Assembly: GCA_037157565.1 (NCBI GenBank) | Contig: JAZHRO010000019.1 | Span: 63,734,501-63,798,500 of the forward strand | Direction of reading: 5' to 3' | Origin: Thalassia testudinum | Taxonomy: Eukaryota; Streptophyta; Magnoliopsida; Alismatales; Hydrocharitaceae | DNA length: 64,000 nt | Shown: positions 1 to 64,000 of the stretch, in pieces | Layout: each line of letters begins with the position of its first letter | How positions within the stretch are numbered: the first letter of the stretch is position 1 | Notes under the pieces: model-generated | What the model was told of the DNA's origin: nothing | The model's input: the letters and a program-made list of their open reading frames with translations, nothing else | The model's database searches: none | Position numbers and translations under genes: made by a program

Positions 1-267
1 TCTGGAGGTGTGATTCATCAACCAAAGTCTTGATGTCACAAATTTGTTCGATGACGCCGCAATTAATTCCTTGTTGGGCCTTAAATATATCAATTTTCAG
101 TGTTTGATCTCCAAACTTAAGCTCTATTTGGCCCTCCTCACAGCTGATGTTGGCTCTAGCAGTAGCCAAGAAAGGTCTCCCTAGAATGATTGGTGTATCC
201 CTAGGGTTCTCAGGTGCATCCATATCTAAGACTATAAAGTCCACTGGAAAATAGAAATCCCGCACTC
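1..267 (-). pseudogene. E1 pol: protease C-terminal part (partial at window edge)
   Basis: Reading leftwards on the minus strand this continues the aspartic protease begun in the gag-protease frame, but in a different frame. It encodes the family's conserved tail (LDMDAPEN, then an ILGRPFLATA block), followed by a linker towards reverse transcriptase. The same segment is seen in E8 at about 63820-64000 and in E3 at 16430-16584, which supports the reading. A one-base frame change separates it from the main frame near position 270, so this copy is probably not functional without it. The rest of pol lies beyond the left edge. Confidence 0.8.
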
Positions 268-2652
268 TTACAATAACATCCTCGAGAATCCCTTTGGTGA
301 CTTTATAGACCGATCTGCTAATTGTAATGTCACCTCGGTTGGTTTTAGCTCAGATTCTTCTAGATGGTCAAGTAAGGATGTGGGTATCAGGTTTATGGAT
401 GCACCCAAGTCTAACAATGCTCTATCAAATTGGGTACCACCTATCTTACAGGAAATCAGGGGAGTCCCAGGATCTTTTGCCTTGGGTGGGAGTCTACTAA
501 GGATTACAGAGCTGGCTTGCTCTGACAGAACAATTGGGCTCCCTCCCTTGGTTCGCGGCTTACGCTGGGGTGTACATATATTCTTTAGAAATCGTGCGTA
601 AGCTGGTACGTGGCGGATTGCATCCATCAAGGGGATGTTTATGTGGACCTGCTCAAAGAGCTTGACCAGGTCCTCCTCAGGGACCACGGGTTTGGTGGTC
701 TTCTTTCCCTTGGTCAAGGCCTCGGGAAACGGGATCTTGGTTGGTTCTTCTAGGATAGGTCCAGGTTGTGGATCCGGAACAGCGGTATCTTGGATAACTA
801 TCCTAGGGTCATGGTTATCAGGCTTGGAGTGGTTTGGATAATGCGGGTCTTCAGTTGTTTTACCACTACGTGTTGTTACAGAATTTAATCCGGCCTGATT
901 CTGGTTTGGGTTTGGTAAGAGGGGTGGCTGCTGCTGAAATCCCGCATAAGAAGTTGAGGCTTCCATCTCGTCTGGAGATGGAGTAGGAGGGGCCTGATAA
1001 ATCCATTGAGCGTGGCCTAAATTTGGATTCATAATGCGCTTCTGGGTTGGCACGTTATTTGGGTTAGGAAGAGGTTGGGAAGGGAGTGTGCCTGGCTGGC
1101 GAGAATTTGCCAACTGGGCCAGTTGAGTTTTAACTTCAGTAAGCTCGTCCTTGTGCTGTTTTTGAATAGCCGCATTCGTTTTTTGAATGTCAGCCAGAGT
1201 CTGAAGGATTAGGGACATTTGATCCTGATTTGGCCCTGATGGATAAGTAGGGTTGGGCCGAGGCTGAGGCGGCTGGTAATGACGAGGGGGCTGTGGGCGG
1301 GAATGAAAAGGTGGTCTTTGAGTTTGGGAATTTCCTGCCCACTGAAAATTGGGATGGTTTCGCCATCCAGGGTTGTAAGTGTTGGAGAATGGGTCGTTCT
1401 GGATGGCGTTGAGGTCCTCGCAGGTCTGAGGAACCTCCTGAGAGTCAGGGAAAGGAGGAATGGAGTTCCCCCGGCTGGTGTAGAAAGGATCGGATGATCC
1501 TCCGATCCAAGAATCAGATGGGGATGGATATGGATCCATCCCAGGGGAAGGTCGGTGGAGGATGTTTTGCACAGTTTCCTGTGTGGAGGGAGGTTGTGCA
1601 AAGGAGTTACGCGCGGAGGTGGCTTGCTGCAAGTGCTGAGTCAGCTCATCCACCTTCTTTTCAATGATTGAGACCTTGTCCAATCGACTGGCCATTAATT
1701 CCAGGTCGACTGATGCGGACAGGCCCTGCGTCTCATGTGCTCCCTTAAGATTCGTCGCTGCGCGGGTATTCGTCCTGTCGAATAATCCCATGGAGTCATT
1801 ATTGATGGAGTTCTCGCACATATTTTCGAGAATTTCCCATACGGTGTCTTCATGTTGACCCATGATGTTTCCTCCGTAAGTTGCATTGACGAAAAGGCGG
1901 ATGTCCTCACGGAGTCCCTGGTAAAAAGATTGGACTTGTTCCCATTTAGGAACTCCGTGATGGGGGCACTTTCTCATGAGATCCTGAAAGCGATCCCATG
2001 CCTCATGGAGAGGTTCTCCTGATTGTTGAGTGAAGTGTGTAATCTGATGGCGCAAGGCGTTGGTCCGACCAACGGGAAAAAACTTTTTCAAAAATTCGGA
2101 TTGAAGTTCTTCCCAAGTGTTGATCGGCTGGGTCTGAGTTTGATACCAATGGGCAGCCTTGTCCATAAGAGAAAAGGAGAACATCTTCATGAGAAGAATA
2201 TCCCGATTTTGCGCATCTGATCCAAAAGTGTGGGCCAGATGCTTTAGCTGTTTGATGTGCTGGAAGGGATCTTCAGAATTAAGCCCATGGAATTTAGGTA
2301 TAGCATGAATCATGTTGGGCTTTAATTCGGAATCAGGTCCTCCAGTCGGGATTCTGACTCGAGGCTCAATGGCCACCGCAGCAGGATTGTAGTGGTCCCG
2401 CATCATAGGACGCTGTGGTGGGTGCACGAAGTTTTGGAAGAGGTCATTGAGTCGCTGGAGCTGGTGTTCCAGATTATTTTCTTCCTCAACTGGCTGAGCC
2501 ATGATGGGGGAAGAAGAACTTGGTTCTGAATCAGAAGAGAGAATAATGTGAGGGTGTTGCTGCACAAACACGGGCGTCGAGGCTTGGCCTTGACGAGAGC
2601 GAATTTCTAAAGGAGGTCTTAAGGGTGGTCTTAGGGACCTCCTTCCGTACAT
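268..2652 (-). CDS. gag-pro: E1 gag-protease polyprotein (Athila/Tat-like Ty3/gypsy)
   Basis: A 794-residue uninterrupted frame encoding the structural Gag protein fused to the start of the aspartic protease. Residues 1-60 are basic, then Ser/Pro/Gln-rich. Residues about 115-260 form the retrotransposon Gag core (DKAAHWY near 164, then FLKKFFPVGRT and the HHGVPKW block). Residues 340-640 are a long Pro/Gln-rich region, with no CCHC zinc knuckle that I can see. The protease active-site motif DLGAS sits near residue 748. The frame then ends in an out-of-frame tail just past QLADRS, because of a one-base frame change at about 270-280. The start at 2652 is supported by E2, where the same N-terminus begins at 7249. 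The length and intactness are striking beside the broken copies elsewhere in the window, so E1 is the youngest gag here. In the family, Gag assembles the cytoplasmic particle in which reverse transcription occurs. Confidence 0.9.
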   Translation of the reverse strand: MYGRRSLRPPLRPPLEIRSRQGQASTPVFVQQHPHIILSSDSEPSSSSPIMAQPVEEENNLEHQLQRLNDLFQNFVHPPQRPMMRDHYNPAAVAIEPRVRIPTGGPDSELKPNMIHAIPKFHGLNSEDPFQHIKQLKHLAHTFGSDAQNRDILLMKMFSFSLMDKAAHWYQTQTQPINTWEELQSEFLKKFFPVGRTNALRHQITHFTQQSGEPLHEAWDRFQDLMRKCPHHGVPKWEQVQSFYQGLREDIRLFVNATYGGNIMGQHEDTVWEILENMCENSINNDSMGLFDRTNTRAATNLKGAHETQGLSASVDLELMASRLDKVSIIEKKVDELTQHLQQATSARNSFAQPPSTQETVQNILHRPSPGMDPYPSPSDSWIGGSSDPFYTSRGNSIPPFPDSQEVPQTCEDLNAIQNDPFSNTYNPGWRNHPNFQWAGNSQTQRPPFHSRPQPPRHYQPPQPRPNPTYPSGPNQDQMSLILQTLADIQKTNAAIQKQHKDELTEVKTQLAQLANSRQPGTLPSQPLPNPNNVPTQKRIMNPNLGHAQWIYQAPPTPSPDEMEASTSYAGFQQQPPLLPNPNQNQAGLNSVTTRSGKTTEDPHYPNHSKPDNHDPRIVIQDTAVPDPQPGPILEEPTKIPFPEALTKGKKTTKPVVPEEDLVKLFEQVHINIPLMDAIRHVPAYARFLKNICTPQRKPRTKGGSPIVLSEQASSVILSRLPPKAKDPGTPLISCKIGGTQFDRALLDLGASINLIPTSLLDHLEESELKPTEVTLQLADRSIKSPKGFSRMLL

Positions 2653-3560
2653 GCACTGTTGGAAGAGGTAAGTTTAGAAGGTGCTGGACCCAATCAAGAC
2701 ACCCAAAAATGTGTTGGGTGACTATAGAGGTGCGGGGCAGATGGACCCCTTGATCAGAAAGATCGTCCACCTGAGAATTACCTGGGCAGCCAGAGAGGGA
2801 GAGTCCCGCGAAGACCCCTACACGGTAGAGCGTCCCCACGGGTTACAGGGTTTCCCCCACCCGACCTCTCTTGTCACTGCGGTTCCAGGTAGACCAGAAT
2901 GGGGATCTTGACCTCTTAAGTCTACTAATTTTAAGATCAGGGTGCTTAAGGTTTCACTTGAACTTTAGGTGTTTTTGTGAACAAAGTGGCCTAGTTTGAA
3001 GGTTGGTTGACCCCAGGGGTTAACTTCACCTAGTGGTTTCCTTGAGAAGTTAGGCCTTGTTTTAGGGTTCAAGTGTTTAGAGAGAGCCAATTGTTTAGGA
3101 TTTTTCTTGTTAATTATTTTCAATCAATGGCTTGGGCACACCTCTTTTGGATTTCCTCAATTCTTGATTAAGGGGTGTGTCTCTACTGAAATCCTAATGT
3201 TTGACCTTATGTTGGCTCTACTTGGTCCATTTAACTCTTTGTTGGGCAATTAGGGCTCAAGCAAGAATGTGTTAGCCCTTAAATACCCTTAATAGTGTGC
3301 AGGAGTGATGAGTTGAAAACATGCAACTCTTTATGGTTACTAAGTATGGAAGGCAGGTTAGCCCTATATTGCTTGTTCTTTTCTTTTCTTCCTCTTTAGA
3401 GTTTAGGGGTTAATAGCGAGAGGAAAAAATTTACCTGTCTTCGGAGTGGTTGTCGTGTGGTTGCTTGTCTTCTTGAGTTCCTGTAGCCGCACAAAAGAGA
3501 GGAGATTATCAGAAATTAAAAAAAAGAAACAGGAATGTTTACCTCTAGAATAGCCGTTGC
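2653..3560 (-). other. E1 untranslated leader
   Basis: About 0.9 kb between the PBS and the gag start. It has no long frame that could be shown to be real. The gag-proximal part (about 2690-2930) is nearly identical to E2 at 7290-7530, so it is a conserved leader of the family. The remainder is AT-rich. Confidence 0.7.
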
Positions 3561-3578
3561 TCCCCGGCAACGGCGCCA
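3561..3578 (-). other. E1 primer-binding site (tRNA-Asp)
   Basis: On the minus strand the site reads TGGCGCCGTTGCCGGGGA, the complement of the 18 3'-terminal nucleotides (with CCA) of plant tRNA-Asp as I remember it. Five bases separate it from the LTR end. It lies in a hairpin whose arms are CCGTTGC and GCAACGG. Confidence 0.93.
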
Positions 3579-3583
3579 AATAA

Positions 3584-6263
3584 TGAAACGGTGGCTTCGA
3601 GAGATAACCGGGTTTTATTGTTATAGCGTTGTAGTATAGCCAGTTATTGCCAACATTTCAAATATAATTTTTTTTTACTCGGAAAATAAAAGAGTTCCCG
3701 AGGTCGAACTCAGGGAGCAAGTTGTATTCTAGAGATATACATGTTTCTTTTACAAAAATAAAGAAAGAGAGAGGGAAAGAATTTGTTGTCTTCTTTTCTC
3801 TTTGTTTTCTCCTCGTCTCAGATCTTCTTCTTCTTTGTCTGCAGAGTGATGTCTTTCTTCTGCAATGGTGATGCTCTTCTTCTTCTTCCAGCTGTTCCGT
3901 GTTCCTCCTTTTTCTTCTGTCTTTCTTCAGATCTTCTTCTTTCTTCTTTTCTTTTTCAGTCAGGACGTCGCCCCTCCTTCTTTCTTCTTTTCCCTTCAGG
4001 ACGTCGTCTGATTTCCAAATCAGACAACTTAAACTGCCTGTTGCTACAGTGTCTCCCTCAGCTTCCTTCTTCTTCCGCGGTTCTTCTTCTTCACCTGTGC
4101 CTGCACACTTCAGAGCTTACGTCAGAGAACAAAACCTACTCTACCCTCTCCCCCCGCGTCTCTCTCTCTCTGAAACCACTCTTGGGAAAGCTCTCCCAGA
4201 GCTGCCGGGTAATCGGGTTCGGGTCACGCCCGGGTCCAGGCCCACCGGCGTGCGTGGTGGGCGAGGAGTGCAGGTCAGTCTAAGTCGGGTCGGGTCAGGT
4301 CCGCGGGGCGTGAGCGCGGACGAGACCGGGTAACCGGGCGGGTGAAAGGGGACCTCACCCCGTGTGCTGAGGCAGTAAGGCTAGTGCACAAAATCAATTT
4401 AAACAGTGGAAAGGTTGTGAGGCTTACCGATGTGGGACTAAACGTAGACCTTTCCTCGCGTGCGCCTGCTGGGAGACCGCGGCCTGTCTTCTGCAGCTGC
4501 GGCTTCGATTTGCGTAGGTTGCTGGCTGGCTGCCTTCGCAAGACTCCCCGTACTCCGCAGCAGCTGGAGACCTGGAGTCCTCAAGCCTGGAGCGCGGGAG
4601 AAGCTGCTTCAATGTGCGTTAATGGCGGTCGAACCTCAAAACCTGTCGAACACGAATATGGCCTCTCGGCCTGATCAAACCACTGGGGAACCTTCGCCGT
4701 GGCACGGCGAAGGTGAGGAGCTGCGCGGCAGGCCGCAAGGTGGTGTCTGGCGGCATCCCTAGGTTGGACTGCAACCGGAGGAATGGGTTTGTTCGGGGGA
4801 GCGTTACGGAGGTGTGGAGTGGCAGTGGAGGGGTGGGGGGTGCTCAGTGTGATGAGGCGGAGGTTCGGTGAGGGTCAGCGAGGTGTGTGAGGCTGTGGAG
4901 CGATGGGAACATCTCGCCGGAGGGTGGCCGGAGTCGAAGGGGGTGACGATGGTCAGGGTCGGTCGAGGGCTTAATTGAACAAATTGAAACCGGGGAAAGA
5001 AAGAGGAGAAGAAGGGAAGTAGTTCTAACTTACTTGCAGGGACGAAGGGGGAGCAGTAGGGCGACAGTCGTATCAACTGTCGCCGGAGAAGAAGATGCTC
5101 AGGGAAGGAGGCGGCGGCGAGCAGAGAGCCGGAGAGGCGCCAGCTGGGTACGGCGTGGCGCGGGAAGAGCAGGGGAGAAAGTCTCTGCTGCTGGTATTGC
5201 GGCAGAGCGAAGAGGAGGAGGGGGAGGAACCGCCGGAGCTGGTGAGCGTCTGCCGGAGAGAGAAGAGAGGAAAGTTGGGGATTTTCTCCGTCAGATCCGA
5301 GCTGCCCCGGCCTGTGGAGCAACGGGGGGTATTTATAGGGATCAAAACAGGGAGGGAGGCGGAGGGAGACGACGTGTCTCCCTCGCCAGAGGATGGCCAG
5401 AGACGAAAACCCATACCGTCCGTGCGTTCGCACGGCCGGTATGGTGGGCTACAGCGACCAGGGGGGTGTCCCTGCGACGGCTGACAACGCAGGGCACCCC
5501 TGGTTTACTTGCCAGGCTTTCCCCCTCACCCTGCGCGGCGCCATGCTCCGCGCAAGGTCGCCGGAGCATGGTGCTGGCCGGTTTTGCAGGGGGGACCTGA
5601 ATGCAAAGAACGAAGGAGAGTTAGGGGCCAAAATGCGACGGTTCAAAAGTTGAGGGCCAAAAAGTAAATATATGAGGACCAAAGTGTAAAGTCGGTCAAG
5701 GAGGTTTCTTCTTAGGCTCAAGTTTTTATACATGATTAATTAGGACCTAAGGAATCTGATGGTGAATTTTATTTCTATATTAAACCTTTTTTGACCGGTC
5801 AATTTATGCGAAAACCCAGATTAAGTTATTAATTGGGCATGGTTCTCAATGTAGGTCAACATGGGTTCTGAAGGCCAAATTGAAGGTTCTAAACCCTAGA
5901 GATTATTTTTCTATGAATTTTAGAGGGTTTATTCTATTTTTACTTTGCCTCGAACCTCGTGAATTGAAGTGGGTTGTTTTAGGGTTACAGATTATCATTT
6001 AGTTCCTTGGAATTGCTGTAGCCCTTGCTAGATCATCTCATCCCACTTTTATTCTTATTAAGTTGCTTTGACCTATGTTTGGACCCTGAATTACCCTGTA
6101 TGCAGATTATACTGGTAAAATTGCATTTTTACCCCTTATGACTTGTTTTCTCCTTAAACTCAGAATTCTCTGAGTTAAGCCTTTCCTTGAGTTATGTAGG
6201 AGCTTTTATCCTTTGTATTGGGTCAAAATGAGCTAGTTATGGCTCATGATGAGGTTCTCATCA
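3584..6263 (-). repeat. E1 5' LTR (family A)
   Basis: A 2680-bp LTR that starts (minus strand) TGATGAGAACCTCATCA at 6263 and ends in TTTCA at 3584, just before the PBS. It contains a TATA box (5331-5338), about 930 bp from its start. A pyrimidine-rich tract on the plus strand (about 3780-4130) is GAA-rich in the transcript. It also has a GTCTGATTT/AAATCAGAC inverted repeat near 4010-4030, the conserved block TTCGACCTCGG (3698-3719) and the U5 motif CTATACTACAACG (3627-3639, minus). The boundary at 6263/6264 is exact, because gag coding sequence of E2 begins immediately. The partner 3' LTR and the target duplication lie outside the window to the left. Confidence 0.92.
5331..5338 (-). promoter_or_regulatory. 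TATA box of E1 LTR
   Basis: CTATAAAT on the minus strand, 928 bp from the LTR start. The equivalent site in the other family-A LTRs is 927-936 bp from the start. Transcription would begin about 25-30 bp lower in coordinate. Confidence 0.7.
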
Positions 6264-7249
6264 GAAACCTTGTCCAACCGACTGGCCATCAGTACCAAGT
6301 CGACGGAAGTGGACAAGTCTTGCATCTCATGTACCCCTCTCAGATTCGTCGATGCGTGGGCATTCGTCCTGTCGAATAAGCCCATGGAGTCATTATTTCT
6401 GGAGTTCTCGCACATGTTTTCGAGAATCTCCCACACCGTATCCTCATGTTGACCCATGATGTTTCCTCCTCACGTTGCATTGACGAATAATCGAATGTCT
6501 TCACGGAGTCCCTGGTAAAAAGACTGGACTTGTTCCTATTTAGGAACTCCGTGATGGGGGCACTTTTGCATGAGATTTAAGAATCGGTCCCATGCTTCAT
6601 GAAGAGGTTCTCCCGGTTGTTGAGTGAAATGAGTGATCTGGTGGCGCAAGGCATTCGTCCAGCCAACGGGGAAGAATTTTTTCAAAAATTCAGATTAAAG
6701 TTCCTCCCATGTGTTGATCGGATGGGTCTGAGTTTGATACCAATGGGTGGCCTTGTCCAGAAGGGAGAAAGAAAACATTTTCATGAGTAGGATATCCCGA
6801 TTTTGTGGATCTGACCCGAAGGTCTGGGCCAGATGCTTGAGTTGTTTAATGTGTTGGAATGGATCCTCGGAGTTAAGCCCATGAAACTTTGGTATGGCAT
6901 GAATCATGTTGGGCTTCAGTTCAGAATCAGGACCTCCAATTGGGATTTGGACTCGAGGTTCGATCGCCACCGCAGCAGGATTATAGTGATCTCGCATCAT
7001 TGGTTGCTGCGGTGGGTTTACAAAGTTTTGAAAGAGATCATTCAGGCATTGAAGTTGGTGCTCAAGGTTGTTCTCCTCTTTAATAGGTTATGACATGATG
7101 GGAGAAGAAGGAGAACTTGGTTTTGAATCAGATGAATGATTTATGTGGTGGGGTTGCTACACAAACAAGGGCGTCAAGGCTTGGCCTCGACGAGAATGAA
7201 TTTCTAAAGGAGGTCTTAAGGATGGTCTTAAGGACCTCTTACCGAACAT
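6264..7249 (-). pseudogene. gag: E2 gag N-terminal half, interrupted by E1
   Basis: Homologous to the N-terminal part of the E1 Gag: the same start (cat at 7247-7249), the block ending MMRDHYNP, the DILLMKMFSFSLLDKATHWY core and the GQHEDTVWEILENMCEN stretch. Premature stops and a frame change break it, for example where E1 keeps an open frame through the Ser/Pro-rich N-terminus. It is cut at 6264 by the E1 LTR, and the remainder of E2 must lie beyond the left end of E1, outside the window. This shows that E1 inserted into an existing relative. Confidence 0.88.
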
Positions 7250-8186
7250 GCACCGAAGGATGTGATGAGATTAGAAGGTGCTGGACCCAATCGAGACACC
7301 CAAAAATTGTTGGGTGACTATAGAGGTTCGAGGCGGATGATACCTCTTAGTCAGAAAGGTCGTCCACTTGAGAAGTACCTGGGCAACCAGAGAGGGAGAG
7401 TCCCGCAAAGACCCCTACACGGTAGAGCATCCCCACGAGCTACAGGGTTTCCCCCACCCGACCTCTCTTGTCACTGCGGTTCCAAGTAGACCAGAATGAG
7501 GACCTTGACCTCTTAAGTCTACCTTTTTTACTTTAAGATCAAGGTGCTTAAGGTTCCACTTGAACTTTTAGGTTTTTTGAGTGAAAAAGTGACCTAATTT
7601 TAAGGTTGGTTGACCCAAAGGATCAATTCACCTCTTGTTCCTTGAGAGCTTTTGGGTCCTTTCTTTTAGGGTTCAAATGGATTTACAAGCCTGATTTGCT
7701 TAGGGTTTCTCTTGTATAGATCTTTTCAAACAAGGTTTAGGCACACCTCTTTTTGGAAAAGCTTTTTTCTTTGTTTAAGAGAAGATGTGTCTCTAAAAAC
7801 CTTAGCTTTGCAATCCTTAAGTTGGCTCTAGTTGGTCCAATTTAGTTGCCTCAAAATTTGGTATCTAGGGCTCAATCAAGAAAGTTTTAGCCCTAGTTAC
7901 CTTAGTTGGATGAGTAGTTAAAGATGTGTTGAAATGAAAATCATGCAACTTTGATGAATTACGAAGTATAAAACAGGTAGGCCTAAATTGATTCTTCTTT
8001 TGTTCCTTTTCAGACTTCAAGGGGGTTAAGAGAGAGGGCTAATGAAAATTACCTGTTCCTTGGTGTGTCTGTTGTGTAGCTGTTCTTCTTTTCTTTGCTT
8101 TCCCTGAGACAAGCACAATAAAAGAGAGGAATTAGGTCAATATTGGATCAGAAGTTTTGATCAAAAGCTTTAGAAGTGCCCGTTGC
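7250..8186 (-). other. E2 untranslated leader
   Basis: The same leader as in E1, with matching blocks at 7290-7530. It has no supported gene. Confidence 0.65.
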
Positions 8187-8204
8187 TCCCCGGCAACGGC
8201 GCCA
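8187..8204 (-). other. E2 primer-binding site (tRNA-Asp)
   Basis: An 18-nt site identical to that of E1, three bases from the LTR end, embedded in the same CCGTTGC/GCAACGG hairpin. Confidence 0.93.
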
Positions 8205-8207
8205 AAA

Positions 8208-11001
8208 TGTTGGCGCGGTTAGATCGTGTTTTAACAAATATTGCATTGTAATATAGACGAAATTTCCGCGAAAACAAATAAAGATTTATAACTTGAAAAT
8301 CAGAGTATCCAAGGTCGAACACAGGGAGCAATCTAAGTATTCCAAAACTTGAGAAGACAACTTCTTAAATGAGGAGAAATGACTAGTTCAATGAGAGTGA
8401 TATAGAAAGAAATTTCTCAAGGGAAAAAAAAAATGGACGTCCGATACAATATCAGACGTCTTAAAGTAGCTCCTTTTCTTCTCTTCCCTTGCTGCTTCTG
8501 TTCCTCTCCTTTATTTCTTTTCTTCTTGATTTGCGACCAAGGTCTGGCTTTCCTCTTCTTAAGTGGTCTTCTCTTTCTTCTTCCTTTTCTTTTCCTTTGC
8601 TTGATTCTTTGTCTGCCCCTTGTCTTATTCTTCTTCCTTCTTCAGTTCTGTTCCCTTTGGCTTCGCTTCTTCTTCTCTGCCTTGGCTGTTCTTTTTCCTC
8701 TGCAGAGCCTCCTTCCTTCTTCTTTCCCTTCCTTGGTTCTGTTTTGGCCTCGCTTCTTCTTTTCTGCCTTGCCTTTCTTTTTCCTCTGCAGATCCTCCTT
8801 CCTTCTTCTTTCCCTTCGCTTGCAGCGGCTAAGTCCCTGCTTCCTGCACACAAGCACACAGCAAAACCTACTTCCCTACCCTTCCAGCGCATCTCTCTCT
8901 CTGTATATCACTCTCCAGTACGCTCTCCCAAAGCCGGGTAAACGGGTCGGGTCGCGCGCCTGGGTCCAGGCGCACCGGCGTGGTTGTGGTGCGCGAGGAG
9001 TGCTCAAGATAGTGACGGGTTAGGTCGCACCAAGTCCGCATGGTGAACTCACGGACGAGGCACAGGGTTAGGTGAGACCTTACCCCAAGTGTAACTGGAG
9101 GCAACGAGACAATAACACAAAAACAATATAAAGGATACACGCACTTTGCGACTTACCGAGGTGTGACTAATGCCCACCGCTCTCTCTCGCGCACCCGCAG
9201 CAGACCGTGCCTTCAATTTCCACAACTGCAGGCGTTGCAGCATCACTTGCTGGGTCGACTGTCTTCGCAAGACCTTCCCAAGTTTTCAGCACCTGGAATC
9301 CTGCAGTCCTGCGACTTGGAGCAAGCGTGGAGCTTCCTTGAGTCACTGCTAATGGCGGCCAGAGCTTGAAATCTACCTGACACAACAAAGGCCTTGCGGC
9401 CCAATCAGATCACAGGGGGACCTTCATTGTGTCACAGCGAAGGTGAGGCACTAGGTGGCAGGCCGCGGGGTGGCCTAGGTGTGCGTGCCTAGGTCGCTCT
9501 GTGGCCGGAAGGATGGGTGTGATCGGGGGGCTGTTGTGGCGATGTAGAGGGACTGTGGATGAGTGGAGGGCACTCGGTGAGGTGAGGCGGAGGTTATGCG
9601 ATGGTTGGTGAGACGTGTGGGGCTGCGGAGCGACGGGAGCGTCTCGCTGGAGGGTGGCCGGAGATGAGGAAGGTGGCGGTGGACAGGGACAGTCGAGGGG
9701 TGGTTGTGTGAAATAAAGTGAGGGAAATGAAAGAGTGGAAGATGGGGAACTTATCTGGACTGTTGGGAGTGAAAGGGGGCAGCAGAGTCAAACGGCTCGT
9801 TTGTGCCATCGTCAGAGAATACAACCCTGAGGGAGATAACGGCGACAAGGAGGAGGTTAGGGAGGCGTGCGCTTAGTGCGGCGCGACGTTGGAAGATGAG
9901 GCGGAGTGGACTCTACTGCTGGTATGGCAGCAGAGCGATGAGAGGGAGGAGAGGTAATCGCCGGAGCTTGCAGGCTTCTTGGCCGAAGAGAGGAGAGATG
10001 AAATTTGGAGGATTCTACGGCCAAAACAAGTCTGAAAGATTCACAGAGGGTCGGAGGTCCTTTTATAGGTGCTGGCCGAGCTTCTGGTGCATGGAGGGCA
10101 AGCCTTTAGCCACCGTCATCTCGCCAGAGAAGGAAGGTGGTTGGGATCCAAATCTTTCGTGCATTCGCACAAGAGATTGGACAGGAATCAGATATTGTGA
10201 TCGGGCTTAGATGGAAGTGGATTCCTCAGAGAATCTCCCTTCCAATTCTGGGAGGAGATCTCTGAGGGATCAGGGAGTATCCCCCTGCCTTCCTCGCCGA
10301 AGAAGGATTCTTCCCCACTAATGGTAGAAGGACCTGATTGTAAGATTGGCAAGAAAGCTAGGGGGGTTTATGTGATGGTTTTTAAAAGATAGGGACCAAA
10401 ATGTGATTGGGTGTACTAAATTGCAAAGTAGGTCAAGATGACCTCCCCTTAGGTCCAAATTTTGGTAAAAACCTAATTTGGACCTAAGGAATCCAATGGT
10501 GAAGTTGGATTTTAGATTTGACCACATTTGACTGGACATTTTATGTAAAAAACTAAATTAAGTCAATTGATGAGCTAGGACCCTAATCTAGGTCAAGCTA
10601 GGTTCCCAAGGCCAAATTGAATGTTATACACCCTAGGGGATATTTTTCCATGAATTTTACAGGGTTTACTTGATTTTTATCCTAACCGAAACATTGTTAA
10701 ATTAAGCGAGTCAATTTTAGGGTTACCAGATGTCATTTAATTCCTGGTTCGCACATAAACCCATTTCTGATTGAATCAACCCACTTTTTATCTTAGTCAA
10801 ACCATTTGACCTATGTTTTGTCTCTGAGAAATCCCGTTTATGTACTGTAATGGTAAAATTATAGTTTTACCCTTTATTTCATGTTTTCTTCTTAAAACAC
10901 TTATTCCTTCAATTGAGCCCTCTTCCAGGTTATGTAGGAGCTTTCATTCTCTTTATTAGGTCAAAATGAGCTAGTTATGGCTCATGATGAGGCTCTCATC
11001 A
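8208..11001 (-). repeat. E2 5' LTR (family A)
   Basis: A 2794-bp LTR that begins (minus strand) TGATGAGAGCCTCATCA at 11001 and ends CCAACA at 8208. TATA is at 10060-10069, 936 bp from the start. The GAA-rich transcript tract is about 8470-8830. The inverted repeat GACGTCCGATA/TATCAGACGTC is at 8438-8461, the conserved TTCGACCT block at 8309-8330 and a U5 motif with two mismatches at 8244-8256. Only one LTR of E2 is inside the window, so its target duplication cannot be checked. Confidence 0.9.
10060..10069 (-). promoter_or_regulatory. TATA box of E2 LTR
   Basis: CCTATAAAAG on the minus strand at the conserved distance of about 930 bp from the LTR start. Confidence 0.7.
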
Positions 11002-11012
11002 CTTTCCCAACG

Positions 11013-12714
11013 TGCTGCTACAACCCTTCCTTGGTTGTTCTTATTGTATTGCCTCCCTTGTGTGAGCTATCACTTTCTGACGTGCCAGTGATGTGCATAC
11101 ATCTGATTAACCTAAAATGTCTATTAATGCATGTTCTTAGTATCACATTAGCATCATACATTGTAAATAGTGCATAACATGCATAATCATGCATTTAGAT
11201 TAAGTTGTATAAATTGTATAGTAATTGTCTTCTTTCTATGGTTAGGGACAGGATGACTTTTTATCAGGGCCTCGGATCGAAGATCCAACTGTACGGATCT
11301 GATCAAGGCGACGATTGGAGTTCAACGACTCTAAGATCGCCCTAATCGGATATCCGTAGCACTAGATAGAGATCAAGGAACCCTAAAGATCAAGGACCAA
11401 GATGGTGTTAATCCACACCTTAGATGACAAATCCAATTGTACAGATGGATTCGAATCGACGATCGTAGCCTTACGGCGTGGAAATCGATCCAATCCGACA
11501 CCTGTGGCACCATCTACAATACTCAGAAGATGGATGGCCAAGATGGCACCACGTGGTGCCATCTCAGCCGCCCAACCGGCCGCAAGTACCTACCTCAGCC
11601 TTTCCTCTTCATCTGACCAACGCTTCTCTGCCGTTGGATGCTCATCCAATGCTGCAAGGCGCACGCGCATAAAACGAGCACTCGATATAAAAGCGCTCGT
11701 AGCACGTTGGTCGAGCGCTCTATCGAGGACAAAGGGCGCACATTCGAAGCAGCAAGTGCCTCAAATTGGAGCAAGGGCGAGCAGGCGCGTGGGTGTGCGG
11801 AGCTGCACGATCTTGATTGAATGGCGCTACGTAGCTGATAGCGCCCACGCGCGATTGGATGCGCGGCGAGGACGCGAGATCACACGCGGGCGTGTGGAGC
11901 GAGCAGGGATCATTTAAGCCATGATCGAACGGCTATAAGCACGCGGACGTGCGAGTATGTTGCGCGACGTGGAGGTGAGGAGGTGCACGGCACGCGCACA
12001 CAAAGGCCATGTTCAGGCCTTTAGTGACAGATTTATCCGTCACTATAGGTCCTGAATTAATTTTTTCAAATTGTAATGACCAAAATGCCCCCACTCCATG
12101 CAACTATAAAAGGAGACCCCCTCCATATGAATTTCTCTTCCCTTCCTTCTCTTCTCTCCCTCTCCAAAGCTCAAGAGAAGCTTGTCCCACACCCGGGATG
12201 CTCCTCAAGAGATAAAATCAATTTTTCACCCCCATTCCGGAAGCGGATCCCGCGACGACGACGATGTGCTACCTCATTCCCATTCTTCCTACCTCGACCT
12301 CTTTCTTCCCACTCCATTCCTCATCTTCCAGGCGTCGTCTCGTCCGGCTCATCCTCCAAGCGATCGTCGAGGAGGATAACTTCTCTCTCCCATTCCTTTT
12401 TCCTACTTTCTAGTGTAATTTCTTTCTTTCTTAGTTGTACAAACATTTTGCAATATCAAGTAGATGTTCTCTCTCTCTCTCTCTTTCTCTTATTGTCTAT
12501 AGTATTTCATTTCATTGTAATTACTCCACTTTTTAACAAAAACACAAAAAGAATATAATTGAAAATTTTGATCGACGTAGCCTCCCTAAGTTCGACCTGA
12601 GATTTCTATTCTGGTACAAATTTTATTTGTTGAACCTGAATTCTTCGTTATTCAAACTACAATGACAGGTTTTCAAAACCAAATCCGATAGCGTAGTCCT
12701 TTGACGTTTCAACA
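11013..12714 (+). repeat. E3 5' LTR (family B)
   Basis: Plus-strand LTR of about 1.7 kb ending TTTCAACA at 12714. It aligns by eye with the 48534-50369 LTR from the 'GATCCAACTG' segment onwards and shares the CCACGTGG-containing stretch near 11550. TATA (ctataaaag, 12104-12112), a CT-rich microsatellite (12465-12490) and the TTCGACCT block (12588-12598) are present. The 3' end is exact because the PBS region follows. The 5' end is estimated from the length of the related LTRs, and the first 50-100 bp are uncertain. Confidence 0.7.
12104..12112 (+). promoter_or_regulatory. TATA box of E3 LTR
   Basis: CTATAAAAG, followed by a C-rich, then pyrimidine-rich, leader segment, as in the family-B LTR at 49732. 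Confidence 0.65.
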
Positions 12715-12717
12715 TTT

Positions 12718-12792
12718 CGGCGCCGTTGTCGGGGATCGAACCCAGGTCGCCCGCATGATAGGTGGGAATACTCACCACTATACTACAACGGT
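12718..12792 (-). tRNA. tRNA-Asp-derived copy captured at the E3 primer-binding site (not a normal gene)
   Basis: Read on the minus strand, this is a tRNA-Asp from its 5' region (CGTTGTAGTATAG, D arm) through an anticodon arm and an intact T arm (GGGTTCGATCCC) to the acceptor end GGCGCC plus one base where CCA is expected. The anticodon triplet now reads ATC instead of GTC. Against the plant tRNA-Asp sequence I remember, nearly all differences are transitions, and one breaks an anticodon-stem pair. It begins exactly where a PBS should begin, three bases after the LTR end. It covers the position of the post-transcriptionally added CCA, and is followed by a second copy of the LTR end and a normal PBS. 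These facts favour reverse-transcribed primer over a genomic tRNA gene. It is probably not a functional tRNA. Confidence 0.88.
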
Positions 12793-12840
12793 AGGTTTTC
12801 AATACCAAATCCGATAGTGTAGTCCTTTGACGTTTCAGCA
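12793..12840 (+). repeat. Duplicated E3 U5 end
   Basis: AGGTTTTCAATACC to TTTCAGCA repeats the LTR end at 12667-12714 with about three substitutions in 48 bases. Together with the tRNA copy it forms a duplication of roughly 128 bp, LTR end-tRNA-LTR end-PBS. Confidence 0.9.
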
Positions 12841-12843
12841 TTT

Positions 12844-12861
12844 TGGCGCCGTTGCCGGGGA
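12844..12861 (+). other. E3 primer-binding site (tRNA-Asp)
   Basis: A perfect 18-nt TGGCGCCGTTGCCGGGGA, followed by AGCAACG, which can pair back on the site. This is the second, intact PBS. The upstream one at 12718 is the start of the tRNA copy. Confidence 0.93.
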
Positions 12862-14229
12862 AGCAACGATTTTCCGATCTTCTTTTCGCATTTTATGCAC
12901 TTTACTATCTTCTAACTTACTTTCTCTTGTGTCTATTATTTTGTAGAGACCTCCATTAGGGAATCATCAAGCTGTAGATAGAAGTAAAGTGCAGTTGAAG
13001 ATGACTATAAGTGCTCCCCATTTTTCCCCCTCCATAGATTTCATCTATCACATTAAATTCAAATTCTAATTAACCTAGGTGTTTGCATAAATCCTAGGAT
13101 TAGTTTAGTTGTTTGGATTTCCACTCACACTCATTTCACCCTCGCTTATATAAAAAAAAACAAAAAGATAATTTTGTGGGGTAATTTTCAAAATAGACAT
13201 AACATACACCTACATTCAAGGCACTTAACCTACTTGATTTTCTTCTACTCAACTAGATTCTGATATGTGGAACCGGTACACACAAATCAACACATAAAAG
13301 AGTAGAAATCATTCTAGGTTAACCATTTCTGTGTGCCTAACTTAATGGTGCAATTGTGGCCAATTGTTTGAGTTGTTTGGGCTGCACCACTCAACCTAAA
13401 ATCAACTCATCAAGTAGCTTCCTCTTAGGGTTTTCAATCTAGGTTCATACCAGGCACTCCACTTTATTTCTGATTTTAAAGGAAAGTAATCTTCACCCAT
13501 GCTTGAAAACCTGGTTTGCTTCAAACTTGATTGAAATCAACCTAATTCTAAATCTTAAAAGCTACTTAAGCAAGATTTGAACATTAAAATCTACGCATCA
13601 CAAATAATCTTGCTTGAAAATCCTGGTTGTGCACGCACTTACACATATTCAATCAATCATTAAGGGCACAACCCATTTTAAGGGCCCATCACATTCCATA
13701 AGCACTATAATCCCAGGCCTCAAGAAAATCAAGTAGACATTGGCCTTAAGGACTGATTTGCTCATTGGGGCCTAATCTGAGATTGTTTATGATTAACCTA
13801 CTTGTACTGACTAATTTGATGTCTAGCTAGGGGAGTAGCGTCAAACGATCATGGCTGGGGGGTACACTAGGAACCAGAGTCGCAAGCCGAAGGAAGAACC
13901 TTCTCCCCAGTCCCTCCTAACTGGTTGGATTGAGCAGACACAAGTAGAGTAAATCGTTTATAATTTTAAGGCAGGTTCTGGGAGTCTGTAGATCCTTAGG
14001 CTACCCCACTTAAGGACAGGCTTGTTCTGTTGTGCTACAGGGTCCTTATCCCTAGTCCTTCCAACCTTTTCCTAGTTTATGCTGGGAAGAAGGTCATTGA
14101 ATCCCTGATTGGAAGGACCACTAGAGTATTCTAGGAGGCGTAGATTGGATTTTGGATAAATTGATCCCATGGTCGATCAACAGCCTCCTCTGCCCTGAGA
14201 TCCACAGGAGGAATTCTGAAGGCAGCTGG
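12862..14229 (+). other. E3 leader, no gene seen
   Basis: About 1.4 kb of AT-rich sequence between PBS and recognisable gag, with no supported frame. An ATG at 14169 opens a short frame that stops after nine codons and may be the decayed gag start. Confidence 0.6.
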
Positions 14230-15837
14230 AACAAATGCAGAGATGCAGGAATAATTCCAGAGAATGCAGGGCGCTCAGCCCTTGAAGGATTTTTATAATC
14301 CTTCAAATTATGGGGAACATCCCAACATCTAGATTCCGGCTAGAGACGTAGAAATCAAGTCCCAGGTGTTAAGCTATCAAACATTACCATGGGCTTGGCT
14401 CTGAAGACCCGTTTCAACACTTAGAGGACTTGACTACTTTGGTCCAGACCACCAAGGCATGAAACGTGAATGAGGAGCAAATGATCATGAGGCTCTTCCC
14501 CCACTCTCTTAGGGATAAAGCCGCTCATTGGTACAGGACTACAGGAAGACCAATTGCAACATGAAATGAGTTGAAATCAGCCTTTCTGAAGAAATTCTTC
14601 CCTATCGGACGTACCAATGTTTGAGATGGGCAATCACTACCTTTACCCAGCAGTCGGGGGAGCAGTTTCATGTGGCTTGGGAGCGATTCCAGGAGCTATT
14701 GCGGAGGTGTCCACACCATGAGGTGCCGAAATGGCAACTCGTGCAGATCTTCTACCACAGGTTGACTGAGCAACTCAGAAATCATGTGGACGCTTCTTGC
14801 GAAGGCAATTTCCTCAACAAAGATGCAGATAGCGCGCACGATTTGTTTGAGGAAATAAGTAAGAATTCAATCAATCATGCCTCCATTGATACTTTTAACC
14901 GGTCCCAGCAACCCAGATCGAATGTTAATGAAGTCCATGACTCTCATTCATTCGATATGGAATTGATTTGTAATAAACTTGATAAGGTGGACTTGGTTGC
15001 TAAGAGAATGGAAGAGTGGATGGCTGGAAATTCAATGAATAACCCTCGATGCACTCAATCCCAGATTCGAGATTCCATTCGTCACAAGCTCCTTCTAGAT
15101 GGGAGTTCGTGAATCAACTTGATGCGGCTCAACCTACGAGCCAGAATTATTCAGAACCCCACGAGTTCCAAACTGGGGCCTTTGATCCCAGTTTTTCTGA
15201 TCCTTCCCTTTCTTTCTCTCCATCCTCACCCTATGAGGATGTTTGTGCTGTACAGGAGAACGTTAGATCCAACCCCTACTCTAATGCTTATAATCTGGGT
15301 TGGAGAAACCACCCTAACTTTTCGTGGAAAAACCCGGGGCAACAGACCCAATTTTGACCTAGCAACTATGCTCCGCAACGACCAATGGGTCAGGGTCATG
15401 TTTATACTCAGTTGCCCCCGAATCAAGTCAATCAGCCAGCTTGGAATGCCCGTCAACCCATAGGGCAGGCTGATTTGAATCGACAAATGGTAGAGATGCA
15501 AGGATCCATGCTCCAGCTCATGCAGCAAATGAAAACCTCGCTGGACAACTTGCAAACCGAACTCATAGCTAACTCTCCTCAACCCAGATCTCTACCATCC
15601 CAACCTGTACCCAACCCACGGAATATCCTGAATCCGGGCAACCAAGCTCATGGGTACGGAAATCAGAGGGACCCACACGCACATGCTCAAGTGGTTGAGC
15701 AGGGTCCTTCTTCTTCTTTTGCAAATCAACAATTCTTGGCTAATCAAGCCCCTCCAATCTTTCCTAACCCTCCCCAAGACCCAAACTCGTATGCATCCGC
15801 AAATTCTATTACCTTGAGGAGTGGTAAACAAGCATAG
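14230..15837 (+). pseudogene. gag: E3 gag, broken
   Basis: Gag homologous to that of E1: the N-terminal EQMQR stretch, SEDPFQHL near 14410, RDKAAHWYR near 14515, FLKKFFPIGRT near 14590, the HHEVPKW segment near 14720, and a Gln/Pro/Asn-rich C-terminal half ending at 15837. At least three frames are needed to read it, with in-frame stops in the N-terminal third and frame changes near 14620, 15110 and 15370. Several stops are TAG or TGA where relatives have Gln, Arg or Trp codons, consistent with C-to-T decay. Structural protein of the retrotransposon particle; not functional as it stands. Confidence 0.88.
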
Positions 15838-16584
15838 GATCCACAACCACACTGTTCTGATTTACCGAATCCTGAAGAACCTAAGGAGAGAAAGGAGAAT
15901 TCTGGAGAAGAAATCAAGGCTCAGGAACCTGATTCCAAAGATCTGACTCATGTTCCTTTTCCTGAAGCCTTGATCTGATCAAGGAAGAAGAAGTCTGTTG
16001 ATAGTAATGAGGAGCTTCTGAATATTTTCAAGAATGTTAAGATAAATATCCCGCTCCTCGACTCTATCAAGCATATACCTGCTTACGCGAGATTTTTAAA
16101 GGATTTATGTACACAAAAGCGTAAGTCGAGAGAATCTGTTCCGTGGAAGGTGGTACTCTCTAAGCAGGCTAGTTCTGTTATCCTGCACCACCTCCCTCAG
16201 AAAAAGAGAGATCCAGGTGCTCCGTTGATTTCTTGTGTCATCAGAGATTACACTTTTGATAGAGCACTTCTGGATTTGGGTGCATCCATCAACCTAATTC
16301 CGATTTCTCTTTACGAGAAGTTTGGATTAGGTAAACTTCGGCCGACTTTAGTAACGCTGCAGTTAGCGGACCGTTCGATCACAAATCCGCGAGGCGTTAT
16401 TGAAGATGTTATTGTTAAGGTTAAGGATTTCTATTTTCTTATAGATTTCCTTGTCCTTGACATGGATGTGCCCGAAAATCTGAGGAACAGGCCCATCATT
16501 CTGGGGCATCCATTCCTGGCTACCGCTACGGCCAACATTAACTGTGAAAGCGATAGCATGGAAATCGCCTTTGGAGATCAATGA
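15838..16584 (+). pseudogene. pro: E3 aspartic protease region
   Basis: Follows gag after a TAG. It contains the conserved HIPAYARFLK stretch (about 16070), then the protease itself with catalytic motif DLGAS near 16276, QLADRS near 16360 and the ILGHPFLATA flap-end block near 16500. The 16150-16584 part is one open frame of 144 residues, ending in TGA. The family protease cleaves the Gag-Pol polyprotein. A stop near 15977 and the stop at 15837 separate it from Gag. Confidence 0.85.
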
Positions 16585-17760
16585 ATGAAATTGGATATTT
16601 TTAAGGAGATTAATAAATTTGAGGATTGTGGATTTATTGAGGAACTTGAGGATGGTAATGTGAACATTGAAACTTGTATGATGGTTTCTGCAATTGCAAG
16701 TTCCTCCTTTGATGATGAATTGGACCCACCCTCTATGGTAGACTCGCCATCTTCTGAAGAGGTTATTGATTTTTTTCACTCTCAACCTCTTCCTCTTGAT
16801 GAGCCATTAGCATCTTCCTTACCTTCAATCATCAAGCCGCCCCAGCTTGAACTGAAATCATTGCCTGAGAATTTGAAATATCAATTTTTAGGACCACACA
16901 AGACACTCCCCTGTGATTATCAGTGCTAAATTAACAAAGGAGCAGGAGATTAAATTGATTAAGGTTCTGAAGGAACACAAGGAGGCAATTGGTTGGACCA
17001 TTCATGACCTTAGGGGGATCGAGCCATCTTATTGAAATCATAGAATATTTTTGGAAGATGGATCCCACCCTTCTCGCCAGATGCAAAGGAGATTAAATCC
17101 AAATATGCGAGAAGTGGTCAAGAAGGAGATTATTAAGTGGCTTGATGCAGGAATCATTTATCCGATCTCTGATAGTCCCTAGGTAAGTCCCGTGCAGATT
17201 GTTCCCAAGAAAGCCGAGATAACCGTTGTGACTAATGAGAGAGGAGAATCTGTCACAACTCGTTCAGCTTCCTCTTGGAGGGTTTGTATCGATTATAGGA
17301 AGCTGAACACGGCCACGAAAAATGATCATTTCCCTTTGCCTTTCATTGATCAAATCTTGGAAAGATTAGCCGGGCAGAAGTACTTTTGTTTTCTTGATGG
17401 TTACTCGGGATACAACTAAGTTCCTATCCATCCTGAGGATCAATAAAAAACTACTTTCACCTGTCCCTACGGTACCTTTGCTTTCCGTAGGATGCCATTC
17501 GGTTTATGCAATGCACCTGTGACTTTTCAAAGGTGTATGTTAGCCATATTCTCTGACATGGTAGGAGAGTTTATGGAAGTCTTCATGGATGATTTCTCTA
17601 TTTTTGGAGAATTGTTTGACTCTTGTCTAGCTAATCTAGAAATGATTCTTAAACATTGCATCAAAACAAGATTGATCATTATCTGGGAAAAGAGTCATTT
17701 CATGACACAAGAAGGCATCATCTTGGGTCATGTAATCTCTGAATGAGGAATTGAAGTAGA
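16585..17760 (+). pseudogene. pol: E3 reverse transcriptase with N-terminal linker
   Basis: A linker of about 115 residues rich in Ser/Pro/Glu (16585-16929) leads, after a frame change, into RT: the QMQRRLNPN block, EIIKWLDAGIIYPISDS, SWRVCIDYRKLN (17275-17310), FCFLDGYSGYN, MPFGLCNAP and catalytic FMDDFSIFG (about 17583-17610), then the thumb ILGHVISE. The catalytic Asp pair is intact, but stops interrupt the frame (after PSY, after SDSP, after GYN and after EDQ). The family enzyme copies element RNA into DNA using a tRNA-Asp primer. Confidence 0.9.
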
Positions 17761-18512
17761 TAAAGGTAAGGTTGATGCTATCGCTAAACTTCCTCCTCCC
17801 ACATCTATTAAACAAATTCGATCATTTCTTGGTCATGTGGGATTCTATAGAAGATTCATCAAGGACTTTTCGAAGGTTGCTCATCCTCTGAGCAATCTTC
17901 TCTCCAAAGAAACGCCATTTGTTTTCGACGAATCATGTCGTAAGGATTTGATTTTCTTAAAACGGTAGTCACTTGTGCTCCGGTGCTGCAACCACCGGTT
18001 TGGACAGCCCCTTTTGAGATCATGACCAACTCTTCTGATTATGCGGTCGGGGTTGTTTTGAGTCAGAAAGTTGATAGGAAGCCCTCTGTCATCTACTACG
18101 CTAATAAAACTCTGGATGAAGCCTAGAGGAATTACACTGTTACTGAGAAGGAATTACTAGCCATAGTATTTGCTTTGGAAAAATTCAGGGCTTATCTCTT
18201 AGGGTCTTATGTCATTATTTATACCGACCACTTAGCCTTGAGACATCTCTTGGCCAAAAAGGATGCCAAACCCTGGCTTATTCATTGGATTCTTCTGCTT
18301 CAAGAATTTGATCTTGAAATCAAGGATAAATCTAAGGTACAAAATGTGGTGACAGATCATTTGTCGAGACTTCTAAGTGATTCTTCTCGTCCGAACATCC
18401 CGATTGCTGATACTTTTCCGGACGAAACCATCCTTACAGTTTTAGGTGTCCAAACCCCATGGTTTGCTGACATTGTTAATTATTTGGCCGTTGGTCAAAT
18501 CCCCCAAGATTA
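17761..18512 (+). pseudogene. pol: E3 RNase H
   Basis: Continues RT: the connection segment RSFLGHVGFYRRFIKDFS (about 17820), a frameshifted stretch near 17950-18010, then RNase H with [19 protein letters not shown] and [11 protein letters not shown] (about 18215-18255) and the terminal [10 protein letters not shown]. The final Asp motif TDHLSRL is present. A TAG at 18124 and the frame change make it inactive. RNase H removes the RNA strand during reverse transcription. Confidence 0.85.
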
Positions 18513-18735
18513 GACCAAGCAACAACGAGATAGACTCAAATCTGAGGCCAAATACTACTTCTTGGAGGACCCTGAACTATACTACATCGACTCTGATCAG
18601 ATTATTCGCCGATGTGTTCCGGAGAACGAATTCAATAGTATACTCGAGTTCTGCCATGCATCTGCGTGTGGTAGACACTTCTCCAGGAAAAAGACAGCTG
18701 CAAAAATTTTTCAATCTGGATTCTATTGGTTTTCT
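18513..18735 (+). pseudogene. pol: E3 integrase N-terminus, truncated
   Basis: The integrase zinc-binding start is recognisable (IIRRCVPE, then a His-containing HASACGRHFS stretch, then FQSGFYW). The similarity stops abruptly after FYW near 18735, where E8 continues with PTIFKD and the Cys pair. The catalytic core, the chromodomain-equivalent region and the 3' LTR are missing, so E3 was cut by deletion or a later insertion here. Confidence 0.8.
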
Positions 18736-19885
18736 TTAGAGAGAGAGAGACACACACATTAGGGGGTGGGAGGGAAGAAGGGGCTGTAGGGCTTTCAGGG
18801 AGGCAAGATCTGGGAGATGAGCTGTACCTTGAGGAAAAGAAAGGATGCCAAATTGTATGGGCATCAAAGTTGCATGTGAAGTTGCCGAGCCATTGCCCTC
18901 CACTTGCATGCTCACGTGCTCCAAAACACTCTCAACTGACCAATCCTCGTCTAAGGGCATGATGCACCATGCCAATGTTCTCGATCGATAGGGGCATACA
19001 TATGGAATTTTAGTCTTCCCCCTCTTCGGTTACCTTGGGCTGATCGAAGCCTCCCCCATTTAATGGATCTCCTCTCCTTCCTCCGGATCTCTCCATCTTC
19101 ATTGATGGGCTGTCCTCCACGACATGCATGGACATTCGTCACTCGTAGCGGCCGATCGCGGTCGCAGTGGATGCAGCGGCCGGTCGTGGTCGAAGGCTGC
19201 TGGGTTGATGATCGAACCAATCTACATCAGATGCGGCCAATCAAGGTGACAGTCGTAGGTGGTGGCTATCTCCGATGTTGTGCAGCTGCGGTGGTCGGCG
19301 ACACTCTAGGGCTGATGGCATTGAGGCTGCATGCTGCTCGGTTGGTGGGGCTGCGTGGTCGACGGTCATTGTTGGGCACCTCCGATCGTCAACAGCCACG
19401 TCTGGCATGCATTGTGACACGAGCGTGTGTTGCAGTGATCGTTTGTTGCATGTTGTTGCGTGGTTGTTCGTGTTGTTGATTCTTTGATCCATTCTTTTTC
19501 TTTTTTTTATTTAGGATGTTTTGTTTAAAGATCACATGTGATCCCGTGCATATCATGGTCGAGTTTTCCTGGTGTGTGTCAAGGGTCGATTTTTTCAGTT
19601 ATTCGTTAGCGTGGTCTTCAAAATTTTTATTTCTTTGGCATTTTGCTGTTCTACGAGAGTGAGGTCAATCTCCTTCAGGAGATCATCCAATTCCCGATCT
19701 AGGGACAATTTCATTTTCTTTTTCCTTTTTTCTTATCTCACTTTTTGTTTTGAGTTCTCCAATTCTGTGAGACATATTTTTCCTTTGTGGGTGAATTTTT
19801 TCCATCTCTCCCTTCCTCTCTAAGTTGCATTTCTTGTATCAGATTTTATCCTTCAATGAAATGTTTATCTTAAGAAGAAGAAGAA
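18736..19885 (+). other. Unassigned GC-richer block, possible 5'-truncated retroposon
   Basis: Begins with short GA and CA microsatellites exactly at the break in E3. It then runs through a C/G-rich part (19050-19480), a T-rich part and a segment ending ATGAAATGTTTATC followed by (AAG)4. That ending resembles the simple-repeat tail of a truncated LINE. No coding domain is recognisable in any frame and no convincing target duplication was found, so the assignment is tentative. Confidence 0.25.
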
Positions 19886-20360
19886 GATAGAGGCATGCGT
19901 GTGTGTGTTGGGATTGAGGAGATGGCATGGGCTGGATCAACCCTTAAATTTAAAGGTTTCGATCATTTGATTGGTAGGTGGATGAGAAGTGGGTGGCAAG
20001 AAGTTCCGCCTTTCGCCATTTGTGGTTCCCGCGCTGCAAAATATGTCGTCCCTAATTTTTTTTTCTTTATTTTAAGTACAGTAATATGATTAGACTAAAA
20101 TATTCTTTATTACTTATGAGTCTCTCTATTTATGCTAGAAATCAACAGAGGTGAAATGGGAAAAGTTGATATAAAGGTCCTTAAGTTGATGTTTGATAAG
20201 GATTACCAATAGAATTCAGATCTTGTTGATTTGATTCCAGGATTTCAAAATGAATGAACATGGTGTGTACATCTTGTTAGTGGAAAAAACAACGTCCCCT
20301 CAGGTATAGCATTTAAAGCAATTTGACCCTTGTCCTTTTAGAAGTCATAATTTCATCCCC
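19886..20360. other. Unassigned AT-rich stretch
   Basis: I see no gene or element boundary here. It is the left flank of the LINE insertion. Confidence 0.4.
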
Positions 20361-20380
20361 ACCTTCCAAAGTTTTTCTTT
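20361..20380. repeat. Target-site duplication, left copy, of the LINE
   Basis: accttccaaagtttttcttt. The right copy (31759-31776) reads accttctaaagtttcttt, one substitution and two T's shorter. Confidence 0.8.
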
Positions 20381-20706
20381 TTGAAGAATCAAGATCAAAT
20401 TTTATTTATTCATCAATCCTTGGAGGTCAAAAAGGGGAGGCAGGGAGATTAGATCAAAACCTATCCCTTACAAGAAAAGAAGTACCATGACTCGTGGTCG
20501 AGTACATAAATCAAGGACACTCCAAAAATAACAACAAGAGCATCAGTAGGGCCAAGCACCAAGAAGCCAGTGTGCAAAAGGGAGAACAAAACTAGCCCCA
20601 AAGCCTGCTAGGAAGAGTCAAGCATTGACATAAGGGCATTGATACTGCCAAGCCGTTGTATCCCCTTGAGTCGGTGCGGAAGGTCATTCAGCTCCTTATA
20701 AATCCT

Positions 20707-21138
20707 CTAATCGCCTTCAACAGCATTTGCAATCTTGGAAGCCAAGAGATTAACTGTATGATAAACATAAGATAAAGATTCAATTTGATTTTTTTTCTTC
20801 AAAATGTGGTTAAAATCTCTAAAAGCCCTCCATGCAACCTGGACTTTTCCATTCCAACAATAGTATAATAAGGTAGAATCCACTTCCACCTGCAGAGGAA
20901 GGGAAAGAGCATGCAACAGGGCTCTCAAAATATCCACTTCATGGGGGGTAATTGAAGTATTGCAAGAGGCACCACAAATGAACTTCCCAGTATGATCTCT
21001 AATGACCCAACCCAGAGAAGAAAGATTATCAGAATTAGCCCCCACATTAATCTTGAAGCCAGAGGAAGGGCGGGTCCAAGAGAGAACCAAATTCTTAGGC
21101 TTATGATTCCTGATCCAATTGGACATTTGGAAGTTACG
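20707..21138 (-). pseudogene. LINE ORF2: C-terminal RNase H
   Basis: RNase H-like domain of the plant-LINE (RVT_3) kind. FKINVGANSDN corresponds to the first catalytic strand, where relatives have an Asp-Gly-Ala motif that is altered here. LGWVIRDHTGKFICGAS follows, then the HEVDILRAL helix carrying the conserved Glu, then DSTLLY. The frame is open for 153 residues but its N-terminus is created by the nested LTR. The natural upstream part is 23868 onward, with the Trp of the split codon region contributed by the GCTGG duplicated target. Such a domain removes RNA during target-primed reverse transcription. Confidence 0.85.
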
Positions 21139-21143
21139 CCAGC
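21139..21143. repeat. Target-site duplication CCAGC, left copy
   Basis: An identical CCAGC lies at 23863-23867. The pair brackets the solo LTR. Confidence 0.92.
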
Positions 21144-23862
21144 TGATGAGAACCTCATCATGAGCCATAACTAGCTCATTTTGACCTAATACAAAGGATA
21201 AAAGCTCCTACATAACTCAAGGAAAGGCTTAACTCAGAGAATTCTGAGCTTAAGAAGAAAATAAGTCATAAGGGGTAAAAATGCAATTTTACCAGCACAA
21301 TCTGCAAGCAGGGTAATTCAGGATCCAAACACAGGTCAAACAAACCTAATAAGAAGGGAAGTGGGATGATCTGATCTGATAAGGGCTACAGCAACTCCAA
21401 GGAATTAAATGACAATCTGTAACCCTAAACAAACCCACTTCAATTCACGAGGTTTGAGGCAAATAAAAAATTGACTAAACCCTCTACAATTCGTAGAAAA
21501 ATAATCTCTAGGGTTTAGAACCTTCAATTTGGCCTTAGGAACCCATTTTGACCTACATTGAGAACCATGCCCAATTAATGACTTAATTTGGGTTTTTACG
21601 TAAATTGACTGATCAAACAAGGTCTGATCTAGAAATAAAATTCACCATTAGAATCCTTATGCCCCATTTAGTCATGCATAAAAACTTGAGCCTAAGAAGA
21701 GACCTTCTTGACCGACTTTGCATTTTGGTCCTCATTCATTACTTTTTGACCCTCAACTTTTAAAACCCTCGCATTTTGGCCCCTAACTCTTCTTCGTTCT
21801 TTGCATTTGGGTCCTCCCTGCAAAACCTTGAGCAGCGCCATGCTCCGGCGACTTTGCGCGGAGCATGGCGCCACGCAGGGTAAGGGGGACCCTCTGCCAA
21901 GTCAACCGGGGGTTCCCTACGACCTCTGCCGTCGCAGGGACACCTCCATGGTCTCTGCAACCACCCATACCTTCCGTGCGAACACGCGGAAGGTATGGAT
22001 CTCCATCTCCGGCGTCCTCCGGCTAGGGAGGCACGTCGTCTCCCTCCGCCCTCCTCTCTGATTTCGACTCTATAAAAGCCCTCGACGCTCTGTCGCACTC
22101 TCCAGCTCGGATCTAACGGAGAAACCCCCCCTTTTCCTCTCTTCCCACTCTGACAGAAGCCCCCTGCTCCGGCGGTTCTTCCTCCTCCTCCTCGTCGCTC
22201 TGCCGCACTACCAGTAGCAGAGCTGCCTTCACCTGCTCTTCCCGCGTCGCGCCGTACCCAACGCGTGCTCTCCTGCTCTCTCCTCGCCGCCGCCCTCTCT
22301 CTCTGGGCACCTTCTTCTCCGGCGATAGTCGATACGACTGTCGCCCTGCTCCGGCCCCCCTCATCCCTCCAAGTAGGTACAGTTCTTCCCTTTCCTCCTC
22401 TCTTTCTTTTCCCTACTTTAATTTGCTCAACCGCCCTTCGACCGCGCTTAATCACCCTCACCTTCTCCATCTCCGGCCACCCTCCGGCGAGACGTTCCCA
22501 TCGCTTCGCAGCCCCATACGCCTCGCCGACCCTCACAGAACCTCCGCCTCCTCACCCTGATCAACCTCTGCTCACCCATTACCACTCCACACCCCCACCA
22601 TACTCCACCGAACAAACCCATTCTCGCAGCCACAGTCCGACCTAGCCCCGCCACCAGACGCCATCCCACGACCTGCCACACCCCGCACCACCTTCGCCTT
22701 ACCATGGCAAAGGTCCCCCGCGTGTTTGATTAGGCCGAAGGGCCGTATTCCTGTCTAACAGGTTCGCTGCTCCAGCCGCCATTAGCGATGACTGAAGCAG
22801 CTTCGAGGCGAGCTCCAGGCCCTGCAGCCCTAGATTCCCAGGTGCTGCAGGTTGGGGTGAAGTCCGCAAAGGCTTCTGCCTCTTCAGTTGGCCCATACAT
22901 CGACTGCAGCTGATCAGAGGGCGAGGTGGAGTCGTCCTGCGGGCGCAAGCGAAGGCAGCAGAAGTTAATCCCACATCGTGGGATTTCGAAGCCGCGCACC
23001 CGCATAAAGGCAAAAAGTGCCTTAGCCCCTTTGCCTCCTGACCACGGGGTGAGGTCCCTCTCACCCACTCGACTCGGCCTCGTCCGCGACCACCCCACGC
23101 GGACCTGGCCCAACCCGTTTACCCGACCTGCACTCCTCGCCCACCACCGCACACCGGTGGGCCTGGACCCGGGCGTGACCCGTACCCGACTACCCGGCAG
23201 CTCTGGGAGAGCTATCCTACGAGTGAATTCTGAGAGAGAGAGACGCGGGGGAGGGTAGAGTAGGTTTTCTCCCTTGACGAAACTGTGAGTGTGTAGGCAC
23301 AAGAGAAAAGAAGAAGAGAAGGCAGACCGCAGAGGAAGGAGAAGAAAGAAGGAAGGAGGACGCACTGTAGCAGCGGGTTACTTAAGTCGTCTGAATGAAA
23401 AATCAGACGACGCTCCGAGGACGAAGACGAAGGAGAAGAAAAGAAGGACAGGACCGCAAGGAAAAAGAAAAAGAAGAAGAAGAAGCTCTGAAGAACCCAA
23501 GAGAAGAACAAAGGAAGAAGAAAAAAGAAGAGAAGCAGAACACGAGAAGAAAAGAAGAAGAAGCTCTGAAGAAAAAGAAAGAAGAAAGCAAGAAAAAGAA
23601 GAACAGAGGAAGAACAAGAAGAAGGAAGAAAACTGAAGAACCAAAGAGGAGAAAAGAAGAAGAAGCCAACAAGACAAATTTTTCTCTCTCTCTCTTTATT
23701 TTTGTAATAGAAACTTTGTATCTCTAGAATACAGTTTGCTCCCTGAGTTCGACCTCGGGAGATCTTTTATTTCCGAGTAAAAATTGTAATAGTGGCAATG
23801 ACTATCTGTACTACAACGCCATTTCTATAACAAAACAACAAAACCTAGTCATACCGCCACTA
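21144..23862 (+). repeat. Solo LTR (family A) inside the LINE
   Basis: A 2719-bp LTR starting TGATGAGAACCTCATCA, followed by a second small inverted repeat ATGAGC/GCTCAT, and ending CCACTA. TATA is at 22071-22077, 927 bp from the start. A 390-bp GAA/AAG-rich tract (about 23290-23680) lies on the sense strand. CGTCTGA/TCAGACG inverted repeat near 23388-23408. Conserved block 23738-23758. U5 motif CTGTACTACAACG (23806-23818, one mismatch). A perfect 5-bp target duplication and the absence of internal sequence show recombination between two LTRs. It splits the LINE protein at ...DYGW/RNFQ.... Confidence 0.94.
22071..22077 (+). promoter_or_regulatory. TATA box of solo LTR 21144-23862
   Basis: tataaaa preceded by ctc, at the conserved position of the family. 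Confidence 0.7.
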
Positions 23863-23867
23863 CCAGC

Positions 23868-24654
23868 CGTAATCAAGGATATGTTCCAAGCCGCTCCAGT
23901 GGAAATTACCACAACGGTTTCTATTCCTAATCCACCAAATATAATACCAGATAAAACAGATCATGTCCTTAATAGTTTTACCCCGCCTATGAGAAGAACG
24001 AGCAGCCATAATGGTGAAAAAGAGGTCAGGATCTATGGGAGGTAAGTAGATTTTGTTAAACACCCAGGTAGAAATTTTCCAGACCAATTCGCTATTAGAG
24101 AAAACATGGATAAGAGTCTCAAGAGATGGATTATGGAGACAATAGGAGCATTTAGAGACCAACATGATACCCAATTTAGAGATTTTGTCATCAGTAGGGA
24201 GTCTATGGGAGAGAACGAACCAGACACAAAGGGATATTCTAATAGGAAGCTTAAGACTCCATAAAATTTTGAAACTATGGTCTTTAACAATTGGTCCTGC
24301 AATTAGATGATACGTAGAAGAGATGGAGAATGTGCCGAAGGAATGAGGAGTCCAGATAGGCTTATCTTTCATAACATCAAGCGAGATATCACCAATTTGT
24401 TCCTGAATATGAGTAGGAATGAACACTCTGAGGGGATAAGATGAGAAAGAGGAGATGATATCTTTGGTAGGAACACGTCGAGTCGAGATATCCTTAGGGA
24501 GGAAATCTTTGAGGGCAGAGTTTCCAACCCAAATATCAAACCAAAAGTCCACCTGTCCCTCATGAATCTCCCATCTGATGAAAGATTTCATGTCCTCATA
24601 GGCTTGAAAAAGATTGTGAAATCTCATGGGGAGCAGAGAGATGTTTCCAGATTT
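23868..24654 (-). pseudogene. LINE ORF2: post-RT region with zf-RVT zinc-binding segment
   Basis: An open stretch of about 255 residues with the typical plant-LINE order: WEIHEGQVDFWFDIWVG, then DKPIWTPHSFGTFSISSTY, IRISLCVWFVLSHRLPTDD, and a Cys-rich zf-RVT signature (SKCSYCLHNPSLETLIHVFSNSELVWK). It ends at the boundary of the nested LTR with ILDYGW. A stop near 24656 separates it from RT. Confidence 0.87.
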
Positions 24655-26413
24655 CTAAAGATCATGGATCAAGCCTGAGTAAATGGAGCCATCAAGGATA
24701 ATTTGCCAAACCCTCTTCATTCTCAAGGCCTTGATGAAAAGGGACAGGTTTTTAATACCTAAACCCCTAGAACAATGAGGGGAGGTAATAGTGCTACAGG
24801 AAATCCAATGGTGGTAAGGGTCGTCCACCGTATTACCCCAGAAGAAATTAGCCATTATAGAGTTCAATTTACAAATGACGGAAGAAGGAACATCCATAAC
24901 AGCTATAATGTGAATACGAATAGAGGCGAGAACATGCTTAATTAGGAGCATTCTAGCGGCTGCAGAGAGAAGATTTGTTTTCCAACCCACAAGTTTTGAT
25001 TGAACCTTATTGATAATATTGTAATACTAAGAAATCTTAGCCCTACCCGTGAAGATGGGACATCCAAGATACGTGAACGAGAAAGAACCATTTTGGTAAC
25101 CTATGAGATCAAGAAGGTAGGGAAGGTGACCCGATGGAAAATTTTTCCTGACATAACAAAAGCTCTTCTAAAGGCTGACCTTCTGCCCAAAAGCAACCTC
25201 AAAATCAGAGACAAATTTGGAAAGATTACAAATGGACTTGAGATTGCCATTAGTGAAGATGCTGATGTTGTCAGCATACAGAAGGATGGTCGAACATTAC
25301 GGTGAAGGGTAAAAGGTTGGATTCTCCCTAAATGAACAAGGTGTTTCAGGTTCCTAATAAAAGGCTTCATGAAGATGTCAAAAAGGAAAGGGGAGATAGG
25401 GCCACCTTGACGAAGGCCTCGAGAAGCCTTAAAAAAAGGGGAAGAACTCCCATCAATCAAAATAGAAGACCCCTCATGACAGACAAAAGCCTTGAACAAA
25501 TTAACACAATGAGTACAGAAACCAAAGGCTCCAAGGATTTTGAAAAGGATATCCCACTCAACTCTGTCATAGGCCTTTTCAAGATTTAGGTGGAAAATGA
25601 CATTAAAACCATGAACCTTTTTTTCGAGGCAAGTGGTAGCAATATGATAAAAAATGTTTCAGCCCTTAATGAAACCAACCTGTTCAAGAGAAATAAGCTT
25701 ACGAAGGAGAGTTTCAAGATGTTCGGCAAGAATGCTTGAAGCTAATTTATAGACAACATTGCATAAGCTAATCGGCCTATAATCCGCAAGCTCGCTCACC
25801 TTGACCTTTTTGGGAATAAGGGCGATGTAAGTGTTGTTAAATGAGAGAGGGGTCGAATGGGTTTCAAAAAAATAACTAATGGCCTATATAGCACCATTCT
25901 TCATAATATCCCAACAATGTTTAAAAAATTCAGCATTAAACCCATTAGGCCCAGGGGTCTTATTAGGGGGCATCTGAGACAACACATCCCAAATCTCAAC
26001 TTTCGACGGAGCCTTAATAAGACCCTCGTTGTCATCGCTCAAAATGAGAGAAGGAATGTGTTGAAGAAAAGGATTATAACCAAAAGGAGAACTGGAGGCT
26101 AAAAGATTTTCAAAATAGCTAGTAGATCTTTGAATCGCAGCCAACCTAGACCCATTGCCAATTTTATCCACCACTGAAGATCTAGCATGTTTGGCAAATT
26201 TCCTTTTGATAGAAGTAAAGAAGAATCTATTGCAGCCTTCCCCATTCCAGGAGCTGTTTGACAGTTAATTTTAGCTTTCTGCATATAGAGATCGTTCAGT
26301 ATGAGAATAGCATCATCAAGTTGAATGCAGATATTGTTGAGCTCAGCGGAGGTGTTGTCATCCCAGGAGGATGGAAGAGAGGCATCAAGGTCATCATGGC
26401 GAGACTCAAGTTG
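24655..26413 (-). pseudogene. LINE ORF2: reverse transcriptase
   Basis: Non-LTR RT read in several frames. From the right: a degraded N-terminal linker (26099-26413), IWDVLSQMPPNKTPGPNGFNAEFFKHCW (25884-26000), SRGLRQGGPISPFLF (about 25410), the catalytic strand (25267-25278) and the MGWKTNLLSAAARMLLIKHVLASI segment (24910-24990). The catalytic box reads YADN rather than YADD, so its second Asp is lost in addition to several frameshifts. The family enzyme performs target-primed reverse transcription in the nucleus. Confidence 0.88.
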
Positions 26414-26418
26414 TTCCA
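26414..26418. repeat. Target-site duplication TTCCA, left copy
   Basis: An identical TTCCA lies at 28703-28707. Confidence 0.92.
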
Positions 26419-28702
26419 TGATTGCGCAGCAATCATAGGTCTTAATTGACCTAAATTAGGCTAGGACTTAGCATAAGTTAGGGTAATTCATGCATGCATA
26501 AGCATTACTAGCACCTTTATTGCTTTCTTTTAGCTATGCATAAAATAATGCTATAATGTATTGATTAGGTGAATTATGTCAATTGCAGGAAATAGCTAGA
26601 TCTGAAGCTAATCTAATGCTGGATCTGAAGAATAAAGAATAACTGATGTTGCAGCAAAGCTGGAGCAAAAGACCTAGATTAGATGTAGTAGATAATAATG
26701 TAAGGGAGTTAAGGTATGTTATTTTATTAAGTAGGAATAAAGCAATAAATTGTGAAGAACTTAGGTCCATCCTAGCCCTAGGACAGCCTAGAAGCTTCCC
26801 CAAGCCTTAGCCACCCTTAGATTAGGTCACCACACCCTAAGAAACCTTAAAACTCTAATTCCAGCCTCTATCTAGACATCAAGATGAGTTATAGGATGTC
26901 CAAAACCCTTAGCCAACTCCCACACACCTTAAACCCACTTCTACAGTGTTATTGGATGTCCAGACACTTAGTCAGACATCCAATTTCTGCAGAATACCCA
27001 AGACAAAACCTAGAATCCCTCCTGACTCTGATTGGACGTCTAGACAATAAGTTTGGACTTCTAATTTTTCACTATAAGATGTCTGATAACTTTATTGAAT
27101 GTCCAGAACTGCCCTCCAGACCCTGTTTTGAGATTCAAGCCTTGATCTTGGATCTCTATCTCCCTAAACCCAATTCTAACCCCTAGGAACCTAATTAAGG
27201 TGCCCTAACCCTAGTACATCACCTCTAGACCTCCCTAAGGACCTAATTAGGTCTTCACTAAACCTAATTGACTTGGATCTTAGTCAATTCCATCAGCCTA
27301 TTCAATTAGACTCATTGAGGCCAATTGAGCCCTGATCTCAGCACACACTGTCCAATTGACCTATACCTAACTTAATTGAGTTGTTTTACTCTCAATTAGT
27401 GTTTCACACATCCAATTAAACTTGTATCAAGTTTAATTGCACTTTGCCTTAGTGAATTAGGGTTTGCAACCCTAATTTGAGACCTAACCTAGACCTAAAC
27501 CCATTAGAACCTACCTTAACCCACCTAACCACTTAGGGCACGACCACACACACACCCATTCATGCACTCCCACACCACCTAGAGTATTCTAGGACCTTCC
27601 AAAGGTGGCGACACCTTGGTTGCCAAAAATAGCAACCAAGGATGAGTCTTCTCTTAGATCCACTTTTGGTGGATCTAAGAACCACGCTCTCTCTCTCCTT
27701 GGATGGCCACACTTGGAGCTCTCTCTAGAGAGTTCCAAGCTTCTCTAGAGAGTCTCACTTAGGTCTATAAAAATACCTAAGGGGTGGCACTTTGCAACCA
27801 TTCACTCTTGGCTCCATTTAAGCTTAGCTTCATTCCACCTCCACTCCACCTTCACGAGTAGCTTCACCATGGCCACCACCATCTCTATGCCAAGATGTTG
27901 GATCACCTCCTCAACCTCTCTCCAAGGGTCGACCTAAGCACCATTGGCCGCCCCTCCTTCTCCTCTCAACCAAGTCAAACACCATCGGAGCCCACCTCTG
28001 AATGCCCTTAGTTCTGCTATAGCTTTTCACAGTTTTACTTCTTTATTTACTGCTTAATAGTGTAGCTCTATATTCTCCCCCAATGATGCACGCATAATCC
28101 CCCCCATAGATTCATGTATGCAATCATTTTCTGCTAGCTAGATTTATGTTTCCAAGCATTCCTCTATAAGCTTTCCACGAGCTTCATGTTGCAAACACTA
28201 TCATGAATCAAAGAAAATCTTTTTCTATATATGTGTGTGTGTGTGTGTGAAAATCACCATGAGCCTTGTTGCAATAATTTTTTTTTGTGTGATTAAAGTT
28301 GCCTGCTCTTAATTACTATCTGTTGCAACTAGCATATCGGTACCTGAAAATATCGAGGATCTAACTATTAACGCATTTTTCGTAAACAGCCACCACATAA
28401 CTAGAATCGTGCATACTGAAACTCACACTTTCACGTTTGTCATCTACCTAACACATGCGCACATAATTAGGGTTAATAATGAAAGTGATCGAACATTGAT
28501 CTGACGATTAGAAACGGGTGTGCGATTTTAAACAAGTAGAGTGAGCGAGATTGATTTCAAATCTGCATTTCCATAAACGCCTCCCAGAGACAAACGACCG
28601 GGACTCCAAGTCTCGTTATCTTAGAAATTATTTTTGTTGATCGTATTTCATGACTGTACTGCAACGCATTTCTTATAAAATACGTGCTTTACGATCCCAA
28701 CA
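26419..28702 (+). repeat. Solo LTR (family B) inside the LINE
   Basis: A 2284-bp LTR beginning TGATTGCGCAGCAATCA (a perfect 7-bp terminal hairpin) and ending CCAACA. TATA (ctataaaaa) is at 27767-27775. Degenerate AGACGTC-type words lie near 26895-27110, a (TG)n microsatellite at 28226-28249, and a U5 motif CTGTACTGCAACG at 28654-28666 (two mismatches). The perfect 5-bp duplication TTCCA and the restored LINE reading across it (DIQKIMEQLES) fix both ends. Its start matches the LTR at 48534. Confidence 0.93.
27767..27775 (+). promoter_or_regulatory. TATA box of solo LTR 26419-28702
   Basis: ctataaaaa following a (CTCTAGAGAG)-rich inverted-repeat stretch at 27720-27755. Confidence 0.55.
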
Positions 28703-28707
28703 TTCCA

Positions 28708-29600
28708 TAATTTTCTGAATATCACCGAAAGTCGATCTATTCCAGCTCCTCAAAACCCTCTTAAGTGAAGTTAATTTCATGTAAAGATGAGAGATAGGGT
28801 CTCCTTGACACTCCGGCAAAGGTTGGAACCAGATAGACTACACCATCCTTTAAAGTTGTTGTCCCTTAACCACATGTTTAAGAAACGAAAAGGTCAAGGA
28901 TAAGAAGAAGGGGCCACCTGAAGAGAGAGGGCCATGGAGGCATGGTCAGAGTCACATCAAGAGATAATTCCCATAAGGGGAAAGAATCATGGCTTCAGAG
29001 TTGGTGAGAATGCGGCCAATTTCTGGTAAATACGAGAACTCCCTCTCTAACCATTACACCACGAGAATTGGTTCCCAGCTAAAGGCAAGTCAATTAAGGC
29101 CAACTTATTAATAAAAGATTGAAAGTCAACAAATTGGAAGTCTTGATAAGACAAACCACCACTTTTCTCACAGGCTTTAGGATGCAATTAAAATCACTGT
29201 TGAAGATCCAAGGAGAATTACTGGAATTAGTAAGAAGAAACAAATGGTTCTAGAGGATGCTTCTCAAGTTCGCTTCATAAGAGGCATAGATAGCAGAGAT
29301 AGTGAGCTTACTAGATAGAAATTTGCAATCCACAATTAAAGACCGAGGCATAGCTCTTCTCAAGGAAATTGACAAATGATTCTTCCAAAAGCAACAGATA
29401 TTGGGAAAAGCAAGGTCCACCATGTAGTAATCAAAGTCAATGGCAGCCATAACTTTTGAAGCATTATGCTGAGATGCAAAAGGTTCAAAAAGGAAGATCA
29501 AGTTAAGGGAATGATCTAGGATGATAGATTTGAGCTGGTTGAGGGTAGGAGTATTCAAGATACCCTGACAATTCCAAAAGAGACAATCATAAGAGGGATG
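28708..29600 (-). pseudogene. LINE ORF2: APE-type endonuclease
   Basis: The N-terminal endonuclease/exonuclease/phosphatase domain of ORF2. FWNCQGI (about 29570) is the first catalytic strand, followed by QLKSIILDHSLNLIFLFE with the conserved Glu, the SLIVDCKF strand, and a SDFNCIL segment near 29190 where relatives have GDFN. In the family it nicks the target DNA. Many stops follow 29250. Confidence 0.82.
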
Positions 29601-31200
29601 AGGTGTAGGACCCAGAATGATTACGAGTAACCTTAACCGAACCTTTGGTGGGCCGACCCCCACGGGTTCCTCTAGACCTAGTGGTAGAGTGTGCCTCATA
29701 TGCCAACACTGTTTGGGATCCCAAATCAGAAAAATCAAAACAAACAAGAGTCTCTCCATCCAACCAAGATTTCTCCAAATTCCCATCATTGCTCAAAATA
29801 GCGGTAGCAGGGGTCTAATCCTCCTCAAGAATTTCCTCTATCCTAGGAGGTAAAGGATTCGAGTTAGGAGTCAGAAAAGGAAGATAAATGCCCCACTTAA
29901 ATCCAACAGAAGGAGTATCCATACTATTGTCAGTCGATCTCAAGTTAAAAGGATCTTTCGTAGGAAACCAATTAGCCATCAAATCCAGCAAAACTCTTTC
30001 CAATCCCAACATTCCAGAAATCTCCATAGAAAAGTGATCTTTTAAAATCGCAACATCAGGGGAATTGCCAAGAGCTGTAGAAACAATTTGAGGGAGGTGA
30101 TTCAAAAGCTTACTGTCCGCAAAAACCAAATTCGAGCTCAAACATGATTCAGAGGGACGAGAACTACCTTCACGAAATTTTAAATAAATAGAACTATCAA
30201 ACGTAAAAAATGAGTGCACCACCATAGGGTAATCAAAAAAATAATCAGGCATATGAGAGACAGCATTGGAATCATTCACCACTGAATTGGAACTTTTAAC
30301 CTGAGTGGCATCAGGAGACTCTGGTGGAGGAGAAGCCAAAGTCTCAGATCCCATGGATCTGGGGTTGGAAGAGTGTGTCGATCGTCGAAACCGCACCTTG
30401 CGCTTTTTTTTTCGCTTGTGTTTACTGAGGGCTTGCTGAGATGAGGCAGATCCTGGATCCCCCAAAAGGGAAGAGGAATTAATATTACAATCATCATTCA
30501 GCACCAAAACCCCTTCCTCACTAGCCATGTCTAAAGAGGTTCAGCTTGGATCCAAAGGAGCCTGCACCTCTCCAACATTAACAAGAGAAGGGTCTGAAGT
30601 CGGGACTTCAGGGTCCTTCACAGGGGAAGATTCCAAACAAAACTAGGTCAAGAAATCATCAAATCAATTTCAACGCTGACACGTAGGTATCCTGGTTTAA
30701 AGCCACCAACTGTGCGGTAATCTACACAAACAGGGTTACCAATCTGAAAGGCAATAGAAAGCAATGCATTCGGATGCACCAAATGAAGGTTAAGCCCAGG
30801 GAACCCCACCCACACCGGAGCTATCGAAATCGGAGATCAGTCTTAAAGGTGGTGGTCCATCGGATAACCTGAACCCACACATTAGCTAGAACCACCGAAT
30901 CCAAAGCATATATCTAGCAGAAATCAGCATAGGAGGTGCAAGACAGTAACCAATGTCTCAAATCGAGCGAGGTAAGGGAGAAATCCTCCATCAAAACCAT
31001 TTTCTTAGCAAGAAAGTTTCTGATAGTCTAGGAGTGAGGCTCAAGGCCCCACGCATGAAAAATAATAGCAAAAGAAAACTTATGCACCAACTCAGAAGCT
31101 TCGTCAGGGGAAAAGGATGTCCCCATGAGGCCATCAACCACCTTGGGCTTGTGAACTTAGAGAGCAAGTTCTTGAAAAGGGGGCGGTGAGGGGAAGCCAG
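29601..31200 (-). pseudogene. LINE ORF1 (RNA-binding, DUF4283-type), broken
   Basis: The right part (30661-31200) encodes a DUF4283-like domain with GNPVCVDYRTVGGFKPGYLR, the usual signature before the zinc knuckle of plant L1 ORF1, in frames broken by stops. The part starting at 30528 is an open 237-residue Ser/Pro-rich stretch with a basic KHKRKKKRKVRFRR patch. The C-terminus (about 29660-29796) has a GTRGGRPTKGSVK basic tail. In the family the product binds LINE RNA. Confidence 0.78.
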
Positions 31201-31758
31201 AGCCTGCAACCACCGAGGCAAAAGAGGTCTTCACTGGGGAAGGAGGATTGGCCCCTCTAAGAGGGAGAGAAGAGGACGAGGACCCCGAAGGGTGGGTTAT
31301 ACCCCCAGAGAAGAGAAGCTAGGCCACAAAACCCAAAGAAGCAAAACTGCAAATCCCCAAAACAACAGGAGGGAAGCACACCAGGGTAGTAGTAGGGAGA
31401 GCCCCACGAAAACCCTAAATTGGCAAAACCACAAGAAAAGCCACGAAGGAAAACCCAAACACCAAAGCGAGACAAAAAGCACATAGGAACACATGAACAG
31501 AAGGAAAAAATCCTAGAAAATGGCCAAACCAAAGAAAGCGGTAAAGGAAGAACTCCACAATGCCCCAAAAGGAGCCATCAGAGAGGGGAGGGGCGCAAAG
31601 GCCCCCCACCGACGAAGGACCGGGAGGTCACACCAGCAAGGAGGCAAGATCCAATGCTGGCAAGGAGAAAAGAGAGAGCGGAGGAAGGAAGGGCAAGGAA
31701 ACGAGGGGAGCGGGTGGGGGACCGAGGAGAGGGAGGAAGTAAATGAGAGCCCCTCACC
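31201..31758 (-). other. LINE 5' UTR
   Basis: A GC-rich segment on the minus strand, C/T-rich with repeated TCCTT and CCTCC words, ending at the target duplication. It resembles the internal-promoter leader of plant L1 elements. No coding domain was recognised in the overlapping frames. Confidence 0.6.
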
Positions 31759-31776
31759 ACCTTCTAAAGTTTCTTT
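31759..31776. repeat. Target-site duplication, right copy, of the LINE
   Basis: Matches 20361-20380 with one substitution and two missing T's. Confidence 0.8.
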
Positions 31777-31790
31777 CATAAGTCAAATTG

Positions 31791-31795
31791 CCCTT
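31791..31795. repeat. Target-site duplication CCCTT, left copy
   Basis: An identical CCCTT lies at 34538-34542. Confidence 0.8.
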
Positions 31796-34537
31796 TTATG
31801 GGAACACTATCATGAGCCATAACTAGCTCAATATGATCTGATTAAGTCATTAAATGCTCCTACATAATGGCCAGAGGACTGTAATTCATTGCTTAATCAT
31901 TCTGATGGAAAGACAAGAAACCAAGGTTAAAACTGCAATTTTACCATCATATCTTGAATGAAGTAAAACCATGGATTTTGTCAAAAGTTAATTAAGGGTC
32001 AAATGATCCTAAAAGGCTAACAAGTGGGTTAGAACAGACAGAAAAGGATTTTCATGTGTTTTGATAATTAAATGACTTTTGAAACCCTAAAAATAGACCC
32101 GCTTAATTAATTGAGATTCTGGTCAGGATAAAATTCACCTAAACCATCTAAAATTCATATAAAAATATTCTCTATGATTTGGTATCTTCAATTTGACCAT
32201 CAGAACCCGTCTTGACCTACAACAAAGTCTCAGATTGACATTTGCCCTAATTTAGGTTTTTACATAAATTACCCAGTCAAATGTGATCAAAACCAAAATC
32301 CAACTTCACCATTGGATTTCTTAGATCCAAATTAGGTTTATACCAAAATTTGAACCCAATCTGGGATTGTCTTGACCTAGTTTGCAACTTGGTCCTATCT
32401 GATCACATATATGCCCTTAACTTTCAAAATCCTTACAAAAAGGCCCCCAACTTTGTCATCATATTTGCAAATAGGTCCTTGATGCTATTAAAGGCAACTT
32501 TGAGCTTCACCGTTGAGATCGAGCGAGGATTTCTCACTCAACTCTCAATTAATCAATCCCAAAATAGATACTTAGATTCTTAACGAAGTTTCCTTCCATT
32601 TGAGCCACATCTTGGGCTCCAAGTCTTGCCCAAATCCTAATGCGAATCAATTGAAAATTGGATTTTCAACTCCGGTGACCTTCTAAGCTTTGGAAGCTTG
32701 CTTCCCAAGCTCTAATCACCCTCTGATGACCTATAAAATACTCCCCAGATCAGATCGAAGATCCCACACTCAAATTCGGCCAGAAACACCTCCAATTTCT
32801 CTCCTCTTTCTTGACCGAAGTGCTCCTCGACGTCCGACGACTCTTCCTGCCTCCTCTCTTCCACCGTTCATAATACCAGTGACAGAGCCTCATTCCTCTC
32901 ATTCCTCCGCTCCTAGCCGTACCAGTAGGAGCCTCTCCCCTGTCCTCGTCACCGTTTCCTACCTACCGGAGCTTCTTCCTTCTCTGGTGTTGGCCATACC
33001 GCAACCAGTGCCATCTTCACTCCCCGTCTTCTGCTACCTCTCTCAAATGACTCCTCAGCTTCCCCTCATCACAACAGCAACTTCAACACTCCGTTTCGAC
33101 CCTCCAACGCCCTCCGCGACTCCATCTTCCAACTTGCTGGCAGATCTCTGGAGAGCCCTAGCAGCCACCACACATGCCCAAACGAGCAGCTACCACCTCC
33201 CACACCTCTGCCATATCCACGTGAGTAAAATCCCTCAAGAAATTAAGGGGATTACTTACCCAAACCCCACCCCAAACACCACCACCTTCACACGCATAAT
33301 CTGACTTCGCCCCACACACACAGACCATGCCACGCCATGCAACCACCACCGTTGCACTCGCCGTGGTCTGGCGATACTTCCTGAGTTTTCTGACGTGGCT
33401 GAAAGTCCTTATTGTTGATTTCAGATACCAGCCCCCTCCACCATCGATGCCGCAAGCTTCGAGCTTCCTTGAAGCTCTCTCTAAACCTGTAGCTCCAGGT
33501 CTTCGACTCTAGACAAAGTGAATTTGGTCTAGGAACACACTCGCCCGATCAATTGAGTCTGTTGACCGCTCCTTGCACGCGAATTGGATGAAGGCATCAG
33601 CAACTGCGTGCATGAGGAAAGGGGGATGGATAGTCTCACATCGTGAGTTTTGGAGCAAGTGTGATCGCATAAATTGTACTTGTGATACGGGCTAATCGCC
33701 TTGTACACAAGGGGTGAGGTCCCTCACACCCCTCACTCGGCCTCATCCGTGACACTACCCCCGTGGATCTAGCCTAGTTCGATTACCTGCCTAAGCTATA
33801 CACTCCTCGCTCACCACCCATTGCCGGTGAGCCTAGACCTGGGTGCACTCTAGGTCTGATTACCCATATACCCAGTACTGTTGAAGGCTCTGAGAGAGCG
33901 TGACCAAGGAAAGAAAGAGAGGAGAGCGCGCGGGGGTTAGGGGGTTTTGCTCTCTAGAGAATTGGCTCAACACTTAGCCAAATTTGAGAACCTTTCCCCC
34001 TCTGCATGAAGAAGAGAAGCAAGAGAAAGAAGAAGAGGAAGAGAAGGAGAGTAGTTGAAAAAGAGCATAGAAAGAAGAAGAGAAGAGGAAGAGTCTAAGA
34101 AGAAGAAAAGAAGAAGAGAAAGAAAGAAGAAAAGGAGGAGAAGGAAAAGAACAGTGAAAGAAGAGAAGCAGAGAAGAAGAATAGAAGAAGAGCCGCAGAA
34201 GAGAAGAAGAGACAGAATTGAAGAAGAAGAATCTGCAATCAGAGAAAGAAGAAGCAGAGCACTGTTCATCCATACGTTGAAGACGTCTAATCATTCAATC
34301 AGACGGCTGATTGGAGTTTATTTTATACATGTTATTGAGTTCCACTTGCTATTAGTGTAGGGAGTAATTGGTGACATTTTACTCCATTCTTTTTGCAGTT
34401 TGACACTTGACATTATGGCTACATTATTCTTAGTCAATTTCTGATTAAATTTTCGAGTATAAATTTTATTTTTTTTGTGCGAGATTTCGACTATACTACA
34501 ACGCAATGATTTAAAACACGATTTGAAGTGATGAACA
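31796..34537 (+). repeat. Solo LTR (family A) beside the LINE
   Basis: A 2742-bp LTR whose start is mutated (TTATGGGAACACTATCA, against TGATGAGAACCTCATCA elsewhere) but continues with the same ATGAGC/GCTCAT hairpin, and ends GATGAACA. TATA (ctataaaata) is at 32731-32740, 935 bp from the start. GAA-rich sense tract about 34010-34260. GACGTCTAAT/ATCAGACGGC near 34279. A perfect U5 motif CTATACTACAACG at 34491-34503. A 5-bp duplication CCCTT flanks it. It inserted 15 bp from the LINE duplication. Confidence 0.88.
32731..32740 (+). promoter_or_regulatory. TATA box of solo LTR 31796-34537
   Basis: ctataaaata at the conserved distance from the LTR start. Confidence 0.65.
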
Positions 34538-34542
34538 CCCTT

Positions 34543-37320
34543 CTCTCATAGCTCTAAAATGGCAACCATTTAAGGTTGGGGATTTTTTCATAAATGTAAT
34601 TTAGACCATTCATTCATACTTTTAGATTTGTATTTATATAGGGAATAACACGGTTCAAAATTTTTATTTTTAGTGGCATTGTGATTGACACAAGAATTGA
34701 CATTTATGTAGGTAAATATATATTTTCTCATGTTATTTAAGTAATTTTGAAAAATTTTTATGACATTTATGTAAAACCTCTGAAAGATTAACAAAAATAT
34801 CTCTGTTCGCCACCTACAGACCTCTCCTATCCCCTTCTTGAGTTGCAAGAGAGAATAATATATTGTACAATGATAATTAAGGTCAATATGTTAATGAATC
34901 AACATTAATTTGATTTTATGCATTTAAATAATTGAATATCAAGTAGGATGATTGTGATAAAAGGAAAAATTGGCATTACAATTTGTCAAGATTTAATTGT
35001 TGTTGTCTTGAAATAACATTAGAGGAAGTGATCAAAATTGAAACTTCACAACAAAATGATAGTCTTTAAAAGGTTAAAGGGCAAATAATTAACCCAAAGA
35101 CTATACCATGAAGGTCAACTGATTTTTCCTCATTTTTTTTCTAAGTAGTAATATTGTCTCTTGTTTATTGAAAATGATTGAGCAACCATATGACTTTCAC
35201 CTTTGTGACAAAATGTGCCTAATACTTGATATGTGTGCAGTTAATCTTCAGTTCCTTTAAGAATAATTAAGAGAAATGAAATGGGATGTGGGGATCAAAA
35301 AGAAGCAGAATCCAGAAAGATGGAGACATTTATAAGGAGCATCAATGCTTGGCAATATAGAAGTTATGTCCATTCATAATTACTAAAAGTAGACACTTTA
35401 ATTGGTGATGCTTTTTGCAAATCCAAGGAGCAGTTATTACATTGGAAAAGTTAGACAGTTCAAAAACCATCAAGTATATTACTTTAAATTTTTTTCTTCA
35501 ACAAACATACAAAAGAAAAAATATTTACATATCTATGATTTTTATGCTTGGCATTGAAGCAAGGGATTTGACATAAAAAGGAAAATATTTGAAATGAAAA
35601 TAGAAGAATTCTAAATTCCTTTTGACCATCCTTTCTATCTATTTGTACTCTCAATAGGAAACAATGGGAAAATAAAAGCAATATGCTTGCATTTGCAAAA
35701 GAAAAGGATATTTGAAGATGATATAATGTAGGATGCTAGTAGGGAAACATATTTTGCAACACAAAATGTAGTATAGAAGTGATGATTACACCACGTGTCA
35801 CCCTTAAGCATATCAGAATGCACCAAGGTAAGACCTACTAGTAGAAAGCATCAGTGTTCAAATATCATCGATGATATTTGTCATTGTCACACAAAAGGTC
35901 ACATATCCCTTGCATTATACGTGGTGGGGCCAACCACGACCAAAGATCAAAAAATCATTAGTGATTTTCACCTACAAGTGAAAATTACTGGTGAGATTTA
36001 GTTCAAATGTAACATCATCGGTAATATTTGGTTCAAATGCAAAAATCACAAGTGTTTGGTTCTAGAAAGGTGAGCATGCGGTGGTGTAGGAACCTTCAAG
36101 CATGTGATTTAGGGAGAGCGGGTGGCCACGTATCCTTTTTGCAACGCGCATTGCAAAGGGAGTTCTTTACATTTTTGCTATAATGTAATGGATCTAAACA
36201 AATAAAGAAATGATCCTAAACAATGTAAATTTATGGGTTTAATTACATGTTGATAAAGGGAGAGATATTTTGCTGGTTTCAAGTGGCAAAGGAGAGGATT
36301 TTTCCAGGAAAATTAGCCTTTTATATGGGGAGAAAACTCCAAAATCCTATAATGGAGAAGAAAAAGGTACAAATTATTGGAATTTCTGTATATTTCCTTT
36401 TTTCTTCACTTTCCACAAGCACAATCCCCTCAATGAAGGTTGTTTAGTTACATGTCAAAGTTTCAACAATTCTGCCCCTTACACAAAGCAATCAATATTA
36501 TCTCCTTGGTGCATTCACAATGGAAGAAAAAAAAATGCTCTCCTATTGAAAAGTGAAAATTTCTAGTACTCAACAATGTATTCTTTCTTTTATCAAGAAG
36601 GCAATCTATATCCCTCAAAAATTAACTAGACTTTCTTCTCCAATTTTCATCCCCAAGGCCCCCTTACCACATACTCAATGAGATAACACCAGTGAATGCT
36701 AGTGTGGTAGATTGCGATTACCTAGCTAATAACTTTATATGTTGAAACATAGACCATGTGAATCCTAAAAGAATTGCAAATGCTTTGGTTGGTTAAGAAT
36801 TGACATTCTGCTTAATGACCTTGAAGCCAACCTTTCAAAGTTTGTGCAACAAAGCTTGTGGGTCAATGTACTAGTGCTTATTTACAAGCCAAGTATCATG
36901 CTATGGGTGCCTATTTATGAGGGTGTTACTCTTTATTCGAAGGACTTATGACTTGTTGTTTGAATTGTTGACATGACGTCTCCCAAAACATATGTAAGTG
37001 GGGAGCTAACGTGGACATTGGATCAACCACATGATATAGGTCACTTTAGGCATGTGCCTATGTTGCCTTGCCTACACATGTATTTTTACTTAGGCACATC
37101 TATCTGAAGCTAGGTAATTATGTTTGGTGACTTTCCACTGATTAAGAACAAATATTTCAAGTTGATTATGGATTTTTCATATAAATATCTACATGAAAAG
37201 TATTCAAATATATACGTGAAAAGTATCATATGAATATTGTACCCAAAAGATCTCAAGAAAAACTCACATTTGTATCCATTAAATGATGTTCTCCGTTGAT
37301 ATAAATTAGCACATATGTCA
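34543..37320. other. AT-rich intergenic stretch, no gene seen
   Basis: 2.8 kb without a recognisable coding domain on either strand. It contains a perfect 22-bp palindrome (35859-35880) and an imperfect hairpin GTGATTTTCAC/GTGAAAATTAC (35960-35988), which may be remains of a small DNA transposon, but no terminal repeats or duplication could be fixed. Confidence 0.5.
35859..35880. repeat. Perfect 22-bp palindrome
   Basis: caaatatcatc followed directly by its reverse complement, in an AT-rich, otherwise featureless stretch. Confidence 0.85.
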
Positions 37321-37325
37321 AAAGG
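37321..37325. repeat. Target-site duplication AAAGG, left copy
   Basis: An identical AAAGG lies at 41169-41173, flanking the copia-like element. Confidence 0.8.
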
Positions 37326-37775
37326 AGATGCAGACAGCATAGCATTATTTTTAAGGGCATAGATGCAAATAGCCAAATTTCATATTTTTTATATTTTCTT
37401 GCAAGATAAGTTTAGATAATTAAGAAGAGTCTTAGGAATTTTTTTATTTGCAAATTATTCCTTTGTTTAAGAATGGATGAAGCCTTTTATCCTTTTTTCT
37501 TTAGATTGTTATAGAAAATTATCCTTTTTATTTTAGATAAGTCTTTCTTATCTTTTGTTTAGGTTGTTAAAGTCCTTTTATAAATGGGCATAAGCACACG
37601 TGAAAAAGGATACTATTGAATAAAAAAAATTGAAACCCTTGTGGTGTATCCTCTTCTTTTCCCTTCCTTATCTCCAAGCTCATGCTTATGCATGCCTTTC
37701 CAAACTCTTACACAGGTTGGCGCATTTCCCTTCTTACACTCCACTTTCTTGATCCCCATTTTTCCTCCAGCTACA
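37326..37775 (+). repeat. 5' LTR of the copia-like element
   Basis: A 450-bp LTR whose terminal TG is mutated to AG. It aligns with the right LTR from GCATAGCATT onward, including the runs containing TATCCTTTT and the CCCTTCCT stretch. Confidence 0.82.
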
Positions 37776-37781
37776 TTAATT

Positions 37782-37793
37782 TGGTATCAGAGC
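37782..37793 (+). other. Primer-binding site (tRNA-iMet type)
   Basis: TGGTATCAGAGC, the usual plant copia site, six bases after the LTR end. Confidence 0.9.
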
Positions 37794-37832
37794 TAAAAGA
37801 TCTACACCGACATAAATGATGAGTTTTTTGAG

Positions 37833-38273
37833 TTGGTTCTCTATTGCAAGAACCTCTTGAATCAGCCCAACCTTTCACCTCCCACCATGACATCTCCTCT
37901 GTCTTCCCCCACTGCCACATGCTCCCCTTCCACATTGTATGCATCTATCAGGACTTCATCACTACCCATCCTCACTCCATCTGCCCTACCTCTTCCATGC
38001 TCACCCTACCTACAACATGCCTTCTCCACATTGGATGTCTCCCTATTACATCAATACCATCTCACCACTAACCTATTGGCATCAAACTTCATGTTTGCCC
38101 CATGTAGCAACAATAGCACATGTGCCACCACCATTGCATCATCGAATTGTTGCACTCATCCCAACTCCGACTACCTTGACCTTCAACTAGCAAAGCCACT
38201 GCAATCATTAAATCTTTCAGCAAAGCCTTTGCTAGAACCACCACTACCACCTCCAGGGTTTGCTATTGAATAA
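37833..38273 (+). CDS. Ser/Thr/Pro-rich frame in the copia-like element, function unknown
   Basis: An open frame of 146 codons starting 40 bp after the PBS. It is rich in Ser, Thr, Pro and Leu, with no Gag or zinc-knuckle motif that I recognise, and a Pro-rich end (PPLPPPG). It stops just before the nested LTR. Its place right after the PBS fits a gag remnant, but low complexity and the decay of the element make a functional protein doubtful. Confidence 0.3.
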   Translation: MVLYCKNLLNQPNLSPPTMTSPLSSPTATCSPSTLYASIRTSSLPILTPSALPLPCSPYLQHAFSTLDVSLLHQYHLTTNLLASNFMFAPCSNNSTCATTIASSNCCTHPNSDYLDLQLAKPLQSLNLSAKPLLEPPLPPPGFAIE

Positions 38274-38281
38274 TCAACTCG

Positions 38282-40668
38282 TGAAAACCACTTAAGGTTA
38301 AATACGTCATTGTAGCATAGGTTTACGCAATGGCTCAAGTCAAGTTCTGAACTCGAATAGACTTAAAATCATAATATTTAGGAGTCCAAGTCATATTTCA
38401 AGTAGGCTTTTGGTCATATTACTTCCTAACTGATCCTAAGTGTGCATGAATTTTTCTGGTATTTTTGAAGATATTTTGATTCTTTTTGAAATTTTTCTCT
38501 AAATCATAGACTGGCTGATCTTATCCCTTGCACAAAATGTGTGTCTAAGTTAGAGCTAAAGATGTCTTAAATTTTTTATGATATTTCCTAATAATTTTGA
38601 TGAAGTAAGAAAACCACTTCAATTGATTTCACAAAAATTTGAGGTGTATAAAATTTTCTAAAAATCTAGCAATGGTAAAAGATCAAATTCTTTTTTGCGA
38701 AAGTCCCCTTGACAGTATGCAAATCTTATAAAGTTATATGAGTCAATTTTTTGTCAAAATTTTGCATAGTGTTCCTTACTTGTATCCTAATTTACTGGTG
38801 AAGTTGGTGATTTTGGAAACCTAAATTTGGTGTAGTGATTTTTGGAAATTTATTTGGTGAATTTGTGTGAAAATCAGTGAGTGTGAATTTCATAGAACAC
38901 AACACAACACAATAGTTTTTTTGGATTTCAATTTTCTAATTTTTGGGGATGTTCATATAAGAAAGCAAAGAAAATAAACTAACTACTAAAGCAAAGAGAC
39001 AAGAGATATCATCAAGCAAAACATGAATTTATTGAATATAAGGTAGAGAGTTTTACAACTACAAAATAAGACCAAGAAGAAACACAAGAAGGAGAATAAG
39101 AAGTAGAGAGAAGGAGAAGAGAAGAAATTGTATAAGTGCACAATGAAGATGGAGGCTTGTGACGATGGTAGAGAGAGCCTCTATGACCTCCAAAATGCAG
39201 AGAGGTTGAAGATGCCTAGAGAGTTGTTGAAGAAAGAACTCAACGTGAAGCTTGAAGAAGAAGTTGTTGAAAGTGGAGGAGAAGAAGTAGAAGGTGGAGG
39301 AAAGGGGAGGCCTACTAAGGGAGAGGGAGACCTAAGGGAATTAGGAACCTAAGAGGATAACTAGAAGGTGGAGGAGAAGGTTGGGAGTGTGGGGATGGCC
39401 ATGGAGGAATACGAGGAGGTAGGTTGGTGTGGAGCTTTGGAGTTGAAGGTAGAAGTAGATTAGGGTTTGTACTTGGAGAGGAACTACTTGGAGAAGAAGA
39501 TGATCATTGCAATGGTGAAGTCTTGGGTTTTATAGATGTAGGGGGGATGGGTAGGGTTCCTTGGAGGGTGGTTGCTTGGAGGCCAAGGTGTTGGTTTTGG
39601 TAATTAGGATTTGGTTTAGCTAATTAGGTAATTGGGAATCCTAATTGGGATTTGGTTGGATTATTCTAGAATGTTGGGATGGTGTGTTTGTTGTGGGATA
39701 TTAGTGGAGGTTGTGTGGTGTGTTTACGTGAAGATGGTGGGGGCTTTCTGTTGCATGGAGTTTATTTTGGGAGGTAGAGTTGGGTTAGGTTTTTAAGGTA
39801 GGTAAGCTTAGGTTTAGAAATTATGAGATTGATTGGGATTTTGTAGGATTTGGAGATTGAGGAGTTGCATGGACTTAAGGTGATCTTGGGAAGGGTTTTT
39901 GCATGGAGTCAAGGTGGGAAGTTGAGCTTAGACGTTGGTTTTGGGTTGGGCTTTTAGAAGGTAGGCGTGTTCGCACTATGATTGTGTTCATACTAGGCTT
40001 GATTGAGTAGAGATTTTAAGGATGTGATTGGATCGTAATTGATGTGATTGGATTTTAGGCTTTATTAAGTGATTAACAAGATTAATCATGGAATTTTTGG
40101 GATAGAAAAATGTAGGTGGTGTGGATAATGTTGGATGCTTCTAGAAGGTAATCCTAGGGTTTAGGGTTTAGGATACTTATATTAGGAATTTGAACTAGGG
40201 ATCTTAGGATTGAGTTTAGGTGTTAGTTTAGGACTAGGACTAGGACTAGAGCTAGGACTAGGATTGGGATAGCTTAAATAAGGTAGGTTAGGGTTGAGGG
40301 TTAGGGTTTAGGATTAGGGTTTTGGAGCTAGCTATATTAGGCAGGTGGGGAGTAGGATTAAGGTAAGGGTTTTTAGGTCAAATTGTGATCTTCTCCTCAA
40401 ATCAGCTCAATTTTTTCTGGATTCTCCTTATCTTCCTTTTAAGCCTAATTTACGTGTTTCTGTACCAAGTAGAGTCTCAAATTAGTATTAAGCAGGCTTA
40501 ATTTCACAATCTTAATTCTAAGATGCAAATATGCAATTGTATACATAATACCCTAAATCTAATGCATCTAATGACCCAAAACTATCAAAACATGTGTTAT
40601 CATGTTATTATGCTTACCTATCAATAATAATTACTTGAAGTCAAACTCTGAAGATGTCATGCTGATCA
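38282..40668 (-). repeat. Probable nested gypsy-type LTR (minus strand)
   Basis: A 2.39-kb block inserted in the copia-like element, starting TG and ending CA. It is flanked by ACTCG on the left and ACTCA on the right (4 of 5 match). On the minus strand it has a U5-like motif CTATGCTACAATG (38308-38320, two mismatches to the family motif) close to its 3' end and a GAA-rich stretch on the plus strand near 39055-39300. The remainder is AT-rich with degenerate TTAGGG-like words. Alternative right end: 40676, after an ATCA hairpin arm. Confidence 0.5.
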
Positions 40669-40689
40669 ACTCATCAAAAGTTGAGTTTT

Positions 40690-40705
40690 TTGAGTGGGAG
40701 AGAAT
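40690..40705 (+). other. Polypurine tract of the copia-like element
   Basis: GAGTGGGAGAGAAT immediately before the right LTR, the usual copia form. It would prime plus-strand DNA. Confidence 0.7.
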
Positions 40706-41168
40706 TGATGTAGGTCACATAGCATCATTTTTAAGGGCATGGATGTAAATAGCCAAATTTGACATTTTTTGTATTTTCTTGTTGGATTAATTTAGTTAGT
40801 AGAGAAGAGTTCAAGGATTTTTTTCATTTGCTAATTATTCCTTTGTTTAAGGATAAGTGAAGTCTTTTATCCTTTTTGTGTTTAGGTTGCTATAGAAAAT
40901 TATCCTTTTATTTTAGATAAGTCCTTTTTATCTTTTTTTTAGGTTGTTTAAACCCTTCTATAAAAGGGGGCAACCACATGTAAAAAAATATAGAGTTAAA
41001 TAAGAAAAATTGAACCCTTCTAGTGTATTGTCCTCTTTTCCCTTCCTCATTTTCAAGTGCATCTTCATGCATTCCCTTCCAAAGTCCCACGTAGCTTGGC
41101 ATGCATTTTTCCATTCTTCTTACCCTCCATCACTTTCTCCATCCCCCATTCTTCTTCCAATTGCTTCA
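40706..41168 (+). repeat. 3' LTR of the copia-like element
   Basis: A 463-bp direct repeat of 37326-37775 with intact TG...CA ends (TGATGTAGG to TGCTTCA), followed by the AAAGG duplication. Confidence 0.85.
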
Positions 41169-41344
41169 AAAGGTGACTTAGAAGACTACCATTTGTATTT
41201 ACAATGCACTCAATCAATTGTTACACTATTTCTCAAAAGTATTTTTTCACATAAATGTCGAGTTATATTACTCTGTTTGTGAACCATACTTGAAATACAA
41301 TCAATTAATTATCACATTATTATTAAAAAGTAACCATATCACAT

Positions 41345-41800
41345 CAATGCTAGTTAATAGAAATAACTTGTGTTGCAAGTTTTCGCATGTATTACAATTT
41401 AATTTTCCACTTGTAATACAAATTTTTTAACTTTCATTATAGTAAATAATTGCAATACAAGTTTATCACAAATATTACATGTTTATCACTTGTTTAGAAG
41501 TTTTGCACTTCTTTTACAGTAAATACTTGTAATACAAGTTCATCGTATGTATTACAAATCTATTTTTTAGTTGTAATACAAGTTTTTGCACTTTCATATA
41601 TAGTAAATATTTGTAATACAAGTTCGTAGCATGTGTTTCATGTGTTAGAAGTTAATTTCTCACTTGAAATACAAGTTTTTACTTGTATACAACTCAGTTT
41701 TCCACTAATAATACAAATTCTCATACTTTTATTACGATGAATACTTGTAATACAAGTTTGTACTACAAGTAGTTCTGAGTTGTTACTTATATTATAAATA
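41345..41800. repeat. Degenerate AT-rich minisatellite
   Basis: About five units of roughly 80-95 bp. Each contains ACTTGTAATACAAGTT or a close variant and an 'ACTTTCATTATAGTAAATA'-like spacer. ACTTGTA-A-TACAAGT is itself a perfect palindrome. Unit lengths vary, so the array is old. Confidence 0.75.
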
Positions 41801-42070
41801 CATGTATAGTTCCCTTTTTTTGATTTAATTAATATTTTTGACTCCACATTTGTAATGCTCCACTCATCCAAAATCTTTGATTAATTCATATTTTTGGAAT
41901 GCTTCATAAATGATAGACATTTCATAATTACAAAAAAAAGCAAGTCTGTGGTGTTACGAAGTATGAAACCACTAAATTATTTTTTGTGATTTCTTTATGG
42001 AACATTAGACTACCATCAGATGGAACACATTTAGTGATCCTTTAGCTTATTTTGAGCATAGTGTGCAGAG
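41801..42070. other. AT-rich flank, no gene seen
   Basis: Short AT-rich stretch between the minisatellite and the copia solo LTR. Confidence 0.5.
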
Positions 42071-42075
42071 GATAC
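42071..42075. repeat. Target-site duplication GATAC, left copy
   Basis: An identical GATAC lies at 43797-43801. Confidence 0.9.
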
Positions 42076-42485
42076 TGTTAGTGCTATAGCACCACGATCG
42101 TTTGTTTTGATGATAACAAAACACGTGTCGTTTAACATTTGCACTTGGAGTCTTAGATTTCAAGTCAAATTGCAAATGGAGACGTGATTAGACGGAGTTC
42201 GAGCTCACATCTAGGATGGATTGGAGGAGCTTGATGGAAAACAGAAGAGATCCGCGAGGAGTGATAGATTGAAGATGGAAGGAAAAGAAGAATAGGATAG
42301 AATTCTGTTTATTTCTTTCATGTACTTTTGCCTTTATTTTCTTGCTCTTTTTGTTCCTTAGAAAATCATGTTAAAGAGCCTCAAAGTACCCTAACAGTAG
42401 TCCTAAGAACACCGGCACAACCTAGGATACTTAGGTTTTCTGTGGAGAACTTAGAAAACCAATATAGGGTTCAAACAGCTTTTTC

Positions 42486-43010
42486 AGACGTCTAATTCCA
42501 AAATCAGACGTCTGATAATATGTTTTAAGACGTCTGACTGTTGATTCAGACGTCTGATAACAATTAGGCTGGACTTAGCTAGTTTTGTCTAATGAAATCA
42601 GATGTCCAGACCTTAGTCCAGACATCTTAGAAGACGTCTGATGTTTTTGCCAGACGTCCAATTAGTGGACCGTTGGCTGCCTTAACGATCACTGAAGAAT
42701 ATGACCGTTAGAGCCTTATCAGACGTCCTTAAGCCTTTCCAGACGTCTGATAAATGACTGTTTTGCCTCGGTTGACCCGAAAATCTCTTCTTAGAGATTT
42801 TCTAGCCGTTGGACTCTCTTGGAAATCCATTCCCGCAGAAAAGTAGGTTTCCAGACGTCCAGACATAGTGCCAGACGTCCTGTATGTAGTCTGATGGACT
42901 TGCACTAGAACCCTGTTTAGATCTGATTCAAGTCAGGAAGAAACCCGCATAAAATCAGACGTCTGACGTTGTTCCCAGACGTCTTAAACTGATCTTCCAG
43001 ACGTCTGATG
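42486..43010 (+). promoter_or_regulatory. Array of AGACGTCT palindromes upstream of the copia TATA box
   Basis: At least 13 AGACGTC words, irregularly spaced by about 15-100 bp, plus several AGATGTC or AGACATC variants that look like C-to-T products. GACGTC is the C-box core bound by plant bZIP factors, so this may be a promoter-proximal enhancer; binding is an inference. Confidence 0.6.
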
Positions 43011-43137
43011 CTAGGATCAGATGTTTGATAACCCTGTCAGTGCAATGATTGTTCCTGATTTCGGCCTGATTCTCTTGGGCTTTGCACCCAACGGCTATGG
43101 AAGCTTTCCTAAGCCTTCCAAAGCCTTCCTAAGGCTT

Positions 43138-43147
43138 CTATAAATAG
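43138..43147 (+). promoter_or_regulatory. TATA box of copia solo LTR
   Basis: ctataaatag, followed by a short leader with CACACCTAG repeats. Confidence 0.75.
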
Positions 43148-43801
43148 AGGGGAGCCTTTGCCACTCAACACACACCTAGATACACAAGACACACCTAGTA
43201 ATACACTTTCACACTCTTTTGTGTCCAAGAAAAGCTCTTGCTCTCCAAGCTCAAGTTCTACATCTTGAGAGCATCAAGCCTTTGCACACTCGCTCTCCCG
43301 CCGTAGTTCACGAGAGCGACGTTGCGCCGTCGTGTAGCTCACACACCCGCGTCATCGATTGACGCACTCCTTGCAAAGGGAAGCATCTTAATTCCTATAG
43401 AAGCTTAGGTTAAATATTACTTTGTTGGCTCTATAGGACTATATCTGTTATTTTACTTTGTTATTTGGTTGGGTATTCGCTTTGCGAATTCCCGTCTCCT
43501 TCGTGGAACAAAATCCTTCTCGTGAAGAGAAGGGGTTGAGGAATGCTACCCTCGCACTTGTAGCGTGGTTGTAATTGAGGTTGAATCACCCTTGTTTAAG
43601 TGATTCGTTTAGTGGATTTGATCAACTTGGTTGATCGGAAAATCCTAACTCGAGAGGGTTAGGTGGTGGTTTTCACCCGGTTTGGGTTTCCACCTAAAAA
43701 TAATTGTGTACCTTATGTGATTGAATTTTTGTGAGATTTTTTTATATTATATTTCCGTAATTTATTACGTCACCCCCTCCTAGTAGGTAATCTACAGATA
43801 C

Positions 43802-44132
43802 GACCTATATATGTATAGTTATTTTTAACCCACACATTGTTACGAGAGTGTAAAATTCAATCATATGAAAGCCTAACATAATTTTCAATCGTGCATCTTG
43901 ATTTTACATCAGTGGAAAATCAACACATCGCACGTTACAAAATTCATTACCCGATGTATCTTGGTTTTTGACTAGTTGACAAAAAGAAACATCGATCGGA
44001 AATCAAAACATACGACGTGCTACAAAATGTATTGCTCGATGTATTTTGATTTTCAATCAATATTTTCGGTGTATTTCGATCTTCAATCAGTGTCTTAGAT
44101 TATGTTTATATTGTCTAGTTCGATATATGTAT
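43802..44132. repeat. Short stretch with a two-copy direct repeat
   Basis: Two diverged units of about 80 bp (about 43909-43991 and 43992-44070) share 'CATCG', 'ACAAAATTCATT' and 'CGATGTAT' words. No gene is seen. Confidence 0.5.
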
Positions 44133-44700
44133 TGTTAGTGGCACAAGAAGGGGGTTGAATTGTGAAATAATATTCAGTAAAAAAATAATCGTAACAAAAT
44201 AATATGCAGGTATTTAGAGAGGAAACCCTTTCGGGAAAAGCCTCTACATAGATCTCCCAATCTAGGATTTTGCCCCTACTCAAGTAGGAATCACTAAACC
44301 ACACCACAAATCCGAGGGTGGTGTTCCTCAAAAGCAATTCCCCTCTCCTGGGCAACCCCCAAGGAGAGTTTAGCCCCTCTACTAAGAGGAAATGGGAAAC
44401 CCACAAGTTGGGCAGCCAAATAAACTATCATAACAAAATAATGTAAACAACCCTATGAGCCTTGAAAGATATAGAATATAAAGTAGGCTAAGATACTCCC
44501 ATTGCAAACCTATGTAATGCAAAAAATCAGAGTGGGAGTGATGTTGCTCTCAAGAACCTCTAAGAACAAAAGAGCACAATGGAGTACAATAGCTTTAGAA
44601 AGCTTAGAATAGGATAATAGAAAGTATTTAGCACTAGAATATTTCTTTTCTTTATGTGTATGCTCAAAGCAACCCTTTCATGAGAGACTCATCATGGCTC
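44133..44700 (-). repeat. Fragment of a second SIRE/Maximus-like copia LTR
   Basis: On the minus strand it ends CAATTCAACCCCCTTCTTGTG...CACTAACA, the characteristic copia U5 end, preceded by a TTTTCCCGAAAGGGTTTCC stretch. The left end (44133) is clear. The start of the LTR could not be found, and no duplication of TGTAT was found, so the right limit is approximate. Confidence 0.5.
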
Positions 44701-47700
44701 TTAATTACCCCTACTAGTTTCCCTAGTTAATTAGCTAAGAATATACTAAATACAAGGTTAATTATAATATAGGGATTAAATAATAAGGACCTCCAAAATA
44801 AGTTAAAAATGATAAATTAAATATCAATTAAGCTTAATTATAATTTAATTAATAAATTGGACTCAAATAATAACCATTTAGCTATTTATTTAATATCTAA
44901 ACTAACTTAGTTAATTTTAAGACCTAAGTACTTAATTAGCTTAAGTAAATTAATCACTTAATTAAATGTAGCTAAAAGGGACAAAATTGTAAATTCAAGG
45001 CACAAATATAATATTCACCTAATTTATAATTATATATAAAAAAAGTTGAAAAAGAAATAAATTAAAATATGGCTAAAAAGTCATTGTTTACATTTAGGTC
45101 CTTAGCTTTCATTTCATTTGAGTTCTTTTATTAGCTTTAGGTCCTTTACTTTTATTTTAGAAAGGCCCTTGTGTGCACAGTACCCGTCTTCTTCTTCTTC
45201 TTCCTTAGTTTAGACAGCTGACAACATCCGGTCACCACACCGCCTAATCACCATTAATTCGGTGTCAGAACTTCACCATCACTGCCGCCATCCTTCCGCT
45301 CACCTCCACCTTCTCATCCGATGGCTCAAATCCCCTCCTAATCCTAATTAGGATAGGCAAAGAAGCTCATTGGCGTTGAAACCGATGCCGGTGAATTAAG
45401 ATATATCTAAATGCATTCTCGTCCAAGTTCATTCCCTATAGCCCCCTCCGCTACTTATAAATAGCCCTGAGCACTACCGATCTCGAAGAGCGACTCCCTA
45501 CCCTCTTCCCCCACCGAAGTCGTTCAATAGGCTATTCTTCCTTAACCTACGGCGACCTCTACCCCGTTCTTCCAGTCTTCTTCGAAGTCTTGATCTTCCT
45601 CCGATCTCCGCCACCCTCTGCCGCATCCAGCGACGAGGTTTCACCACCATCCTCCTCTTCCTACAGATCACATTCCTCCCCACTGGAGCTCTTTCTTCAA
45701 TCTTCTGATTTCTTCCTCCGTTACGAGACTTTGACGAAGTCTTCTAGCCTCCTTCGTCCAGGTAACAGTAGAATTAGGATCTTAGATTAGTGTAAATTAG
45801 TTTAGCTTAGTTAGTTAGTAGTTTAGCATAGGTTAAATGTTCTAATTTCCGATGTCTTCCTCAGCTCTGGCAAGTTCATGAGAGGAGCTTCCTTTCATCT
45901 TTCAACTCCATTAATCACACTCTAAACTTTCTTGCAATCATTTCTACTCTATCAATTTCATGATTCTATCATCTTTTTCACCTAATCCACTACACCTCCA
46001 TCGGAGACCTCCACTGTCCATGGTGGAGGGCCACTAATTAGGCCATGGCCACTAAGGGCCCTCCATCACCTTTTCATGACTATAGGGCCCCAATCCACCT
46101 CTTAATTAGCTTAATTATGACCTATACTTAAAACACCTAAATCACTTCAACCTCCTGAGCTCGTTGTCAATGGCAGCTCAGGTGGAGTTCTTTTGCCTAA
46201 TTAACCACTATTAGACCATCACCACACCCTTACGACCATTTCCCCTCACTCAATTGAGTGAGGGAAATGCTCTTGAGTTCAAACAAACTCAAGTGGCAGA
46301 TCTTTTAAGTTTTTTATTAATTCATATTTTTGATCATTAATTGCTTTAATTGATGTATCCCTGAGGTTCCTTGCAACCTCAGGAATCGTTCAAGATTCCT
46401 TTAGAACAATTTCATGACGATTACAACTCCATCAATTAAACTTGATGTTCACCGGAGCTCCGGTGAGCTCCAATGAACCTAACTTGAGCATCGACCTTCC
46501 AAACTTCCTCTAAAGTTCCAGATCACTTCCTTGTGATCTCAGGACCATGGGACATTAATTAGAGTTGAGTTCTAATGTTAAGAGTTCTATGTTGAACTCT
46601 ATCTTCTCTAACTTCGATGGAGTTGGAGAAGCTCAATCACTGAGGTTTAGTGTTTAGAAATAGGTTCGTAAGCACCAGTAGAACATCTAAAACCTATTCT
46701 AAATTAGAATTAGGTCTGAGAACATCTGGTTCTTTCTGCCGAACTCACCATCCTTAGATCTCAGGTGGCAATGTCTGAGAACACCTCAGGAGCTCTCAAA
46801 ACTTAATTTTTAGATGCTTAATCGATTCCTGAAGGTGATTAAAGTTCCTTTAGACCATTAATTTGATCAGAGAAAGAGTATTTTAAAAAGTCAACTCTTT
46901 AGATCCTATGGTCAAATCTAGGATGAATTTGAGGAATTCATGATTGATTTCTTGATTTAAAGGATTGATTAAGCTTCTGGATTAATTTAGAAGTGTTTAA
47001 ATAAGATTTGATTGGATTTTATCGAGGATTTTTAGAGATTTGAGTTTCTGATAGTTTGGGTTCATTTCAAACCCAATACTGTTCTTAGGTTCCTTTATTG
47101 AGTTTTAAGCTCAAAACCTACTTAGAACGGTCATATATAGCCTTCTGATATGATTTAGAACTAAACCTGAGGCCTTAATCTCTATGTAGAACGAATCAGA
47201 GCTTAAAGCTAAGCTCTAAGCTTCCAGACTTAAGCTCTCATGGTTCTAGAGTTTTCTGAAGCCTTTCTGAGCCAAGTCCCTCTCTAATCAATGCGAAATG
47301 TTCACTGAAGCATCTCTAACCCTCAATTGAGGGTAGAAACTCTCTACAGATTAAAAGAACTAGAATTCTTTCTCTGAAGCACATTTCTGACATGGAGAAA
47401 TAGCCCTGTTCATCCTTTGAATCAGTGGATCAATCATGATCCAATGCCTAAATTGATGCTAAAATCAAGTAGCTGACATCAAGAACTTTCGATCGAGTCT
47501 TTACTCGCTCGATTTGGAGCAGTGAGCTACTCGAATTCCTAATCTGAAGACCAAACCTGAAGCAATGCTGCGGCGAAGGAGAGAACTAGCTGATAGTCCC
47601 ACATCAAGAGTTTGCAAGCCATGTTCTAGTATATTATGAAAAATGTGCAGCGACCCCTCAGTCGTCAGCACAGGGCGCAACTAATGAGCATTTGATCCAA

Positions 47701-48533
47701 TTTGGGTGCGTGCTGTGCACGTGCGGATGTGTACGTGCGCAGGCGTGTGCCTATGTGAGTAGGCCCGGGTGGGTGAGCGAGTGTATGGGCCTGGGATGGG
47801 CCAAGACTGTGCATTGGCTTAAATTGACTAAAATCCACCTAATTAAAACTTGGTTGGGGCTCAAGTAGGGTCTGGTCCCACCCTATGGGGTGTTGCGTAT
47901 CCCCGAAAGAGGCCGATAGCCCATACATAATTTTTGTTATGTGAGAAAAGAATGGGTTTAAGTTGTGCAAAATTTGGCTAAGTGTGGAACATAGGAGTGC
48001 ACAATAAAGAAGCTAAGAAAAAAAAGATATACGAGAAAAAAGTTAAAGGCGAGAGACAGAGAGCTTAAAAGAAGAGTGAAGTTAAGAGAGAAGAGATTAG
48101 AAAGATAAAGAGAAATGAAAAGAGAGAAATAGATGTCAGTTGCATTGATTAGAAATCTAACTTTGAACTTTAAGTCGTCTTATTTTCTTAAAAGAGTACA
48201 TCTGATGAAGAAAAGAGAAGGCTGAGAGTTGAGAAGAGAGAGTGTTTGAGTTTTATATTGTAATACGAGACATTATATTCATTGTATACTATTTCTGTCT
48301 CACATTTTTTTAATAACTTGTAATAAGCATTCTCCTACTTGGTTTTTATTGCAAAACATTCTTGTATACTTGTTTCTATTAATGGAATAGTACATGTATT
48401 AATTGTTCAATCCTATGTGTGTTTATTCATGTGCTTAACATATATGTAATTATAGATCTGACTAATTAAGTAATTAGTAATTAAGAAATCTAATGGTGAA
48501 TTAAAATTACAATTATGCTTCCCAGTGAATGAC
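44701..48533 (+). repeat. Diverged LTR-like sequence, limits unknown
   Basis: No coding domain. Several parts recall family-A LTRs in the same order: 'aggtcctt...aggccc' segments (45090-45165), a TATA-like cttataaatag (45463-45473) followed by pyrimidine-rich leader, 'TAGTCCCACATC' (47593), a GA-rich stretch (48005-48130) and a GTCGTCTTA segment (48175). It is cut at 48534 by a family-B LTR. The middle (45800-47500) holds nothing I recognise. Confidence 0.35.
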
Positions 48534-50369
48534 TGATTGCACAGCAATCATAATCCCTAATCTGCCTGAATTAAGCTAGAACTTAACTTAACATAAACAT
48601 TCTGCATGCATACGCATCGTATTCTGCATCGTAGTAGACATATGTGTTTTATGTATAAAACTGTGATATTTAAGAGGTATCACTCATTGCAGGTAATTCG
48701 GGGCTGCAGATGACTGATCCAACTGCATGGATCTATTCAGAACTACGACAGGAGTCCAACGCTTCCAAGATCACATCAATCAGACTCCCGTAGCACCCTA
48801 GGGAATCCGCAGAAGATCAAGAGCCAAGGGCAAATTAAAGAAGATCTAGACCTCAGATGACAAATCCAACCATGCGAATGGATTCAAATCGACGTTCGCA
48901 GTCGAACGGTGCAAAAATCAACTTAATCGAAGGCCTACATCATCAGATACAAGAAGAAGAAGATGGACAGCCACGATGGTGCCACGTGGCACCATCGCAG
49001 CCATCCCTCACCGTGCCCCAATTGGGAAGGAGAACCACGGGCCATTGGATCATCATCCAATAGCCACGATCGCGGCATCGCATCCGCCCTCAGCCACCTC
49101 ATCAAAAGAAACGAGATCTCAACCGTTGGATTCCCATCCAAAGGCCAAAAACGTGTGCCAACGAAACCTAAACGCAACCAACTTGTGGGAGTAGCGCGTT
49201 GGTTAACTCTCTCTCCACGAGACAGGTGGTGCGAGATTGAAGCATGCTCTGTGGGGATTTAGGAGAAGCAACGCCCGCAAACGAAATTCGACCGCTGGAT
49301 CTCCATCGAGCGGCTCGACGACGAACGCATGGCGGACGTAGGGGCGTTGGATGTAGACGCATGCAGTGACACGTGCGAAAATGTGTGAGAGCATGCTTTA
49401 GGATTTTCAAAGGCGCAATGGAGCTTGCATTTAAGCCATCCAATCTTACGATTGGACAGCTGTAAGATCAGACAATTGAGGTTAAAGTGCCCAAACGAGG
49501 CAAGTGGCGAAGGCGAAAACGCAAAGGGCGCGCACAGGCAATCTGCGGACGTGCGATGGAGGATCGATGGTCCACAGAGTGCCACGTGGCAGCATCAGAA
49601 CAAACCGAGGGAAAAAGAAGGATTTGGAAGGCTTAATCAGGGTTGTTGATCTCTCAATCAATAGATCTGATTAATCCAAGGTATTTGCACAGATTTAAAG
49701 GGCCAAATGTCCTCTTTGCCCCCCACCAAAGCTATAAAAGGAGGAAAAAGGGCTTCCCTTTGAAGTTGTTCTCTTCATTCTCTTCTTCTTCCTCCTTCAA
49801 CCTTTCTTCTTCTTCCCATCTTCTCTACATCTATCTCTGCATCTCCGTCTGAAGCATCCGTTGGGCCACCCTGATAGATCATTGCTGCTCTTCCCAACCT
49901 CTCCAAAAGGCCACCATGAACCACCCGTGGTGCCCTTGTTCTGTTACAGTAGTTTATTTATTTTATGTTTTATTCAAATGCATGTATCCAATTCATGTTC
50001 AATCTCTCCTTGTGATATAAATATTGTGATTGATTGTTTCTTTTACTTAGTCATTATATTTGAAATAAATGCATGAAATCAAAATTTCTTTCTGCCTCCC
50101 TGAGATCGACCGAGACTCACCAAGTTCCATTAATATATTTGCTCGAGATGTATTTCACACTATACTACAACGTGTTAATTTTCTACGCGACATACGCCGC
50201 AATCAACGACCTGGACTCAACCAGTTAAAAAAGAATTAAATCTAAAATGTTAAGTTAATTTGACCCTATACTACACAGACAACAATGATTCGAGTTAATC
50301 TAAGTCATTTCTTACGCAATTAATTAAGACTTTTAACCTAAATTAATTGTATTGAGAAATTATGGATCA
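48534..50369 (+). repeat. 5' LTR (family B) of element B2
   Basis: A 1836-bp LTR starting TGATTGCACAGCAATCA, the same terminal hairpin as the LTR at 26419, and ending GGATCA before a decayed PBS. TATA (ctataaaag) is at 49732-49740, the conserved block TGAGATCGACCGAG at 50101-50114 and a perfect U5 motif CTATACTACAACG at 50160-50172. It shares the CCACGTGGCACCATC segment with the E3 LTR. Confidence 0.87.
49732..49740 (+). promoter_or_regulatory. TATA box of LTR 48534-50369
   Basis: ctataaaag, matching the E3 LTR box in sequence and setting. Confidence 0.65.
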
Positions 50370-50375
50370 TTTTAA

Positions 50376-50392
50376 TGGCACCGTTATCAGGG
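50376..50392 (+). other. B2 primer-binding site (tRNA-Asp), decayed
   Basis: TGGCACCGTTATCAGGG differs from the intact site at four positions, all G-to-A or C-to-T. The downstream arm still allows GTTA/TAAC pairing. Confidence 0.8.
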
Positions 50393-51380
50393 TGGTAACT
50401 GTAAAATATATTCGCCATTATCATTTTTAATTATTAGTTTGTAAATAATTTTTTTCTAACTAGTTTTGTTTTTTTCTTCATCCAGGGATATCTTTACAGA
50501 TATTCTTAGGAAGAAGGTGAGTTTCTATGTTCTGTTTTTCTCGCTTCCATTATACATATCCATTGTCAGTATTTCTTTCCTTAGTCTCTAATTTAGATTT
50601 GTTTGTTGCATTTAGTATAGAAAATATAAAAAATACCAAAAAGACATCTTTTCTGACTAGCAATAGCATATCACTAGGCATACACTCCTAGGAGTACATT
50701 TACCTACTAGTGACAATCTAACTCGGGATTGTTTTCTATCTCACATCTACGAGAAACATGCAAAAACCTGCATAGATCCATGTCTTTTGACTAATAAGAA
50801 AGACCATATTTTTCTTGAAAAGATCTAAAAAGTAGTCACATTTACCTCTATCATTTTTGTAAAAGATTAACTAAAAAGAGGAATTTTAAAAACTCGTGAC
50901 ATATATCTGTTTGCATATTACATGTAGGTTTTTATCGTACATGTCTGTTGCATGCTATTACACACACAGTGCGATCACTAGAGTTACATGAGTCTATTAT
51001 TTCTACCTCTCCTCTTTACACCTCTTAGGGCTTTGGTCGAAGATCAACAAATCTGTCTCACTACTAGAGCCCCAGGGAGCCAGTAGTGAAAGGTCATGAT
51101 CCTAGACCCTAGACCTTTGAATTTAAGGATACGCACATATTTAGACACGTATAGGACGTGTATTTTGGATTGACATACTACTTGTTTGCGTCATTATATT
51201 TTACGCATATTCCTAAGATCTTTTTTTCCTTTGAAAAGAAGAAAAACCTACTTTTTCGCACTGTATATGGGTTTTGCTTGCCGCTGTTTCTCGCAATGGT
51301 GTAAGTGTGCCTTTGCACATTTTTGCATTTTATGCACAGGAGGTGATCTCTGAAACTGCCTCTCATATCTCCTTTGACAG
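50393..51380 (+). other. B2 leader, no gene seen
   Basis: About 1 kb of AT-rich sequence without supported frames, equivalent to the E3 leader. Confidence 0.5.
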
Positions 51381-51735
51381 GTCTACCTAAGCCGATTGCA
51401 CTAAGGCAACCAATTTTGCTGTCTGATTTCTCTGCATTTTCTACGTTTGATTCTAGGGATCAACCGTAGAATTCGAATCCTGAGATCCCTTCTTATTCTA
51501 GTTAGAAGGAGATGCTGCCTTTTGATATTCATGAGGTGCTCTTGAACTAGAATCTGCAAATGCTCAAGCAGAACCATCAAATTAATCTATTGACGGCTGC
51601 TCTTTAGAATCTCCAGAATCTATAGGCCTGTCCTCCTACTTGACCTGAGTCAGGTCCTGATCCTCCTGATTTTCCTCTTCCACCTCGTCCTAGGCCTCTA
51701 CTCCTAGACTACTATAATGTTGCACTCACTTCGAT
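51381..51735 (+). pseudogene. gag: B2 gag N-terminus, broken
   Basis: Weak but ordered resemblance to the Gag start of its relatives: QMLKQNHQIN near 51555, a Pro-rich PDFPLPPRPRPLLLDYYN stretch near 51670-51715 (E1 has MMRDHYNP), with several stops. It is cut near 51735, where a diverged LTR begins. Confidence 0.5.
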
Positions 51736-52288
51736 CATATTTCAAAATGGAATGCATCGTTATACAGTAGATTAAAGTGTGTCAACACTTAAAATTTATA
51801 TTTCTTGAATTATTGGAGTAATCCGAGGTCGTTCGCTAGGAGAAATAAAATGCGAAAATACCACTATTAAGATTGTTTTCGAAAATTGATGAACTTGTTT
51901 TAGGCTTGAACTCTAAAAAAAGAATCCGCAAGTTCACTATCACACTTTAATATTTCAAACAACGAGAATCAGGTGTGAAGATAATTGGCACCCAAGAAAA
52001 CTATGCAATGCTTAATTGAAAATGCTTAATCGTGAATGTTGTTTAAACATCAAATAGTCAATATCAATAAAGTTTGCATAAGAACTTATAAGAAAAATTC
52101 GCTTAGAGTCAAAATGTAAACCCAATCAATAAAAGATAACAAATCAATCGTTGAAGGGTTATCTCCTGTAAAGAGGTCCCTGCAAACTTTTTCTTTCTTA
52201 CGAAATCACCCCTAGCAGCTTTAGAAGCTTCATCTCCTTCTTGTTCTTCAACGTGAGGAGGAAGCAGGAGGAGTGTTTCAGAACATTT
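51736..52288 (-). repeat. LTR-C, left part (3' end on minus strand)
   Basis: On the minus strand it shows the block CGACCTCGGAT near 51825-51840 and a weak U5-like CTACTGTATAACG near 51757-51770, so it is the end of a diverged family-A-like LTR inserted in B2 gag. It is interrupted at 52289 by a younger family-A LTR. The right part is 54863-56425. The left limit is approximate. Confidence 0.45.
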
Positions 52289-54862
52289 TGTCGGGTTTTT
52301 AAAGGATGTCACGTTGTAATATAGCCGAAAAAGCGTTCAAAACAAATAAAGATTTTTATTACTCGAAAACCAGAGTATCCGAGGTCGAACACAGGGAGCA
52401 ATCTAAGTACTTTTAAAAACTTGAGAATACAACTTCATTTAAATGAAAAACAATTTGTTTAATAAGAGAATTATAAAAAATGAATTGCTAAAAAGGACAG
52501 AATTGGACGTCTGATTTTTGCATCAGACGTCTTAAATGTAAGTCTTCTTCTGCCTTGTTGTTCTTCTTCTTCTTTTGATTCTGTCTACTGTTAGTCCTTC
52601 TTCTTCTTCTTCTGCCTTGGCGAGCCTTTTCCTCTGCTCAGCTTTTCTTCTTCAGCTTCTTCTCTTCTCCTTCCTGCGGCCAAGTGCTGAGCTTCTTCTC
52701 TTCGGCGCTCTGTCTGCCTGCACACAAGGCAGCAAAACTTATCCCTTCCCTCTACTCGTGCGTATCTCTCTCTCTCTGCAAACCGCTCACAGGAAGCTCT
52801 CCCAGAGCCAGGTTAACGGGTTAGGTTGCGTACCCTGGACCAGGCGCACCGGCGTGTTTTGGTGCGCGAGGTGTGCTCGGTAGTGTGCCGGGTCGGATCC
52901 GCCAGGTCCACGTGGTGAATCCGCGGACAAGGTGGGCGTGGGGCGCGGGACCTCACCCCTGGTGTGTCGGAGGCGATAAGGCTAATTCACAAAATCAACT
53001 TAAAACAGTGCGGCGCTTTGTGAACTCACGATGTGGGACTAACTGGCACCTCTCCTCGCGCGCGCCCGCAGGAAGACTTCTTCGCAATCTCCTCAGCTGC
53101 AGCTTCGGTTCTCTTCGGTTGCTGGCTGGCTGCCTTCGCAGAAGTCTCCCCAATCCGCAGCAGCTGAAAACCTGGAGCCCTGAAGCCTGGGGCTCAGAAG
53201 AAGCTGCTTCAAGGTGGCTTTAATGGTGGTCGAGCCTCAGAATCTGTCAGACACGAATACGGCCTTACGGCCTAATTATACTACTGGAAGACCTTCGCCG
53301 TGGCACGGCGAAGGTGGTGCGATGTGCAGCAGTCCGCGGGGCGGCCTAGGCGTGCATGCCTAGGTCGACCTGTGACCGGAAAGTTGGGTGTGTTCGGGGG
53401 TGAGTTGTGTGAGTATGGAGGGACTGTGGAGGGGCGGAGTGTATTCAGTGGGATGAGGTGAAGCTTCTGGGTCGGTCGGCGAGTTGTATGGAGCTGCGGA
53501 TCGACGGGGACAACTCACCGGAGGTTGGCCAGAGGCGAGGAAGGTGATGGTGGTCAGGCGTGGTCGAGGGTCGGTTTGAATGAAGTAATGTGGGAAAAGA
53601 AAGAGGGGAAAATGGGGAGTAGTTCTAACTTACTTGCAGGGACGAAGGGGGCCAGAGAGGCAGGCAGTCGTATTGATTGTCGCCGGAGAAGAAGCACCCA
53701 GAGGGAGAGAGCGGCAACGAGGAAGTGGGTAGGGAAGCATGCACTTGGTGCGGCACGACGCAGGAAGACTAGACGAAGTAAACTCTGCTGCTGGTATGGC
53801 AGCAGAGCAACGAGAAGGAGGAGTGGCCACCGGAGCTTGCAGGTTTCCTGTCGGAGAAGGAAGAGAGGAAATTTTGAGAGATTCTCCGCCAAGACAAGCT
53901 TGCCTCAAGCGGCTGGTCCTGGGGTTTCTTTTATAGGTACAAGCAGAGGGTCAGATGCACGGAGGGTGAGCAAGGCTCTCGCCGGAGGTCACCACAGGTA
54001 CAACACCCATACCTCTCTAGCATTCGCATGAGAGGTATGGTCCAAATCAGGGCATGGGGAGCTACTCAGGCGGTAGGAGACTTCTTAGGGAACCCCTCTT
54101 TCAAATCTGAGAGCAGCTCCCTTGGGAAGCGAGGAGAAATCCTCCTCAAAACTTCACCAGAGTATGGGTCTTTTGCTGCATTGGCAGAGGGACCGGAATG
54201 CAGAAAGTGACAAGGAAAGTTGGGGGGGTTTTCGCAAGGGTTTTCAAAAGTTAGGGGCCAGAATATAATTGGGTGGACTATTTTGCAAAGTAGGTCAAGA
54301 TGTCCTTCCCTTAGGTCCAAATTTTGCTACAAACCTAATTTGCACCTAAGGAATCCAATGGTGAAGTTGGATTTTAGGCTTGACCACGTTTAAATGGACA
54401 TTTTGCGTAAAAATCCAAATTATGTCAACTATTGAGCTTGGACCCCAATCTAGGTCAAAACAGGTTCCAAAAGCCAAATTGAATGTTCTAAACCCTAAGG
54501 GATATTTTTCATGAATTTTAGTGGATTTAGTTAATTTTTATCCTGACTGGAACCTTGTGAAATTAAGTAGGTTTGTTTTAGGGTTACAGAGTGTCATTTA
54601 ATTCTTAAATTTCACAATAACCCTTTTCTGACTGAATCATCCCACTTTTCCTCTTATTAAGCCCAATTGACCTATGTTTAGCCCCTGGAAAATCCCGTTG
54701 ATGAGTAGCACTGGTAAAATTGCAGTTTTACCTTTTGTTTCATGTTCTCTTCCCAGATTAGTGATCCCTTGAATTAGGCCTTTCTCTTGGTTATGTAGGA
54801 GCTTTTGTTCTCTTTATTAGGTCAAAATGAGCTAGTTATGGCTCATGATGAGGCTCTCATCA
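52289..54862 (-). repeat. Family-A LTR nested in LTR-C
   Basis: A 2574-bp LTR, minus strand, from TGATGAGAGCCTCATCA (54862) to CCCGACA (52289). TATA is at 53925-53936, 931 bp from the start. A pyrimidine-rich tract on the plus strand is at 52545-52700. A perfect inverted repeat GACGTCTGAT/ATCAGACGTC is at 52506-52531, the conserved block at 52379-52400 and a U5 motif at 52312-52324 (one mismatch). There is neither PBS nor polypurine tract beside it, so it is probably a solo LTR, but the flanking 5-mers (CATTT, AAGAG) do not match. Confidence 0.85.
53925..53936 (-). promoter_or_regulatory. TATA box of LTR 52289-54862
   Basis: CTATAAAAGAAA on the minus strand at the conserved position. Confidence 0.65.
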
Positions 54863-56425
54863 AAGAGCTTTGGCGAGGTGGCTCAAAGCTCCTATCTGAG
54901 GGGTGCAACAACTTCCACGAGGTTTCAGGGAGCTTCACGAGAAGCTTCAGGTCATAGAGATGGGCGCCAATCGAATGCGGAGGTTAGCGGTGATGGGTCG
55001 ACGATGACAATGGTGAGGAGGTCGCTAGAGCGTCGGAAAGGGTCTATGCCTTGGCCGAATGGCTGGGAGGCTTCGCCTGGGCTCAACGAAGATGGTGGCA
55101 TTGTGGATTTGTTGCGAGGACGTTGGAGAAGGATCGCCAGATTCAAGGAAGAGGGTGGCGGTGAGCGTCATTCAATGGGGGTTGTGGGGGCGACGAAACC
55201 CTCAATAGGTAGAGGGCATTCACTTGCAATGGTTAGGCGGAGCTAATGGCGTGGTTGATGAGTGGGGAGGATGGTCGGAGCGTCATGGGCGAGTGGCCGG
55301 AGTGTTCGCCAAAGGCTTGCCACCCACAGGGAAGATGGCAATGGGAGGAGATGTATAAAGGCAAATCCTAGTTCTAAGGAGTCTAAAACTACTCTATGTA
55401 GAGGAGGGAAGAGAAAGGGGTACCTACGAGGGGCCTAGGATGCCGGAGAGTGGCCGGCCTTAGTCGACTGGAGTTGGGGAAGATAAGAACTCTGGTGACT
55501 TCGTTTGGAGTGACGAAGGAGAACGAGGAAGCCAGCTTCAATGGCGAGAAGCTCGGCGACGATTTTGGGAGGATATCCACAGCCTCTGTTGACGGAGACA
55601 CACAACAACAAAGGGAGATTGAGGAGCTCCAATGGCCTCGTCAATGGCGACGTTCGAGGATGAAGAATGAAAGAGGTATGCTCGCCAAAAACTCAACGAA
55701 TCAAATTGCAAGGGCATGGCCTTGTTTTAAAGGAGCTCAGCCGAGGAGAAAGAGGTGAGATTTTGGCCTAATCAAGGTCGAGATGGTGTGCAAAAATGTG
55801 CTCCGGTGACAACTTCAGCCAAGGATCACGGCTTCCCTAGTTGGCGGAATGAGTTGGAAAAAGCGCGAGGATGTGTAGGAATGATAGGTGTATCATCCTA
55901 CCAATTTTGGCAAGATTCTACCGCGTGAATCGATCGTAATCCATGGCCGAAGTCACGGCCAGAGAGATGTCGCTACTGCAGGTAGGGACTAAAAAGTGAA
56001 GAAGATGAAGTTTTTAGGGGGCTTTTTGCAAGAGATTAAGTTCTGAGGGTCCAAACTGCAAACTTGGCCAAGATGAAGTCGGAATAAGTCCAAATTTTTA
56101 TGGTAACCTAATTTGGACATGAGAAATTTAATGGTGACTTAAATTTTAGGTTTTGGTGATGTTTGCATAGTCAATTTATGTTTAGACCCAAAATATATCA
56201 AAAACTCGCCCAGGTCCCTATTTGAGGTCAAAAAGGGTTGCGATTATAAAATTGATTGATCCAAATCTTATGGAATATTTTTCCATGATTTTTAGATAGT
56301 TTGGATTACATTTATTTTTGTTAGAACCCTATTAATTTAAGTGAGGTTGAAATTAGGATTTTTATTTGAGATTTAGCCTTCAATCTTAATATAAACGCTA
56401 AACCAGTAAATGTAGGCCCACTTAT
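54863..56425 (-). repeat. LTR-C, right part (promoter side), truncated by E8
   Basis: Its right half (56040-56340) aligns by eye with the region of family-A LTRs that holds the 'ccaaatttt', 'aacctaatttgga' and 'ggaatatttttccatga' words. The GC-rich middle has the same 'ggagtgttcgcc/tggccgga' style as the other LTR leaders. The LTR start itself is missing at the E8 boundary. The overlapping open frames have no recognisable domain. Confidence 0.55.
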
Positions 56426-59245
56426 TAGGTGGCGACTCTCGTTGTTGTTCTTAATGATTAATTCGTTATAGTATATTACAAATAATGGTCACCAGTTTAC
56501 AATTTATTACTCGGAATTAAAACTTTCCCAAGGTCGAACTCAGGGAGCACACATCATTCTAGTATATAAAGGCTCACAATTCTGTTACAAAAAGAATAAG
56601 AGAGAGAGTGTGTGGGCAAAAGTTTGGCTTATTCTTCTTCTCTCTTCTTCTCTTTTAGCTGATTCTTCTCTTCTTCAATCTGCCTTCTTCTTTCTTCTTC
56701 TTTTCTTCTCTGCGGCTGCCTCTTCTTCTTTTCTTCTTTTTCTCTACTGCTGCCTCTTCTTCTTTTCTTCTTTTTCTCTGTTGCTGCCTCTTCTTTTCTT
56801 CAACAACTCCGCACTTCTTCTTCTACTTTCTTCTTTTCTTTTTCTTCTCTTCTTCTCTTCCTTTTCCCTAATCCGGACGTCTGAGTCTTTGAGTCGGACG
56901 CCTTATCGGCATTGTTGCTACAGTGCCTCCTTCTCTTTTCTTCTTCCTCTTCTTCTCTGGCCCTTCCTTTCTCCTTCAGCTCCTTTCTTCAGCAGCTCCT
57001 TCCTTCTTCCTTCTTCTTCTTCTCTGATGCTGCTTCTTTGCGGCTAAGTCCTCGCCGCCCATCTTCTTCTTCTTCCCTACCTATTCCCTACACACACACA
57101 AGAAGCAAAACCTACCCCTACCCTTCCCGCACGGCTCTCTCTCTCTGAATCTCTCTTTGGTACGCTCTCCCAGAGAGGGGTTATCGAGTCGGTCGCGTGC
57201 CCGAGTCCAGGCGCACCGGCGTCGGTGTGGTGCGCGAGGAGTGCACAGGAGTGAGGGGTAATTAGGTCGCGGGTCAGATCCACGTGGGTAGTGTCGCGGA
57301 CGAGACCCGGTGAATAGGTGAGGAACCTCACCCCAGTGTTATCGGAGGCAACCAGCGTATAACACTTTTTCAATTTATGTGTGGGCGTGCACCTATACAC
57401 TTTCGAGTGGGACTAAAGTCCCACCTTCTGCTTCGCGTGCCTACAGGCAAGAAGTGTCCAATTGGGGCAACCGCAGAGGCTTGCGACCCCAATTGAAGAC
57501 CTGGGCATACTTGCAAAAGTTTTCTGCATCACCTGGGGCTTACGCCTGGAGCTGGAGAGGCTTGGAGCAGCTTGTGAGCTTGCTCCAAGCTTGTCGTCAA
57601 TGGCAGCGAGGGAGCGCGACCTGAAAACACTAAAACGGCCTCGCGGCCATGTCAGAATGCTCAAGGAACTTCACCAGAGCACGGCGAAGGTGGTGCGGGT
57701 GTCGGCGGGGCGTGAGGAGGCCAAAGTGTGCATGCCTAGGGCACACTGTGTGCGTGAGAATGGGTGTGTTCGGCAGGTGTTCTGGGTGTGTGGAGTGGTG
57801 AGGTGAGTGGGGGGAACTGTTGAGTGGAGCGAGGGGAAGCTTGTGGGCTTGTCGGCGAGGGGTGGCGTGGCCTATGGAGGTGGAGCGGCCTTGCCGGAGT
57901 TGGTGGCTGGAGGTGGAACATATGGTGGTGGTAGTGGCAGTCGAGGGTTGAAAGTGATAATTGAAGAGGGGGAAATTTAGAGGAGAGTAAGGGGAAGAGT
58001 TCGACCTATTTTACTAAAGAAAGGGGGGAAAGGGGGGCTCGGCGCGTGCTTGCCGACACTGGAGACAAAGGTGCCCAGAGGGGGGTAACGGCGATGAGGA
58101 AGGGGTTGAGAAGGCACCAGTTGGTGCGGCCTGGCGTTGGAAGACGAGGAGGAGTAGACTCTGCTGTAGGTGTGACAGCGGAGCGACGAGGAGGAGGAGG
58201 AAAGGTCGCCGGAGCCTATGGGCGCTTGACCAGAGGAGGAGGAGACGAAGATTGGGGGTTTCCTTCGGCCAAAACAGGCTTGAAGGAAACGGCTGCCCCT
58301 GCCGCTCCATATAAAGGTGCTGGCGGGGAGAGGATCTCGAGGGGGCGACATGGGGGGCTCGCCGGAGAATGACCGGAAAGCAGACCCATTCCTTTCGTGC
58401 GTTCGCACGAAAGGTATGGGCAGCTATAGGTCAAAGGGGAGGGTCCCTGCGAAAGAGGACGACGCAGGGAACCCCTCTTTCGTTCCTGAGAGCGGCCCCC
58501 ATACCCTCCGTGGTGCCATCCTCTGCGCAAGGTCGCCGGAGGTATGGGCACCTGCGTGCGGTGGCAGAGGGGCCGTTTTGCAAAGAACGAAAGAGAAGAT
58601 GGGGGGGCTGACTGCAAGGGTTCAAAAAGATAAGGGTCAAAAAGTAATTCAAGAGGACCAATTTGTAAAGTCGGTCAAAATGGTCTTCTCTTAGGCCCAA
58701 ATTTTTGTACCAACCTAATTTAGGCCTAAGGAATCTAATGGTGAGGTTTGATTTTAGGTTTGACCATGTTTGACCGGTTAATTTGCACAAAAACCTAAAT
58801 TAGGTCAAAAATTGAGCATGGTTCTCAATCTAAGTCAAGATAAGTCCCAAAGGCCAAATTGAAGGCTCTAAATCCTAGAGAATTTTTTTTTTCATAAATT
58901 TTAGAGGATTTAGTTGATTTTTATCTTGCCTGAAACCTCGTGAATTAAAGCAGGTTTGTTTTAGGGTTACCGAATGTCATTTAATTCCTAGAAGTTGCTA
59001 TAACCCTTTTCATATTAGATCATCCCACTTCCTTCCTTATTAAGCTCATTTGACCTTTGTTTAGACCCTTAGACACCCTGTTTGTGTACTGCATTGGTAA
59101 AATTACAGTTTTACCCATTATGAATTATTTTATTCTTAAATTTGGAATTCTCTGAGTTAGACTTTTCCTTAAGTTTTGTAGGAACTTTTGCACGCTTATT
59201 TAGATCAAATTATGCTAGTTAGGGTTCATGATGAGGCTCTCATCA
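56426..59245 (-). repeat. E8 3' LTR (family A)
   Basis: About 2.8 kb, starting (minus) TGATGAGAGCCTCATCA at 59245. TATA-like TTTATATGG lies near 58308-58317, 930 bp from the start. It has the longest GAA-rich transcript tract (56620-57090), the GACGTCTGA segment near 56876, the conserved block at 56528-56549 and a U5 motif with two mismatches at 56464-56476. The left end is estimated from alignment with the 21144 LTR end (CGCCACTA). The polypurine tract directly to its right identifies it as the 3' LTR. Confidence 0.87.
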
Positions 59246-59254
59246 TACCCCCAT
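59246..59254 (-). other. E8 polypurine tract
   Basis: On the minus strand ATGGGGGTA directly precedes the LTR start TGATGAG. It is the plus-strand primer site of the element. Confidence 0.85.
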
Positions 59255-59691
59255 GCCTAGCTTTTGCTAGTCCCTTAGCAAAATTTTAAGGTTTTAACCC
59301 TTGTTCTAGACTATGAATTTCTTATCAAGCTTAGATAAGTGCTTTTTTCTCTTATATCCTTGATTAGGTCAGAATGCCAATCATAGGCCTAAAAGGTACT
59401 CTAATGCCAACCAAGATCCAGATTTGTCTAGCTTTAGCCTCAATCTTTAGCAAAGGTTTTTAAGGCCTACAAAAACTAACCTAAGGTTTATTGGACTTCG
59501 TGATTAAAGTACCCGTGCTTGAGATAATTTTAGCCTTGGTTCAGTTCGCAGTGCGTTTTGTAAGAGAGAGAAAAAGATTTATATGTTTGGAGAGTTTTCT
59601 CTTTCTTTTTCTTTTTAATTCTAGGTTAGGATTGGCTTCACAACACGATCTGTATCAGATTCCTTGTCCCCATCATCAATCCTCAAGGGTT

Positions 59692-59849
59692 CCTGGCAAT
59701 CGATGCTTCGGGGTAGCACCGCCCATGGTAAACCCCAGAACCCTGGCTTTCGAGATTTCGAGATAATCACGTCCATGGTGTTCCGTGGCCGAATTCAGAC
59801 CCTGGCAATTGACATTTCGTGATAATGCCATCCATGGAATCTGAACCGG
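59692..59849. repeat. Three degenerate tandem repeats in E8 3' region
   Basis: Units begin CCTGGCAATCGA, CCTGGCTTTCGA and CCTGGCAATTGA, each followed by a TTTCG word and a CCATGG word. The unit length is 49-59 bp. Confidence 0.7.
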
Positions 59850-60509
59850 CAGAGTGCTTACATGCCCCCAATAGGATGTGTAAATATCCTAAGAGATAAG
59901 CACCGAGGAGATGATATGTTGTTACGCATCTTCGAGGGGAATTTCCCACCTCTTTGCACCGGGAACTCGTCCAAATCAACTTGTGTTGATCTACTGCTCC
60001 TAATCTAGGTGACTTTTCAGAAGATTTTGAAATGCTTATGCGTGATTTTGATACTTATGCTTACTGAACCAGACTGTGTGTGTAAATTTGGGTGCTTAGG
60101 TTACTGAGTCCCGTAAACCAAAAGTTAGTTAACGAGGCCGAATACTCCCTAAGCCTTGGACCTAATACTTTAGCTTTTCATTTTCCTCAACCTCTTGAAG
60201 AATATCTAGATCTTAATGGGTACTAAGAGTCTATCCAAGCATGCCTAAGATTTGCGTTCTTACTAATCTTACTATGCACTTTCCTTTTCTTTTCCTGAAT
60301 GTGGTCTAGAACTTAGGTTAATTCCTTAACTATCTCTTTTCTTTCATTTTGTGCTCCTTTTTATCATTTTGTTCTTTTCTCCTCCTCCACAAGAATTTCT
60401 TTCCTCCTCTAAATTTAAATTTTTTTTAATTTTTATGGTGTTTTTGGCATATGTGAAATTTTTTTTGTTGAAACCTTTTCTTATGAGTTTTTATTCATTT
60501 TTCACTTTC

Positions 60510-60525
60510 ATACCCCCCCATGCCT
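60510..60525 (-). other. Second polypurine-like site in E8
   Basis: TAGGCATGGGGGGGTATG on the minus strand repeats the sequence around the true polypurine tract 1.26 kb away, with two more G's. Confidence 0.6.
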
Positions 60526-60840
60526 AAGATTTGCAATGTCCTCATTGTAAATTAGGAGGGTTTTTTACTTAGCTTGGTTCATGCATTAGGACAGGTATTT
60601 TGGTGAGTGGGTGGGTTGAGGTGACTATTGCGGACGATTTCTAATCTCAGATGCGAGCATCCGAGGTGGAGTCGACTGTCCTAAAGGATGAACCTAAAGT
60701 GCAAAGAAGTGTCAGAAAAGGTTTCGGGTTTTTGGGAATGAATGACGGGCTGCCTCCCATTAAGCGTTGAGTTTTACGCCATCGGCTGGGCGCAATAAGC
60801 TCAGGGAGAATGAAGGATAAATGAAGACAGCCAAATCTGT

Positions 60841-61990
60841 AGAGGTTACATCAATGAACGATTTGAGTCTCTGACCGTTCACGATGAAAGGTTCGGAATC
60901 GTGGCTGAGAGGACTGATTTTGACGGCTCCATTTCCAAAAACCTGTCGGACAAGATATGGTCCGACCCACTTGAATCGTAGTTTCCCAGGGAAGAGTTTG
61001 AGTCGGGCATCGAAGAGTAGGACCTTTTGACCAGGGTGGAAGATCTTTCTAGATATGTGCTTGTCATGGAAGGCTTTAACCCGCTCTTTGTAGATTCGCG
61101 AGTTCTCATATGCATCAAGGCGTAATTCATCTATCTCGCTAATCTGAAGCTTTCTGTGGGTTCCAGCCTTAGAAAGATCTAAGTTGCAGCTCTGTATTGC
61201 CTAATAAGCTTTGTGCTCCAATTCGATGGGAAGGTGACACGCCTTCCCGTACACTAGTCTGAAAGGAGACATGACTAGTTGGGTCTTGTGGGCGGTCCTA
61301 TAAGCCCACAAAGCTTCTGAAAGTCGAGATGACCAATCTTTCCTGTCAGGTCGAACAGTAACCTGCAGGATTTTCTTGATCTCCTGATTTGATAGCTCAG
61401 CTAGACCATTAGTTTGGGGGTGGTAGGGAGTAGAGATTCGGTGAGACACCCCGTATTTGGTCATCAATGACCTGAACTGAGGATTCGTGAAATGGGTCCC
61501 TCCATCAGAGATGATTGCACGAGGAATCCCGAATCGTGAGAAGATATTCTGATGAATGAATTTGATAACAATCTTGTGATCACAGGTTCGGGTCGGAATG
61601 GCTTCGATCCATTTGGACACATAGTCCACAGCGAGCAAAATGTACTCGAGGCCATCCGAAACAGGAAAGGGACCCATAAAATCATTCCCCCAAATATCGA
61701 AGATCTCGCACACGGGAATCGACTGCAAAGGCATCATGTCGCAGTGGCTCATGTTGCCCAGAGTTTGGCAACGACTACATGCCTTACAGTGTCTATATGT
61801 GTCTTTGAAGATAGTGGGCCAGTAAAAGCCACACTGGAGGATTTCTTATGCGATTTTATGCCCAGAGAAATGGCCACTGCATGCCTGGTCATGGTAGAAG
61901 GAGAGAATGTCATTGACTTCGCCCTCTGGGACACATCTCCGGATGATTTGGTCAGCACTTATGTAGAAAAGGTATAGGTCTTCCCAGATG
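60841..61990 (-). pseudogene. pol: E8 integrase
   Basis: Zinc-binding N-terminus with RRCVPEGE, HDQACSGHFSGH and a CKACSRC Cys pair (about 61740-61960), a frame with at least one stop, then the catalytic core in a 183-residue open frame (61201-61752). In it are the first Asp in WGNDFMGPFP, the second in ISDGGTHFTNPQF, and the Glu in NGLAELSNQEIKK, so the DDE triad is present. The C-terminal part (60850-61200) includes SRKIFHPGQKVLLFDARLKLFPGKL and KWVGPYLV after a TAG at 61201. The family enzyme inserts the DNA copy with 5-bp target duplications, as seen at the solo LTRs. Confidence 0.88.
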
Positions 61991-62560
61991 TAGTACTTGG
62001 CATCAGAGTGCAACTTGTCTTACTTGGCCTTTGGCCAATTAGACGGGATCTGATGAGATGCCAAGTAGTTTACTATATCAGCAAACCATGGAAGCCTAGT
62101 ACCAATAGTCAATAGGTGCTCATCAGCAAAATTCTCCGTGATGGGTCCAGAAGGGTGGATGATTTCAGAAGAAAGGCGAGACAAGTGGTTAGCTACCACG
62201 TTCTATCTTCCTGCCTTGTCGCGAATCTCGAGGTCAAATTCTTGCAACAACAAGATCCATCGGATTAATCGAGATTTCGCATCCTTTTTAGTAAGGAGAT
62301 GCCTCACAGTAGTGTGATCCGAGTAGATGACGACATGGGAACCCAGGAGATAAGATCGGAATTTTTCGAGGGCAAATACTACGGCTAGCAGCTCTTTCTC
62401 CGTAACCGTATAGTTACGCTGAGCCTCGTCAAGTGTCTTGCTAGCTAGTAGATGACCACGAGTTTCCCGTCAATCTGCTGCCCCAGAACCACTCCTACAG
62501 CGAAGTCAGATGCATCGCACATGATCTCAAAGGGTTGAGACCAATCAGGGGACTGTAGGA
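61991..62560 (-). pseudogene. pol: E8 RNase H
   Basis: FEIMCDASDFAVGVVLGQ (about 62500) carries the first catalytic Asp. After a stop near 62445 come [30 protein letters not shown] and the NVVANHLSRLSSE end (about 62170-62230). The terminal Asp of the usual ADHLSRL motif is Asn here. The tail leads to the integrase through [11 protein letters not shown]. Confidence 0.82.
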
Positions 62561-63804
62561 TCGAGGCTTGGGTGACTAGGTCATGAAGGTTCTCAAAAGG
62601 TTGAGTGCATTCCTTGAAAATTTCAAAGGGTACACCCTTGGAGAGAAGAGTAGTCAGGGGACGCACGATTTTTGAGAAATCAGGAATGAAACGACGGTAA
62701 AAATCGACGTGCCCCAGAAAAGAACGGGTGTCCCTGATCGAGCTAGGCATAGGAAGTCTAGAAATCAGATCAACCTTGGCTCGATCCACTTGGATGCCTT
62801 TCTCAGAAATTAAGTGACCTAGGATGATCCCCTCAGGCACCACAAAGTGGCTCTTTTCCCAGGAATATATGAACCAAGTGCTGGAGGCAATCATCAAATG
62901 ATGCCCCGAAAACTGAGAAGTCATCCATGAAGACTTCCAGAAAATCACCTACCATATCAGAGAATATGGCAAGCATGCACCACTGAAAAGTCGTGGGTGC
63001 ATTGCAGAGATCGAAAGGCATCCTTCGAAATGCGTACGTCCCGAAGGGGCAGGTGAATGTGGTCTTCTCTTGGTCCTCAGGATGAATAGCCACTTGGTTA
63101 TAACCGGAGTACCCATCAAGAAAGCAGAAGAATCTATTTCCCGCTAATTTCTCAAGAATCTAATCAATGAATGGTAGTGGGAAATGATCCTTCTTCGTGG
63201 AGGAATTGAGTCTTGGGTAATCTATGCAGACTCTCCACGAGTTGGCTATACGAGTAGATATGACTTCTCCTATTTCAATCGTAATGGTGGTGAGCCCTGC
63301 CTTTTTAGGCACAACCTGGATTGGGCTCACCCAACAACTGTCGGAGATCGGGTAGATGATCCTTGCATCTAACCACTTAATGATCTCCTTTTTCACGACC
63401 TCCTGCAGATTGGGATTCAAACGTCTCTGCATTTCCCGGGAAGGTCGTGCACCCTCTTTAGAATAAATACAATGTGTGCAATAAGAGGGACTTATTCCAG
63501 TCAAGTCATCGAGAGTCCATCCAATGGCTCTGCGATGTTGCTGGAGAACAATAGTCAAATGGGATTCCTGATCAGGTGTGAGTCTAGAGTATATAATCAC
63601 AGGAAATGTCTGATTAGAACCCAAGAAGACATATTTCAAATGATCGGGAAGGGGTCTGAGTTCAAGAATGGGATTATCAGCAGTAGTGGGTGGTTCAGAG
63701 TGAGTGTGAGGTATAAGGATAGGAGTTATGGGTTTGTCTATCTCAATGTCTGCCTCCTCTAATTGCGGTTCAAGGTTCTCTTGTGGTTGATGAGGAATGA
63801 TCAT
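62561..63804 (-). pseudogene. pol: E8 reverse transcriptase
   Basis: An N-terminal linker, then ILELRPLPDHLKYVFLG, EMQRRLNPN, EIIKWLDARIIYPISDS, SWRVCIDYPRLN and HFPLPFID in one frame (63160-63804). After a stop come FFCFLDGYSGYN, YAFRRMPFDLCNAPTTFQ and catalytic FMDDFSVFG (Asp pair codons near 62921-62932). A frame change near 62870 leads to EGIILGHLISEKG and the connection segment SFLGHVDFYRRFIPDFS. Catalytic residues are intact, but the frame is broken at least twice. Confidence 0.9.
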
Positions 63805-64000
63805 GTTTCTCTCAAGTTGTGGTTCATCAACCAGAGTTCTAACATCACAGATTTGTTCAATGACACCGCAATTGATCCCTTGTTGGGCCTTAAAGATATC
63901 AATTTTGAGAGTCTAATTCCCAAATTTTAGTTCTATTTGGCCCTCCTCAAAACTTATGTTGGCCCTTGCAGTGTCCAGAAAAGGTCTCCCTAGAATGATT
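63805..64000 (-). pseudogene. pro: E8 protease C-terminal region (partial at window edge)
   Basis: The same segment as positions 1-200 (E1), with about 85% identity by eye. It encodes the end of the aspartic protease and the linker before RT. The rest of protease, gag and the 5' LTR of E8 lie beyond the right edge. Confidence 0.8.

What the first reader, a model, noticed from the sequence alone, without database searches (positions are those of the whole stretch)
12657..12861. Whole tRNA-Asp primer captured inside an LTR retrotransposon, between duplicated U5 ends
Seen: LTR end, then an antisense tRNA-Asp copy (12718-12792) in PBS register, then a second copy of the LTR end (12793-12840), then a normal PBS. 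The copy includes the CCA position (now CCG) and the T, anticodon and D arms. Established: plus-strand strong-stop synthesis copies the tRNA 3' end and normally stops at a modified base (m1A58). Inference: here it ran through the entire primer, and the nascent end (actacaacg) then switched to the matching U5 word (actacaatg, 12657-12663), re-copying U5 and making the tandem structure. This is a fossil of a reverse-transcription error that rarely survives.
Basis: partly seen in the sequence, partly recalled or inferred. Interest (0 to 1): 0.87.

Follow-up and report, generated by a model that had tools for sequence, protein, structure and literature searches.

The report
Whole primer tRNA copied into retrotransposons
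In this plant-like genome, retrotransposon copies repeatedly kept a complete DNA copy of the host tRNA that started their own copying, often with an error at the one tRNA base known to block reverse transcription, so a copying failure known from retrovirus work can be read and counted in genomic DNA.

Summary
Confirmed, and not a one-off. Window 12718-12792 is a full antisense tRNA-Asp (CCA position included) between the end of an LTR (11089-12714) and a second copy of that end (12793-12840), followed by an exact PBS (12844-12861). The host genome (G000, 4.26 Gb) holds many independent cases: 59 places with CCA plus 68 nt of tRNA-Asp at <=3 mismatches, beside 7 gene-like places without CCA. 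In the 55 of 59 whose flanks I read, the copy follows LTR-like sequence and then jumps to varied sites: own U5, PBS, gag, pol, or back on itself. The base opposite A58 (m1A58 in retroviral primers) is A instead of T in 13 of 69 copies, against 3 A/T transversions in 1518 cells elsewhere and 0 of 7 genes. This supports reverse transcription of mature, modified primer. The landing word in U5, ACTACAACGAC, is the complement of tRNA-Asp nt 1-11 and lies (<=2 mismatches) in 34 of 40 U5s sampled without regard to it: probably a second pairing site for the primer. Two TSD-flanked solo LTRs, perhaps three, carry the tRNA.

The parts
11089..12714 (+). 5' LTR of a tRNA-Asp-primed LTR retrotransposon, TGATG...TTCAACA (start inferred)
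   Evidence: Located; TSD-flanked solo LTRs of the family (L005, L176) start TGATGTAAAC and end TTCAACA
12656..12666 (+). U5 word ACTACAATGAC, complement of tRNA-Asp nt 1-11 with one mismatch; inferred landing site of the nascent plus strand
12718..12792 (-). Full-length tRNA-Asp copy (antisense to the element), with the CCA position (now CGG on +)
   Evidence: ARAGORN; Rfam
12718..12735 (+). PBS1, the first 18 nt of the tRNA copy, 2 mismatches
12736..12736 (+). Base opposite tRNA A58 (T in this copy, so no signature here)
   Evidence: alignment index 18
12782..12792 (+). Copy of the tRNA 5' end fused to U5 (ACTACAACGGT): the junction
12793..12840 (+). U5b, second copy of the LTR end (AGGTTTTC...TTTCAGCA)
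12844..12861 (+). PBS2, exact tRNA-Asp primer binding site
14570..15112 (+). gag-like reading frame of the same or a nested element
   Evidence: PF03732, E 1.9e-06
15979..16584 (+). protease-like reading frame (below Pfam cut-off)
   Evidence: PF13650, 23.1 bits, cut-off 24.3

Best explanation
During reverse transcription the plus-strand strong-stop DNA copied U3-R-U5 and then the whole covalently attached tRNA-Asp primer, bypassing m1A58 and running off at the tRNA 5' end. Its new 3' end, ACTACAACGAC, is the same word that these elements carry in U5, so it re-annealed to the U5 complement on a minus strand (the same one or the sister in the particle). There it re-copied the U5 end and the tRNA 3' end, stopped this time before A58, and finished by the normal PBS transfer. 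Shown: the structure, its recurrence, the CCA position, endings at nt 1 in copies that landed elsewhere, the A58 error in the set, the mostly independent origin of copies, and the U5 word. Inferred: the order of events, which minus strand was used, and that U5 pairs with the tRNA 5' end in the RNA. Later cycles could prime from PBS2 and carry the tRNA inside the LTR, as TSD-flanked solo LTRs suggest.
For: 59 CCA-bearing and 7 gene-like places at <=3 mismatches over 71 nt, reversed-pattern control 0. 58': A 13, C 2, T 54 of 69 after dropping 4 shared-junction duplicates; A/T transversions elsewhere 3 of 1518 cells; binomial tail 2e-22; genes 7 of 7 T. Exact 26-mers through A58, genome-wide: T 41, A 16, C 1, G 1. 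In rows that did not land in their own U5, where the last 11 nt can only be tRNA, 22 of 38 agree to nt 1 (C-to-T and G-to-A allowed). U5b best matches own U5a in 30 of 34. L060 has two tRNA copies and three U5 ends, as two rounds would give. U5 word <=2 mismatches in 34 of 40, shuffles 2-3%. Solo LTRs with 5-bp TSDs and the family's known start: L005, L176.
Against: This copy reads T opposite A58, so it carries no signature itself; the case rests on its relatives. In 4 of 34 rows another copy's U5a matches U5b better. In U5 re-entries the last 11 nt may come from U5 rather than from the tRNA. No element was shown with the insert in both LTRs: upstream of L175 (L013) an LTR-like match is followed by an ordinary PBS, and L178 gave only reverse-strand matches to the L171 LTR. 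A solo LTR with the insert could come from a crossover inside U5b. 28 of the 59 exact 26-mers stop agreeing with the tRNA more than 3 nt before its 5' end. m1A58 in this species' tRNA-Asp is assumed from general knowledge, not measured.
Confidence: 0.9

Rival explanations
1. A genomic tRNA-Asp gene or a tRNA-derived SINE inserted into, or recombined with, the LTR/PBS region, and U5 was duplicated separately.
For: Gene-like tRNA-Asp loci exist in the genome (7). SINE insertion was proposed for tRNA-bearing LTRs in other TRIMs (PMC10886601, passages).
Against: The copied CCA sits in PBS register after LTR-like sequence in the 55 of 59 CCA-bearing places whose flanks I read. Copies that land outside U5 end at the mature 5' end in 22 of 38. 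A58-specific T-to-A change, absent from 7 of 7 genes. Landing sites differ among copies.
Confidence: 0.03
2. One ancestral capture inherited by a lineage, with the structure spreading by retrotransposition or duplication.
For: Some junctions are shared: L010/L011, L098/L099, L101/L102, L110/L111, L070/L071. Solo LTRs with TSDs carry the insert.
Against: U5b matches its own U5a best in 30 of 34. Captures sit in several LTR families with different U5s and junctions.
Confidence: 0.05
3. Minus-strand origin: a minus strand that had copied past an unoccupied PBS into U5 joined, by the 11-nt homology, the tRNA end of another minus strand.
For: Gives the same final junction; two genomes per particle are established for LTR retroelements (recalled).
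Against: Needs a DNA copy of the tRNA in any case, and does not by itself explain landings at PBS, gag, pol and snap-back sites.
Confidence: 0.1

Closest known systems
[quoted passage not shown] seen only as cited in PMC12220202, passages)
   Same: A reverse-transcribed tRNA kept next to an LTR end.
   Different: One circular clone, described as a spurious primer, 4 bases missing at the tRNA 5' end; here integrated copies, the cognate primer, often to nt 1, many events, U5 re-copied.
Plus-strand product P1 of HIV-1 (reads an unmodified tRNA to its 5' end; PMC13191261, passages)
   Same: The same intermediate: strong-stop DNA that ran through the whole primer.
   Different: Described there as not serving as an active template; here it was rescued into genomic copies.
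Bipartite PBS and extended tRNA contacts of Ty1 and Ty3 (PMC5371799, passages)
   Same: A second genomic site pairs with the primer besides the 3'-end site.
   Different: In Ty3 the acceptor stem, T and D arms are contacted; here the U5 word would pair with nt 1-11, which hold the 5' strand of the acceptor stem. That review also says the PBS is not perpetuated by copying the tRNA; here tRNA sequence is inherited.
Helenus TRIMs (PMC10886601, abstract, passages and sections 3.5-3.6)
   Same: tRNA-like sequence inside LTRs.
   Different: No complementarity was found between the Helenus tRNA and its PBS, and SINE insertion was proposed; here the tRNA is the primer itself, antisense and contiguous with the PBS.

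Membership tests
tRNA-Asp-primed LTR retrotransposon (Ty3/gypsy) | PBS complementary to tRNA-Asp 3' end directly after the LTR | tested here: met
   12844-12861 exact; complement of the tRNA-Asp 3' end including CCA
tRNA-Asp-primed LTR retrotransposon (Ty3/gypsy) | gag and pol downstream in the order typical of Ty3/gypsy | tested here: inconclusive
   gag PF03732 and a sub-threshold protease; RT/INT of this copy not delimited; no second copy of the LTR among matches of >=60 nt within the window
Athila or Tat lineage | RT-RH-INT phylogeny | not tested
   tRNA-Asp is listed among primers of non-chromoviruses in PMC6317226 (passages); no tree was made
Primer tRNA read-through product | Mature tRNA with CCA copied in PBS register and read to its 5' end | tested here: met
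   Window copy 12718-12792; relatives; 22 of 38 non-U5 landings agree to nt 1
Primer tRNA read-through product | Misincorporation at m1A58 | tested here: met
   Met for the set (13 A, 2 C of 69), not for the window copy, which reads T
Helenus / TRIMp3 | tRNA-like sequence with conserved A and B boxes in short non-autonomous LTR elements, unrelated to the PBS | tested here: not met
   tRNA here is antisense and is the primer; LTR is 1626 bp
Bipartite PBS | Demonstrated pairing of the second site with the primer | not testable with these tools
   Only complementarity and conservation shown

The most novel reading that the evidence does not exclude
tRNA-Asp-primed plant retrotransposons carry a conserved U5 site that pairs with the 5' end of the primer (nt 1-11), so that both strands of the acceptor stem are held by the genome. 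This second primer site makes full-length tRNA the preferred primer, and turns read-through of m1A58 into re-entry at U5, which yields LTRs with a tRNA inside that can transpose again.
Probability: 0.55. Interest if true: 0.87.

Novelty: new variant of a known kind. Interest (0 to 1): 0.82.

Why it matters
It gives a genome-scale record of a step known from retroviral biochemistry: how often plus-strand synthesis passes m1A58, what base is put in, and what happens next. In the captured copies at least, intact mature tRNA rather than a tRNA fragment was the primer; a 2025 review (PMC12786077, passages) describes plant priming by partial tRNAs. It shows that primer sequence can be inherited, which a review says does not happen in Ty3 (PMC5371799, passages). 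It offers an origin for tRNA-bearing LTRs and for stray antisense tRNA 'genes' in annotations. The U5 word makes a second primer contact directly testable.

Tried and rejected
Single odd copy: rejected, one search already gave other matches through the tRNA and many more. Genomic tRNA gene insertion: rejected on CCA, mature 5' end, A58 and flanks. Chance repeat: rejected.

Single-linkage clustering of the 40 sampled U5s collapsed to 5 groups because the threshold was too loose; average linkage gave 11, 8 or 6 families at 0.30, 0.35, 0.40, of which 8, 7, 5 have a median member with the word at <=2 mismatches; 1 of 2000 shuffled words did as well as the real one on the 8 representatives.

Search for a full element with the insert in both LTRs: two 9.9-kb upstream stretches read, none found. 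TSD search: 9 loci (L169-L176, L005) tried; two (L005, L176) have a TSD next to the known family start. L172 (GTACA, 1966 bp, start TGATTAG) is weaker: its LTR start is defined by the TSD alone, and such hits also arose by chance in other loci (e.g. six for L170). U5 word for tRNA-iMet: not seen in the 5 iMet captures (best 3-6 mismatches), so the word is not universal. tRNA-Lys control: the search did not complete, so the covariation test of the word was not done.

Rows: 74 capture rows were used; L086 (one-base gap) was left out of the per-position tally, and L011, L099, L102, L111 dropped as duplicates. 21 of the 74 came from U5- or junction-based searches and favour U5 landings; the 53 capture rows among L069-L128 came from tRNA similarity. 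Of the 59 CCA places, the flanks of 4 were not fetched (C15:123966478, C45:55415182, C62:20083120, C70:57213292).

Papers: 10 searches; in their listings (titles, starts of abstracts) I saw no report of recurrent full-length primer capture or of a U5 word complementary to the tRNA 5' end. Passages of PMC2829016 and PMC9278108 gave nothing of the kind. PMC1456326 is not held.

Full report
WHAT IS THERE. The window comes from a 4.26-Gb genome in 237 contigs; I take it as a plant from its size, the plant snoRNA hit and the element types (inference). An LTR begins TGATG at 11089 (start inferred by similarity) and ends TTCAACA at 12714. After a 3-nt spacer come 75 nt of antisense tRNA-Asp, 12718-12792, found by ARAGORN and Rfam. 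Its first 18 nt are a PBS with 2 mismatches. Then the LTR end is repeated, 12793-12840, followed by the spacer and an exact PBS, 12844-12861. The repeat begins inside the tRNA: 12656-12735 and 12782-12861 align without gaps at 90% because the tRNA 5' end copy (ACTACAACGGT) lines up with the U5 word (ACTACAATGAC).

IT IS RECURRENT. The first genome search with 12500-12900 already gave other copies matching through the tRNA and U5b. A pattern over the tRNA/U5 junction gave 120 places at <=3 mismatches, part of them plain U5. together gave 21 distinct places, the window included, with the tRNA body behind an LTR end (L007 continues into other sequence, the other 20 into a second U5). A pattern of 71 nt of antisense tRNA-Asp with CCA gave 66 places, reversed-pattern control 0; 59 begin with TGG (CCA copied) and 7 do not. 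I read the flanks of 55 of the 59 and of all 7. The 7 without TGG show no LTR end or U5 word and are taken as genes; behind the 55 the tRNA copy follows LTR-like sequence of several families (by eye). For a rate, exact words: 26-mers that run through A58 number 59 (T 41, A 16, C 1, G 1), against 30,625 exact 18-nt PBS, about 0.2%. The 33 of these 59 that were not in the list were fetched; they stop agreeing with the tRNA anywhere from nt 48 to nt 1, 5 of 33 within 3 nt of the 5' end.

THE PRIMER WAS READ AS RNA. Over 73 capture rows without gaps, the column opposite A58 is T 57, A 14, C 2, while each other T or A column shows at most one T-to-A or A-to-T change outside the last four nucleotides; genes are T in 7 of 7. 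After dropping four shared-junction duplicates: A 13, C 2, T 54 of 69, against 3 A/T transversions in 1518 cells elsewhere, binomial tail 2e-22. Searches that cover this base penalise the A; one search does not cover it. Rows found by tRNA similarity alone give A 9, C 1, T 42 of 52. Other frequent changes are C-to-T and G-to-A, as expected of methylated old DNA; two frequent sites (index 31, 21 of 73, and index 8, 8 of 73) also vary among the genes, 1 of 7 each. A58 is the m1A stop of plus-strand synthesis in HIV-1 (PMC13191261, passages). The iMet primer shows the same kind of event: 9 places, 5 with TGG; of those 5, one runs to nt 1 (L213) and another has C opposite A58 (L216).

WHERE THE TAIL LANDS. 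48 of 69 rows agree with the tRNA to its nt 1 when C-to-T and G-to-A are allowed, but in U5 re-entries the last 11 nt could be U5. In the 38 rows that landed elsewhere 22 agree to nt 1 (L086 not scored; L118 counted as a miss for one mismatch). Among the 53 rows found by tRNA similarity I place 16 in their own U5 (one search list; the script marks 15, of which I leave out L076, which reaches U5 only after about 35 nt, and add L082 and L126), and the script marks 5 as snap-back copies of the element's own strand. By eye 8 re-enter the LTR end or PBS (L074, L077, L078, L083, L096, L108, L109, L117), L069 the leader, L072 and L100 gag, L070, L071, L090 and L092 pol (compared with frames); the rest are unassigned. 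U5b matches the U5a of its own copy best in 30 of 34 U5 re-entries (two duplicate pairs included), so these arose many times. L060 holds U5-tRNA-U5-tRNA-U5, as two rounds of read-through would give.

THE U5 WORD. Forty exact PBS places were taken in list order from contig C1 without regard to U5. The word ACTACAACGAC, complement of tRNA-Asp nt 1-11, is present 26-75 nt upstream of the PBS with <=2 mismatches in 34 of 40 (13 exact); shuffled sequences or words give 2-3%. Families are related in part, so these are not 40 independent tests; 7 of 8 families have it. Across the 8 representatives the columns for nt 1-11 are 62-100% as expected; conservation falls on the 5' side (at most 50%), less cleanly on the 3' side, where some columns still reach 62-75%. 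Of the 38 capture rows that did not land in U5, 35 have the word at <=2 mismatches; of the 33 copies have it within 80 nt. So it is not just an effect of ascertainment. I infer pairing with the primer's 5' end; duplex energy of the 11-mer is -15.4 kcal/mol. It was not seen for iMet in 5 captures.

INHERITANCE. Two solo LTRs have U5-tRNA-U5 inside, the family's known start TGATGTAAAC and identical 5-bp target duplications: L005 (CCTGG, 1756 bp) and L176 (GGCAT, 1910 bp). L172 (GTACA, 1966 bp) is a possible third, its start defined by the TSD alone. L175 and L171 look like 3' LTRs with the insert (a G-rich stretch before TGATG). Upstream of L175 an LTR match of 88% is followed by an ordinary PBS without insert, so I could not show the insert in both LTRs of one element.

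MECHANISM. Established: minus strand primed by tRNA; plus-strand strong stop copies 18 nt of tRNA and stops before m1A58; a product that runs to the tRNA 5' end (P1) is described as not active (PMC13191261, passages). Here such a product was used. The simplest path to the window structure is that the tail re-annealed to the U5 complement, re-copied U5 and 18 nt of tRNA, stopped, and transferred by the PBS. The order and the strand used are inference.

NOVELTY. Single captures of tRNA next to retroviral LTRs are known (as cited in PMC12220202, abstract and passages). The listings of ten paper searches showed no recurrent full-length capture, no A58 signature in genomic copies and no U5 complement of the tRNA 5' end; most subscription papers are not in that library.

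Noticed in passing
L060:1296-1626: Double capture: U5-tRNA-U5-tRNA-U5-PBS, as two successive read-throughs would give.
   Followed up: partly
L070, L071, L090, L092: Captures with different LTR ends land within a few nt of the same pol spot (TGAGACCGGAGAAATC) with three different junctions: a landing hotspot without explanation.
   Followed up: no
L098/L099, L103, L106, L128, L203: After the tRNA the strand continues as an inverted copy of its own upstream sequence, as if it had snapped back and copied itself (L203 by eye).
   Followed up: partly
G000:C15:123961336, 123966478, 123971623: Three near-identical captures about 5.14 kb apart on one strand, probably a tandem array; the flanks of the outer two were read and are alike.
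   Followed up: no
L212-L216: tRNA-iMet primer captures in other LTR-like sequences, one to nt 1 and one with C opposite A58.
   Followed up: partly
window 1951-2058: Rfam plant snoR71 hit (43.1 bits, cut-off 40) opposite a retrotransposon gag frame; may be spurious.
   Followed up: no
window 3561-3578 and 8187-8204, minus strand: Two more tRNA-Asp PBS in the window; the first has ACTACAACG in U5, the second only a weak form.
   Followed up: yes
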